Below, piece by piece: positions 1 to 64,000 of a stretch of 64,000 bases of DNA (position 1 is its first letter; each line of letters starts with the position of its first letter). Source of the DNA: Arenicola marina (taxonomy: Eukaryota > Annelida > Polychaeta > Arenicolidae); the NCBI GenBank assembly GCA_964019135.1, contig OZ025257.1, forward strand, positions 22,614,352 to 22,678,351, written 5' to 3'. The position numbers and the translations under genes are program-made. The notes under the pieces are model-generated. The model made no database searches. It saw nothing but the letters and a program-made list of their open reading frames with translations, and had not been told where the DNA came from.

Positions 1-1194
1 CATATGTCGCGGTTAAGAAACTATTCAGAGAGGCAACGCGACGCTCCCGTGAGAACATATCAACATCATCAAAGTCGCATAAATGTACATAGATATAAAG
101 GGAACCCCTATGCGATTCCCCAGATAATATCTAAAAGCATTTCCCGAAATTTATAAAATCAGATTCAGGCCACCAGAGACACTGCCAAATGACCCGTCTA
201 ACAAGAAAACAAGTATAAACAGAACAAAAGGCCTACATGAGGAAAAAAGACCTACGTGACCTGCCCAAAGCTAGATAAAAGGCGCCATCCGGTAACTTGA
301 TATATGCCGACCCTGTCACGTGAGATTGGAAATATGAGGGTGAACCTTAGCTGGAAACAGGTCTGAAGAGGCACGGGGTGTCCATGGCAACGAGGGAAGC
401 CGCGCGCTTTGCCGTCACCATGAGAACAACAGACCGCTCTGTGGCAGTGGTCGCCCTCTCACAGTTCACGGATTGTGGGAGGGTTGGGAACTTCCAGGAA
501 AACATAATCGCATTGCTTGGAGGGAGCCAGGGCGAACGGAGGGGGAAGGGTGGGGAGGTATGGGCACGGGTGTCAATAGAAATTATCCCTCCGCCCCAGG
601 TAATGAATTATATCAGCCCATCCCCACCTTTCCTTCCCTCGTGGGAGTCTGTTTCACCTGAAACAGCGGTCACCAGTCTGGGGTGTGACGTCATGATTTG
701 CTCATTTCTTATTGGTCCACAATTGGGTCGGTTACTTTGCCGACTAGATAGTATTTAGTATCTAGTAGATACATTAATGTTTCTCTGACCTCATTTGCCA
801 AAGGAACATAACACCCAGAGTATGTAGGGAAAAAGGAGGTAACCGAAGACCGTGGCACCGTAATCATAAATCCCACTTGGAAACTTTGGTTTTCCAGGCA
901 AGCAAACTGAACAGAATAATGTAAATCGTCAAAATCGTTTTCAGAAGAGAAATGTGCCAACAATGGGGCAACTCATAGCTTCAGACATTCTAAACAATGA
1001 TACAAAGGGAATGAGAAGAAATGTAGAAGGGAGTTGAAGGGAGTCAATTAAAATACTCAACATTGTTTGGTGAGTGAGTTCCAAACGCTAATCTCGATGT
1101 CAAGCCTGCCTGGCATATTAGGTGGATGAAGCTAGCCTAGTTAGGTATATATACATATGTGCCGCCCAAATGAAAAAAATCGCCTTTTTTTCTA
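1..1194. other. intergenic, no gene seen
   Basis: I see no conserved protein, splice pattern or RNA gene here. The short open frames at 378-963 have no recognisable family and no splice context. Confidence 0.6.
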
Positions 1195-1655
1195 ACAATC
1201 CATCTAATGTAAAATTATCAAAATTGCAGCTCTTGACTAATGAAAATTTATCAAAATTGCAGCTCTTGACATGAAAATTTATCAAAATTGCAGCTCTTGA
1301 CTAAAGAGAATTTATCAAAATTGTAGCTCTTGACTAATGAAAATTGATCAAAATTGCAGCTCTTGACTAATGAAAATTTATCAAAATTGCAGCTTTTGAC
1401 TAATGAAAATTTATCAAAATTGCAGCTCTTGACTAATGAAAATTGATCAAAATTGCAGCTCTTGACAAATGAAAATTGATCAAAATTGCAGCTCTTGACT
1501 AATGAAAATTGATCAAAATTGCAGTTCTTGACTACTGAAAATTTATCAAAATTGCAGCTTTTGACTAATAAAAATGTATCAAACTTGCAGCTCTTGACAA
1601 ATGAAAATTTTTCAAAATTGCAGCTCTTGACTAATTAAAATTTATTAAAATTGCA
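1195..1655 (+). repeat. 33-bp minisatellite, about 14 copies
   Basis: Tandem copies of an AT-rich unit of about 33 bp, recognisable by the core ATCAAAATTGCAGCTCTTGA followed by CTAATGAAA. Unit length varies slightly because some copies lack part of the spacer. No coding sense is visible. Confidence 0.93.
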
Positions 1656-1905
1656 GTTCTTTATATATTCCAGTTGATATCAAATTCTTCAAGTCGATTT
1701 ACGTTTGCCTGTTGGCTTGCCATGTTGAGGATGCGGTGTGAGATGGAGTGGTGTGGGGGAGGCCTCGTCGAGGTGGAGGTCGGGAACAACGGGTGGAGAT
1801 TCCATAGGTTGCCTGAGGGAATGAGGCGTATCTCGGTGAACGGCTGATAGCATAACGCACCCCGCCCTGTCACACACCAACGCCGGCCACGACCACGTCA
1901 TGACG

Positions 1906-4900
1906 CAGACCCCAGGCTTATAGCGGATCAGGACAGACCCAGGCTTATAGCGGATCAGGACAGACCCCAGGCTTTAGGCGGATGAGGACAGACCCCAGGC
2001 TTATGGCGGATCAGGACAGACCCCAGGCTTACTGCGGATTAGGACAGACCCCAGGCTTATAGCGGATCAGGACAGACCCCAGGCTTTAGGCGGATCAGGA
2101 CAGACCCCAGGCTTATAGCGGATCAGGACAGACTCCAGGCTTATAGCGGATCAGGACAGACCCCAGGCTTATAGCGGATCCATACAGACCCCAGGCTTAC
2201 ATCGGATCAGGACAGACCCCAGGCTTACATCGGATTAGGACAGACCCCAGGCTTACTGCGGATTAGGACAAACCCCAGGCTTATAGCGGATCAGGACAGA
2301 CCCCAGGCTTATAGCGGATCAGGACAGACCCCAGGCTTATAGCGGATCCATACAGACCCCAGGCTTATAGTGGATCAGGACAGACCCCAGGCTTATAGCG
2401 GATCAGAACAGACCCCAGGCTTATAGCGGATCAGGACAGACCTCAGGCTTTAGGCGGATGAGGACAGACCCCAGGCTTATGGCGGATCAGGACAGACCCC
2501 TATGCTTACGGCGGATCAGGACAGACCCCAGGCTTATAGCGGATCAGGACAGACCCCAGGCTTATAGCGGATCCATACAGACCCCAGGCTTATATTGGAT
2601 CAGGACAGACCCCAGGCTTATAGCGGATCAGAACAGACCCCAGGCTTATAGCGGATCAGGACAGACCTCAGGCTTTAGGCGGATGAGGACAGACCCCAGG
2701 CTTATGGCGGATCAGAACAGAGCCCTATGCTTACGGCGGATCAGGACAGACCCCAGGCTTACATCGGATCAGGACAGACCCCAGGCTTACATCGGATTAG
2801 GACAGACCCCAGGCTTACTGCGTATCAGGACAGACCCCAGGCTTATAGCGGATCCATACAGACCCCAGGCTTATAGTGGATCAGGACAGACCCCAGGCTT
2901 ATAGCGGATCAGAACAGACCCCAGGCTTATAGCGGATCAGGACAGACCTCAGGCTTTAGGCGGATGAGGACAGACCCCAGGCTTATGGCGGATCAGGACA
3001 GACCCCTATGCTTACGGCGGATCAGGACAGACCCCAGGCTTACATCGGATCAGGACAGACCCCAGGCTTACATCGGATTAGGACAGACCCCAGGCTTACT
3101 GCGTATCAGGACAGACCCCAAGCTTATAGCGGATCAGGACAGACCCCAGGCTTATAGCGGATCAGGGCAGACCCCAGGCTTATAGCGGATCAGGTCAGAC
3201 CTCAGGCTTATAGCTGATCAGGACAGACCCCAGGCTTATAGCGGATCCATACAGACCCCAGGCTTACATCGGATCAGGACAGACCCCAGGCTTACATCGG
3301 ATTATTACAGACCCCAGGCTTACTGCGGATCAGGACAGACCCCAGGCTTATAGCCGATCAGGACAGACCCCAGGCTTATAGCGGATCAGGACAGACCCCA
3401 GGCTTTAGGCCGATGAGGACAGACCCCAGGCTTATGACGGATCAGGACAGACCCCTATGCTTACGTCGGATCAGGACAGACCCCAGGCTTACATCGGATC
3501 AGGACAGACCCCAGGCTTACATCGGATTAGGACAGCCCCCAAGCTTAGTGCGGATCAGGACAGACCCCAGGCTTACTGCGGATCAGGACAGACCCCAGGC
3601 TTATAGCGGATCAGGACAGACCCCAGGCTTATAGCGGATCAGGACAGACCCCAGGCTTATAGCGGATCCATACAGGCCCCAGGCTTTAGGCGGATCAGGA
3701 CAGACCCCAGGCTTATAGCGGATCAGGACAGACTCCAGGCTTATAGCGGATCAGGACAGACCCCAGGCTTATAGCGGATCCATACAGACCCCAGGCTTAC
3801 ATCGGATCAGGACAGACCCCAGGCTTACATCGGATTAGGACAGACCCCAGGCTTACTGCGGATTAGGACAGACCCCAGGCTTATAGCGGATCAGGACAGA
3901 CCCCAGGCTTATAGCGGATCAGGACAGACCCCAGGCTTATAGCGGATCCATACAGACCCCAGGCTTATAGTGGATCAGGACAGACCCCAGGCTTATAGCG
4001 GATCAGAACAGACCCCAGGCTTATAGCGGATCAGGACAGACCTCAGGCTTTAGGCGGATGAGGACAGACCCCAGGCTTATGGCGGATCAGGACAGACCCC
4101 TATGCTTACGGCGGATCAGGACAGACCCCAGGCTTATAGCGGATCAGGACAGACCCCAGGCTTATAGCGGATCCATACAGACCCCAGGCTTATAGTGGAT
4201 CAGGACAGACCCCATGCCTATAGCGGATCAGAACAGACCCCAGGCTTATAGCGGATCAGGACAGACCTCAGGCTTTAGGCGGATGAGGACAGACCCCAGG
4301 CTTATGGCGGATCAGGACAGACCCCTATGCTTACGGCGGATCAGGACAGACCCCAGGCTTACATCGGATCAGAACAGACCCCAGGCTTACATCGGATTAG
4401 GACAGACCCCAGGCTTACTGCGTATCAGGACAGACCCCAGGCTTATAGCGGATCCATACAGACCCCAGGCTTATAGTGGATCAGGACAGACCCCAGGCTT
4501 ATAGCGGATCAGAACAGACCCCAGGCTTATAGCGGATCAGGACAGACCTCAGGCTTTAGGCGGATGAGGACAGACCCCAGGCTTATGGCGGATCAGGACA
4601 GACCCCTATGCTTACGGCGGATCAGGACAGACCCCAGGCTTACATCGGATCAGGACAGACCCCAGGCTTACATCGGATTAGGACAGACCCCAGGCTTACT
4701 GCGTATCAGGACAGACCCCAGGCTTATAGCGGATCAGGACAGACCCCAGGCTTATAGCGGATCAGGGCAGACCCCAGGCTTATAGCGGATCAGGACAGAC
4801 CCCAGGCTTATAGCGGATCCATACAGGCCCCATGCTTTAGGCGGATCAGGACAGACCCCAGGCTTATAGCGGATCCATACAGGCCCCACGCTTTAGGCGG

Positions 4901-5118
4901 ATCAGGACAGACCCCAGGCTTATAGCGGATCAGGTCAGACCTCAGGCTTATAGCTGATCAGGACAGACCCCAGGCTTTAGGCGGATCAGGACAGACCCCA
5001 GGCTTTAGGCGGATCAGGACAGACCCCAGGCTTTAGGTGGATCAGGACAGACCGCAGCATAATAACGGACCATGACCGACCCCAGCATAATGACGGACCA
5101 TGACAAACCCCAGCATAA
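1906..5118 (+). repeat. 28-bp minisatellite, about 115 copies
   Basis: A 3.2-kb tandem array of a 28-bp unit built around GGATCAGGACAGACCCCAGG followed by CTTATAGC. Variants have TTTAGGC, TTACATC, TTACTGC or TCCATACAG segments and recur in fixed order, giving higher-order structure: the block near 2,090-3,190 is repeated about 1.6 kb further on (3,690-4,790). The last units (from about 5,045) change to a CATAATGACGGACCATGAC variant that also occurs at 8,684-8,790. Since 28 is not a multiple of 3, the apparent short open frames are by-products. Confidence 0.95.
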
Positions 5119-5639
5119 TCAGAGATCGTGTAGTATGAGATATCCAACTCCGTTACGTCACAATGGTATTTTGCGTGACACGCCGCTCCGCAGCGCCGCG
5201 ATGCGGCACTGCTGCTGAACTAAACGGGCCGCATGATAAACATACTGAAATTGGTGTATTTACCACCGGGTTTTCACCGTGATATATCCGGTAAAATATA
5301 TAATTCTTATAGGATAATGTAGCACCACACATCTGTTAATTACATACAGGTCGATTCCTTACCAAAACAAAAACATAACACGGAAATGTTACAGAAACAA
5401 GTACCTGGGGTCTCAGCATTTGTCCCATGCTTAAGTCTCGACGCGTCACACAAACGGGTTAGCTTGGGTCTTTTTGAGGGGTTGGAAGGGGGGGGGGGTA
5501 TAATTTTCGTTTATTAATTATTGTTTTGAATTTTTTCTTTTTGATATTTTCATGATTATTAATGTCTGCATTTTGTTCTGTTCGCATGTAAATCTCTCCG
5601 GAGTCAATTGCACTAATCTTGGGAAGATAAGCAAATGCA
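5119..5639. other. array flank, no gene seen
   Basis: Begins with a sequence (AGAGATCGTGTAGTATGAGA then TATCCAACTC) that resembles the reverse complement of 8,640-8,675 and the terminal repeat of the element at 6,661-8,022. A G run lies near 5,488-5,498. No gene is visible. Confidence 0.5.
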
Positions 5640-6105
5640 AAATTGTCTTCATATCCATTTTATTATAATTCTACATATATATTCACTTTCTTATAATTCC
5701 AGATATATATGCACTTTCTTATAATTCCAGGTATATATGCACTTTATTATAATTCTAAATGTATATTCACTTCCTTTCCACAAATAAATTCACTTTCTTA
5801 TAATTCCACATATATATGCACTTTCTTATAATTCCAGATATATATGCACATTATTATAATTCCAAATATATATTCACTTCCTTTCCACAAATAAATTAAC
5901 TTTCCTATAATTCCAGATAGATATGCACTTTCTTATAATTCCAGATATATATGCACTTTATTATAATTCTAAATATATATTCACTTCCTTTCCACAAATA
6001 AATTAACTTTCTTATAATTCCAGATATGTATGCACTTTCTTATAATTCCAGATATATATGCACTTCATTATAATGCCACAAAAATATGCACTTTATTATA
6101 ATTCC
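5640..6105 (+). repeat. 28-bp AT-rich minisatellite
   Basis: About 16 degenerate copies of a 28-bp unit with core TTATAATTCCAGATATATAT followed by GCACTTTC. Some copies carry a CCACAAATAAATT variant. Confidence 0.9.
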
Positions 6106-6655
6106 GCCCCCCTCAATCGGGGCATGAATTACCCCCGCCTCCCCCCAGTCATTTCTTTTAACCTTCTCAAAATTCAATGCCACTTTTGAACATCTTGAAT
6201 CCGCCCTGAATTCATATCAAGGTGATTTGAAAAAATACACAGAATGCATTTCTAGCCTCGGTATGCTATTTAACAGGGACTTCAGTATTTTGACATAATC
6301 AAGCTGTAAATGTATCTCTTGTAATGAAAGCATTAATTACTCCTATATAAATAATATCGAATGTGAATTTCAAACGCCACCTCAAAATGTGAACATGTTT
6401 TGAGGAAATATTTTGGAAGTAATATATATCGTTCGTTCTTCCATGTAAAGGTGAACCATTGTTTCAGCACAGCTCACATATTACTCACGCCTAACGTTTA
6501 CTTCTATAATACATTTCATGCGCTCTTACATGGAAGATGGACCTATATATCTGGACAAACCAATCTCATAATTCATAAAATGTGTGCCACTTTCATACTC
6601 CAATCTAGCCTCGGGAGATATACTTCGTTGGACATGACATGCTAAACTATGTACA
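6106..6655. other. intergenic, no gene seen
   Basis: AT-rich sequence with no recognisable gene. A third THAP exon (see 8,103-8,569) could have been expected on the minus strand in this direction, but I did not find one. Confidence 0.45.
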
Positions 6656-7143
6656 TGAAATCAAAGATTGTCTAGAGTAAGATCTCCAACTCGCGCGTCT
6701 GCCTATGGCCGAAATGTTACAAACGAGTTGTGGCGCCAACCTACCGGTGGGGATGCTATATTCCAGTCGGATAACTGATACGCGCTGGTACCTACCAGAC
6801 GAGCGAAAGACACGTAACAAACATGTTAAGCTTACCTTATCGATCGAGAATTAAGTTACCTCCATAATATTGACAAAAACATACATTCTACCCATTCTAG
6901 TGTCCTTATTGAAAGTTATCAAGTCTGAAGTCAACAGTGAAATGTAATCAAACGAACCCACGGCCGCGGGGCAGACATGTAACATTGTGAGTGTTCTGAC
7001 TTTAGTCCGAGGCTTAGATCTTACTTAGATCTAGTTAGAATCACAAATTAGAATCGAGAATCTCTTTAAAATCGTGACAAATGTGAGAAGGACCACCTTT
7101 TTCAAAAAAATAGCAAATTTTTCGACCAATAAAGGTAAAAAAA

Positions 7144-7490
7144 GCGGTGTTCGCCTTCGTCGGGAATTGAACGCACAACCTTAGGGCCCCTGAGGGGGGG
7201 TAGCCATGTCGCGTGTCGATTTTAAGAAAAAGGTCCATGTCGCGTGTCGATTTTAAGAAAAAGTCCATGTCGCGTGTCGATTTTAAGAAAAGGTCCATGT
7301 CGCGTGTCGATTTTAAGAAAAGGTCCATGTCGCGTGTCGCTAAGTCTTATGTCGCATGTCGATTCTAAGACAACCCCAATGTCGCGTTGTCGATTTTAAA
7401 AATCGCCGTGTCGCCGTGTCGAAAAAGCCCCTATGGGGCCCTAACCTTGCGATCAAAAGAGACACGTCTTACCAACTGCGCTATTGGGCT
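7144..7490 (-). repeat. tRNA-derived SINE head, split by an insertion
   Basis: Read on the minus strand, 7,490-7,443 gives a tRNA-like 5' half (AATAGCGCAGTTGGTAAGAC is the A box; an anticodon-arm-like CTCTTTTGATC follows). The 3' half, with the B box GCGTTCAATTCCC, lies at 7,182-7,144. The halves rejoin at the AACCTT duplication once the 260-bp insert is removed. The acceptor stem does not pair well, so this is a SINE head or tRNA pseudogene rather than a working tRNA. Confidence 0.75.
7183..7442. mobile_element. 260-bp TIR element carrying a minisatellite
   Basis: Flanked by AACCTT on both sides (7,177-7,182 and 7,443-7,448), with short inverted ends AGGGCCCC..AGGGG. The inside is mostly about seven copies of a 30-bp unit with core CATGTCGCGTGTCGATTTTA. 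It interrupts the tRNA-like sequence exactly at the duplicated AACCTT, which makes the insertion unambiguous. No coding capacity. Confidence 0.85.
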
Positions 7491-8102
7491 TCACGTCGAC
7501 TTGCTGTGTTTGAACTATAGTTTGAATACGCATGCTTCTGAATCCATGAACCATTTCTATCTACCCTGCTCATCTGTGTTAGCAGAAACATCTATTTCAG
7601 AGCGGATTTAGAGGTGAAATAGTTCTTTTTTTTTCCATGGAAACCTCGCAAACCAATTCTATTCGGACTGACAATTTAGTTGATAGGCCTATATGCCCTC
7701 CTTGGTTCAATGGTCCAATGACAATGTCACTTTTGTTGACAAAGCTGGAACTGTAAAAGTAGACAAAGACTTGTCCGAAGTTGCTTTACATTTTCTCATC
7801 TTTAGGAAACTTGAAAAAAAACGTCTTTGGATTGTTCTTCCTGCACTTTGTACAGTTAATGGCCGTACAAAAGTCCATGGCAGCGCCAGTTTCTTGCGTC
7901 AGTTACGCCGGCGTCCATTGCCACGGAGCCTGAAGTAGCATCCCGACCGCTAGATGGCGCATTGCACGAATGTGCACGCAGTGAACGCGCGAGTTAGAGA
8001 TCTTACTCTAGACAATCTTTGATGAAATGACCCACTGACATGTATCAGTGTATGTGACAACAATTTATCAAACCATTTTCAATATTAATTTAAGTTTCTT
8101 AC

Positions 8103-8569
8103 CAAGCGTTTCTTGTCAGTAGCATTCATAAACATAATGTCTCCGAAGTGCTCCTGACACACCACACAATTCTTGTATAGATAAGTACCGTCTTTTTTCC
8201 CCCAAGGTCTTCCCTCCTTAAATACTGAACCCATGTTTTTGCACTGAAAAGAAATATTAATAAGGATAGATTCAGATACAACTTACAAATGAATGTGACT
8301 GAAAACATGAGACTTGACAGTTTGTTTATGTGGAATAAAAGCCATATTTTCTTCCATTATCGGTCACTCAGTTTACTGAGTTGACAGCATCAATGAGCAT
8401 TTCAATTTAAGAGTACTTGAACATTTATACTACTTTCTTCTGCCTACCGTAGATAGTCCTTCGGGAAGCGGAAAAAGTGCAAATCAGGTGTGTTTCTTTG
8501 GCAATTGGAACAATTTATTGCCGCACAAAACTTCCCGCTGCCCAGCCAAGCCTTCCGCTTCGCTGCCAT
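8103..8569 (-). CDS. THAP-domain protein, first two exons (partial, frame broken)
   Basis: The THAP zinc finger is a C2CH DNA-binding domain found in transcription regulators and P-element-type transposases. Exon 1 (8,569-8,448, start ATG at 8,569) encodes 40 residues including FCAAINC (first Cys pair) and HFFRFPKDYL. Donor GTAGGC follows in phase 2. Exon 2 (8,243-8,103; acceptor TTTTCAG, donor GTAAGA) continues with AKTWVQYLRREDLGGKK, then in another frame YKNCVVCQEHFGDIMF, the second Cys/His pair. The frame changes within a G5A6 run at about 8,200, so this is either an assembly error in a homopolymer or a decayed gene. Family members usually continue with a NAVPTLF-like segment; no later exon was found. 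A transposon (6,661-8,022) lies in the following intron, and 28-bp repeat units sit just upstream. Host gene or domesticated transposase cannot be decided here. Confidence 0.78.
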
Positions 8570-8639
8570 GATTGTTGATCACTGCGCACGGGAGCATGCA
8601 GTACGGCCGTTTGGGGGAGCCACCGGCGGATGTGCACGG

Positions 8640-8790
8640 TCAAAACGGCCGAGTTGGCTATCTCTACCTTACATAATCTCTGGCATAATGACGGACCACG
8701 ACAGACCCCAGCATAATGACGGATCAGGACAGACCCTAGCATTATGACGGACCATGACAGACCCCAGCATAATGGCGGACCATATCCGCC
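8640..8790. repeat. short 28-bp-type array beside a TIR-like sequence
   Basis: Four to five units of the CATAATGACGGACCATGACA type (8,684-8,790), the same variant that ends the large array at 5,045-5,118. On one side (8,640-8,680) lies GCCAACTCGG/AGAGATTATGTAAGG-type sequence, matching the flank of that array in reverse orientation. Lies just upstream of the THAP start codon. Confidence 0.75.
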
Positions 8791-8799
8791 ACAAAGAAT

Positions 8800-11110
8800 C
8801 CAGAACGAAAAACACAAAAACAGCATTGTAGTTGTACAGTTTGGTGTTGTGTCACCGATCGCAAGTCGCAAGAACAACAATTGGTGACAGCGGCATTACT
8901 AACAACTGCGCAGCAGCTCATGGCGGAAATGTTACCATTTCACCAGGACTCCATCGAGGTAAAGTAGCTATGTCTTCCACAATAGGGCCCTAAACAATTA
9001 CGAAACGATCGATATATACCGGTAATCATAAAGAAAATGATATCTAAAACTGGCCGAAGTTAAGACATTTTAATATTACAAAGACTGCATCTATTGTAAA
9101 CAACGGATACCTTTATTACATTATGACAAAAATATAACCAATACACCCTTATTGTTGAGATTACTCTCAGCGCCAAGCGGCAACAAATACAGATAATATC
9201 CTTGTACTGATATTGGTAAATAAAATACGAATGTGACCTGGGTGCAAAGACCTTTGTTCATAACATTTTATCGTCTCAAAACCAAACACGAGACTTTGGT
9301 TCGGTAAACACAACTAATGAAAAAAAAGCTTTCAATAAACAGAACAACATTTCGCTTTGGTGGAATAAAACGAGAAATACAAGTTGCGCGAGTAAGAGAA
9401 GCAGGCGAGAAGAATCCGATATGTACCGGCCGGAATGAAGCGAGTTGGCTCATGTTTTACATGCGTGAACACGGGTTTAGTGCCTGTAACCGTAGGCTGA
9501 ATAACGATGGGAGACCGAGGAACAATTTGGCGTTAACAGTCCGGTAACCGCTATGGCTACAGAGTAGAAACCGAGCCAGACCCATCTCTCACTCGGCAGT
9601 AAATACGTCACAAATATTCATTACTGAACGACGAGCTTAATATAACAATGAAACAACACGAGCTTTCATGGCAATAGAAACAACAGAGCTAATATATCGA
9701 AAAGCTGGTAAAGCAGTAACATACCCGTCCTGGCAGATACGTCAATGCTACATTCCAAGTTATTCACGACCGGTCCAACAATATAGAAAATAGGATTCCA
9801 GCGATTCTGACGCAGGTACGTCATGCGTCATTTGTCGCACAACAATGAAGCATTTAATTGAACTGTGAGGGGACATAGCATTATAAATAAATGGTGAGCA
9901 GACTACGCAATATTTCACTTTAATTATTGTCCCATTTTTCTTCGGATGTCCCATAGTTTTCAGGAGCTCTGAGACCCTCGGGCTCACCCACTGGCATACC
10001 TTGCGTTTTTATGCAGACACACTGTACAGTCATTTATCTCGTTTTGGTACGATCAGCGAGGTAATTATGCTAAGCAATACAGTTTAAATGTATCTAATTA
10101 AACGGTTGTCGCGATGTCCATAAAATTGCAATGCCCCGTGTAATTATTATACATGATTGTTGAATGTAAAACAACGTTTCTAGGTGACCACGCATTTCGT
10201 AGACTATGTTGCTAGGCGACCCGGTATCTAGGCGACAACGTGCTAGGCGTCTACAATGCTAAGCGACTACGCGTCTAGACGACCACATGTCTAGACAAGC
10301 AAAGGTAATATACATTGGTCCGCAGATGATTAGGTTGCAGTAAAATTCTTCTTATAATCTAAGCCAACCATGTAAACAGATACGCATACCACACGAGACC
10401 GTTAACGCGTAGAAAGTGTTACATTCGCATTGAGATAGACCCTGTGTCAGTCAGTTTGATAGAGAGTTAAAAACACGGTTTTAGGCAATGAAAAAATAAG
10501 ATTTTGATTAAAGACTCTCAGAGAATAAACGACACACCAACTGAGTAAAATAATTGTAAAGAATACGTGTCTAAATAAACAAAATAACAAGCACCGGAAA
10601 TAGAGAGTAAATGAATGAAGTCGAAAATGCAGCAATTCTCCAAAATGACAATCACATAAGCACCTAATGACCCCACCTTACATTCATATGTTAATATGCT
10701 GCGTAAGCTTAGTTCTAGAAAACAGCATTTGAAGCTTTAAATTGTTACTTCAAACTGTCTAAATACACCCATAGGAGTGCATCCTTTTTACTCATGATAA
10801 TACTCATCCTTTAATATGAGGTCATCAAACTATTTACTCTTTGATACTATGTTAACGAAACTCGAGTTCCACATTTTTCATACAAATAAATATGTGAGTA
10901 CATCTATCTCAAATATTAGACCGGACTGATAAAGATGTGGTCAAAAGACGTTTTTCACATGATTCTCCACCCAAACCGCAAGGAATGTTGGGAAGGAATC
11001 GACGTGTCCCTTGGTCCTCAATTACCTCATCACGTTGTCGCTCCTTCCAGTGGCGAGAGTTTGTGCTATAGTATCACATCAATGAGAGAATGTGAGCAGT
11101 GGCCTATTTG
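8800..11110. other. intergenic, no gene seen
   Basis: No gene recognised. A small cluster of degenerate 16-18-bp repeats with core CTAGGCGAC lies at about 10,178-10,300. The rest is unique AT-rich DNA. Confidence 0.5.
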
Positions 11111-11117
11111 ACGTACA

Positions 11118-11212
11118 CAGTTCAGCCGGCTACGCGGCTTAGTCGGCTAAAATCGCCCATCGTTTACATGGTAACCTCAGCCCACTAAGCCCCGTAGTCG
11201 GCTAAACTGCTT
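11118..11212. mobile_element. small inverted-repeat (MITE-like) element
   Basis: CAGTTCAGCCGGCTACGCGG at the left is matched in reverse by the right end (read on minus: CAGTTTAGCCGACTACGGGG), about 30 bp per arm around a short loop containing TTTACATGG. No clear target-site duplication was identified. Confidence 0.5.
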
Positions 11213-11394
11213 ATAAGTTCGTGAAATCCGCCACAGGGCTACGAACAGTTGACATGTGTTATTATCAACCAGAGTACCAACCATATCATGTCATCAAAAG
11301 CAGCGAAAGGATAACTAATATTTTTCATCCTCTACAACCGGTGACGTCACCGATGGCGAGGTAGCTCCACCCTCGTTTTCGTCTTCCACAATAA

Positions 11395-11610
11395 GTGGCG
11401 CCACCGATGTGGGTGTGGCTCAGCCTTCGTCCTTGTTTTCCTCGCTGGGTGGCGCCACCGGCGTCGGCTCATCTCAGCCCTCGTTTTCGTCCTTCTCGCT
11501 GGGTGGCGCTACCGGTGTCAGCGCATCTCGGCCCTCATTTTTGTGCGCCTCGCTAGGTGGCGCTACCAGTATCGGCGCGTCTCAGCCCTCGTTTTCGTCC
11601 GCCTCGATAG
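11395..11610 (+). repeat. 54-bp minisatellite, about 4 copies
   Basis: Tandem 54-bp unit (TGGGTGGCGCCACCGGCGTC at its start). The length is a multiple of 3, so a 96-residue frame (11,409-11,699) stays open, with a GGAT..SQPSF repeat. There is no conserved domain or splice support, so I read it as non-coding. Confidence 0.85.
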
Positions 11611-11784
11611 GCGTGTTATGTAGGTCATGCAGTAGGCGTTCCTCCCTCATCAGCGTCACTTTCTGGAACGGTGATATTATTGATAACAGATATATTTAGC
11701 ATCCTCCTTATGGTGTTGTGGGTTTAATTACATTCATTACGTTATCGAATGTACCAGTTTTCAGTAACTGACCCTAACCTTCCT

Positions 11785-11915
11785 AGTCACCGATCGTAAC
11801 TTCCTCAGTCACTGATCGTAACTTTCTCAGTCACTGATCGTAACTTTCTCAGTCACTGATCGTAACTTCCTCAGTCACTGATCGTAACTTCCTCAGTCAC
11901 TGATCGTAACTTTCT
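11785..11915 (+). repeat. 22-bp minisatellite, 6-7 copies
   Basis: Unit TCAGTCACTGATCGTAACTT plus CC or TC, lying immediately 3' of the stop codon of the minus-strand nucleotidase gene, probably in or beyond its 3' UTR. Confidence 0.9.
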
Positions 11916-11987
11916 CAGTCCGGCAAATATTTTACCAACATCGTCCCAATACCAAATACTCGTATTTATCTGAATTCAAGGACCACT

Positions 11988-14900
11988 TCACGACTCACGT
12001 ACGTATTCGTCCAGCAGCAGTATTCGGCCCTCGACCTTGGGGGCGAGCGCTGAGGGCGCGTAATCCTCCTCCGCGGACTGGATGCTGTGGCGGCGCCGGA
12101 ACATGGCGCGCTTCACGGCCGGGCTGGAGCGGGTCTGCTGGGACTGGGGGGTTAGCAACACGCGCATCTCTGACTCCTGCATGCTCATCTGGCGCACCAG
12201 GTTCCTCCGTCTGCAAGGAGGGAAGGGGGGTCATACACTGGCGTGACTGAAATACGGTGGGGCGCGGGGGTGGGGGTCACACACTGACTGAGCGGGAGGA
12301 GTGGGGAGAGGAAGGGGCGGCGGGTGGGGGGGCGGATATGCCAGGGCAGGGCGGGACGCTTTAACCACTGCTGGTCATATCGCGTCAATGGGAGATTGGA
12401 GCCATGTCCCCGGGGGTAACCCTCTACGCTTTGCGAAGAAGGGCATGGAATCTTTATCCTGCGACCACACAGACATGGCCACAGCGGGGCGCGCACCACC
12501 AATCCACGTGCCGTTAGGCTCTCGGGTGGGCAGAGCGCTTAATGCCAACCCTCTAACCCACTGAGCTATCGGGTCGGCCCCGAATGTTGTACCTGGATAA
12601 GGGCACCAGACTCTGGTGATGCAGGAACTTGGGCGTCTTCTGTCCGCGGGCAATCTTCACCGAGTTGAAGTGGTTCTGGAGGATGATGCTCAGCCTGGGA
12701 CCCTCCTCCTCACCCACCTGGCAGGAAGATCACGGGGTATAATGAAATATTGAGGTAATGAATAATTATGATGGGTCATAAGGAAAAACTCTCAGTTATA
12801 ATGGGACGTAATAAGATATAATAAGTTATAATGGGATGTAATAGGATATAATGAGTTACAGTGGGATAAGTTGTAATGGGTTACAATGGGATATAATTAG
12901 TTATAATGGGGTCTGATGAGTAATATAATGGGATATAATTAGTTATAATGGGGTATGATGAGTTATAATGGGGTGTAATGGGATAAATTAGGGTATAATG
13001 TGTGATACTAGGATACAATGGTACATTCGGCCATCGAGAGATATCATGAAACATAATGTGACATGCAGGGACATAATATATAGGGACAGAATGGGGCGCA
13101 CAAGAACATATTAAGGATTACCACTATTCGGTATATTACGTGTCATACCGGGACATATTGGGAGAGTGGGTCATACTTTAATTGGATAATTTTCATTTAC
13201 AGAAGTCCCTGCGTTGATGGATGAACGGATTGGTTTTTTACGCCACCTTGGAGCACATATGTACTCAGCAGCCCCTGGAGTTATAGAGGTAGATTTGTGA
13301 CAGAGGTAGGGTTGTGATAGAGGTAGAGTCGTGATAGAGATATCGTTGTGATAGAGATATCGCTGTGATAGAGGTAGAGTTGTGATAGAGGTAGAGTTGT
13401 GACAGAGGTAGAGTTTTAATAGAGATATCGTTGTGATAGAGGTAGAGTCGTGATAAAGGTATAGTCGTGATAGAGGTAGAGTCGCGATAGAGGTAGAGTC
13501 GCGATAGAGGTAGAGTTGTGATAGATGTAGAGTCGTGATAGAGGTAGAGTCGTGACAGATGTAGAGTTGTGACAGAGGTAGAGTTGCGATAGAGGTAGGG
13601 CTGTGACAGAGACAGATAGAGGTAGGGCTGTGACAGAGACAGATAGAGGTAGGGCTGTGACAGAGACAGATAGAGGTAGAGTTTTGATAGAGGTAGGGCT
13701 GTGACAGAGACAGATAGAGGTAGGGCTGTGACAGAGACAGATAGAGGTAGAGTTGCGATAGAGGTAGGGCTGTGACAGAGACAGATAGAGGTAGGGCTGT
13801 GACAGAGACAGATAGAAGTAGGGCTGTGACAGAGACAGATAGAAGTAGAGTCGGATAGAGGTGGAGGAGGAGGACGCACAATGACTGGACACTGCTTGAA
13901 GACGTCGTATCCGTCTTTGCCGTTCGCCAGGTAATGCTTCGTGCACAGAGTGTAAGTCTGTAACGGGAAACAAGCATACATCAGCTTGCTACATACACAT
14001 TTCATCAAGGCGGAACACATGGCAAAGATGGGGTACCAGATTGCGCACCAGAAAAAACGTCACATTTTACCAGTTGCTCATAAGGTTGAGATGCAAGTCA
14101 ACAGGTCGTGAGTTCGAAACTTGATACCTGTATCTGGGGCAAGTTTCATCCAAATCCCATTGTCCCGGGAGCTTTTTGCAACCCATTGCAGCCTTCATGT
14201 ACACAAAAGCGGTCCACGGCACTAACATTATCATTTCACTTTGTTTGGCTTGAGGTAGTGGCCCTGCACTTTGACTAGAGTGCCTTAGACACTAACATTA
14301 TCATTTCACCTTGTCTGGCTTGAGGTAGTGGCCCTGCACTTTGACCAGACTGCTTTAGACCCTAACATTATCATTTCACCTTGTCTGGCTTGAGGTAGTG
14401 GCCCTGCACTTTGACCAGAGTGCCTTAGACACTAACATTATCATTTCACCTTGTCTGGCTTGAGGTAGTGGCCCTGCTCTTTGACCAGAGTGCCTTAGAC
14501 ACTAACATTATCATTTCACCTTGTTTGGCTTGAGGTAGTGGCCCTGCTCTTTGACCAGAGTGCCTTAGACACTAACATTATCATTTCACCTTGTTTGGCT
14601 TGAGGTAGTGGCCCTGCACTTTGACCAGACTACCTTAGACTCTAACATTATCATTTCACCTTGTTTGGCTTGAGGTGGTGGCCCTGCACTTTGACCAGAC
14701 TGCCTTAGACACTAACATTATCATTTCACCTTGTCTGGCTTGAGGTAGTGGCCCTGCACTTTGACCAGACTGCCTTAGACACTAACATTTTCATTATCAT
14801 TTCACCTTGTCTGGCTTGAGGTAGTGGCCCTGCACTTTGACCAGAGTGCCTTAGACACTAACATTATCATTTCACCTTGTTTGGCTTGAGGTAGTGGTCC

Positions 14901-17900
14901 TGCACTTTGACCAGACTGCCTTAGACAATAACATTTTCATTATCATTTCACCTTGTTTGGCTTGAGGTAGTGGCCCTGCACTTTGACCAGAGTGCCTTAG
15001 ACACTAACATTATCATTTCACCTTGTTTGGCTTGAGGTAGTGGCCCTGCACTTTGACCAGAGTGCCTTAGACACTAACATTATCATTTCACCTTGTTTGG
15101 CTTGAGGTAGTGGCCCTGCACTTTGACCAGACTACCTTAGACTCCAACATTATCATTTCACCTTGTTTGGCTTGAGGTAGTGGCCCTGCACTTTGACCAG
15201 ACTGCCTTAGACACTAACATTATCATTTCACCTTGTCTGGCTTGAGGTAGTGGCCCTGCACTTTGACCAGACTGCCTTAGACACTAACATTTTCATTATC
15301 ATTTCACCTTGTTTGGCTTGAGGTAGTGGCCCTGCTCTTTGACCAGAGTGCCTTAGACACTAACATTATCATTTCACCTTGTTTGGCTTGAGGTAGTGGC
15401 CCTGCACTTTGACCAGACTACCTTAGACTCCAACATTATCATTTCACCTTGTCTGGCTTGAGGTAGTGGTCCTGCACTTTGACCAGACTGCCTTAGACAC
15501 TAACATTTTCATTATCATTTCACCTTGTTTGGCTTGAGGTAGTGGCCCTGCACTTTGACCAGAGTGCCTTAGACACTAACATTATCATTTCACCTTGTTT
15601 GGCTTGAGGTAGTGGCCCTGCACTTTGACCAGAGTGCCTTAGACACTAACATTATCATTTCACCTTGTCTGGCTTGAGGTAGTGGCCTTGCACTTTGACC
15701 AGAGTGCCTTAGACACTAACATTATCATTTCACCTTGTCTGGCTTGAGGTAGTGGCCCTGCACTTTGACTAGACTGCCTTAGACACTAACATTATTTCAC
15801 CTTGTTTGGCTTGAGGTAGTGGCCCTGCACTTTGACCAGAGTGCCGTCGATGCGCTTGCCGGGCGGCTGGCTGGGGTCGAAGCCGAAGTTGACCCCGGCC
15901 ACCTGGGGGAATCGACCCTCCAACGCCGGGTACTGCGAGACGCCGTTCTCCAGGGCCTCCACCAGCTGAACGCCTGCGCACAACATCAACAAGCCAGTGT
16001 GACGTCATATCATGGCGATTTCGTGGGACAACAAGCAAGTGTGACGTTATTTTGACGATTGTGTGAGATAACAAGCAAGTGTGACGTCATCATGGCGATT
16101 TCGTCGGATAACCAGCCAGTGTGACGTCATATCATGGCGATTTCGTGGGACAACAAGCAAGTGTGACGTCATTTTGACGATTCTGTGAGATAACAAGCAA
16201 GTGTGACGTCATCATGGCGATTTCGTCGGATAACAAGCCAGTGTAACGTCATGCCAAGACGATTTGGTGGGATAACTATCAGGAAAAAAGTAAAAATGGT
16301 CCAAAAAAGCTATTATGCCAAAAAAAAACGTCAATTTGTTGTGGAGTCCTATCGCTATATTAGAAATCTGAAAATAAGCCATTTATGCAACATTTAAAAC
16401 TAAAGCTAAATGGACATTTTGGAATTAGACTGCAGTATTGACATTATTCACGTTACAAGCTATTGACCTACCCGTAATTTTGATCACCACGACAGGGTCT
16501 ACCATAGGTAGAATGGCCTTGAGATCTTTGACCTTGAAGTCCCCTTTAGGGTGAATCGTGTCTGACCGCAGAGTGCCCGAGTTGAGAAGGGCCACCTCAG
16601 CGTCTGTCGCCTCCAACATCACGTCAGTCACAAAGTTACCTGTACAAGCAATACACATGCCGTCAATAACTCCACGTTAGCATATACGGTAGGTAGCATG
16701 ATCTATTGTGGTTTTGACTTGATTGGAGTTTACTGGCACATCCAGCATGTAAGAAGTTATATCATGCCATCCCTATTTCAATGATGTTCCTTGCCGAAGA
16801 AAACTTGGCTTCAAACAAATATCAAATCTGGTGCATATAATAAGTACTATTTCTAAATCCCGTACCACTGTTGACACAGTTGGCAGATTCACCCGCCCAC
16901 TTTCCGCCCTATATAGGTTAGTCTCCTGGTTGCGAATTTTGGCGAACCTGCCTTCCAGATCCACCTCCATCTGTCCCAGCACCAACAAGGCGGATCCAGG
17001 AATAAAATAAATTGACACAATGGCAGATTCGCCCCCTCCCCATTTCCGCCATCTATCTGAATGTGTATAACAGCAGCAGACAGAGATGGGCCATTTCGCA
17101 CCTAGGTTAGTCTCCTGGTTGCGAATGTTGGCGAACCTGCCTTCCAGCTCCACCTCCATCTGTCCCAGCACCACCTCCATCCGAGCACCCATCACCTCTG
17201 GAAGCGATACAGGAGTATGTAGTCAACCACAGACAGTCACAGACAGCCACAGACAGCCACAGACAGCCGCAGACAGCCACAGACAGCCACTCAGCCACAG
17301 ACAGCCACAGACAGCCGCAGACAGCCACAGGCCCAAGAACGACCGGATCTTTCAGGTTAACGCAATATCAACTTCTCTTCCATTCTCCCAGGAATGTATC
17401 ATAAATATATTCTATCAGATCATGTTTAAGTTCCCCTAATATATTTTCGATGTAGTGCATATACACATTAGGGATGTGGGAGGTTGGACTGAAATAGTAC
17501 GGAATTCACTTATGAATACAAAGCGGAATTTCTACATTCAAGGAGCCATGGCTATACACAAGTGAGCCGTTTAAATATGCTCTTATTACTAGGATGGCTA
17601 TTCTTAGATTTCATGGCGAATCTCCATAATTTTCCCCTGCGATTTCCTTACTTTAAAATCTATTGTAAGGTTAAGGAATATACAGCGATTTATATACAGA
17701 TGGCCTCGACTGGATGAAGAAATTACCCTTTATGAAACCAACTGGCGACCGACATAATTGTAGGCACAAAGCTTTATTATTGCTGTGAATAATTCCCTTC
17801 CCATACAGCCCTCAAAGAATTCATGTGAGATTCGCTTCCGTTTAACACAATAGAACTCACTGCTGTATTCGGCCACCACGACCTTTATCCCGGCATCCTC

Positions 17901-20900
17901 CTCATAAGCGGAGGTGACCTGAACCTCCTCCACCGACACCTTCACCGTCTCACCAAAGGTCAAGGTCACCTGACTCATATTCCGGAAGTCCGTGCCGCTT
18001 TTAATCACGTACTTGCCGTTAATCTTAACACCATGAAATAACAAAAATATATAAAGCCGTAACAAAGGATTTTGCTGATGTAAATATGTACATATGAAAT
18101 TATGACAGAAGACACTTTTTGACATGAATTTTAAGTTCGGTTTTTGGAATATGAACAACATCAGAACCGCTGAACGTAAAGAAATCGTGCCCATCAGTCT
18201 AGCATTGCTTTACTAATATGTTATATTATTAACTTTAATTTAACATTAATTAAAAATTGATATAGTCATCGTATGATATTCGTATTTAACTTGACTAAAT
18301 ACCGGTAATATCGGCGCGCTGAAACAGCAGTTCGCCCTAAAATGGTAGAACGACCGGAAATGTAGATATCGACGCCAGTCTGTTGGCTCCGCAGTGTCAC
18401 CTGTTTCACGGTGTAGTCATGGTCGTGACCTCCCAGAATGAGGTCAATCTCGTCCACACTCTCGGCCAGTATCGTGTCGTTTGGCCAGCGCATGTGAGTC
18501 AAGGCAATGATGTAGTCAGCACCCTGGCCATACAATGACACAGATATCGTTGGGGCACATCATAGATACATAACAAAGCCTGAATACCCAGTAGCGCCAA
18601 AAAGAATCTGATTGAGATTGAGATTAAGAAGCGCAAATATGCAAATCTCTATTATAAGAAAACGTTGAGCAAAACAGGTTAGACCACAGGCCAGTTTTTA
18701 TCGTCGAGACGAGACTCACAATTATAGGCATATGTATAATTACATAAGACTAAAATCAAAAGGTTAATGGACTGAAAGAATAAACTCCCAAAAAGTCGAC
18801 GGACAAAAGCTTGAGAGGGTGGGGTGGGTGGGGGCGACTTCCATTGGTCATTGTTAAATGTTTGTGTTGCTATATAGACTGCTTTCAGTGGTACTCGCTA
18901 CTCTGATTTTATTTTCTATCCCCGTTTTGATAGAAAATAATTATAAAATCTGGGTAGGGCCTCACAATTTAACAGCAAGTGTTCTTCCCTTTCAAGTTAT
19001 ATAAAACGCAGTCCCAAAATAACCTAATATTTGTGAAAACCTCAATTCCAAAAGACTCAAAATTAAGTGGTCATTTAATATAGGGGAGACTCTTTTACCG
19101 ACGATGTCGCCCCGGGGAAAAGGCAGATCCGCTAAGTTGAGCGCCAAGTTGCGTAAGACTGCGTGCGTCTGTTGGGACTGTAGTCAACACAGTCAAAGTC
19201 TAAGTCTACACACAGCGTTCGACTCGCTCAGAGCAGAGTGACATGCTGCGCATGCGTTGTAGTATTCAGGGGCCGTATTCATAATCCCCTCGTAAGTTAC
19301 GCATGAAAAGTGCATTTTCGTCTTAGGCTCACCAGCTCGTTGTGATGGTGCTCATGATTAGGAAATATTCTCCAATATAATTTTAGCACTTTCTTAATTA
19401 AAAAAATCCCCTTCTTGTGTGACTACTTATGTATTTGGAACCCGATAATCGCTCGACAAATCTGCCACTAAGCTTGGCGATTAGTGGCGATTATGATTAC
19501 GGCCCCAGGTCACCGAGCTGTGGGCACTATAGTTCCCCAGCCGCAAGCAGCCGATTATATCACCTGTTCCTTCAGCTGCTTGGCGATTCTCCTTCCTTCT
19601 TCTACGTAATCCAGGAAGATGATATCGTCTGGATCCAGAGTGGACAAGGTGTCTATCCACTCCTCCTCCACCAATCCCATCAGCCCAATCTGCGTCCGAA
19701 GCCAAGGAAATGTACAGAATAGAGCACATTAGAGATGTCTATTTATAGTGTCTTGACCCCAAATATGTCGAAGTGAGATGACAGCGCCGGATCCCAGTGA
19801 AGAGGACCTTCCCAGCAAATGCATATCTCTTATATCAAAAGCCAAGCGAAACCTTTAGAGTTGCGAATCGAAACAGCTAGCAGGAGAACTTCGCAATATG
19901 ATCTGTAATACTTTGCCACCGAAGCCAACTAGCAATATGATGTTCAACACTTATACAGAAGCAAACTCGCAATAAGACAGTTGTAATATTTGTTTCACTT
20001 TACTGGCATGAATGGCGAAATACAATCACGACAAGCAGAGGCGCCATAACTTGGGGAGTCAGCTGGTAAACTTGTATTGGTATATCTCATAACAGCTCAA
20101 TATCCGTACGGTTAAATCACATGAAGAACTATGACACATAGCTATCAAAGCAACGCGCACAATGTAAAAACAAAACAGATGTACATTAAACTTGTGTGAC
20201 CCGTACAGTAACGACGCTATGAAACTTTAATCCTAATCTCCTGACCACCAAATTTATTTTCTCGGTTTACTTTTTAATTGTCTGTTATTCTCATTCCGCA
20301 ATCATGCCCACCTTTTTTCCCTGCCACGTCAGTATCTGTGAGGACTTCCCCTCGGCCAGGATCTCGCCTGTCGTCTCGTCCATTACGTTACTGAGCAGCC
20401 ATGGGAAGTTACACTGATGAGCCATCTTTACCAGAGTGTCCACGCCAAAATCTACAAATAAACGCATGGAGGGGTCAGATACAAGCTGGATATTAAAGCA
20501 TAGCAGACGCCAGGTTACAAGTCAGCGGTTGGATATATAACATGATTAGGTAGTAGAATGTTATGCATAGAGAATACATACTCATATCTATTCCCGGGTA
20601 GGCCTATATGGAGTAACATTTAATTTTTTTTGTTTTTCTGGCATAAATCCTACTAATGAATCATATACGTCACAGAAGGGTGGGCCAGGTTGCTTACCGA
20701 AGTCATGGTTTCCATAGACTGCACAGTGAACGCCGATTGCGTTCAGACATGGCACCATTTGTTTTCCTTTCGTGATGGAACTCACTGAAATGAAGCAATC
20801 AAATCATCTTCAACTGGAACACAATATATGTTGCATATACAGTCTTTGTTTCACTTTCATACACGGTTAAAAAAAGTTTTTTTCTTATTACTATGCATAA

Positions 20901-21171
20901 CGAAAAAAAACGTAAGAAAATACCTTACTTAATACTTACTTACTCAATAGTAAAGTTCAAATAATTATCGTCTCAAAAGTGACCGCATACTCATGGAGGG
21001 GTTGAAGGCATCTCCACTAAATAAGACCAAGGGGTTGAGGTCGGCTTTGGCCTTGACGGCTGTGCAGAAACGGGCTGCCCCTCCAACAGGTTCCTTGTCA
21101 CGTGACTCAATGTTGTACACATCATTGAAATGAAGTATTGTAACTTTTGTGTTTGCCTCTGAAGTCCCCAT
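11988..21171 (-). CDS. 5'-nucleotidase/UshA-family metallophosphoesterase (complete, 12 exons, 560 aa)
   Basis: Two-domain 5'-nucleotidase family, hydrolysing phosphate from nucleotides or related compounds; the exact substrate is not deducible. Exons (minus): 21,171-20,991; 20,784-20,698; 20,451-20,312; 19,689-19,564; 18,523-18,401; 18,023-17,861; 17,197-17,102; 16,639-16,472; 15,973-15,801; 13,957-13,880; 12,717-12,593; 12,210-11,988. All phases agree and sum to 561 codons. The N-terminal metallophosphatase domain shows LHFNDVY (about 13-19), SGD (52-54), GNHDFDFG (85-92), THMRWPND (about 187-194) and GGHDHDY (209-215). The C-terminal substrate domain shows QETNLGNFVTD, LNSGTLRSD and GKDGYDVF (432-439). 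There is no signal peptide, so it is probably cytosolic, like the YfkN-like animal homologues. A basic tail of about 75 residues (FRRRHSIQSAEEDY) follows the domain. A 5' UTR intron may end at 21,176 (TTGCAG). The exon 5 acceptor is weak; its start was set by homology. Confidence 0.93.
12345..12592 (-). repeat. tRNA-derived SINE in nucleotidase intron 11
   Basis: On the minus strand it opens with a tRNA-like A box (GATAGCTCAGTGGGTTAGAG). The body carries the signatures ACACAGACATGGCCACAGC (plus-strand reading) and CATGTCCCCGGGGGTAACC, and ends near CGCGTCAATGGGAG. The same body occurs at 26,485-26,755, 32,690-32,860 and 57,905-58,085. It begins directly after the exon 11 donor at 12,592. Confidence 0.75.
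12740..13120 (+). repeat. degenerate ATAATGGGAT-type repeats
   Basis: Loose tandem copies of a 9-20-bp ATAATGGGATATAATGAGTT-like motif in intron 10 of the nucleotidase gene. Copies are strongly diverged. Confidence 0.7.
13265..13862 (+). repeat. 17/27-bp minisatellite next to exon 10 donor
   Basis: Units of 17 bp (GATAGAGGTAGAGTCGT) and 27 bp (with GGGCTGTGACAGAGACA) interleave. The array starts about 20 bp inside intron 10, just after the exon 10 donor at 13,879. Three minus-strand frames stay open (up to 268 aa of LYLYHDSTSI-like repeats), but no frame fits the gene. Confidence 0.9.
14070..14218 (+). repeat. tRNA-derived SINE with conserved TATCTGGGG core
   Basis: A B box (GTGAGTTCGAAAC) is followed by TGTATCTGGGGCAAGTTTCA and CATTGTCCCGGGAGC. 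The same central sequence occurs at 47,565-47,680 and 58,064-58,200. Lies in nucleotidase intron 9. Confidence 0.65.
14226..15800 (-). repeat. 70-bp minisatellite derived from exon 9 and its splice donor, about 22 copies
   Basis: Read on minus, each unit holds the last 45 bp of exon 9 (ACTCTGGTCAAAGTGCAGGG through CTCAAGCCAAACAAG) followed by GTGAAATGATAATG, the start of the intron. Every copy therefore repeats the donor CAAG/GTGAAA. The copy at 15,801-15,845 is the real exon end; the other 22 fill intron 9. Variants have C for T (CCAGACAAG) and a 6-bp insertion (TTTTCA). In-frame translation of the exon part would be TLVKVQGHYLKPNK. Confidence 0.96.
15985..16255 (+). repeat. 41-bp minisatellite with five TGACGTCA (CRE) sites
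   Basis: About 6.5 units of roughly 41 bp in nucleotidase intron 8. Perfect TGACGTCA palindromes, the consensus for CREB/ATF factors, lie at 16,000, 16,082, 16,122, 16,164 and 16,204, with near-matches at about 16,041 and 16,244. The array runs to within about 15 bp of the exon 9 acceptor (15,974), so its unit supplies the pyrimidine-rich stretch. Any regulatory role is inference. Confidence 0.9.
16914..16983 (-). pseudogene. decayed duplicate of nucleotidase exon 7
   Basis: About 70 bp matching exon 7 (17,197-17,102) with three differences, encoding LGQMEVDLEGRFAKIRNQET. It arose with part of the flanking intron, since GGCGGAAA..GAATCTGCCA follows both copies. The copy lacks a GT donor (ACCTATATAGG instead of ACCTAGGTGCG), so it is not expected to be spliced in. 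Confidence 0.82.
17217..17335 (+). repeat. 12-bp minisatellite (ACAGACAGCCAC)n
   Basis: Nine to ten copies of ACAGACAGCCAC/G just upstream of nucleotidase exon 7, in intron 6. Confidence 0.9.
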
Positions 21172-21179
21172 CTCTCTGC

Positions 21180-22855
21180 AACAAATACTGCTGTAAGGAA
21201 CAAGTATAATAGCGTAAAATAAACTATAAACATCTACGTGAATACCGCATTTGATCGACTTCATTAGATTCTTAGATTTTCGTCACAAATCGGTCTTTAG
21301 CGTATGCATGTTTGTTTGTTTGCAATCTTACGCGCACGATTGCGGGCAAACTAAGGACCTATGTATATTATAGTTCACGCAGAAAATGCACAATGGTGAG
21401 GAACAGCGTTGAAAAGCTTTTGTTGGGCAAAGGTCAAAGGTCAAGGTCATAGCGATGTTTTGAAAATAATAAACAATAGAACGCGCATATCTCCGTTAAT
21501 ATTACTGTTAGACGTCGCGTAAGTTTCACAACATGCTACTTTTCAATGCGTACCTTTCGGGTATTATTTACTTTTTTTACGCATCATGCTCATTTTCGAG
21601 TAAAATGACGTTTTGTGTTTTTCGAAAAACCCATGAAATATCCTTGAAGATTTTTTCCGTAAATTTCGAACTATTTAGGCTATGGCTATCGCTAGTGGCT
21701 GCTCATAAAAATACGACTGAGACTGATTCCTGGGAAATGTGACATATTTCGGATGCGCCATATGAAGTCACGATGAAGACAGTTTTAGTACAAAGAAAAA
21801 AGCGTTACCAATCGGAATGTTTTTTATAAAAATGCCCGGTTGGCGTCATAATGTAGCGAATGTGATCCGCCGTAGGGCTGTATAATAAAAGCTATATGTT
21901 CCTATCTTGCTTCCGGTTCCAGGGACGAGCGCAAATCCCTATTTCACTTCCCACGTTAAAGCCGTTAACCTCTCATCCCAGGGAAAATGTATTGTGCCTT
22001 CGTCCACAAGTACCAGGATTTTTATTTCGGTTGAGACTGGTACCCATCAAATGACGTCACAGAATTTGTTTGTAATTTGGTCAGTCGTCAAAGATGGTGA
22101 GGTTTGCTGGTCGTAATTCGTAATATACGCATTTGCTTCTCACAGAACGCACAATTTTAATAATGGACTGAATATCTGAAAACGTTCGGGCAACGAAAAA
22201 AGAAACATACATTTTCACGTGGTCAACGTTATCGCAACAAACAATAACGTTGTGTCGACGTTGTCATGACGTTAACCTGTTTGCTGGTCAGACGCTCCCC
22301 CCCCCCCCCCCTTAACAACCCACCACTACACTTTAGCTTGCAGTTCCAAGGCTAAGTGGTGGAGAAGGCGGGCTTCTACCATAAGGACTACATCCACATC
22401 ATACCGGTGGCTACACAGGTACCAGTGATCGAGCATGGAACAGCATATCAACCAGAATACTGGTTGTATTCCCGACCTGGCAGGTGAAGATTTAGGCTGC
22501 GATCTCTCGTTATTCAGCTATATTTATGCAGTTACACTGAGCAAAAATCCGACAGGCATTGATCAATGCGAACAATAACTGCACGGTAGCATTCGTTTTT
22601 GGCCCAGACAATGTAACATCCACTTTTCGAAACATGACGTCGCAGAATCGTCGACATGCTTGCAAATAATAAAGTAAAATTATTTTTATCAACCCTTGTG
22701 GTTACTCAATTTGAGAGGACCGGTAATTTTCCAGGGGGGTAGGCCAATCTTAACACCACGCGCCCGACAGCGACATCTCAAGTTAATGCATGTCCCTGTA
22801 CTCCCGATTTTAAGTTGTGAGCCTAGATATATGGTGATAAACTCTTGTAATACTA
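21180..22855. other. intergenic between nucleotidase gene and retroelement fossils
   Basis: Presumed 5' region of the minus-strand nucleotidase gene. No conserved gene seen. A C run lies at about 22,288-22,310. Promoter elements could not be assigned. Confidence 0.5.
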
Positions 22856-22859
22856 CTTC

Positions 22860-23715
22860 CTGCAATCTATGGTGATGCCTATATACATAAGCTTCCCTCT
22901 TCGCTGGTATGTAGGGCACCCTGATGACCTTGTTTGTCGTGCAATCCCTCTAGCAAGCGTTCCCGAAGCACTGTGGGCAGTACCACCTGGTACAGCCTCC
23001 CTTGCCCCGGATTCTGCACCTTCCGCGCTAATACGTCCTTCAACAGTTAAGTCGGTCCCACTGACGCAGCAGTAGCTGTACCTCCCGCGATTCTTGTCCT
23101 TGCGACTTTGCTTGGCTTCAGCCCAGACAGTCACCACGGTCGGACCTTGCCAATGCCCGGATCGTCTGTTTGAAGCTTGGCCATCTCCGCTCTCGAGAGT
23201 CCCGGAAGACTTGCCTTTGCACCCGTGGCATGGCGTAGCTCAGCGGGAATTTGCGCAAACTGCAGCACGAATGCTAAGACATCTCCGACTTCCCACGGTC
23301 TCACTTTATAGCGAAAAGACGTGTCTTTTCGCGAAAAGAACTAATCTCGCGAAAAGACAGCCCAAATGCCAATTAACTCCGATTTGAAGCTCCCATGGTC
23401 GCCGTTCCTCTCTCGACAACGCGTCGCTATTGCCGTGCAGACGTCCTGGCTTGTAGCGGATGTCGAATTCGAAACGGGCCGGGCTGAAGCCCAGCGCTGT
23501 TCCACGGCCGGAAATTTCCTCATGAATAGGCATCAGGTTGGCGAGATGATTGTTGTCCGTGAGCACGATGAACCTGCCGTGCATGCGGTACTCGCGGAAC
23601 TTATCCACAGCCTGCCCACTGCAGTCTATTGCCATGGCGATGGCATCTAGACTGTGGTGTTTGCAAACAACACATGACCCAGAGAGGAAAGTTGCATGCG
23701 GAAGAAGCAGCACTT
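22860..23715 (-). mobile_element. Ty3/Gypsy-type LTR retroelement, pol fossil
   Basis: The minus strand carries RNase H-type sequence (FREYRMHGRFIVLTDNNHLA and YKPGRLHGNSDALSR) followed, toward lower coordinates, by remains of the integrase N-terminal zinc-finger region (ELLEGLHDKQGHQG-like in a different frame). Only this internal part is present; no LTRs, gag or protease were seen. It is a broken, old fragment with a few breaks. Confidence 0.8.
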
Positions 23716-23822
23716 GTCCGAACTTATCGTTATAGCTTGCTAAATGATGACAAGAGCAATATACCTCTGTAGTTAGTCATGTCTGTCATTGAACCTTTTT
23801 TATGAAGCGGGAGAATTAGAGC

Positions 23823-24020
23823 TTAACACCAGCTATCTGGAAATTTTCCATTTTGTAATATCAAGTTAAAAAGACAAACTAGGTAAGGCGTAAGGTGATA
23901 CGCTACTGCTTTAAAGATTTCATTAGATAAACTGTCATATCCTGTAGCCTTCCCATTCATACCTTTATTATGTTTATACACTAGAGGACTTAATTCATAT
24001 GCATTAAATGGTTTACTTAA
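23823..24020 (-). mobile_element. non-LTR retrotransposon (LINE) reverse transcriptase fragment
   Basis: The minus-strand reading gives GKATGYDSLSNEIFKAV then LTPYLVCLFNLILQNGKFPD, the N-terminal finger region of jockey/CR1/RTE-like reverse transcriptases, in which an N-x-KA-x-G-x-D motif precedes the first palm motif. About 60 residues remain, ending at a stop. A short GGATAT microsatellite (24,027-24,050) adjoins. 5'-truncated or decayed; orientation is minus. Confidence 0.75.
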
Positions 24021-24059
24021 ATTATCCATATCCATATCCATATCCATGCCAAGCAATAC

Positions 24060-25018
24060 AGTTGTTGTCATGGCTGGATGGAAAGGTTTTTACCTCTGCC
24101 TGGAAGTGCAGATTAGTTTGACCAATAAAGTAATTTAATGAGGCTTGAAAATAGACTTTCCAACTCTTAGCCAAAATATTGCAACAGTTCACTTTCCTTA
24201 TATCAACAAGTTTTGCTGTAGTGTGCATGTAAACTGACATTTTTTCGCTCCTTAGATATTTCAACTGTGGTGACGAAGTTATTATCAACTCTGTGTACAT
24301 TTCAATATGCTGTTACAGCTCCCAGTCAAGCCAATTGCGTCACGTTTGCCACTCATAGCTCTCTTGCAGTATCCATCGCACCATTTTTATTGTGAACAAT
24401 TAAAAGATCATTTCATTGCTGTCTGCAGCCAATGGAATCCTGTCATGAAGAAATATGTATTAACTTATTTATGTCATAAAAAAGAATAAAATTAAAGTAT
24501 AGTTATCAGACCAGTGATTGCTCACATAGCAAAAGATGGTAAAATAATTAATATGCAGATTGCTTGGAATCATATAACATGGATGTCAAGGTAGCTGTCA
24601 CATGAAGATAGCCCTGTAACAGCCTACCAGCTGCAGGGCAGACCGGAGGGCTATGGAGTACCAATCTCAGCCTTTCATCTGAAAGCAGGGGGTCGTGGCA
24701 AAGTTTGAAGGCCCTAAGTGCTACTTGCTAATTCATCAGGCTACAAAGTATCCCCCAAAACAAACCTTTTGCCACTTACCACCATTTTTTTACACTTGCT
24801 CATTCCAGGTCTCCACAAAAATAAAGTTGGTTCCTAATCTCACGGCAACGAGTACTCAGCTACTTGTATGGCTATAGTGACACAATAAGAGCACCATCTG
24901 TAGTGAGTTACCATTCAGTGGAACTAGCCTTGCATTTGAAGAGTCCGGGAATGAGCAATATGTTTTAAAACACTGGTCCGCCCTGTAGCCGTTGGGCTAT
25001 GTATAGGGCTAATCATGA
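24060..25018. other. no gene seen
   Basis: Short open frames at 24,022-24,489 and 24,695-24,877 have no recognisable family. I see no structured repeat. Confidence 0.45.
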
Positions 25019-25019
25019 A

Positions 25020-25259
25020 GACTGTCATTTCTTTGGTCAGTAGTACATTTTTTTGTAATCCGGGCGATTTGTGTCACCTCTCGCTTCGTTTTCCATGCTC
25101 CGCCGCTCGCCGGAAGTAAACAAACTTAGCGTGAGCACTCGCTGCCAGGCAGCGTTTGTTGATGTCTGGCAAATGGCGGAGCATTGAAAACAAAGCGAGA
25201 GATCACACAAATCGCCCGGATTACAAGAAAATACACTACCGACTGAAGAAATGACTGTC
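25020..25259. mobile_element. MITE with long inverted repeats, 240 bp
   Basis: Left arm 25,020-25,107 and right arm 25,171-25,259 are inverted copies of about 87 bp with roughly 10 mismatches (shared: GTAATCCGGGCGATTTGTGT and ATGCTCCGCC). The loop is about 60 bp. Outer ends read GACTGTCATTTCTT. Target duplication not resolved. Confidence 0.82.
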
Positions 25260-25264
25260 CGACG

Positions 25265-26480
25265 AAAGTAATAAAAGCTTCAGGAATCTAATGGAGCAAC
25301 TTGACCGGTAAGCACTGCATATTTAATCTGTTAGGACCTTCAACTTGAGCCACCGGTCCGAGATTTCTAATTTTAGGCCTGGTGAGCGACATGGCTCTCA
25401 CCCTTGCTCCGTTTACGGGCATGGTCAGAGAGGCATGTACCAGGGCTAGGCCAAAACGTCACTCGACTGCATTTGATTTGTGTATTTGACACACCGATGA
25501 GGCGATCGTGCGGCGATGCGAAGGCGGGAAGGCTGGCGGGAGGGCTGGCGGGTTAGCGGGTTTGGTCACTTCGCAAATTTACCTGTTCATTCAAAGTGGA
25601 AATATTTAGGCCTATATTTCTCTTTTCTTGTAATTCTTGTAGTGATTCACTTGCATGACATAAGCTTATAACTGAATAACAGTGTTTGATTTATGCAAAC
25701 AGTGGCATTTTAGGTTCACAACTAGATGACAACAAACTTCAATCCGGAAAGAAACGACCTTGACCTTCGAAGAAACACATTCTCCATCCGATGTGTAGCG
25801 CCACCATGCGGGGCAGCGCTCGTGCTTGGCTGATTCCCTTGTCCGCCGCCATGATTGCTTTGACCAGGGTAGGGTGGTAGTTTATGTTTAGTTTTTGATT
25901 TATCTTTTTATAAGCACTTAAAATGGAACAAACTCCCCACGCCTGACGCGCAAAAGTTTTCACCAGACGTCGGTGAAAATAAACCCCGGATCGTTTGATC
26001 AAGTTGGCGCGCTGAGCCGCTGGGGATGCAGATACATGGAGACACATGTGCATCCAGCATCGAGCCACGTGTCGGGATCGTCTGCACAATCACAAACGGA
26101 GTACAATACTGGGAGACCCACAAGCGCGCTTACATCTGAACTTATATCTGCGTACTCTAAGCCATTTTCCAGGGTAGAGCGTACGGTCGCAGTGTGCCTC
26201 CGCCGATGAATGTATTAAACGACATTGGCCGTCAACGCAAACTATTTTCCTTCCCACAATGCAGCAGGACATCTGTCACGGGCGTATCCAATAAATACTT
26301 AACCATAGTTTGGAAATAGTAGCACGATGCAAATAATGTGAAATGTTGACAAATAAAGGGTAAGTATTGCGCATCGAGACTTATGGATTATCCCCACTTA
26401 CTTCAGAAGAATCGCCGTCCAGAGTTTTATATTATGATGCGGGACTGCTCTCGTTCGCCGGGTTGGTTGGTTGGTTATTC
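25265..26480. other. intergenic, no gene seen
   Basis: Several 60-116-residue open frames overlap here on both strands without any recognisable domain or consistent splice signals. Confidence 0.45.
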
Positions 26481-26484
26481 AGGA

Positions 26485-26755
26485 CGCTTTAACCACTTTT
26501 GGTTATATCGCGTCAATGGGAGAAGGAAGGGAGAGTAGAGCCATGTCCCCGGGGGTAACCCCCTACTCTTTACGAAGAAAGACATGAAGAAGACAGCCCT
26601 GCTGTGGCCATGTCTGTGTGGTCGCTGGATAAACATCCCAAGTCCTTCTTCGCAAAGAGTAGGGGGTAGCCCCGGAGACATGGCTCCACTCTCCCTTGCT
26701 TCTCCCATGGACGCGATATGACCAAAAGTGGTTAAAGCAACCTGAATATATAACC
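26485..26755. repeat. two SINE-body copies in inverted orientation
   Basis: The left half reads GCTTTAACCACTTTTGGT, CGCGTCAATGGGAGAAG, CATGTCCCCGGGGGTAACC and CTACTCTTTACGAAG. The right half is the same sequence reversed (CTTCGCAAAGAGTAGGGGG to ACCAAAAGTGGTTAAAGC). The middle (TGGCCATGTCTGTGTGGTCG) matches the body of the SINE at 12,345-12,592. The whole can fold into one hairpin. Confidence 0.82.
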
Positions 26756-26759
26756 AACT

Positions 26760-27370
26760 AATCTAACTGTACCAGCAAACGTTTTGTGTATATGGCGCTA
26801 CGGCACGCAGCTTTGAAGTCAAGAATGGGTTTATATACCCACACCCCCCGTTCTAAGGCATTATCAACGAACTGTAAACAATGAGTTGATCCCGCAAAAA
26901 TACATTAATGTATACACTGAGGTTAAACCAGGCACATTTGATCACAAAACAGTTTATTGTGTTTCACAACATCTTACTGCAAGCGAGTCATTTACTCGTG
27001 CAGTTTATGAATTCACCAACGACACATGCAATGATGGCCTTACGACATAGAAGTCTCATAGGGATGTTAAATACATATGTATATATACAATATTGGTTCG
27101 ATAGTTCTCGAAGAGACTATGAAATTATTATTGTGTGTCGTATGCACAGCTTGCATTCTTTACATATTGAAGTCACAATCACCCTTTATTCATGACTTTA
27201 TATCTTTATTATTATATATTATACTTTTTTTCTGATGATAGTGTTCAAATACCTATACATTTATTTTAAGAAGTTCAAAGCGAGGCACAATGATTAACGA
27301 AAATGTCAAGTGAAAATAAACCATTGGCATCAGTAGAGAATCAATGACAAATGAGCGATTGGTGTAGGCG
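26760..27370. other. intergenic, no gene seen
   Basis: AT-rich, 3' of the AAMP gene. No gene or repeat structure recognised. Confidence 0.5.
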
Positions 27371-27371
27371 C

Positions 27372-27505
27372 CAAGGTCATCGGTGTAAGCCCGGGAACAT
27401 CGGTGTCACCACGAAAGTCATCGATGTCGAAACAGAGGTCATCGGTGTCAGCACGAAGGTCATCGGTGTCAGCACGAAGGTCATCGGTGTCAGCACCAAA
27501 GCTAT
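27372..27505 (+). repeat. 21-bp minisatellite, about 6 copies
   Basis: Unit CATCGGTGTCAGCACGAAGG plus T, about 100 bp beyond the AAMP stop codon. It keeps frames open on both strands because 21 is a multiple of 3. Confidence 0.9.
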
Positions 27506-27608
27506 CGGCACTTACTCCACCCACACCTTTTATGAGCACCAATACAGCTAATGATATCAACAAACACCCCCCCTCCCCCCTCCCCTCCCCTCCCTTTGTC
27601 AAGCCGAA

Positions 27609-30600
27609 TCATCTGTCCACTGCTTGGAGAGTGAAAACACGTGCAGTGGAGTCCTCCGAGGCAGTTACGACCACTGAGCTGTCTCTGGAGAGGGAAGCAG
27701 AAAATAGCAATGATACTAACACGCAACAGCCATGAGATCACAAAGTGAAATGAGCCAGAAAATTACGTGTTAGTTTCATCATTTGCGAATTTAATGGATT
27801 ACATAATATGATATTCATATTTATACTATATAGAGTCAACCATAGCCAATACCCATTTATTTGACGTGAAATCAGTGTTCACTCAATGAGTGTGGAAGAC
27901 TTGTCTGGAGGTGTATGCACGCTTCTTGCACGTTTACTTCTATGTCGTATACCATCGTTGTCTAGAGGTGTACGCACGCTCCTTGTACGTTACGTTCCAT
28001 GCCCCATACCGTCGTTGTCTGGAGGTGTATGCACGCTCCTGGTATGTTACCTTCCATGCCCTATACCGTCGTTGTCTAGAGGTGTATGCACGCTCCTTGT
28101 ACGTTACCTTCCATGCCCTAAACCGTCGTTGTCTAGAGGTGTATGCACGCTCCGTGTACGTTACCTTCCATGCGCTATACCGTCGTTGCCTAGAGGTGTA
28201 TGCACGCTCCTTGTACGTTACCTTCCATGCCCTATACCATCGTTGTCTAGAGGTGTATGCGCGCTCATTGCACAATACCTTCCCTGTTCTACACCGTCGC
28301 TGTGTGGAGGTATATGCACGCTCCTTGTATGTTCATTTGCATGTCATTAAACAGTTTACTGCTTAGAAAGGTATTTCATCATCATACCATAGCTAGTCAC
28401 ACATGTCCAATACATCGCGCTACATTATATTCGCGACACTGTAACATCAATGCTTGCGACACTACGGGCGTCGCTAGATCGCTGCTCACACCCACCTGGC
28501 CACGTCCATGTCCAAGATACCGCTGTCATGCCCGTACCACATCGCTTCCCTGGAGCCCGTGCGGGAATCCCACATGTTGACCACGCCATCTAGCGTGCAA
28601 GTGTATACCAGGGGGGCGTGGTGGTCCCACGACAGACGCACGATACCAGCCTGCAGAGACAAAGCACCAGTTGCTATAATACGTTGATTTCCCTTAGTAT
28701 ATGGCTGAAGAATGGTACTTAATATAGCGATGTCCTACTATTTACTGGTCAAACATTTCTGTTTTGTTTCGAAACGCTTCAAACCCTCGTGCGCAAATAA
28801 TTTGCCCCACGTCCCCTTGTTGCTATGTAAACTAAGCATACGTGAAGCTTTGCCAAAATGGCTTGCTTCGCGCACTCTTATTGTTATGTAAACTAAACAA
28901 ACGTGAAGATTAAACAAAGAAGTAGACAACTTTATCCTTACCTCGTGCTGACATTTCTGCCTAGAGACTTGTGTCGGTACATCCCATATGTTGAGGGTGC
29001 CTTCCAATGTACCAGTGGCTAAGTGGGGTTGACTGCAAAACCGAAGCATCCTATATTTATCTCATACTCTGACACAGAGCAGTAATCATGTCAGTAGTGG
29101 GACGCTTTAATAGAGCTAGATCAGTTAGACAGTTATCTTTTTCAAAACACTATTGCAACATAACGACGAGAAGATACAGACTGACGGAGACATGGTCATT
29201 CGATGGCTGCAAAATCGGTCATAAGTCGCCTGTGCGAAAAAGTCTCATGACCCTAAACAAGTGTGCCGTGATGAGGGCGAGTTAATTGTGTGGTTTTCGA
29301 CCTCATCACTACGATCGCTCAAAGGTCAAGCATATATCATAGGGACATATTCTTTTCTTTGTGGGTGAAAATAGGGATGTGGTCGAAAACTACATAATTA
29401 CCGAGGGATAGAATAATGCAGAGACCACGCTTTTACTAAAACACTCACACTCTAGAAAAACCAACTGCTTCGACGGAGTTCTCCTGCGTCTCGGTAGATG
29501 GCGCCCCACACGAAAGCGTGGCTACGACCTGAAGTAAAGTCCGGTTATATTAGGATACCACACATCTAGTAACCAATAAGAATCAAGTTGGTGAATAGCA
29601 AAATGCAAACTCGATCAAAGCGATGATAAGGTCAGTCCTAGTAACACGTGGTTCAATAAAATACAGACGTTTGTAACTCGTCAGTGCTGAGGATAGGCAG
29701 TCCCTCACCCAGACATACACACACATGAATAGAATTTCTACTTTCAATTGGTACAATATTTTGTACAACTTGAGCTGTGGGAGTTGAACTGTCTATATAT
29801 CGACCAATCATGGTGGTCTTACCTTATTTCCTGCTGTACTAAATATTTTGGCGGTGACGTCAGTGGAGCCCGTGGCGACCATGTTGTTGTCATGGTGACA
29901 ATCCATACACGTGATGGAGCTCTGATGGCCGGTTTTGCCTGCGAGACAGATGGCAAGGTCAATGAAGGTCATGGTTCTGCATAAACAGAGGCATACGCCG
30001 TAAGATGGTCAAAATCGTCTCGTCGTGCGACACTACTATAATAGAAACGGTGAATTAACGTTATTTAAACGGCAAATATCATTAAAATAGTACCGGTAGC
30101 TAACAAAAATACAATTATCATCCCATGCAGAGCATAACCGTTTAACATCAGAAATCTGTGACATCATTACGATAGTTGATGGTCACAGAAATGAGAAGAT
30201 AATTAAGTTACCTATAACAACAATTGTTTATATGATTATTCGTAGGATCACCGATTAGGATCTAGGATTTTTCTTGAAATAACCTGACGACGGACCATAA
30301 TTTGCAAAGAAAATTGTTGCCGATGAGCGTACCGACTGAGATACGCGCGCTTCATAGTGACCATTAGAAAGCGTCCTGCATCTTAACTCACGAGACCCAT
30401 TTCCCACCATTTTGCATACGACAGCACCTAAGATGGCGCCCACTGTAAACTGTACCTGCATAAGTCTGTACAGGTGTCGTGGCCTTCAGATCCCAGAGGC
30501 GCACGCTGCCGTCCGCGTACCCCACACACGCTCGCTTGCCTGCAACACACACACAATGATACATTTAGCATTAACAAGCGGGTTTATTCAGGGTAGGTTT

Positions 30601-33600
30601 CTCAGCAGTATTTCAACTATTCCAAGGTTGTGCGTTATTAATGTTCACATAGTTTGCCCAACACAATTCCAAAGAGTTGTCGTACCGGTATGTTAACTTC
30701 TAGAAAAGGACAACTACCTTTCAGTGATTACCATGGAGATAAAACGCTACTAATGAAGAAATACAAATAATTTAATTTAAACTGAGTGTAAGTGATACAA
30801 TTTGATACAAGAAACACCATTACGACGTGCTTTCACTTGATCGCCAGCCGAGCCAAAAAAATCGAGATACGGTGTAAACTGAGGTCCCGAAATGTCAACG
30901 GCCGACCCCGCATTTTCTAGAATAAAGCTCTAAAATAACCCCTGCCCCAGTACACGACTCGCCAAGGCTTGCCCTCTGACATCAGTCTCCCTACCTCCTT
31001 CCCCCGCCCCCTTATCCACTCCCGCCGTCCCAGCTTACCGTCTGGCATGACCTTGCCCACGCTACAGGCGCAGCCACAGCTCTGGAAGGTCTTGCAGTCT
31101 CCGGCGGGCACCTTCCACATCCAGACACTGCCATCTGTTGTGCCCGCCAGCAGCACTGGGGCCGCCTGGTGCCACTCCAGCCACTGTGAACAATATCAAC
31201 ATAACGCCGTTAAAGTCACCCACCATGCGGGGGTTACCAGCCACTGGTAACAACATCGACACACCGCCGTTAAAGTCACCCACCATGCGGATGTTACCAG
31301 CCACTGGTAACAATATCGACACACCGCCGTTAAAGTCACCCACCATGCGGGGGTTACCAGCCACTGGTAACAACATCGACACACCGCCGTTAAAGTCACC
31401 CACCATGCGGGGGTTACCAGCCACTGGTAACAACATCGACACACCGCCGTTAAAGTCACCCACCATGCGGGGGTTACCAGCCACTGGTAACAACATCGAC
31501 ACACCGCCGTTAAAGTCACCCACCATGCGGATGTTACCAGCCACTGGTAACAACATCGACACACCGCCGTTAAAGTCACCCACCATGCGGGGGTTACCAG
31601 CCACTGGTAACAACATCGCCACACCGCCGTTAAAGTCACCCACCATGCGGGGGTTACCAGCCACTGGTAACAACATCGACACACCGCCGTTAAAGTCACC
31701 CACCATGCGGGGGTTACCAGCCACTGGTAACAACATCGACACACCGCCGTTAAAGTCACCCACCATGCGGGGGTTACCAGCCACTGGTAACAACATCGAC
31801 ACACCGCTGTTAAAGTCACCCACCATGCTGGGGTTACCAGCCACTGGTAACAACATCGACACACCGCCGTTAAAGTCACCCACCATGCGGGGGTTACCAG
31901 CCACTGGTAACAACATCGACACACCGCCGTTAAAGTCACCCACCATGCGGGGGTTACCAGCCACTGGTAACAACATCGACACACCGCCGTTAAAGTCACC
32001 CACCATGCGGATGTTACCAGCCACTGGTAACAACATCGACACACCGCCGTTAAAGTCACCCACCATGCGGGGGTTACCAGCCACTGGTAACAACATCGCC
32101 ACACCGCCGTTAAAGTCACCCACCATGCGGGGGTTACCAGCCACTGGTAACAACATCGACACACCGCCGTTAAAGTCACCCACCATGCGGGGGTTACCAG
32201 CCACTGGTAACAACATCGACACACCGCCGTTAAAGTCACCCACCATGCGGGGGTTACCAGCCACTGGTAACAACATCGACACACCGCTGTTAAAGTCACC
32301 CACCATGCTGGGGTTACCAGCCACTGGTAACAACATCGACACACCGCCGTTAAAGTCACCCACCATGCGGGGGTTACCAGCCACTGGTAACAACATCGAC
32401 ACACCGCCGTTAAAGTCACCCACCATGCGGGGGTTACCAGCCACTGGTAACAACATCGACACACCGCCGTTAAAGTCACCCACCATGCGGGGGTTACCAG
32501 CCACTGGTAACAACATCGACACACCGCCGTTAAAGTCACCCACCATGCGGGTGTTACAGGTCAGTCCCCCCCCCCCCCGCCCCCCACCCTGCTATCCGCC
32601 GGTCGTGAGCTCATGTAGCGGAAGATTGAGGGATCAAAGGTAAGATGCTAAAATCTCACGATTCTAGTAACTATTCAGTTGAAGTTTGGTGGGTAGGTTG
32701 GTTTGTAGCTCATATCGCGACAATGAGAAAGGTCAAATCAGAGAGAAGATGCATTTCCGGAACTGACCGCCTACTCTTTGCGAAGAAAGAATCATTATCC
32801 TGCACTAACATCTGTACAGGTGGGATTTGAACAACGCACCGGCCGCCTGGGCTAACCTAGTAGAGTACACTTGACAATAGCCGAACGCGTTACCAGAACT
32901 ACTAGCCACCCCTATTCAGTTGGTAAAAGCATCAATCGATATAGGAGAGCGTGTACCGTTTTGCCTCCGCCGTTCACTACCTACGTTTAAAGATGAGTGG
33001 TAACAATTACGACTCCAGAGAGAACAGCGGCGTACCTCGAGGTCCCCTATCTGGAAGCTCCAGACCTCTTTCTTGGCGGAAAGGCTCCACACTTTGATGT
33101 CGCCGCTCATGTCGCCCGTGGCAACCATGCTGCCGTCATGGCTGAAACCCACGCACGTGACCGAATCCGTGTGGCCTGCAACGACAAGGGAATGGTGATA
33201 TGGCAAATACGACAAGGATATAATGATATGGTAAACACAACAAGGCAATAATGATATGGTAAACACGACAAGGGAATAATGATTTCGTAAACACGACAAG
33301 GAAATAATAATTTGGTAAACACGACAAGGGAATAATGATTTGGTAAACACGACAAGGGAATAATGATTTGGTAAACACGACAAGGGAATATTGATTTGGT
33401 AAACACGGCAAGGAAATAATGATATGGTAAACACGACAAGGCAATTATGATATGGTAAACACGACAAGGGAATAATGATTTCGAAAACACGACAAGGAAA
33501 TAATAATTTGGTAAACACGACAAGGGAATAATGATTTGGTAAACACGACAAGGAAATAATGATTTGGTAAACACGACAAGGGAATGATAACACCGGTAGG

Positions 33601-35165
33601 TAAAAACGACAAGGAAATGATGATATGAACAAACAATATAATGAAAACGACTAGGACAAGGTAACCAAGACGATGGCCATATGAACAACGCAATGACAAG
33701 ATAAACAAGACAATGGCATGGTAACACAGACAATGATATGGTAAACTGGACACTGTTACGGTAAACTGGACAATGCCACGGTAAACTGTACATATATTGT
33801 AATGCGATGACAACGTAAACAGGGTAAACGTCAAAATGACAAAGTAAACACTCGGGAGTAAATAATGTAAACATTACAATGCCAAAGTAAACATGGTAAA
33901 CATCATAATGACAAAGTAAACACTCGGGAGTAAATTGTGTAGACATTACAATGACAAAGTAAACAGTGTAAACATTACAATGACAAAGAAAACAGTGTAA
34001 ACATAGCAAAGAGGGCTACAATGATGACCGAGAATTAACAACAAAATACATAAATACACACATAATGAAGTTAATTTCACTTTAATGTGGTGTAGCAGCA
34101 CATTCGGCCTTTGTAAGCCTGTGTCTCACTCCTTCCCTATACCACCCATGTCTTTGACACCAGTGTGAGGACCAGCATGTAAGGACAGCATATTACCAAG
34201 GTCTGATGAAGTAAGGCTAATTAATGACAGGGCTGCTGGGCTATGACTTACCCAAACATTCCAGCAATGTCTCCCCTGTGTGGACATTCCAGACAAACGC
34301 TTTGTCATCCTCCCCACCGGAGACAGCCATTGAGTGTGAGACAGGGTTCATAGATACACAGAACACAGACCCTAAAAAGCAATATAAAAAACATATGTGT
34401 AACCATGACACAATGGGCATTACGGAGTAACAAAAAGCAAAACTCAATACTATGTACTTGTATTGTGACAAAATAGTTACCAGTGTGTTTGCTGAAGACG
34501 GTTGTGGCATCATCGCTCATAGGTTCTTCAGCCCCCTCAGCCCCTTCCTCCGCTTCTTCATCCAAATCAAGGTCTTCTATCTCATCTGCCACGCCATCTT
34601 TTGTGCAGGAGACATAAATTTGACACTGAAGAAAACAGGTGTTGATGCAAAAACAATATTTACATAATGTTAACACAAATGTGAATCTTCTTCACAAACC
34701 ATATAGTTTCAGACACCCTCTCAATGCCATGAAAAAAAAGGAAAGGGAAAATTTATATATTGGACATTTCAGACATCCAATGGAGATAATTTTTCAGGTA
34801 TACAAAAAAAAATGTTCTGATACTCAGTAAAGTAATAGTTGGGGGGCAGCGGACATCCCAATGTTTTTTTCACTCTCCAAACATTGACAGGAAATGTGGT
34901 ATCAATAATTTAGAGTACCACTACCTATATGGAGCACATTAAGTGCCTTCACATTAAGTGAGTAGCTGTGACATTCATTTTAGACAAGTATCTCTGAAAC
35001 TAGCATAAAACAAGTCTTCCACTATTCCATGGTTCATAACTTGCACAGACCTTCCTGGTCATCATTTACTTCGATGACCTCCAGCATATCCTCTTCATTG
35101 ACGGCCATGACCTGACCACTCTGCTCCTGGTTGGAATGATCCCCTGTTGGGTCCCCTTCCTCCAT
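27609..35165 (-). CDS. AAMP: angio-associated migratory cell protein, AAMP (complete, 11 exons, 412 aa)
   Basis: WD-repeat beta-propeller protein; in vertebrates AAMP is linked to cell migration, and its yeast relative Sqt1 is a ribosomal-protein chaperone. Exons (minus): 35,165-35,051; 34,597-34,481; 34,371-34,252; 33,175-33,036; 31,183-31,039; 30,539-30,456; 29,938-29,823; 29,528-29,449; 29,032-28,942; 28,650-28,496; 27,684-27,609. All phases agree (1,239 nt including stop). The N-terminus is acidic ([31 protein letters not shown]). Then come WD units with AAMP signatures: [98 protein letters not shown] and [10 protein letters not shown] at the end. The start M at 35,165 (ACAATGG) is preferred; an in-frame ATG at 35,174 is possible. 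Exon 2 uses a weak acceptor (CACAAAAG). Human AAMP is 434 aa. Introns hold large minisatellites. Confidence 0.97.
27890..28345 (+). repeat. 57-bp minisatellite, 8 copies, AAMP intron 10
   Basis: Unit of 57 bp, recognisable by GAGGTGTATGCACGCTCCTT and TTACCTTCCATGCCCTATAC. Frames stay open on both strands (154, 158 and 111 aa) because 57 is a multiple of 3. It lies between AAMP exons 10 and 11. Confidence 0.93.
31184..32555 (-). repeat. 60-bp minisatellite spanning the exon 5 splice acceptor of AAMP, about 23 copies
   Basis: Read on minus, each unit contains GATGTTGTTACCAGTGGCTGG. The real junction reads GATATTGTTCACAG/TGGCTGG, so each unit repeats the acceptor region plus the first 7 bp of exon 5. 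Units with ATG for GGG, GCC for GAC and CTG for CCG recur every 480 bp (8 units). The array is 60 bp periodic, so frames of 447-501 aa stay open on both strands. Confidence 0.95.
32690..32860 (+). repeat. diverged SINE-body copy in AAMP intron 4
   Basis: Shares CATATCGCGACAATGAGA, CTACTCTTTGCGAAGAAAG and a TTATCCTGC segment with the SINE at 12,345-12,592 but is more diverged. Confidence 0.6.
33176..33625 (+). repeat. 28-bp minisatellite abutting the AAMP exon 4 acceptor, about 15 copies
   Basis: Unit GGTAAACACGACAAGGGAAT plus AATGATTT. The last copy runs into the splice site: on minus the intron ends ATTCCCTTGTCGTTGCAG, so the unit itself provides the pyrimidine tract of the exon 4 acceptor. 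Long minus-strand frames (up to 300 aa) here are by-products. From about 33,640 to 34,010 more diverged AAACAGTGTAAACAT-type repeats follow. Confidence 0.92.
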
Positions 35166-35229
35166 TGTGTACATATGACCTTCTGGAACACATGGAGGAC
35201 TACATCTCTGACTGCAGATCAATATTTAT

Positions 35230-36230
35230 AACATAAGAGCGTTTTCTTATAACAGAGCCAAATATTGTTCACCTTCTATCTGATAGAGTATTCCACCTAC
35301 AACATCAGTCCTCTGTATCAGATCTGTAATATTTTGCTTGATTTACCATTATAGAAGGTGTAGCATGTAGGCTGACATCCAAAACAAGTATTAGGATGGG
35401 GGATTGCATCGTGGGATGAATCCTTCCTCAAAATGATAATGGAATACCGATAGTGCTCCCCTTCTATTAGCCTTACACAACCATCACAAGCAAGGCTTTA
35501 TGTAATGGTCATGTATGGCTACTATTCAACCAACTACTCCAGGGGGTGGAGAGATCTGTTTGCTCCTTTTTCTACTGTTAGAGAAAATACTTGATTCAGA
35601 TGTGTATTTTCCCTTGATTTATCAGTGGCAAAGTTTTAGGTTCAAAGGGTTTATTGCAATTAGAACAAAGCTTTTGAACTTCATCATTCAAGTAAGTAGA
35701 TGGTATAGTATTCATACAGTAATGGCTTCTTGCTGTGAGCAGGTGAGTTCAATGGCAGGAATCGCATGAAGTGAAACAATTTGGCGTAAAAGTCTTGTTC
35801 AGTACGCGTATGGTTTCATCCAGAAGTCTGTTCATAGGGGTTTAAGTTCAGACAATGGGACGACCGAGTGCACAAGCTGCAGCTTGCAGATGCCATGCGC
35901 TCGCGTATGCTCCAGTCATTACAGCATAGTGGCCCCAGTGTAAATATTTGTTTGTAACATTTGTGGTTAGTGTGCTATTTTAGCGGCCCGTGCAGTATGC
36001 AACGGGGTTGGAAAAGAAAGATAAGTTGCTCTAGCAGATTTTGAGCAAGAAATTTGTGGCTGGTATGTTCGCTCTGCTGAGTACTGGTTCAAGATGTGTG
36101 TGAGGCGTTGAAATTGGCGTCCTACCTGTTCTATTATATAGGGATTAGGTACAAGCTAAGATTACCCCCCCTCGCCGGGCCTCGGTTTCAGGCGCCTTTG
36201 GCCTAATAGTGAAAATAAACCACTAGCGAC
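35230..36230. other. intergenic, 5' side of AAMP, no gene seen
   Basis: Probably contains the AAMP promoter on the minus strand. No element could be assigned with confidence. Confidence 0.45.
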
Positions 36231-36234
36231 CCTA

Positions 36235-37149
36235 GCCCTGAAGAACCCAGGCCTCGCTACCGCTCGGCCAGGGTCCTGAAGTGCAGCCTGCAAATCCTCA
36301 GCGATTTGAAACCCCTCCACTGTAATGGGACTAGTGTCACTTTGTGGGTGAATACCACGTCCAATCCTTATTATATTTGAATTCTACATACCTTACACTA
36401 TCTATTTACATATAGTTTGTTTCTTTAAAGAACTGTTGATGCCCACAATACCGGCGATATTCCGCATTTCATTTGTAACATGCGTGCATCCATTCGAAGT
36501 GACAAGCGGAAACTTTGTCAACAGATGGCGCTATAGGGCGGAAGCGGCAAATTCCCCGGTTTTACCGGTTTACCTCATATAATTTTACTAGGCGCTCGCG
36601 CGACAAGAAAATAAAATGGGTATCTTCTGGATGTGGAAATCGTGATATAACGAAGACACAAAAATTGCACAGTATAATGCAAGGCTTCATTCAATCTTAG
36701 TGTCATCATTATGTCGCGATTTCCACATCCAGAAGACACTTATTTTTTTATTGTAGAGATGCATGACCACGTCTTGGATCGAGCGCGAATGCCTAGCAAA
36801 ATTGTATGAGGTAAACCGGTAAAACCGGGGAATTTGCCGCTTCCGCCCTGTAGCGCCATCTGTTGATATATTTGCCGCTTGTCACTTCGAATGGCTGCAC
36901 GCATTTTACGAATGAAATGCGGAATATCGCCGGTAATTTGGATATCAACAGTTCTTCAAAGAAACAAACTATACGTAAATAGATAGTTTAAGGTATGTAG
37001 AATTCAAATATAATAAGGATTGGACGTGGTATTCACACACAAAGTGACACTAGTCCCATTACAGTGGAGGGGTTTCAAATCGCTGAGGATTTGCAGGCTG
37101 CACTTCAGGACCCTGGCCGAGCGGTAGCGAGGCCTGGGTTCTTCAGGGC
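36235..37149. mobile_element. 915-bp palindromic element with TA duplication
   Basis: Two arms of more than 400 bp (36,235-36,643 and 36,717-37,149) are near-identical inverted copies around a 73-bp loop. The outer ends read GCCCTGAAGAACCCAGGC and its complement, flanked by TA on both sides (36,233-36,234; 37,150-37,151), as Tc1/mariner-type elements leave. No transposase. The arms include a tRNA A-box-like stretch (TGGCCGAGCGGTAGCGAGGC). It must form a very stable hairpin when single-stranded. Confidence 0.9.
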
Positions 37150-37154
37150 TATAG

Positions 37155-38940
37155 CCACCCATATTATCGCTCATCAACACGTTTTGCTTTGATCCAAGCA
37201 AAACTAACATGAAATATCGGCATGACAACACATAATTATATATGTACTTACTGTCCTTATTCAATAATGATTAATTACCTATCCATTTATAACATGTAAT
37301 TACCGTTTTTTAGTAGTTTGCAGCAAAACAACTTCAGCACTCGAATGACGTGACATTCAGCGAGAACGCCGTGTTTTACACACTAATGGACCGAGGAACT
37401 AGCTCCGGTAAAAGGAATTAAATTTTTTTTTTTTATTTTTGGTCGGGTGTGTGCACTATTGAAAAAATCTGAAGCAGGTGGGGGGGGGCGGAGGGGATCC
37501 CTGGACGCCCAGTAATGTAGGAAAGAGCGAGCATTTCTTTCAAATTACGTTACCCATCTGTTTAGAACTAAGATATTTAAAAAGTTACCCTTAAGGACTG
37601 ATGTTTTACATGTAAACCGTTGCTGGGAAATTCAGGTGTCACAACATTATCCGTCGGTAGCGGATTTGCCCGCGGTAAAAGTCTTCTCTAGACCATGCGT
37701 CATCATCACTGCATACAACCAGTAATTGCATAACGATTAAATAAGTGTTAAATGCAACACAATTAAATTTCTGATATCAAAAATGTCCAATTTGTAAAAT
37801 TTACTTTACAAATCATTGTATATATATAATACTGTTCTAGCAGTCGATTAAGTTTACTTCGATTTGTAAAACTGACTTCACACAATATCTAGCCACTATT
37901 GCATTCTCGTTGGTTAGATCTGCAAGCAAGTCGAATATTTGGCGTATCACCCCGATCACTATGATGAACAAGCAGAGTATGTTATGTGCAAATGAAGTCA
38001 GGAACTCTCCAGTGAGGCTGAGATGAGAAGCATTTTGGAGGATTGCGTAATTGCGTGATCGCACTCTCATATAATTCGTTATACGATGTCGAAAAAACGG
38101 GACAAATCTGTGCTGAACGTTGAAAAGCCTGGGCAAACTGTGTGATCGAGCTAGTTAAAATCTCGAGTGTTGGGTTTATTGCCCCTGCTGTACTGTACGC
38201 GTTGTGTGTGACTCCCAGGGACAACCCTCGATGTAAAGAGTACGCCCCCCCCCGCCTCCACCACACGCACACAACCACAACGAGGAGTCAAAGACGGCGG
38301 TAATGCCCCCCTTTTTTCACCGCCAAAATTCGCTCGGTCAGAATGTTTTACCCCCAAGTCCGCTCGGTCGGGGCGCTTTACAGCCAAAAGCCCGCTCGGA
38401 AGGGGTATTTTTTCGCTGGAAGCCGAACGCACATTTTCAGAGCCCCCTTCCCCCCGGTCGCAAGTTTTCAAATATTCGCTGTATAGGAGTATCTTCTTCA
38501 TCATGAATATCAGCTCTATAGGGGTATCTTTGTTATCATGAATGTCCGCTCTAGAGAGGTATCTTTTTCATCACAAAGGTCCGCTCCCTCGGGCGCCCAG
38601 CGGCACCCGCAGAACCCCCCCCCCCCCTCCCCCACCAAATTTGTAATATAGTGACCCCCCTCCCCCCCCTTTCCCCGGGGAGTTGATCAAGCACCACGTT
38701 GTGAATCACCCGCCACTGTCTGATAACGAGCCCATGCAGACCCGCCATGAGAGACCAAACATATGCTATGATTATAAAAACAATATTAAACCGGGTTTCA
38801 GTCATATCAACTTGTGAAGCACACGCAAAGAAGGAAGACTTTCCCATCTGCTCTGATTGAAAAAACACAGACTAATCAGATATTTGGACGCGATAAATAA
38901 GACAAACCGAGTGGATCGGTCACTGTAAACGACTCGGACA
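37155..38940. other. intergenic, no gene seen
   Basis: No gene recognised. A three-copy imperfect repeat with GGTATCTTTTTCATCA lies at about 38,465-38,590, preceded by GCTCGGTCGGGGCG-type repeats (38,320-38,420). C runs are at about 38,230 and 38,615-38,670. The 3' end is the promoter side of the ependymin-related gene. Confidence 0.45.
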
Positions 38941-38945
38941 ACACG

Positions 38946-41900
38946 ATGACGACGGCTCAAGTGTGTGTGCTTCTGGCCCTCGGGTTGGTCTCGTGTAGTG
39001 CCCAGATCGGGCCACCGGGTCTCTGCTGCATGCCCCGACAGTTCGAGGGTTACCTCAGCTATAGCGGTCTGGCTGTTGGTACAGGCGCGCCTACCTTCAA
39101 CGTCGAATATTACAAGTAATTATCATGTGAAAATAATACTAGTTATGCGTTATAATTTGTATTTTCCTTTTTAATTATTTAATTTTTTTTTTTAAAGTAA
39201 TTATAGATCTATCTGACGGCGCACCTACCTTGACCGTGCCATTTCAGAAGTAACTATTGCATCAATTTATAATATTCGTAATTGGTATTTTCGATTTTGT
39301 TTGATTAAATTTAATGAAATATTTTATATCTTACTATACTTTATATCGCGCCTTACTTTGCACGGCACATTAACAGTAATTATTGTACCAGAATAAGTGA
39401 TGATACTCGTTCTATTTTTTTTTACAGTTATTAAAATTAATAACAAATACTCTTTGTTTTAAAATAATTATATGTAGTGAATATCATCAGCATAAAACCG
39501 CCAGGTGTGCTAGATGTCTGAATATACAATACGTATATGCGAGTCGCATACATAAGGCCTTATAATCAGATAAACTATGCATACGCCAACAACTGTTCGC
39601 GCTTCGCAGTAATAACCTCCTTACATATATATGCCTTTGCAAGTTAAAGGAGGCTCGATCTGGTAAATATCGTGCTTGCGTTCTCCTTTCAGTTTCTATT
39701 ACGATGCTACCTTCGCTCGTCTTGCCGTTGTGGGTAACCTGCAAGGCGGTGTCACCAAGATCATCAACGAGTACTTTGAGGTATTTATCTCTGCGACCAG
39801 CTGCAGCGTAAACGAATCGTCCAGTGATATAACGATTCTTTAACAAAGTCTATATAATTACATATGCATCATTATAAAATGTTATCAGTATCATTATAAA
39901 ATGTTATAAGCAACATTATAAAATGTTATCAGTATCATTATAAAATATTATAAGCAACATTATAAAATGTTATATGCATCATTATAAAATTGTATATGCC
40001 TCATTTAAAAATGTTATATGCATCATTATAAAATGTTATATGCATCATTATAAAATGTTATGTGCATCATTATAACATTTAATATGCATCATTATAAAAT
40101 TGCATATGCATCATTATAAAATGTTATGTGCATCATTATAACCTTTAATATGCATCAGTATCAAAATGCAAATGCATTATTTTAAAATTACATATGCATT
40201 ATTATTAAATTATATATGTATTATAGTTAATATATAAATTGCGTATGATTTTAAATTTCATTCTTGAAATCGAAATAACCGTTTCATCACGCAATTGGGC
40301 AAATAAGCGTTTCCCTTATCTTCTCGCGAATATGAGGTTATTTTATTAAACAAATATTACGCAGAATAGATATTTAGCAGTACGGTAAATATTGATAAAT
40401 TGATATATTTAAGCTGATAATTTCCATCTTATAGCCTGCCAGGTCCTACGTCATCTATGATGATGGGTCATGTGCCATTCAAGCCCTTTCCCACGAATAC
40501 AGGGACTTCTGTGAATCAGGTATGTGCAACACTACATGTAAATATATAATTTGGATATACATATAGTTGAATTGACGATAACGTGATAAAGTACGTCGGC
40601 CTACTTTTACTTAAGGCTAGCTCAGGCACTATGAACCGAGTTTCTTTGTGGTGCAAATGTGACAGATTAACAAAGAGGCAGTAAATCGACATCTGCTTTC
40701 GCCGATGGGATGGGATGACTTACCATATAAACTATGTTTACATTGATAATGAACAGCGGACTTCGTGAGGACAGCCAGCTTTTACTACGGTGTGAACACT
40801 TTGACTACCATCGATGCCTTCAACACACAAGAGGTGGGCGTTGGCTTTGGCCACTACTACACCTTCACCAACGACTGCAACATGCTCTACTACCAGGATT
40901 ACCACTCAGGTAAGCGCCCATGGGATGTGCGTTGTTTCAGTACTGACCTGTGTATCTTTGACGGAGTGTACACATAACGGAGATATTTTGTTTGCTTTCT
41001 GTCCGAGAAGAACAGGATGAAGTTATTCGACACCTGTGCGATGTCTATAGGGTGATGGGGGGGCCAATTTGGGAGCCCCTGGATGCGGAGGCGGGTGGGA
41101 GAGGGGGGAGCTCTATGAAATTCTAGGTGGGGCGATTGACAAGCGTGTCGCACCGCAAAAGACACGGGGGGAGCGGGGGGTGGGGGGGGGGGGGGGGTAT
41201 GGCACTCCTGACTGAAATTTTCCCCGTCTGGATCTGCCAATGCAAATGCAAATCGAATTAATTGTTTGATGAAGAATATCCACGCCCAGAATTGTATTTA
41301 TAGCACGAAAGGTGCTGTCGATAAGTCTCCATGTTACTTTACTCTTTACGTCTGTTTTGTATCGACCCACAATCGTCGTTACTTACAACAACCCGCAACG
41401 CTTCACACATTCTAATTATCTCATCCTAATTACAGCCTACTGTACATCAACCTAAGCGACGCTGATATATTTATATATACATTTATTTTTAAATGTGCTT
41501 ATTGTAGATGCGTCTGACACGGAGTATGATAACTACGGCATGCTGAATATGACAGAGGGCATTCAGGACAACAGTGTGTTTACCCCACCCGGAAATTGTG
41601 TAGTCGCCCAGGCGGCGTACGAGAGCTACCAGGTACCCCATAATGCCACAGGGCTTGCGAGCGTACACGTAGACGGATCGCGTGTACCTCTACATACTAC
41701 TGCCTTGAGAGATTGGGCGCGTTTCTTTGGTAACCCTAGTGTAGCCCCAAGGTGGACCCAATACGCACATTACGCATCGGTATCCCGCCCGACACTTCTT
41801 TCACCCGGGTATGAGTGCGCGCGCATTCATTCGGTACGCCGATGTGCCCCGTTCAAAATTGCACGGGACATTCGGGAAAAGATGGCGGCTGATTGAAAGG

Positions 41901-42497
41901 TGTTGAGAGTAGCTTGGTTCCAGTGCTCCTGCGTGCACAGGATGTGAACAGTGTGTGCATTTCATCGCAATAGGCATATCCCTATCGGCACACCCGGAAG
42001 TTCCCTGTCACGTGTTGCTTTTCCCGGGAGGGATACAGAACCTGACCCAAAGAAATACGCCCTAACACTAATTTGCGCTATTTATTTTGTCTGTGATAAT
42101 CAGTAGCAGCTGCTCATAAATATACGAGCAATAATTACTTCCAATAGTTGACCATGCATTCCTACCGCAGTATACAATATGAACAAGTTTTTATACTTTG
42201 AAGTAGCTATGTGTTTAATTGTTTTTAATTGTTTAGTTAATAAATAAATGATGAGCTATGACACATTGAGGCAGACCAAGGCTACGTCTTGGTGCGCACT
42301 CGTAAATCAAATAACTATATATAAATAAATATATGCAATGCTGTTTATTTTACCCTCTGGAACACAAGATACACGTATTACAGATAATATGAAGTACGAT
42401 ATTACTGTGAATATAGTGATTGATTTCGATGAATGTTTTCACTTTCATACTTTTCTTTCAGTTCAATTCCTTGATGAAGATGTTTATGATGTACTAG
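38946..42497 (+). CDS. ependymin-related secreted protein (6 exons, 218 aa)
   Basis: Ependymin/MERP family: secreted, Cys-bonded proteins with a hydrophobic pocket, expanded in marine invertebrates. Exons: 38,946-39,115; 39,693-39,780; 40,435-40,519; 40,757-40,909; 41,508-41,632; 42,462-42,497. Phases agree and total 219 codons. Residues 1-19 form a signal peptide (VCVLLALGLVSCSA). Family traits: CCMPRQFEGYLSY near the N-terminus, NEYFEPARSYVIYDDGSC, then NDCNMLYYQDY, and the diagnostic DNSVFTPPGNC, equivalent to the FTPP..C of vertebrate MERP1. AATAAA at 42,547 follows the stop by 50 bp. If the strong donor at 41,633 (CCAG/GTACCC) is not used, the frame reads on to 41,896, adding 88 residues unlike the family. 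The short last exon is preferred because MERP1 also ends soon after FTPP..C. Confidence 0.9.
39840..40215 (+). repeat. 22-bp AT-rich minisatellite in intron 2 of the ependymin-related gene
   Basis: About 16 copies of ATGCATCATTATAAAATGTT plus AT, diverging toward the 3' end. Confidence 0.9.
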
Positions 42498-42546
42498 ACG
42501 TCAGATAGAGGAATCAGCACTAACAAAAAACAAGCTTTCGACACAG

Positions 42547-42552
42547 AATAAA
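42547..42552 (+). promoter_or_regulatory. polyadenylation signal AATAAA
   Basis: AATAAA 50 bp after the stop codon in exon 6 of the ependymin-related gene. It supports the six-exon model. Confidence 0.65.
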
Positions 42553-42799
42553 ATTTGGCATCTTTATTCGAAATGTGTTCATTTTATATTATAAGAAAAC
42601 GTGGAATGATTGAAAAATATACGTGCTCGGTTTACCGATAAACAATATAAATAGCGGATGCGCCCATTAAATCAGATATTGAATTAATGAAGACAAATGA
42701 ATATATGTCCTACATTTCCAAAAGAAAGCCCTTCATTAAACCAGCATTTACTCCAATTGGAGACGCCTCCTTATTTTAGTATCCCAAGTGTGAGCTCCC

Positions 42800-43530
42800 C
42801 CATTTATCTAGTATTATAGTATTATTATAGTACTTATTCTAGTATACCAAGTGGAAACCCGGCCTTAAACAAGTATCCTAAGTGGAAGCCACTCAGACCA
42901 TTCCCCGAATGGAAGTTCCTCCTTAAACTAATACCCCAAGTCGAAACCCCTTCTTACACCAGTGTTCCAAGTGGAAGCCCCTCAGACTATTCCCCAAAGT
43001 GGAAGCTACTCAGACTATTCCCCAAAGTGGAAGCCACTCATGCAGACTATTCTCCAAAGTGGAAGCCACTCATGCAGACTATTCTCCAAAGTGGAAGCCC
43101 CTCCTCGAACTTTTACTCCAAGTGGAAGCCCCTACCTAAAGGTTTACGCCAAGTGTAAGCCCCTACCTAAAGGTTTACGCCAAGTGTAAGCCCCTACCTA
43201 AAGGTTTACGCCAAGTGTAAGCCCCTACCTAAACGTTTACTCCGAGTAGAAGCCCCTACCTAAAGGTTTACGCCAAGTGTAAGCCCCTACCTAAAGGTTT
43301 ACGCCAAGTGTAAGCCCCTACCTAAAGGTTTACGCCAAGTGTAAGCCCCTACCTAAAGGTTTACGCCAAGTGTAAGCCCCTACCTAAAGGTTTACACCAA
43401 GTGTAAGCCCCTACCTAAAGGTTTACGCCAAGTGTAAGCCCCTACCTAAAGGTTTACGCCAAGTGTAAGCCCCTACCTAAACGTTTACTCCGAGTAGAAG
43501 CCCCTACCTAAACGCTTACCCCCAAATTAC
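42800..43530 (+). repeat. 31-bp minisatellite, about 16 good copies
   Basis: Unit GCCCCTACCTAAAGGTTTAC plus GCCAAGTGTAA. The 5' part (42,850-43,110) is a diverged version (CCAAAGTGGAAGCC), suggesting growth from the 3' side. Confidence 0.93.
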
Positions 43531-43534
43531 ACCC

Positions 43535-45038
43535 TCTTCCGACAAATTTAATGAGATGGTGAGCGGGGCACATTTGATTGCATCTAGCAGGCCGCCCGGC
43601 CCCTGAATATGCCACGCCTTAAGTGTGCTTTATCTGCACGGCGACACAAGTATCAGTGGGAACATTTTTCATCCCAGCAACGTTTCTTTTATAAACATGT
43701 ATACATGCAGATAGGGGTTACCCTATATGAACTTTTCTATCGTGCTTTATACACGGACAAATAAATCAATACGAGCGATAAGACGGCTAATATATTTCGT
43801 ACTCGCTGCTAACCTCATTCTCATGTGATATAACATTTCCGCGGAAGAAAGATATATAATAGATAATGCGCCAGTAAGTTTAGTTTAATTAACACAAAAT
43901 GGGAACTAATTAGCGCTTAAATAATAAACAGCTAGGGGGTCCCGTCTTAGTAGTGGTCATTCAAGTAGCGCGTTATGTAACAAGACATTTATTTGAAAAC
44001 ATAGAACAACTATGTTGATATATTTTTCATATTTCTAAGCTATATATAGTGTCCTTATATTGTTTTGGTACTTTAATGACTTTTGATGGTAAACATTTCT
44101 GAGGAATAACAATGTCCTGTATAAAGCATAACATGCGCCAATACATAGGCTATAGCAAAACACAAAACGGGAATTCAGCGATTAAATAATATGTAGCGGA
44201 ATATACTGGCATCTTGCATGGCATACAGTTACTATTGTTACCCCCCTCCCTTCCCTGGATCCGTGCCTGCCATGGCTAGGCATATACGTCGGTACCATAT
44301 AGAGTGCATTTATTTTGACCAAGACCGGCGTGCTGAATGGGAGACGATCGGCCTTCGAATGAATGTCGTGCACCCGGGTGAAAAGAAGTGTCGGGGGTTA
44401 CACCGATGCGCAATGCGTATTGGGTTTACCTTGGGGAGGCCAGAGAAATCCACTTACCTTCGCGTCGCTCTTTACGGTTCGCAAGAAACGACTTAATCTT
44501 AAAGGAAGCCGCCAGCCTGGCCTCTAACGCTGTTTTTCTGATTCATATAATACCCAATTGTGCCGTCCCGTCAGTCCTGTCTGTAGCTCACTAATAAATT
44601 TCGAAGTGACCGCCAGCCACGATTTCGCCGCTAAACCAGGCGGCAACCCTTTTGTGGGTGTGTCCGCGATTAATCAATGAAGGGGGGCGATACTCTACTT
44701 ATATTAACACCTGAAATGACGCCTACTATGTGAGCAAAACAAGAGCGCATGATCATCGCAAATATAACCAGCTGCGATTCTAACTCCAATCATGGCTTTC
44801 TTTCAAAGACAATCGTCGCAGGACTTATATCAATATCAATCATGTTCTACTGCGCGGCTTGGAACTGCCGCAATTCATCCGTAAATCCCTGATCTCTCGT
44901 TTCACGCGTTTCCCCTGAATGTACCTACACTGTGAAGAGTTCCCTCAGCGAGATAACTTCCAGCTATAACGTAAGGCGGCGCCACATGAAGGGTCACAAT
45001 ATACGTCTCTTGCTCCGGCAAAATGGCGCGCTGCTTAC
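43535..45038. other. intergenic, no gene seen
   Basis: No conserved gene. Frames at 44,218-44,594 are unrecognised. Confidence 0.45.
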
Positions 45039-45040
45039 GG

Positions 45041-45335
45041 TGGCATATATGTGCCACTCGCGTTCTCGCCTTCTCGCCTGGCCCAACCTGAGGCGAGATC
45101 GCGAGAACGCGAGAATGGGCGAGGCGAGAACGCGAGAATGCGCGGGGCGAGAACGCGATAATGCGCGAGGCGAGAATGCGAAATTAATCTCGCCCGCGCA
45201 TTCTTGCGTTCTCGCCCGCGCATTCTCGCATTCTCGCATTTTTGCGTTCTCGCTTCGCGCATTCTCGCGTTCTCGCCTCGCACGTTCTCGCCTCGCGCAT
45301 GCTAGCCTCGCGCATTCTTGCTTCCCTACTTTGAA
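45041..45335 (+). repeat. fold-back element of GCGAGAA/TTCTCGC repeats, copy 1
   Basis: Opens with TGGCATATATGTGCCACTCG, then repeats of GCGAGAACGCGAGAATGCGC, then, after AATTAATCTCGCC, the same repeats on the other strand (GCGCATTCTCGCGTTCTCGC). It is thus a hairpin made of tandem repeats. A second copy in opposite orientation lies at 49,171-49,425. Confidence 0.88.
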
Positions 45336-45339
45336 TATG

Positions 45340-46565
45340 TGTGACCTTTGATGTATGACTGAAGATGGAGTGATTTATTACAAAATACCATCAATCCGCC
45401 TATACAAACAGAGAAATATTGGCTACCCTGGCATTGAAACATGACATCAAAATAAGGTATGTCGTAACCTAAATCCACCCCTTGCTTGCCAGTATATCGG
45501 ACTCATTCTCATGTTACCCAGTTACACCTCCCTATACTGTTGACAAAGAAATCCCCACCTATTTGAATTAAGATCAAATCAGAGACTAATATAGGGATAC
45601 ATATATATATGCGGGCTCCCCGTTCTGTGCAGATTATACATCTTCAGTGAGTTTCGGTTTAAAAACTGTCAACACCAAAGATGTAAGATAAAGAACCCAA
45701 AGTAAGCTTAAAGCAATATGCTTACATGCGCCATCTTAGATTTTTTACATTTTAGAATCAAGACTTATAGTATCTCAACATTTATGATGCATACATTTTA
45801 TATCTCTTTGAGTCTGTAAAACAAACATTTCAACATAAAACTGCGCGGTTTATTTATATCGCGCGCGGACGTGGTAGCGAGCCGCGGTCGACATCACACA
45901 CAAAATAGCGAACTGCGAACAGGCGCGCAGGGATATAAAGCCGGCCACCAACTTCTGCTCCGTTGATCAACATGGTTCTCTCCGGATAGCCCGCAGGCTT
46001 TCAGAATTTAAATTCAAGACAGAATGTACTTATTTGACATGGAAAAGAGGTTCGTAATATAAAAAATTACGGAATATATTGCTTTAAGTAATATAGAGTA
46101 GAAGCCCATTGGTGCCATGTCTGTGTCGTAAGACATTCTCTATATCCAACGTTTCATATATTCAACATTGTAGTAACAGAACATTAAATAGGAAATTGAA
46201 TTCCCTACAACTCAGGAGACGTTCCTTGACGCATGATCACAAAACTGTTGCAATAACAATAGCTGTGAGTATTACAATGTATTTTGAGCATTGAGTATAA
46301 ATAACATTACATATATGTGACTACCAAATATATCACACTTAACTGGTCTAAATATCAGTTTATTAGCAGGAAAGAATGCATCATAGCTTCTCGTCATTGC
46401 TGGATTGTCTGGTTCATCAGCTACATGAGATTTGTCTTTGATTTTACCATATAATTCCTCCATTTATTTACACATTATCATTTTCTATTTCATCTGAATT
46501 TAATTAATGTGCATTGATTAGTAATATTAGAGGGATCATATGTTCATTGATTATCTTGTCTTTCG
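45340..46565. other. no gene clearly seen
   Basis: AT-rich. It may contain the missing N-terminal exon of the integrase-like fossil downstream, but I could not identify one. Confidence 0.4.
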
Positions 46566-46568
46566 TAG

Positions 46569-47353
46569 AATGAACTTCAGGAAAGGGGTCAAGGCCTTGG
46601 CTACCGTGCGATGCGCCACAGACTTCTCAGGACCCAAGGGATTCGTCTGCCACAGTCTGTTACTTCCTTTAATTACAGATACTAATTAAACGGCGTAAAA
46701 TAATAAATGATTAATTAAACATGTATTAAAATTGATCGTATTCACCCGGGTCTTTCGTCAGGTCAAAGGCACTACATTAACAATCGCGTAACCAGAACAA
46801 ACGGTTTGAACTGCAGGAGGGCCTTGATTTCATTGTAACTACAGATTTTTATTTGTTAAAGTGAAACCATCCGGGGTATATTGGAAGTTGCCTATCCCGA
46901 AGGCGTTGCCGAGAGACGGACGGGCAATTTGGTTCGACGAACATATATCAACCATGGTCCAAATTACTTCGTCCATGTCGACGGATATGACAAACTAAAT
47001 AGATATGGAATTTGCATCCATGGTGCTATTTGCGGGTGAATAGATAACTAAGCGTTTAAGATACTGTTGGGTGTTATTAGTGTGGATATTGATGACGTTC
47101 ATCCATTTCTAATGAAAGTTCCAGTTTTTCTCGGATGTTGTCGATATATATGTGGTTATCGGGAGGTCGTAAACATACTAAAATATTAGCACAATTATCA
47201 CTTGTTTGTTTGCAGTGTGTGTTAAAGCATATAATATGCTAATTATTTCTATTCAGATATTCCCGGAAAATACTTTGGCTGAAGGCTGGACACACCAATA
47301 CGATCCGAAATGTGTAGCCGACAAATTTATTGACTATATACGGCACATACAAG
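46569..47353 (+). pseudogene. integrase-core (rve/DDE) gene fossil with introns
   Basis: Three blocks with apparent splice sites match the integrase-core family known from many invertebrate and fish genomes: 46,569-46,654 (ELQERGQGLGYRAMRHRL), 46,862-47,035 (EVAYPEGVAERR, INHGPNYFVHVDGYDKLNRY, ICIHGAICG) and 47,257-47,353 (YSRKILWLKAGHTN and CVADKFIDYIRHIQ). The VHVDGYDKL segment holds the first catalytic Asp of the DDE triad. Both ends of the gene are missing. It is broken in at least one place and appears to be an old copy. Whether the family is a transposon integrase or a domesticated gene is unclear. Confidence 0.75.
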
Positions 47354-47564
47354 GTATCATCTGCGGATTGTTCTGCTGTTTCTAATGCCTCATACGCTCA
47401 ACTATAACATTGTGAAATATCAAATGGTAAAGGTGATTTGTGTCGGGTGACCGATATTATATTATGAAACTTTTATATCTGCGGGTAAAACGGCAAACTG
47501 ACTAAAGAACCTAACTCACATCTTATGAACAAGGCATGTATAGGGCTCTTGTGAAATGTCTAGG

Positions 47565-47680
47565 GACATTTTGGGGTAGAGTGGTAGTGCTCTCCATTGC
47601 AGGTTGCAGGCTAACTTCCACCTGTGTCTGGGGAAGTTTCATCCTTTCCTATCAGTGTCCCATTAGATTCCGGTTTAACG
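47565..47680 (+). repeat. tRNA-derived SINE, TATCTGGGG-core family
   Basis: A tRNA-like head (GTAGAGTGGTAGTGCTCTCC, with GCAGGTTGCAGGCT as a worn B box) is followed by GTCTGGGGAAGTTTCATCC and CAGTGTCCCAT, as in the copies at 14,070 and 58,064. Confidence 0.62.
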
Positions 47681-47859
47681 TATATGTATATCGCGGCGGC
47701 CTAATTCTACAATCCAGGAATTCTAACGTAAAAACCTTTGGTGGACACTACCGAGTGATTGAAGACAGAAACGGAACTTTCAGAGAAGAATCCCATATCA
47801 TATCGTGGTTACCCGATATACGGATGAATCATTACATTATTATGGTCACATGAATCAAT

Positions 47860-49165
47860 ATATTTCTCGCTAAATGAGTACCTCGGTGCGTACGAATGGA
47901 GAGAGGAACAGAAAATATTTTAATAGAGGACATACAAATAGGAATTCGAGCCAACGGCGATGACACGACTCTCAATATTCTCTCAATAAGAGTAATAGGT
48001 CAAGGCTAAAATAGAGCATTTTTGTAAGTGCTACCAGCAATGCCGCGGAATGTAGGATGGAGAGTGCAGAATTAGTTTTAATACGCTTTCAGTGGAAAAT
48101 ATTCTTCGGACTGCCTTCTGTTATGGTGATCATGTTTTTTATTACCTTGCCGCAGCGTATTGAGCGATGGTGGAGATCGTGCTACGATATGTGTGTGCGA
48201 TTTTGGAGGTATTTCTTCAGCAGGGTAGAATGGTTCATATTAATACCAAATTTTATCTATTTTTCAACAAGTTTTAAACGCGGGGCTTCTGAAATTGTCC
48301 GGTAACAGAGTTGACAAAATGTTGGTCACGTCAGAACCTACCTGTTTAGTTGGGAAGTACTTATCAACGCACCATCTCGGCGGCTCTGTTTATTTTCAAT
48401 AACATGAATATGTAGATGATGATATTTGAATTCCCCCGAAAGATCTTTTCGAGTATTTCTTGTTTATTGATCGGTTGCTGGCTGGAGTTGCAGATCCTGT
48501 TATCTATGACTATTTTGCTGTAAAATGGTGGTACTGTTTTCTTTTCGTCCATCTATTTGAATCTTAACATTTTACAACATTGCGTTTTAGCCAAATGATC
48601 GACATTAACAATACGAAAATTAAATTTAACATCAATGATTTTAGCACCGCCATCTTCACGTCTCTGGGGTAATATATTTCGTTGAAGATCAATAAAGTGG
48701 AAGCGGAAAAACAACTTGCTCTTACATTTTTTAACAGACTGCAGGACACAGTAAACTTTGACATAATTTTGTGCGAAAACGACTCAATGGCGGCACTAAG
48801 ATGTGAAAGATAAATAACCCACCACTTCTTAACAGTAATTTTTAATGAGATACATGTGTCGGGTGATCCCTACATTGATTTGAAAGCAATAAAATGGAGT
48901 GGACACACCCCGGTTATAATGTGGTAATGGTCGCCAAAATAGCCGACAATTATTCTTTGTAGTTGAATGTAGTGATGTTTGGATATATCAGAAGAACACT
49001 TTAGAATAGTGGTAAGCCATCAAATCATTATATCGATGAGAAATCCATGTTTCGTTAGCTAGTCCTGCTAGAAGGCATTGTTGATGGGGCATGCCTTATT
49101 TGACAAATCGGCCAAATGGGAATTTTGATGGCTAACATTGCGGGAACATGGCACATGGCATCGAT
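47860..49165. other. intergenic, no gene seen
   Basis: Open frames at 48,057-48,764 have no recognisable family or splice context. Confidence 0.45.
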
Positions 49166-49170
49166 GGCCA

Positions 49171-49425
49171 GACGAGAATGCGCGAGGCGAGAACGCGAGA
49201 ATGCGCGAGGCGAGAACGCGAGAATGTGCGAGGCGAGAACGCGAGAATGCGCGAGGCGAGAACGCTAGAATGCGCGAGGCGAAAATGCGCTAGGCGAGTA
49301 TGCGCGAGGCGAGAATGCGCGGGCGAGATTAATCTCGCATTCTCGTCTCGCGCATTCTCGCGTTCTCGCCTCAGGTTGTGCCAGACGAGAATGCGAGAAC
49401 GCGAGTGGCACATATATATGCCACC
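49171..49425 (-). repeat. fold-back element of GCGAGAA/TTCTCGC repeats, copy 2
   Basis: Same element as at 45,041-45,335, in reverse orientation: repeats of GCGAGAACGCGAGAATGCGC, a centre with GCGAGATTAATCTCGC, then the complement, ending in GAGTGGCACATATATATGCC. It keeps the palindromic centre better than copy 1. Confidence 0.88.
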
Positions 49426-49429
49426 ATAG

Positions 49430-50091
49430 CTGCTCGACATTGATAAGGGCGGGGTGGCTTAATTTTTTTCTCCTTACCAGTCGGCCGAAACGAAGCGTTA
49501 ACACTCGCCAATTTAATTATTAGATGTAAACTTTCGGTGCAGATCGCGATTAGATTAGGTTGGACACCCGCTTTAAATTATGACGTCATTCTAGTACCGC
49601 GTTCTGAAACAAAGCCAAGATATTTCTCTGAAAACATAAGATAAATTATATATATAGGTAAATATAAATTCACTAACTAATTCATATTTTTAGGTTATAT
49701 TTTTACTGTCTGTGTGCCTTCTTGACTTTAGAGTGGTGATAGCTGTTGATTTAATTTGTGGCCAATAGGAACCTGGTTTGAAATAGGCCGGAGAGAGGAC
49801 CTCGATCCATGGATCCGCCAGTGCGCGGGCTGGCACTAGTAAGTGCGTTGTCGCGGAGCTACCATATGAGTCCACATTTTGACCGCTCTGGCTATTCCCG
49901 ATGCTCTGATTGGTCAATATTGTTGACCTTGACCCCGCGTTCTCAAAACATGACAACATGGCGACCTGCGGGCGAACTGTGCCAGTGGTGTCTGGTTTGA
50001 CAAGAAGCTGATTTCCGCTGAATACCACTCTGATGAGTCAGATGATGATGATGATGATCGATTAAGCTACGTTAGATCCAACGTTTGTCCG
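49430..50091. other. 5' region of the TMEM64-like gene
   Basis: The TMEM64-like frame is open upstream of the chosen ATG back to a TGA near 49,950, including an acidic SDESDDDDDD stretch, but has no in-frame ATG. A well-placed but out-of-frame ATG lies at 49,958 (ACAACATGG). The coding sequence may therefore start in an unseen upstream exon. Confidence 0.5.
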
Positions 50092-50769
50092 ATGAACATT
50101 GTCGCTGATAGATTGATGGAGCGAACACGAAGATTTATCAATGACTATTTAGGTCTCCGAGTCCCCAGCAAAGATGAGGGCTCAGCCTACTCTCCACTGC
50201 AAACTCAAACGAGTATGGAAGAGAACTCGAATGAAAAGTGTTTATACGAGAAAAATCCCGATGACTGCGTTCAAGTCATCGTGGAAGACAATGGATTACC
50301 AACCCATGAAGTGCAGAGGAAAGATCCAAGTTGTCTGAGCATATCAATTTACTCAGCCGTAGTCGTGGCTCTTGTTTTTTTGTTTCTGGTCATCGGAAGA
50401 GACTACATCAAATACCTCTTAATGTCACTTGAACAGAGTAATTTCTGGATCAGTCTGTTGATATTTGCACTGCTATTTACCATCGTCTCCTTGCCAATGA
50501 CTTGGGGATATATTCTCCTGAATATTGCAGCTGGTTACTTATACGGATGGTTAATAGGTGTATTAGTTGTGATAATATGTGCCTTAACTGGAGTATTTAT
50601 TGCACATATGATTATAAGAAGATGTTTAAGGGAATTTGTCCTTTCAAGGCTTGTTAATGATAGTGTCCGTTCCATTATGAACGTTGTGGAAAGTGACTCT
50701 GGACTACGAGTTGTAATCTGGTCAAGGCTTACTCCGATCCCCTTTGGATTGCAAAATGCGCTCTTTGCG
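50092..50769 (+). CDS. TMEM64: TMEM64-like membrane protein (VTT/SNARE-associated Golgi family), first coding exon
   Basis: TMEM64 is a multi-pass ER/Golgi membrane protein of the VTT (DedA-like) family, related to TMEM41 and VMP1; vertebrate TMEM64 has been linked to Wnt and calcium signalling. The exon encodes 226 residues and ends at a perfect donor (GCG/GTAAGT) in phase 0. Residues 1-82 are hydrophilic. A first membrane segment (YSAVVVALVFLFLVIG) follows at about 86-101, then hydrophobic segments around 125-147 and 155-183 with the family signatures TWGYILLNIAAGYLYG and RLTPIPFGLQNALF. Later exons (in relatives a NYLMASSVGLLPTQ-like segment follows) are not recognisable up to 64,000, so the gene is partial in this window. 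The start M is the first in-frame ATG; see the upstream entry for doubt. Confidence 0.88.
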
Positions 50770-51299
50770 GTAAGTACTTATCAGTTACATTTAGTTTTTA
50801 AGATTTGGTTTATTTAAATATTTAAGATATTTGTTATTGTAATCATTAATATTAAATAACTTTATATTGAAGTTGCTGTAACTATTAAGGTAAAATATAA
50901 TTTATCATATCTCAGATATTATAAAAATGTGATGAAGTAATTTAGATATCATGATAAATATATATATTTTTGATGTATGATTTTTTTTTAATTATATATC
51001 ATATCTAGAACTTTTCTGAACCCTGGAAATATGCTTCAATTAATAATTCATATGAGTTTGTGCTTTGACACCTGCATCTGGAAACTTCTTCATTTAACTT
51101 TTTATTTCATACCATAAACTGAGCCCAGTTTTATACCATTGCTGTCCCTTATATTACGCACTAAATTTTAACATCCCTATGATGGCCCTCTGTATTAGAG
51201 AGTGAGCCTAAAGACCTTTGATGCTGCTGCCTCTTTACATCACAACTGTTTCTGAGTATAAAAATCACCATTTCTGCTTTATCATAGCAAGCATAGAGC

Positions 51300-53155
51300 A
51301 AATGCCCTCTGCCCTCTGCTTCATCCCCATGTGCGTCATTCGAGTGGGTTTTATCCCCATGTGCATTGTTTGAGTTGATTTTGTCTCCATGCGCGTCATT
51401 CAAGTGGGTTTCATCCACATGTGCATTGTTTGAGTGAGTTTCGTCCCCCTGTGCGCTGTTTGAGTGGGTTTCATTCCCATGTGCATTGTTTGAGTGGGTT
51501 TTATCCCCCTGTACGCTGTTTGAGTGGGTTTCGTTCCCATGTGCGTCATTCGAAAGGGTTTCGTCCCCATGTCCGGCATTCGAGTGGGTTTCGTCCCCCT
51601 GTACGTCATTCGAGTGGGTTGCGTCCCCCTGTAAATCATTCGAGTGGGTTTCGTCCCCATGTGCGACATTGGAATGGGATTCGCCCCCATGTGCTTCATT
51701 TGAGTGGGTTTCGTCCCCCTGTACGTCATTCGAGTGGGTTTCGTCCCTCTGTACGTCATTCGAGTGGGTTTCGTCCCCATGTGTGTCATTTGAGTGGGTT
51801 TCGTCCCCATGTGTGCCATTCGAATGGGTTTCGTCCCCATGTGCGTCATTCGAGTGGGTTTCGTCGCCTTGGGCACTGTTTGAGTGGGTTTCGTTCCCAT
51901 GTGCGTCATTCAAAAGGGTTTCGTCCCCACGTGCGTCACTCAAGTGGGTTTCGTCCCCATGTGCGGCATTGGAATGGGATTCACCCCCATGTGCGTCATT
52001 CGAGTGGGTTTCGTCCCCCTGTACGTCATTCGAGTGGGTTGCGTCCCCCTGTACGTCATTCGAGTGGGTTTCGTCTCCATGTGCGGCATTCAAGTGGGTT
52101 GCGTCCCCATGTGTGTCATTCGAGTGGGCTTCGTCCCCATGTGCGTCACTCGAGTGCGTTTCGTCCCCATGTGTGTCATTCGAATGGGTTTCGTCCCCAT
52201 GTGTGTCATTCGAATGGGTTTCGTCCCCATGTGCGTCATTCGAGTGGGTTTCGTCCCCCTGTACTTCCTTCGAGTGGGTTTCGTCCCCTTGTACGTCATT
52301 ACAGTGGGTTTTGTCCCCATGTGCGTCATTCGACTGGGTTTTGTCCCCATGTGCGTCATTCGACTGGGTTTCGTCGCCTTGGGCATTGTTTGAGTGGGTT
52401 TCGTCCCCATGTACGTCATTCGAGTGGGTTGCGTCCCCCTGTACGTCATTCGAGTGGGTTTCGTCTCCATGTGCGGCATTCGGGTGGGTTTCGTCCCCAT
52501 GTGCATCGTTCGGATTGGTTTCGTCCCCCTGTGCGTCACTCGAGTGGGTTTCGTCCCCATGTGTGTCATTCGAATGGGTTTCGTCCCCATGTGTGTCATT
52601 CGAATGGGTTTCGTCCCCATGTGCGTCATTCGAGTGGGTTCCGTTCCCATGTGCGTCATTCAAAAGGGTTTCGTCCCCACGTGCGTCACTCGAGTGGGTT
52701 TTGCCCCCATGAGCGTCATTCGAGTGGGTTTCGTCCCCCTGTACGTCATTTGAGTGGGTTGCGTCCCCCTGTACGTCATTCGAGTGGGTTTCGTCCCCAT
52801 GTGTGTCATTTGAGTGGGCTTCGTCCCCATGTGCGTCACTCGAGTGGGTTTCGTCCCCATGTTTGTCATTCGAATGGGTTTCGTCCCCATGTGCGTCATT
52901 CGAGTGGGTTTCGTCCCCCTGTACTTCCTTCGAGTGGGTTTCGTCCCCTTGTACGTCATTCCAGTGGGTTTCGTCCCCATGTGCGTCATTCGACTGGCTT
53001 TCGTCGCCTTGGGCATTGTTTGAGTGGGTTTCGTCCCCATGTACGTCATTCCAGTGGGTTTCGTCCCCCTGGGCGTTGTTTGAGTGGGTTTCGTCTCCCT
53101 GTACGTCATTCCAGTGGGTTTCGTCCCCCTGTACGTCATTTGAGTGGCTTAATTT
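51300..53155 (+). repeat. 30-bp minisatellite, about 62 copies
   Basis: Unit GAGTGGGTTTCGTCCCCATG plus TGCGTCATTC. Variants (CCCTGTACGTC, CGCCTTGGGCATTG, CTTCCTTC) recur in order at about 510-630-bp distances, so blocks have been duplicated. As 30 is a multiple of 3, frames of 611 aa (plus) and 675 aa (minus, HSNDAHGDET decapeptides) stay open. Presumed to lie in TMEM64 intron 1. Confidence 0.95.
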
Positions 53156-53159
53156 ATTT

Positions 53160-54960
53160 CGTATGCAACCAACAGTTTTTTTTTTCACTAAATGACGACA
53201 ATGGTTTCAATAAGTTAGGTCAAATAAGAACCATTGTATCGCACAAAAACACATGAACATAGACGTCACCAGATGTTGACCAGGAAAGATGCATATATGA
53301 CAATAACTATTGTATATTAAAAACACGAGGAAAGACGCTTGTTATCACGATGGCGGTTAAGAACAAATTATTTAGGTTATGCCGTCAGCGTCCCTCGAAA
53401 AATCTTGCTTCTTGTTTTGATCAGACAGTGTACTCCCTTCCCTTGTTGTCTTTGGACTGATATGATTCCGTGTGACGACATAGAGGAGCGCCGAACGAGC
53501 GACCAACCTCTTGCTTCAACCAACGGACATTGTGTGCTGGTGATTGTCTTGTCCTGGGTGTTGTTACACTCACTCTGTTCAAAATCGATCCAACAAGCCC
53601 GTCTCGTTCGACATCGATCACAAGTCACGTGACCCGAGAGATGTGGTTCCGCAAATAGACGTCTACGTGCGTCATTAAAGTGGGTTCTTCTCTACTCAGT
53701 TTTCATCTTTTGTTGAAACATATTTTATTTTGCAATTAAGAAACAGGCAATGCCTATACACAACCGTCTTGCTTACATGTGATGCACAAGTAACAAGCAG
53801 AACATTAATTAATCTTAAACATACACAGCCAGACGTGGCAATGTAGTCCTGCACTACTTTAAATATAGCTTGGTTTTCCTTTAGTGATAGTTTGGGGCTT
53901 CCATACAAGATGTTACCGATGGTGGGTGGTGTTAATTTCATGACAGAATGAATCAGTTTATCGCGAAGTATAGTGTACCTTGGACACTTTCATCTTTGCC
54001 CCCGCCCCCTCCCCCTTCCAAATTAAAATTTAAGGCGTAAGTCATACGTGAGCTATACTGAAACAGTGACTCGCACAATGACAACGGACGAACGACGAGG
54101 ACGTACATGTTAACAATCAATGATGTGGTTCAGTTTGATTGTGATACTTGGTGCAAATCTGACCTTTTACCTGCCATTTCGCACGTGTCATTTGCTTTTT
54201 TCGGATTAACTACATGTATTATGGTTAAAAAAATCCGTCCTGGCCGAATACCTTCATGGTAGAGCCCATATGTGGTTATTTAACTGCTGTTTTATCGAAT
54301 GTGTTCGCGCGCGTTATCAACGAATCGTTATACATAGCATACAGAGACGGTGGCAATGGACCCAGTCGTTTTACTGCTTATGAGAGAGAGGGAGGGAGAT
54401 GGTGGGGGGATAGGGGGAGGCAGAGAAGGAGGAACAGAGAACAAAAGTGTGCAGCAGGGGCGGGAAAACGTGTAGAGTCGACACAATTGCAATTGTTACC
54501 GAATGTATGCACTTGAATGCTGGAACAAGGCTGGCTGGATAAGTCCTGTGTAAATAACTCATGGGGAAGGACAATTGGCGCTGCATTAGCCATTCAGGTG
54601 GCGGGACTACCTGTCGAACAACTGGCAGTCCATGCCGTCTGGCTGTCGCCAAAAACTGTAATAATAGCCTATATGCCGCCATGGCATTGACTCTCTCATT
54701 TATCGCCCACCGTCAATTGTCTCGCATTCATTCTGTGGCATCCTTTGCAGCCATGTGACCATTAACCTCATTCAGCCTTTAGTCATTTTACCTTTGGACT
54801 TCTATCTGAAACCGATCAATTTTCTGCATTTTTTCTGGCGTAAATTCCGCACTTCTCCCTTCTTCCACACTGGAGATTCCTTCGGTTCACGAATGCACTC
54901 TAATTCAGGTTAAATAGCGGAGTGAAAGGTTGATGTTTCCTATGGGAATCTGTGCGGAAC
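53160..54960. other. no gene seen
   Basis: Contains one isolated unit of the 30-bp repeat (about 53,663-53,690) and no recognisable exon. Purine-rich GAGAGGGAGG tract at about 54,383-54,440. Confidence 0.45.
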
Positions 54961-54967
54961 TTGGGGC

Positions 54968-55800
54968 GGAAGGTGTTGTGGCCGAGCTGGTAAGACGATA
55001 GACCTCGGGATCTACTGGCCAACTCCCGGGATTGGCTCCCGGATGTCCTGGGTCGGCTGCGGGATTGGCTCCGGGATGTCCTGGGTCGGCTGCGGGATTG
55101 GCTCCGGGATGTCCTGGGTCGGTTGCGACATTGGCTCCGGGATGTCCTGGGTCGGCTGCGACATTGGCTCCGGGATGTCCTGGGTCGGCTGCGACATTGA
55201 CTCCGGGATGTCCTGGGTCGGCTGCGACATTGGCTCCGGGATGTCCTGGGTCGGCTGCGGGATTGGCTCCGGGATGTCCTGGGTCGGCTGCGACATTTAC
55301 TCCGGGATGTCCTGGGTCGGCTGCGACATTGGCTCCGGGATGTCCTGGGTCGGCTGCGGGATTGGCTCCGGGATGTCCTGGGTCGGCTGCGGGATTGGCT
55401 CTGGGATCTACAGGGTCGGGCCCAGGACTGGCTCCGGGATTTGGAGGGTCGGCTCCGGGATTGGCTCCGGGATGTCCAGGGTCGGCCCCGAGATTGCCTC
55501 CTGGATCTACAGGGTTGGGCACTGGGATTGGCTCCGGGATCTACAGGGTTGGGCCCTAGGATTGGCTCCGGGACCTACAGGCTTAACCCCGGGATTGGCT
55601 CCAGGACACACAGGCTTAACCCCGGGATTGGCTCCGGGACCTACAGGCTTAACCCCGGGATTGGCTCCGGGACCTACAGGCTCAACCCCGGGATTGGCTC
55701 CGGGACCTACAGGGTTAGCCACAGGATTAGCTCCAGGACCTAAAGGGTTAGCCCCAGGATTTGCTCCGGGATCTACATGGGTCACCCGGCACTGGCTCCG
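54968..55800 (+). repeat. 33-bp minisatellite, two subtypes, after a tRNA-like sequence
   Basis: Starts with GTGTTGTGGCCGAGCTGGTA (tRNA A-box-like), then about 13 units of GGCTCCGGGATGTCCTGGGT+CGGCTGCGGGATT (55,020-55,420), a mixed zone with CTACAGGGTCGGGC, and about 8 units of GGCTCCGGGACCTACAGGCT+TAACCCCGGGATT (55,560-55,790). Frames stay open on both strands because 33 is a multiple of 3. Confidence 0.92.
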
Positions 55801-55804
55801 GGTT

Positions 55805-56575
55805 GTCAACTAAGACGGCTAAGACCGATGATTATATAGCTGTAATCACCAAGACAATGATGGTGTTTTTATTACTTCAAAATTCTCACTCAGACGGTAG
55901 ATGGCGCTGGTCTCTGGCAGTCTCCGAAGCGCACGTGCCAGGGTCGGCCGCTGGGTTACTTCGCGGTCTCGTCACGTGGGTGCTAATTGTGTTTGTTTTC
56001 TAATGTCTTTTTGTAAATGAAGGATCTGAAGTCCATAATGTGACTGTGGAATGATGTAAGTGGCCCTCCATGCTGAACGCTGTGCCAGGAGACGTTATTT
56101 TTGAGGCGTCTGCTGCTTGGCATTTTAATTTGTGCTATGACAATATTTTGCGATCCATGCTAACTTGACTTGGCAGAGTGGCATATTTAATAATGTTATC
56201 CTTGGACCGGGATGGGGGTGAGGGACTGGTCGGTGGGGATTGGTTAGGGTATGGGTGGGGGGGGGGGGCTAGAGGTAGTGTTGATAAGGGGTCATTAGGA
56301 TATGGGTCTTGGTGATATGAGCAGCATGCAGGGTCACTCCCACGTTGTTTGAGCATGGTACGCGAGAGGTACTCCGCCGCCTCAGGCGGCGCTGCTTCAT
56401 GAGAATGAGGCAGGGAATTGGGGACCCCGAATTTGACACGGACCCTCGTGCCCCCTGGCGAGAGGGGAGAGGGGCCCCGTGCCGGTTTGTGTTTGGCAAT
56501 GCCTGCAGTGTGAGGGGCGCCGTGTATGGTCATACTCTTGTCGTCAAGCCCCATTATCATTATACTTCGTGCCCC
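55805..56575. other. no gene confirmed
   Basis: Unique sequence. A possible minus-strand exon at 56,515-56,329 has a good acceptor (CACACTGCAG) but no family match (see rejected items). Confidence 0.35.
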
Positions 56576-56579
56576 AAGG

Positions 56580-56990
56580 GACCGGTGAGAAGAGGCGGGG
56601 GGTGGGGACGTTAGGAGGTGGGGGGACGCTGGAAGGGCGGGTTGGAGGCAGGGCGGGGGCATGGGGTCGGGGACTGTGGGTGGGACGCTGGGAGGGTGCC
56701 GGGGAGACGATGGGAGTGGGGACGCTCATAGGGCGGATATAGGGGTTGGGACGACGCTTCTAGGGCGGATGTGGGGGTTGGGACGCTTGGAGGGCGGAGA
56801 GGGCACGTTGGGACGGCGGTGAGTGTGGGGTGGAGGGGGGGGGGGGGGGGAGGACGCTGGTAGGGTGGGGCGCCGACCCTTCGAGGACGCAGAGGTGACG
56901 CTGGGACGGCGGTGTGTGTAGGGTGGGAGTAGACGCTATGTCGGCTCAGGCGGGTGGGGGAGGAGGGGGGGGGGGGGCGCTGGCCCTGCT
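56580..56990 (+). repeat. G-rich degenerate repeats (GGGACGCT..AGGGCGG)
   Basis: Repeats of about 25-35 bp built from GGGACGCT and TAGGGCGGATGTGGGGG, with dense runs of 3-14 G. Many four-G-tract combinations could form G-quadruplexes. No coding sense. Confidence 0.75.
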
Positions 56991-56999
56991 GGGGTCGAG

Positions 57000-57430
57000 G
57001 GCTTGGGTCGTGCCGCCCACGTGATGTAAGGAACTGGACCCGATGGTAGTCCCAAGCATGTCACCTAATACAGGGTGTCTTACGGCGAAGAAATGATTGA
57101 CCTTCTGGATATGTGGTTCCCTTTTTTCAAACCTTCTCGCTTTTTTCTTTCTCCTCAGGGTTTTATATGATTTAGATATAACAGTGATTAACGTAAACAG
57201 TTATAAGAATTCGTATATTTGTTCTTTGGTACCCCCCCCCCCCCCCCGCCCTTCGATAATTGTACATGCCTTGTGCATACTTCGTGGTACAACAACCTGT
57301 AAGAAAATAAATTTATATTTTTTATATATTTAAGTTTTATAGTTGGTTTAGGCCACTCTGTGCACACGAGGGCTGAATTAGGCCACAGAACCTCAGGAGA
57401 CCATGAATGATATGGCTGCAATATGCCCCC
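57000..57430. other. no gene seen
   Basis: Contains a C run (57,232-57,248), AT-rich sequence, and the body of the SINE whose head lies at 57,434-57,518. Confidence 0.45.
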
Positions 57431-57433
57431 AGG

Positions 57434-57518
57434 TTAGATTGCCCAGACCGGGATTAGAACCAGGGACCTATTGATCTGCAGCCGAGTGTTCCATACCACT
57501 GGGGCAATAGAGGTTCCC
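57434..57518 (-). repeat. tRNA-Cys-like SINE head or pseudogene
   Basis: On the minus strand: CCAGTGGTATGGAACACTCG, then GCTGCAGATCAATAGGTCCC with a GCA anticodon position, then B box TGGTTCTAATCCCGG. This closely follows animal tRNA-Cys(GCA), but extra bases in the D arm and an unpaired acceptor stem argue against a working tRNA. Non-tRNA sequence continues on minus to about 57,345, as in a SINE body. Confidence 0.72.
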
Positions 57519-57904
57519 ACACCCTGTCAGCAACCTGCTGAACGTGTCATGCAAACTGGTGTGCGAACAAATCACGTATTTACGTTGTATAGCGCTCGAG
57601 ATTGGTTAGTGCGTGGTGGGTGGGCAGAGGGGGGTGGAGTGGGGGGGGGAGCATGCAGTTGAGCTTGGCGGACTGTTTCACTGCTGACAGATTGGAGAGT
57701 CTCACGCCGTGACCCGAACTAGAAGTGTCCATAGAAGGCGACGGGGAGGCCAAATCGTGGCTTATCCTCACGGAGCTGCGGGTATGGCGGGTCCTGGTAG
57801 GCCAAGGGACATGCACTTGTGCACTCATACAAAACTACTTCACCCCCCCGTCTGAGCGGCAGGTATGTGATTCGAAAATCGCATGCGCCTGTGAAGGTGC
57901 AATA

Positions 57905-58063
57905 TATGCATAATGGGAAATATAAAGATCCCATTTCTTTCATCGCAAAGAGTAGGGGGTTAGTCTCAGAGACATGGCTCCTTCTTACCTCGACCATGAC
58001 CATTTCAATTATCGCGATATCACCTACAAAGCTTGCTACTTATAAACAACTTCCAATCATACA
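57905..58063 (-). repeat. SINE-body copy (same family as 12,345)
   Basis: TCGCAAAGAGTAGGGGGTTA and AGAGACATGGCTCC match the reversed body sequences at 26,640-26,700. Diverged toward the right. Confidence 0.6.
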
Positions 58064-58480
58064 TCGAGGCCTGTAGTCGTTAGCGCACTATACCACTGAT
58101 TAATATGTCCTGGGTTCGTGGGTTTAGCTCTCGTATCTGGGGTATATTTCATCCAGCCAGCGCCCGGGAGGTTCCTTGTCCCGGTTTAGCTCTCGTATCT
58201 GGGGTATGTTTCGTCCAGCCAGCGCCCCGGGAGGTTCCTTGTCCCCGGTTTAGCCCTCGTATCTGGGGTATGTTTCATCCAGCCAGCGCCCGGGAGGTTC
58301 CTTGTCCCCGGTTTAGCTCTCGTATCTGGGGTATGTTTCATCCAGCCAGCGCCCGGGAGGTGCCTTGTCCCGGTTTAGCTCTCGTATCTGGGGTATGTTT
58401 CGTCCAGCCAGCGCCCGGAGGTTCCTTGTCCCGGTTTAGCTCTCGTATGCACACAACCGGCCTAAAAAGCTAAAAAGCAC
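58064..58480 (+). repeat. SINE head plus 60-bp tandem copies of its core
   Basis: A tRNA-like head (GAGGCCTGTAGTCGTTAGCG, B box GGGTTCGTGGG) leads into six copies of a unit of about 61 bp (GCTCTCGTATCTGGGGTATG, CATCCAGCCAGCGCCCGGGA). The core is the TATCTGGGG segment of the SINEs at 14,070 and 47,565, so part of a SINE has become a minisatellite. Confidence 0.8.
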
Positions 58481-59405
58481 TTGGCTCCTCTATAAGTTGA
58501 CCCTTCCCATTGTCGCGGTATGACCTATGGAGGTCAAAGCTTCTTGCTAATCGTATCATACTAATCATATCATCTCAACAGAGCAGGGAGGGGTGGCCTT
58601 GTTTCATCTCTTCCGTAGAGTCACGAGATTGTCTTATACAGGTATATCGCCTCTAGCCGCAACTACTTCACCCCCTGCCCCCCTCCCCCCCCCCCCCCCT
58701 CCCCCGCCGTCCCCCCGGTCCCCTCCTCAGACACGTGTCTCGTTTGCCCACGAGATCGCCCCGGGATCTAGGTAGATCTGATCGCAGGTCTGTAAGGTCA
58801 ATGAGTCCATTTCTGGTATCGGTCACGTGGCGGGTCACGTGCCAACCTCGGGTGCATACGATTTTTTTTGGCGTTAACCAGTTCTAGGTTAATTGCATTA
58901 ACGAGTTGAAGGTACAAATGCTGCCGGATTAACTGATTAACTGAAAAACTGGCCGGTATTTAAAACATTGTGAGAAACGGTCTACATCAAGTAGAATCAG
59001 AACGTGGTGTCATGACACGAAGCACGCAGTGTTGGTGTTTTAGTCGGAAGAGCAAAAGATTTTAGGCTACATGCTCTTATCGTTTAACTAATGAGGCTAT
59101 AAGGACTGGTATTGTTGGGTGTGAGTTTCCTGTACTCCAGGGCCACTCTCACCGCTTTAGTCTTATACAACTACTCCGCTACTACTGGTCCCGCTTGTAT
59201 TCCTTGTGGTGAAAACCCGCATCCCGCAAGGTGAATGCGTGATATCGGTTGTGGGTTCGAACCCCCCGCCAGTGGCACATGTGTGACCTAAATCGATGCA
59301 CTGTGTGAAACTGTGTGTAACCTCAATCGGGATACCACGCCCTTCAACAGCGGTAACTTTGTTAACATCGTCCATTGAGGACATGACAGGTTAACACCAG
59401 ACCCC
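58109..59405 (+). repeat. 1.28-kb duplicated block, copy 1
   Basis: Near-identical to 61,127-62,408, including the 61-bp repeats, a C-rich tract, ACGTGTCTCGTTTGCCC, and a second tRNA-like SINE segment (GGTTGTGGGTTCGAACCCC). Copy 1 has small indels relative to copy 2. The copies flank the 96-bp array and the N gap. Confidence 0.9.
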
Positions 59406-60926
59406 CCATCGCCACCAGAAGTTACCCCCGGGCCGCTCTGAGGGGACAGTCACCCCTGGCTCAGAGAAAACAGCCCCTTCCCCAGACGGACAACCCAGAC
59501 CCCCATCGCCACCAGAAGCTACCCCGGGCCGCTCTGAGTGAGGGGACAGTCAGCCCTGGCTTAGAGAAAACAGCCCCTCCCCCAGACGGACAACCCAGAC
59601 CCCCATCGCCACCGGTAGCCGCCCCTGGCCGCTCTGAGGAGACAGTCAGCACTGGCGCAGAGAAAACAGCCCCTCCCCCGGACGGACAACCCAGACGCCC
59701 ATCGCCACCAGAAGTTACCCCGGGCCGCTCTGAGGGGACAGTCAGCTCTGGCTCAGAGGAAACAGCCCCTCCCCCAGACGGACAACCCAGACCCCCATCG
59801 CCACCAGAAGTTACCCCGGGCCGCTCTGTGGTGACGGTCAGCACTGGCTCAGAGAAAACAGCCCCTCCCCCAGACGGACAACCCAGACCCCCATCGCCAC
59901 CAGAAGTTACCCCGGGCCGCTCTGAGGGGACAGTCAGCCCTGACCGAGAGAGAGCCGCCCCTCCCCCAGACGGACAACCCAGCCCCCCATCGCCACCAGA
60001 AGCTACCCCGGGCCGCTCTGAGGGGACAGTCACCCCTGGCTCAGAGGAAACAGCCCCTCCCCCAGACGGACAACCCAGACCCCCATCGCCACCAGAAGCA
60101 ACCCCGGGCCGCTCTGAGGGGACAGTCACCCCTGGCTCAGAGGAAACAGCCCCTCCCGCAGACGGACAACCCAGACCCCCATCGCCACCAGAAGCTACCC
60201 CGGGCCGCTCTGAGGGGACAGTCACCCCTGGCTCAGAGGAAACAGCCCCTCCCGCAGACGGACAACCCAGACCCCCATCGCCACCAGAAGTTACCCCGGG
60301 CCGCTCTGAGGGGACGGTCAGCACTGACCGAGAGAGAGCCGCCCCTCCCCCAGACGGACAACCCAGCCCCCCATCGCCACCAGAAGCTACCCCGGGCCGC
60401 TCTGAGGGGACAGTCACCCCTGGCTCAGAGGAAACAGCCCCTCCCCCAGACGGACAACCCAGACCCCCATCGCCACCAGAAGTTACCCCGGGCCGCTCTG
60501 AGGGGACAGTCAGCCCTGACCGAGAGAGCCGCCCCTCCCCCAGACGGACAACCCAGCCCCCCATCGCCACCAGAAGCTGCCCCGGGCCGCTCTGAGGGGA
60601 CAGTCACCCCTGGCTCAGAGGAAACAGCCCCTCCCCCAGACGGACAACCCAGACCCCCATCGCCACCAGAAGCTACCCCGGGCCGCTCTGAGGGGACAGT
60701 CACCCCTGGCTCAGAGGAAACAGCCCCTCCCGCAGACGGACAACCCAGACCCCCATCGCCACCAGAAGTTACCCCGGGCCGCTCTGTGGTGACGGTCAGC
60801 TCTGGCTCAGAGGAAACAGCCCCTCCCCCAGACGGACAACCCAGACCCCCATCGCCACCAGAAGTTACCCCGGGCCGCTCTGAGGGGACAGTCACCCCTG
60901 GCTCAGAGGAAACAGCCCCTCCCGCA
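59395..60926 (+). repeat. 96-bp GC-rich minisatellite, about 16 copies, cut by the gap
   Basis: Unit of 96 bp with CCCCCATCGCCACCAGAAGT, GGGCCGCTCTGAGGGGACAG and CTCCCCCAGACGGACAACCC. A second subtype has GACCGAGAGAGAGCC. Frames of 255 aa (plus, PPPDGQPRPPSPPE) and 369 aa (minus) remain open because 96 is a multiple of 3, but some units have indels that shift frame. Confidence 0.93.
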
Positions 60927-61126
60927 NNNNNNNNNNNNNNNNNNNNNNNNNNNNNNNNNNNNNNNNNNNNNNNNNNNNNNNNNNNNNNNNNNNNNNNNNN
61001 NNNNNNNNNNNNNNNNNNNNNNNNNNNNNNNNNNNNNNNNNNNNNNNNNNNNNNNNNNNNNNNNNNNNNNNNNNNNNNNNNNNNNNNNNNNNNNNNNNNN
61101 NNNNNNNNNNNNNNNNNNNNNNNNNN
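60927..61126. other. assembly gap, 200 N
   Basis: Exactly 200 N, a standard placeholder size, so the true length is unknown. It sits inside the 96-bp array on the left and at the start of the duplicated 1.28-kb block on the right. Confidence 0.99.
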
Positions 61127-62408
61127 CCTGGGTTCGTGGGTTTAGCTCTCGTATCTGGGGTATATTTCATCCAGCCAGCGCCCGGGAGGTTCCTTGTCCG
61201 GTTTAGCTCTCGTATCTGGGGTATGTTTCATCCAGCCAGCGCCCGGGAGGTTCCTTGTCCCCGGTTTAGCTCTCGTATCTGGGGTATGTTTCATCCAGCC
61301 AGCGCCCGGGAGGTGCCTTGTCCCGGTTTAGCCCTCGTATCTGGGGTATGTTTCATCCAGCCAGCGCCCGGGAGGTGCCTTGTCCCGGTTTAGCTCTCGT
61401 ATCTGGGGTATGTTTCGTCCAGCCAGCGCCCGGGAGGTTCCTTGTCCCGGTTTAGCTCTCGTATGCACACAACCGGCCTAAAAAGCTAAAAAGCACTTGG
61501 CTCCTCTATAAGTTGACCCTTCCCATTGTCGCGGTATGACCTATGGAGGTCAAAGCTTCTTGCTAATCGTATCATACTAATCATATCATCTCAACAGAGC
61601 AGGGAGGGGTGGCCTTGTTTCATCTCTTCCGTAGAGTCACGAGATTGTCTTATACAGGTATATCGCCTCTAGCCGCAACTACTTCACCCCCTGCCCCCTC
61701 CCCCCCCCCCCCTCCCCCGCCGTCCCCCCGGTCCCCTCCTCAGACACGTGTCTCGTTTGCCCACGAGATCGCCCCGGGATCTAGGTAGATCTGATCGCAG
61801 GTCTGTAAGGTCAATGAGTCCATTTCTGGTATCGGTCACGTGGCGGGTCACGTGCCAACCTCGGGTGCATACGATTTTTTTGGCGTTAACCAGTTCTAGG
61901 TTAATTGCATTAACGAGTTGAAGGTACAAATGCTGCCGGATTAACTGATTAACTGAAAAACTGACCGGTATTTAAAACATTGTGAGAAACGGTCTACATC
62001 AAGTAGAATCAGTACGTGGTATCATGACACGAAGCACGCAGTGTTGGTGTTTTAGTCGGAAGAGCAAAAGAGTTCAGGCTACATGCTCTTATCGTTTAAC
62101 TAATGAGGCTATAAGGACTGGTATTGTTGGGTGTGAGTTTCCTGTACTCCAGGGCCACTCTCACCGCTTAGTCTTATACAACTACTCCGCTACTACTGGT
62201 CCGCTTGTATTCCTCGTGGTGAAAACCCGCATCCCGCAAGGTGAATGCGTGTATCGGTTGTGGGTTCGAACCCCCGTCAGTGCACATGTGTGACCTAAAT
62301 CGATGCACTGTGTGAAACTGTGTGTAACCTCAATCGGGATACCACACCCTTCAACAGCGGTAACTTTGTTAACATCGTCCGTTGAGGACATGACAGGTTA
62401 ACACCAGA
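61127..62408 (+). repeat. 1.28-kb duplicated block, copy 2
   Basis: Matches 58,109-59,405. After it the sequence runs into a C-rich tract and then the exon at 62,474 rather than into the 96-bp array. Confidence 0.9.
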
Positions 62409-62473
62409 CCCCTACCCTACCCCCCGCCCTCCTCCCCCCCCCTACCCCACGCCCCTCCCCTCCGCTTACCAAG

Positions 62474-63042
62474 CCCCGTCATTGACGACGACGAAGACGG
62501 TACAATCGCAGGGGGATGTCGATCACGCTCTGGGAATACTCAGACCCTTGTGTGTGTGCGAATGTTGCTCGATGTGGCGACCGAGCAAAGTAAGGAAGAA
62601 TGCCCCAACCTACCCCCCGATCGAGGGGATGGCGGGTGGGGCTGGGTGGCAGCGGCCCGGCGGTCGAACTCGTGGGTATCGTGGACGGGAGGAGGAGGGA
62701 GGGAGGGGGGAGGGTCTCGCGTGCCTCCCGCCGCGGTGCCACTCAGTTCCGTTGGTGCTAATCCCGTCCAACCCCCCACCCCCCACCCCATCTATCCCAC
62801 CCCATCGCTGCCAGGCACATGCACACTCCGCCCCCCCCACCCCCGCTCGCCCCAACCCCATCACCCGTCCGTCACTCTCCATCCCTTCCCGGATCCCCCC
62901 CCCTCCCCTCCCCAAGTTCAAGGCCACCCCCCAAGTGGGTCAGGCGATGGACGTGGGGTTGGGATTCGTTGCGATCAAGCAGCCACTTACAGCCCAGCAG
63001 CTGTCCAATATTATTGACTTTCGTGACTTAAAAGATGAGTGA
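62474..63042 (+). CDS. last two exons of an unrecognised gene
   Basis: Exon A (62,474-62,589) follows a long pyrimidine tract and TTACCAAG, and ends at donor AAA/GTAAGG in phase 0. It encodes VQSQGDVDHALGILRPLCVC and ECCSMWRPSK. Exon B (62,917-63,042) follows CCCTCCCCAAG and starts in phase 0 with FKATPQVGQAMDVGLGFVAI, then KQPLTAQQLSNIIDFRDLKD, ending at TGA. The matching phases, pyrimidine tracts and non-repetitive protein support a real gene. I do not recognise the family. Upstream exons were not found; they may be before the duplicated block or lost in the gap. No poly(A) signal was identified. Confidence 0.55.
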
Positions 63043-63049
63043 TGGTATT

Positions 63050-63394
63050 GATTTCCTGGCTGGGGCAGGAAGTCTGCATTGTGTCAGTCAAGCCCGGGCT
63101 ACAAAAAGGGGGGGGGGTGGGGTGGGGTGGAGGGGGGCTTGTCGGGTTGTTTTGGAGGAACCGGTTTCCGGGCGCATGAATCTGGCGGGAGAAAGAGTTA
63201 GTGCGGTGATGAGGGGGCTGCTGGTGGTGGGGTGGGGCGTTGCCGGAGATGGTCGATGGTCCTTCTTGGCCGCTGTGGGAGGTTATCGGAGGATGGCCTT
63301 GCGTGATGGCGGGGGGAATGGGGTGGGGGGGGGGGGCGAGCTGTTGGCTACCCAGATAGCAGCGGTCAGGGACAAGCAGCCCCGTAGCCTTGGT
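63050..63394. other. G-rich region, no gene seen
   Basis: Several G runs (63,108-63,140; 63,327-63,338). No gene recognised. Confidence 0.4.
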
Positions 63395-63525
63395 TGTGGT
63401 CGTGGGTTCGAACCTATATTATATCCAAACACGTGGATTATTATTAATTAATAAAGCGAGTTTACGTCTTGCTAGTGGACCATCGTCTCTATCTATAGTC
63501 GTGGGTTCGAACCACCGAGTGTCAA
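63395..63525 (+). repeat. two tRNA-like B-box segments
   Basis: GTGGTCGTGGGTTCGAACC (about 63,398) and TATAGTCGTGGGTTCGAACC (about 63,497) are tandem 3'-half tRNA-like pieces, most likely SINE remnants. No matching 5' half or cloverleaf is seen. Confidence 0.5.
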
Positions 63526-63529
63526 TTCT

Positions 63530-64000
63530 CTGCTCCGAGCAACTCGACAAGCGGTGGAAGCGAACGATAAAAATCCCAGTACGCCTACGAAAAGTAAAAA
63601 AAAAAACAGGATTTGGGGTCCCTATCCCATGATATGCTTGTCTTGTTTATACAATTGACAACATGTCTGTTAAAAGGGCACCTGGCGGCGACGTATGTGT
63701 GATTGCAAGCCCCAGAAGGTGTCTGTGCCTTTAAAGCACATCCGATGTCCCCGCCGGGTGTGGCGTAAACAGTTTGTGGAAGTACCGTGTACGTGTCATC
63801 GACATTACAAGCCCTGTTACTTTAAGAGTTAAGAGCTGTGGCATGTAACCTATAGCGCCATGCAATAGCTGGGTTATATGCGGTGACCATGGCGAGCCAT
63901 CGTGCAACAGGAATGGTGGTCGACTTTGGCCGCCAGTTGCGATTGTTGCACTCAACCACCGTGTTTCTTCGTCTTTAATATAAACATGTTTTTTTATAAG
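63530..64000. other. no gene seen
   Basis: Unique sequence without recognisable coding, RNA or repeat features. Confidence 0.4.

Follow-up and report, generated by a model that had tools for sequence, protein, structure and literature searches.

The closest described systems are the mirage minisatellites of amphioxus, which are reported, in the available parts of two publications, for Adh3, the globin genes BflGb6 and BflGb9, TnC and PGBD5, the latter two having been added by PMC3902484, and which can affect either exon end (PMC3087553, PMC3902484). Their units measure 10-72 bp in Adh3, 150-160 bp in BflGb6, 157 bp in BflGb9, and 60 and 108 bp in PGBD5, and the same excerpts suggest that regular splicing proceeds in spite of them (PMC3087553, PMC3902484). 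As far as the accessible text goes, a gain of introns and exons from array units has been proposed for the amphioxus globins (PMC3087553). Related repeats are described, in excerpts of the respective reports, for the human CBS gene, where a 31-bp VNTR noted as c.1444_1467+7(16_21) has 16-21 copies (PMC2630376), for human segmental duplications, whose exon-intron boundaries carry variable internal tandem repeats (PMC2812944), and for earthworm metallothionein genes with intronic minisatellites and exon-4 duplications (PMC12783039). Among the titles and abstract openings listed from the open-licence PMC literature on mirages, or on minisatellites in annelids or at exon boundaries, none mentions splice-site-spanning arrays in annelids.

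Here, an array of this type is described at the end of exon 9 of a 5'-nucleotidase gene of the annelid Arenicola marina. The gene lies on the minus strand of the window, the stretch of 64,000 nucleotides that was analysed as a whole, and its features are listed in Table 1 together with the arrays found at other loci of the genome.

Results

Gene structure and the productive donor

Exons were joined by the GT-AG rule. The product of exons 4-11 matches the Pfam family 5_nucleotid_C (PF02872) over profile positions 2-158 of 158 with an E-value of 4.5e-42, and it matches 36 distinct PDB sequences at E-values up to 0.001 (best 5.5e-36), which include CD73 entries and a bacterial 5'-nucleotidase. 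The alignments with PF02872, CD73 and the bacterial enzyme continue uninterrupted across LKPNK/TYTLCTKHYLANGKDGY, the junction of exon 9 and exon 10 that is formed via donor 1. Because the 5'-nucleotidase C-terminal domain is continuous when exon 10 follows donor 1, we presume that donor 1 is the productive one. We take the segment encoded by exon 10 to correspond in position to the adenine-holding F500 loop of CD73.

Table 1. Features of the 5'-nucleotidase gene in the window and repeat arrays at exon edges of other loci
Feature	Positions in window	Strand	Description	Assignment as mirage
Copy of exon 7 3' end in intron 7	16914..16984	minus	71 bp, 97% identity, donor not preserved	
Exon 8	16472..16640	minus	next exon upstream of exon 9	
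Exon 9	15801..15973	minus	173 bp; preceded by acceptor gtgcgcag; ends CCAAACAAG	
Template unit 1	15779..15845	minus	67 bp: last 45 bp of exon 9 and first 22 bp of intron 9 (gtgaaataatgttagtgtctaa)	
Real donor of exon 9 (donor 1)	15795..15803	minus	AAG/GTGAAA; G of GT at 15800	
Intron 9	13958..15800	minus	1843 bp, of which the array makes up 1586 bp	
Units 2-23, intronic copies of exon end and donor	14215..15778	minus	18 of 70 bp, 4 of 76 bp	
Exon 10 (TYTLCTKHYLANGKDGYDVFKQCPVI)	13880..13957	minus	conserved partner of donor 1	
L055, globin			acceptor side; units of 61 bp; the exact motif gives 30 acceptors, the real one among them	clear
L067, globin			donor CAG/GTAAGG; 48 bp x 15.6; exon with in-frame TGA	clear
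L071, ABC transporter			donor CAG/GTGAGT; 60 bp x 25.4 to locus end; in frame and stop-free where shown	clear
L078, ABC transporter			donor CAG/GTGAGG; several unequal copies	clear
L083, ABC transporter			donor AAG/GTAACC; 92 bp x 4.6	clear
L096, myosin			donor AAG/GTAGGC; 62 bp x 5.7 to locus end; 49 exon and 13 intron bases	clear
L103, myosin			donor CAG/GTACGT; 37 bp x 6.6	clear
L081, ABC transporter			donor	likely
L002, nucleotidase paralogue			acceptor, two copies	likely
L006			array hardly enters exon	borderline

Structure of the array

The 3' edge of exon 9 reads CCAAACAAG/gtgaaataa on the minus strand. TRF reported one array at 14220-15845 with a period of 70, 22.9 copies and a score of 2728, which extends 45 bp into the exon. 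Delimiting the units at each CAA[G/A]GTGAAA yielded 23 units at a spacing of 67 and then 70 or 76 bp, and because this spacing is regular (67-76 bp), no unit was skipped by the motif search. For the last unit, a length of 70 bp was set by rule, and its repeat-like part ends at about 14220. Each of the 76-bp units (nos. 5, 8, 13 and 15) contains a GAAAAT insertion, and the donor G of GT in the intronic copies is found from 15733 down to 14239.

An earlier note on this DNA had described the unit as 45 exonic plus 25 intronic bp. This composition applies to the 70-bp intronic copies, but at the real exon edge only 22 intron bases precede the next unit. The expected row of about 22 extra donors at the start of the intron was found, as 22 intronic copies were counted. 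The span of 14226-15973 that had been given for the array needs to be corrected, as its low end is at 14215-14220 and 15973 is where exon 9 begins. Likewise, it had been stated that every copy preserves CAAG/GTGAAA. The CAAG is present in 21 of the 22 copies and has changed in the last one, which reads CAAA/GTGAAA, while GTGAAA is found in all 22 (the regularly spaced units having been located by a motif that contains it). The similarity of the units to the exon edge exceeds chance, as the note had supposed: the 45 exonic bases show 93.3-100% identity to the 22 copies and are identical in four of them, compared to a best match of 25/45 in 200 mononucleotide shuffles of the intron.

Among the copies, the exonic 45 bp have a mean identity of 95%. 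The units carry distinct, irregularly placed variants, and the array terminates in a mutated copy. The real exon is the outermost element of the array and is intact, in line with the continuous domain encoded across its junction with exon 10. Searches of the genomic DNA for two units and for exon 9 detected no array units elsewhere among the best candidates. Apart from exons 7 and 9, none of the ten other exons tried had a copy.

Consequences of internal donor usage

Reading in frame beyond donor 1 gives KPNKVK and then a stop, two codons after the donor. With donor 2, the exon would be 240 nt long and the stop would precede the junction by 58 nt; the corresponding values are 310 nt and 128 nt for donor 3, and 1734 nt and 1552 nt for donor 23. 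Any later donor should therefore, judging from the reading frame, truncate the enzyme and expose the mRNA to nonsense-mediated decay. The earlier note had argued against internal donors on account of a frame shift. None of the unit steps of 67, 70 and 76 bp is indeed a multiple of three, but such a shift is irrelevant since the in-frame stop comes first. The conclusion drawn there, that the first site must be favoured, is supported. The copies show no coding constraint, as the variation at third positions (4/15 sites variable) is similar to that at first and second positions (6/30; Fisher p = 0.71).

Splice-site arrays at other genes

In the genome assembly of 867 Mb in 762 contigs, the edges of 83 exon-scale protein matches were surveyed for arrays, with the gene in the window left out. 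These comprised 4 nucleotidase, 11 ADH and 29 globin loci (all that were returned, minus the window's own two), all 20 ABC transporter loci returned, and, from a list of 77 myosin matches, the first 19. The 83 loci are not independent genes, and their splice sites were inferred from the protein match and GT/AG. Clear mirages were found at 7 of the 83 loci, or 9 including the likely ones and 10 including a borderline one, and six of the seven clear cases affect donors. The ADH loci originated from a search for class III ADH that was meant as a positive control for the published mirage gene; at none of the 11 (L027-L033 and L035 on one stretch of C4, and L034, L036 and L037) does an array overlap the match.

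A blastn search of each match against its own flanks detected a copy at 11 of the 83 loci. The best copies touch the match edge at nine of these, L044 and the borderline L006 included. Several candidates were rejected. L044 resembled an exon-edge copy but comprises a gene's 3' end, its stop and the sequence beyond; the remaining two of the 11, L069 and L070, are repeated domains, as the two ATP-binding domains of one open frame match each other; and at L091 the array begins at the exon end but there is no copied donor.

Arrays with a period of at least 15 bp account for 9-18% of the flanking sequence, depending on the distance bin; those with shorter periods were dropped before counting. If each array had started as one uniformly placed unit, 1.96 of the arrays at the 83 loci would be expected to straddle a match edge, versus 8 by an automated rule (Poisson P of about 0.001), a comparison that takes profile matches as approximate exon edges and includes loci that are not independent. 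Uniform placement was accordingly rejected as a full account. Among these eight are the borderline L006 and the likely L002 and L081; the clear cases L078 and L083 escaped the rule. For the 64 loci with long flanks, 1.9 overlapping arrays were expected and 7 found. Genome-wide, three CAGGTRAGT donors at gaps of 30-60 bp occur at 6721 places, in contrast to 1617 for the reversed pattern; these figures count places that overlap within arrays rather than arrays and are a hint only.

The assembly also contains a mitochondrial contig (C762) with the gene order nad3-nad2-cox1-cox2-atp8-cox3. Pfam supports nad3, cox2 and cox3, while nad2 matches a general proton-antiporter family (PF00361) and the match of atp8 is weak and below the cut-off (E 0.0046). 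Sequences resembling the Tyr and Gly tRNAs were recognized by eye ahead of cox3. This order, with the two tRNAs before cox3, is presumably the annelid ground pattern; in the amphioxus mitochondrial genome, atp6 is located between atp8 and cox3. Amphioxus was set aside as the source of the DNA on the basis of the mitochondrial order and the size of the assembly. In cox1, the codons ATA, AAA, AGA and TGA fit Met, Lys, Ser and Trp, respectively, and no AGG occurs in the 447 codons of the match. An echinoderm or hemichordate mitochondrial code was rejected because Met positions of cox1 have ATA and Lys positions have AAA.

Discussion

The array at exon 9 is very probably a nearly neutral donor-side mirage minisatellite that was seeded by a duplication across the donor and is tolerated because the exon-proximal donor is used. 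Its structure, the near-identity of the units and the variants common to several of them are the observed basis for this proposal. A tandem duplication across the boundary of exon 9 and intron 9 would have produced an intron that starts with a second exon end and donor, and unequal exchange or replication slippage may then have expanded the array to 22 copies and homogenised it, with the outermost copy remaining the exon. The splicing machinery would join donor 1 to exon 10 and ignore donors 2-23, so that the copies are removed with the intron. Since GTGAAA is common to 23/23 donors and CAAG to 22/23, donor 1 must be selected through its context. It is probably preferred because it is the first to be transcribed and gives the shortest exon, of 173 nt, the later donors giving 240 to 1734 nt. 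The rare mRNA from a later donor, in which the stop precedes the junction by at least 58 nt, would be expected to undergo nonsense-mediated decay. As the copies leave with the intron and misspliced mRNA is expected to decay, the array should be close to neutral.

The same stop could also be put to use. If some transcripts used internal donors and were degraded, the array would tune the amount of nucleotidase. Such a regulatory role is favoured by the fact that any later donor leads to KPNKVK and a stop at least 58 nt ahead of the junction, that the real donor and its copies are the same donor, and that the real donor appears weak, lacking the G at +5 that is part of the donor consensus. It is nevertheless improbable, since the copies are without any sign of coding constraint and exon lengths would rise to as much as 1734 nt. 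It could not be a general role either, as the 60-bp units of the ABC gene L071 add no stop in the stretch read. Another possibility is that the array is an intermediate in the gain of introns or exons, its units supplying splice sites for new introns or small exons, for which the amphioxus globins provide a published model in the text available (PMC3087553). Each unit contains an AG (GTGCAG) that, together with the donor, would bound a 24-nt piece, and because the pyrimidine share preceding it (0.53) equals that of the acceptor of exon 9 itself, the use of such pieces as small exons is compatible with the sequence. Similarly, the unit of the myosin locus L103 contains a C-rich tract with CACAG and a GTACGT donor. 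For an intron gained by AG/GT duplication, the acceptor should derive from the repeat, but two units found no match in 14214-13880, which includes exon 10 (E 0.1), and exon 10 has no copy within the gene region. In addition, the pyrimidine share of the exon 10 acceptor (0.80) is higher than that of any AG in the unit (0.40-0.53). Altogether, we regard this explanation as very improbable.

Finally, repeats may be collapsed or inflated during assembly, and arrays like this one are hard to assemble. An artefact is extremely unlikely, however, given the distinct and irregularly placed unit variants, the mutated end copy and the presence of similar arrays at other genes. The array is real, and a tolerated, nearly neutral mirage is the preferred explanation for it.

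Regarding their frequency, mirages in this genome are no rarer than expected from neutral placement, and possibly about three times more common. As arrays at exon edges are more common than predicted by uniform placement, an account of them as random and neutral may be incomplete. On balance, we lean slightly towards the view that mirages are pervasive here, affecting several per cent of splice sites, above random placement and mostly at donors, and that they constitute a natural experiment on spliceosome choice. Rows of several to about 30 near-identical sites beside the real one would allow a direct test of exon-proximal preference at genes whose correct splicing follows from conserved protein domains. 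If mirages occur and are common outside cephalochordates, they are no peculiarity of lancelets, but what the birth of minisatellites is expected to produce in genomes rich in such repeats, and they would be possible raw material for new introns and isoforms. Mirages would also mislead gene predictors.

Comparison with known systems

In the human CBS gene, the notation of the VNTR implies a unit of 24 exon and 7 intron bp, compared to 45 and 25 bp in the nucleotidase array; the likeness is that an exon end and its donor are repeated about 20 times. The repeats of human segmental duplications resemble this locus in that minisatellite changes occur at exon boundaries, and the excerpted report links them to novel introns and alternative transcripts (PMC2812944). 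In the earthworm metallothionein genes, none of the repeats is described in the accessible text as spanning a splice site, unlike the nucleotidase array.

The array belongs to the already known mirage kind and does not represent a new one. The assignment to this class made in the earlier note agrees with the descriptions in the available parts of the two reports (PMC3087553, PMC3902484), and its amphioxus parallel is apt as to the kind of repeat. As in amphioxus, the unit spans an exon-intron boundary and the splice signal is contained in the copies. The nucleotidase array differs from the amphioxus mirages in comprising 22 copies of 70 bp and in being located in an annelid genome with further cases at other genes. 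Its interest is raised by the presence of such arrays at several other genes of this genome, at both exon ends.

Donor-side arrays at other loci

Other loci of the same genome, matched by protein searches, carry arrays at donor sites. The donor array of the ABC transporter locus (L071) starts at 1673 and consists of 60-bp units that maintain the reading frame; the portion read contains no stop codon, and the open frame spans 1066 aa. Therefore, inner donors, if used, would insert blocks of 20 residues instead of a stop. At a globin locus (L067), an in-frame TGA lies directly upstream of the repeated donor, which may reflect a pseudogene, a variant or an error.

The array of the myosin locus (L103) begins at about 480 in gene orientation, and its 37-bp unit combines a CACAG-containing C tract with 12 bases resembling exon sequence and a donor of the form GTACGT. 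Judging from this composition, it is possible that most units contain a 12-nt microexon.

Further repeats in the window

Within the 5'-nucleotidase gene, a copy of the exon 7 3' end is located in intron 7, and the donor is not preserved in this copy. Two more minisatellite groups were observed near splice sites of this gene, before exon 9 and after exon 10, and a search with the units of the main intron 9 array found no match in either of them.

The periods of the three long arrays elsewhere in the window are multiples of three, and these arrays are possibly coding repeats. Two separate arrays about 3 kb apart have a unit in common. Open frames resembling broken pieces of retrotransposon reverse transcriptase and RNase H were also noticed by eye.

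Repeats and elements in the window (window numbering) and the globin acceptor array
Feature	Position	Strand	Detail
Exon 7 3'-end copy, intron 7	16914-16984	-	71 bp, 97% identity
Array before exon 9	15988-16276		period 40 bp; ends ~14 bp before exon
Arrays directly after exon 10	13283-13862		periods 17 to 98 bp
Long array	31177-32557		period 60 bp
Long array	59397-60923		period 96 bp
Long array	55025-55802		period 33 bp
Arrays with common unit	58121-58448, 61139-61464		unit 62 to 63 bp
Retrotransposon-like frames	22853-24089	-	
Globin exon with acceptor array (L055, L088)	G000:C4, about 10948431-10950600		

Comparison with an acceptor-side array

The globin exon of L055 and L088 is accompanied by 61-bp units with 30 copies of the acceptor (exact motif T[AT]CAG|TTTCTTCAAG), and this acceptor-side array thus exceeds the window's own main array in copy number.
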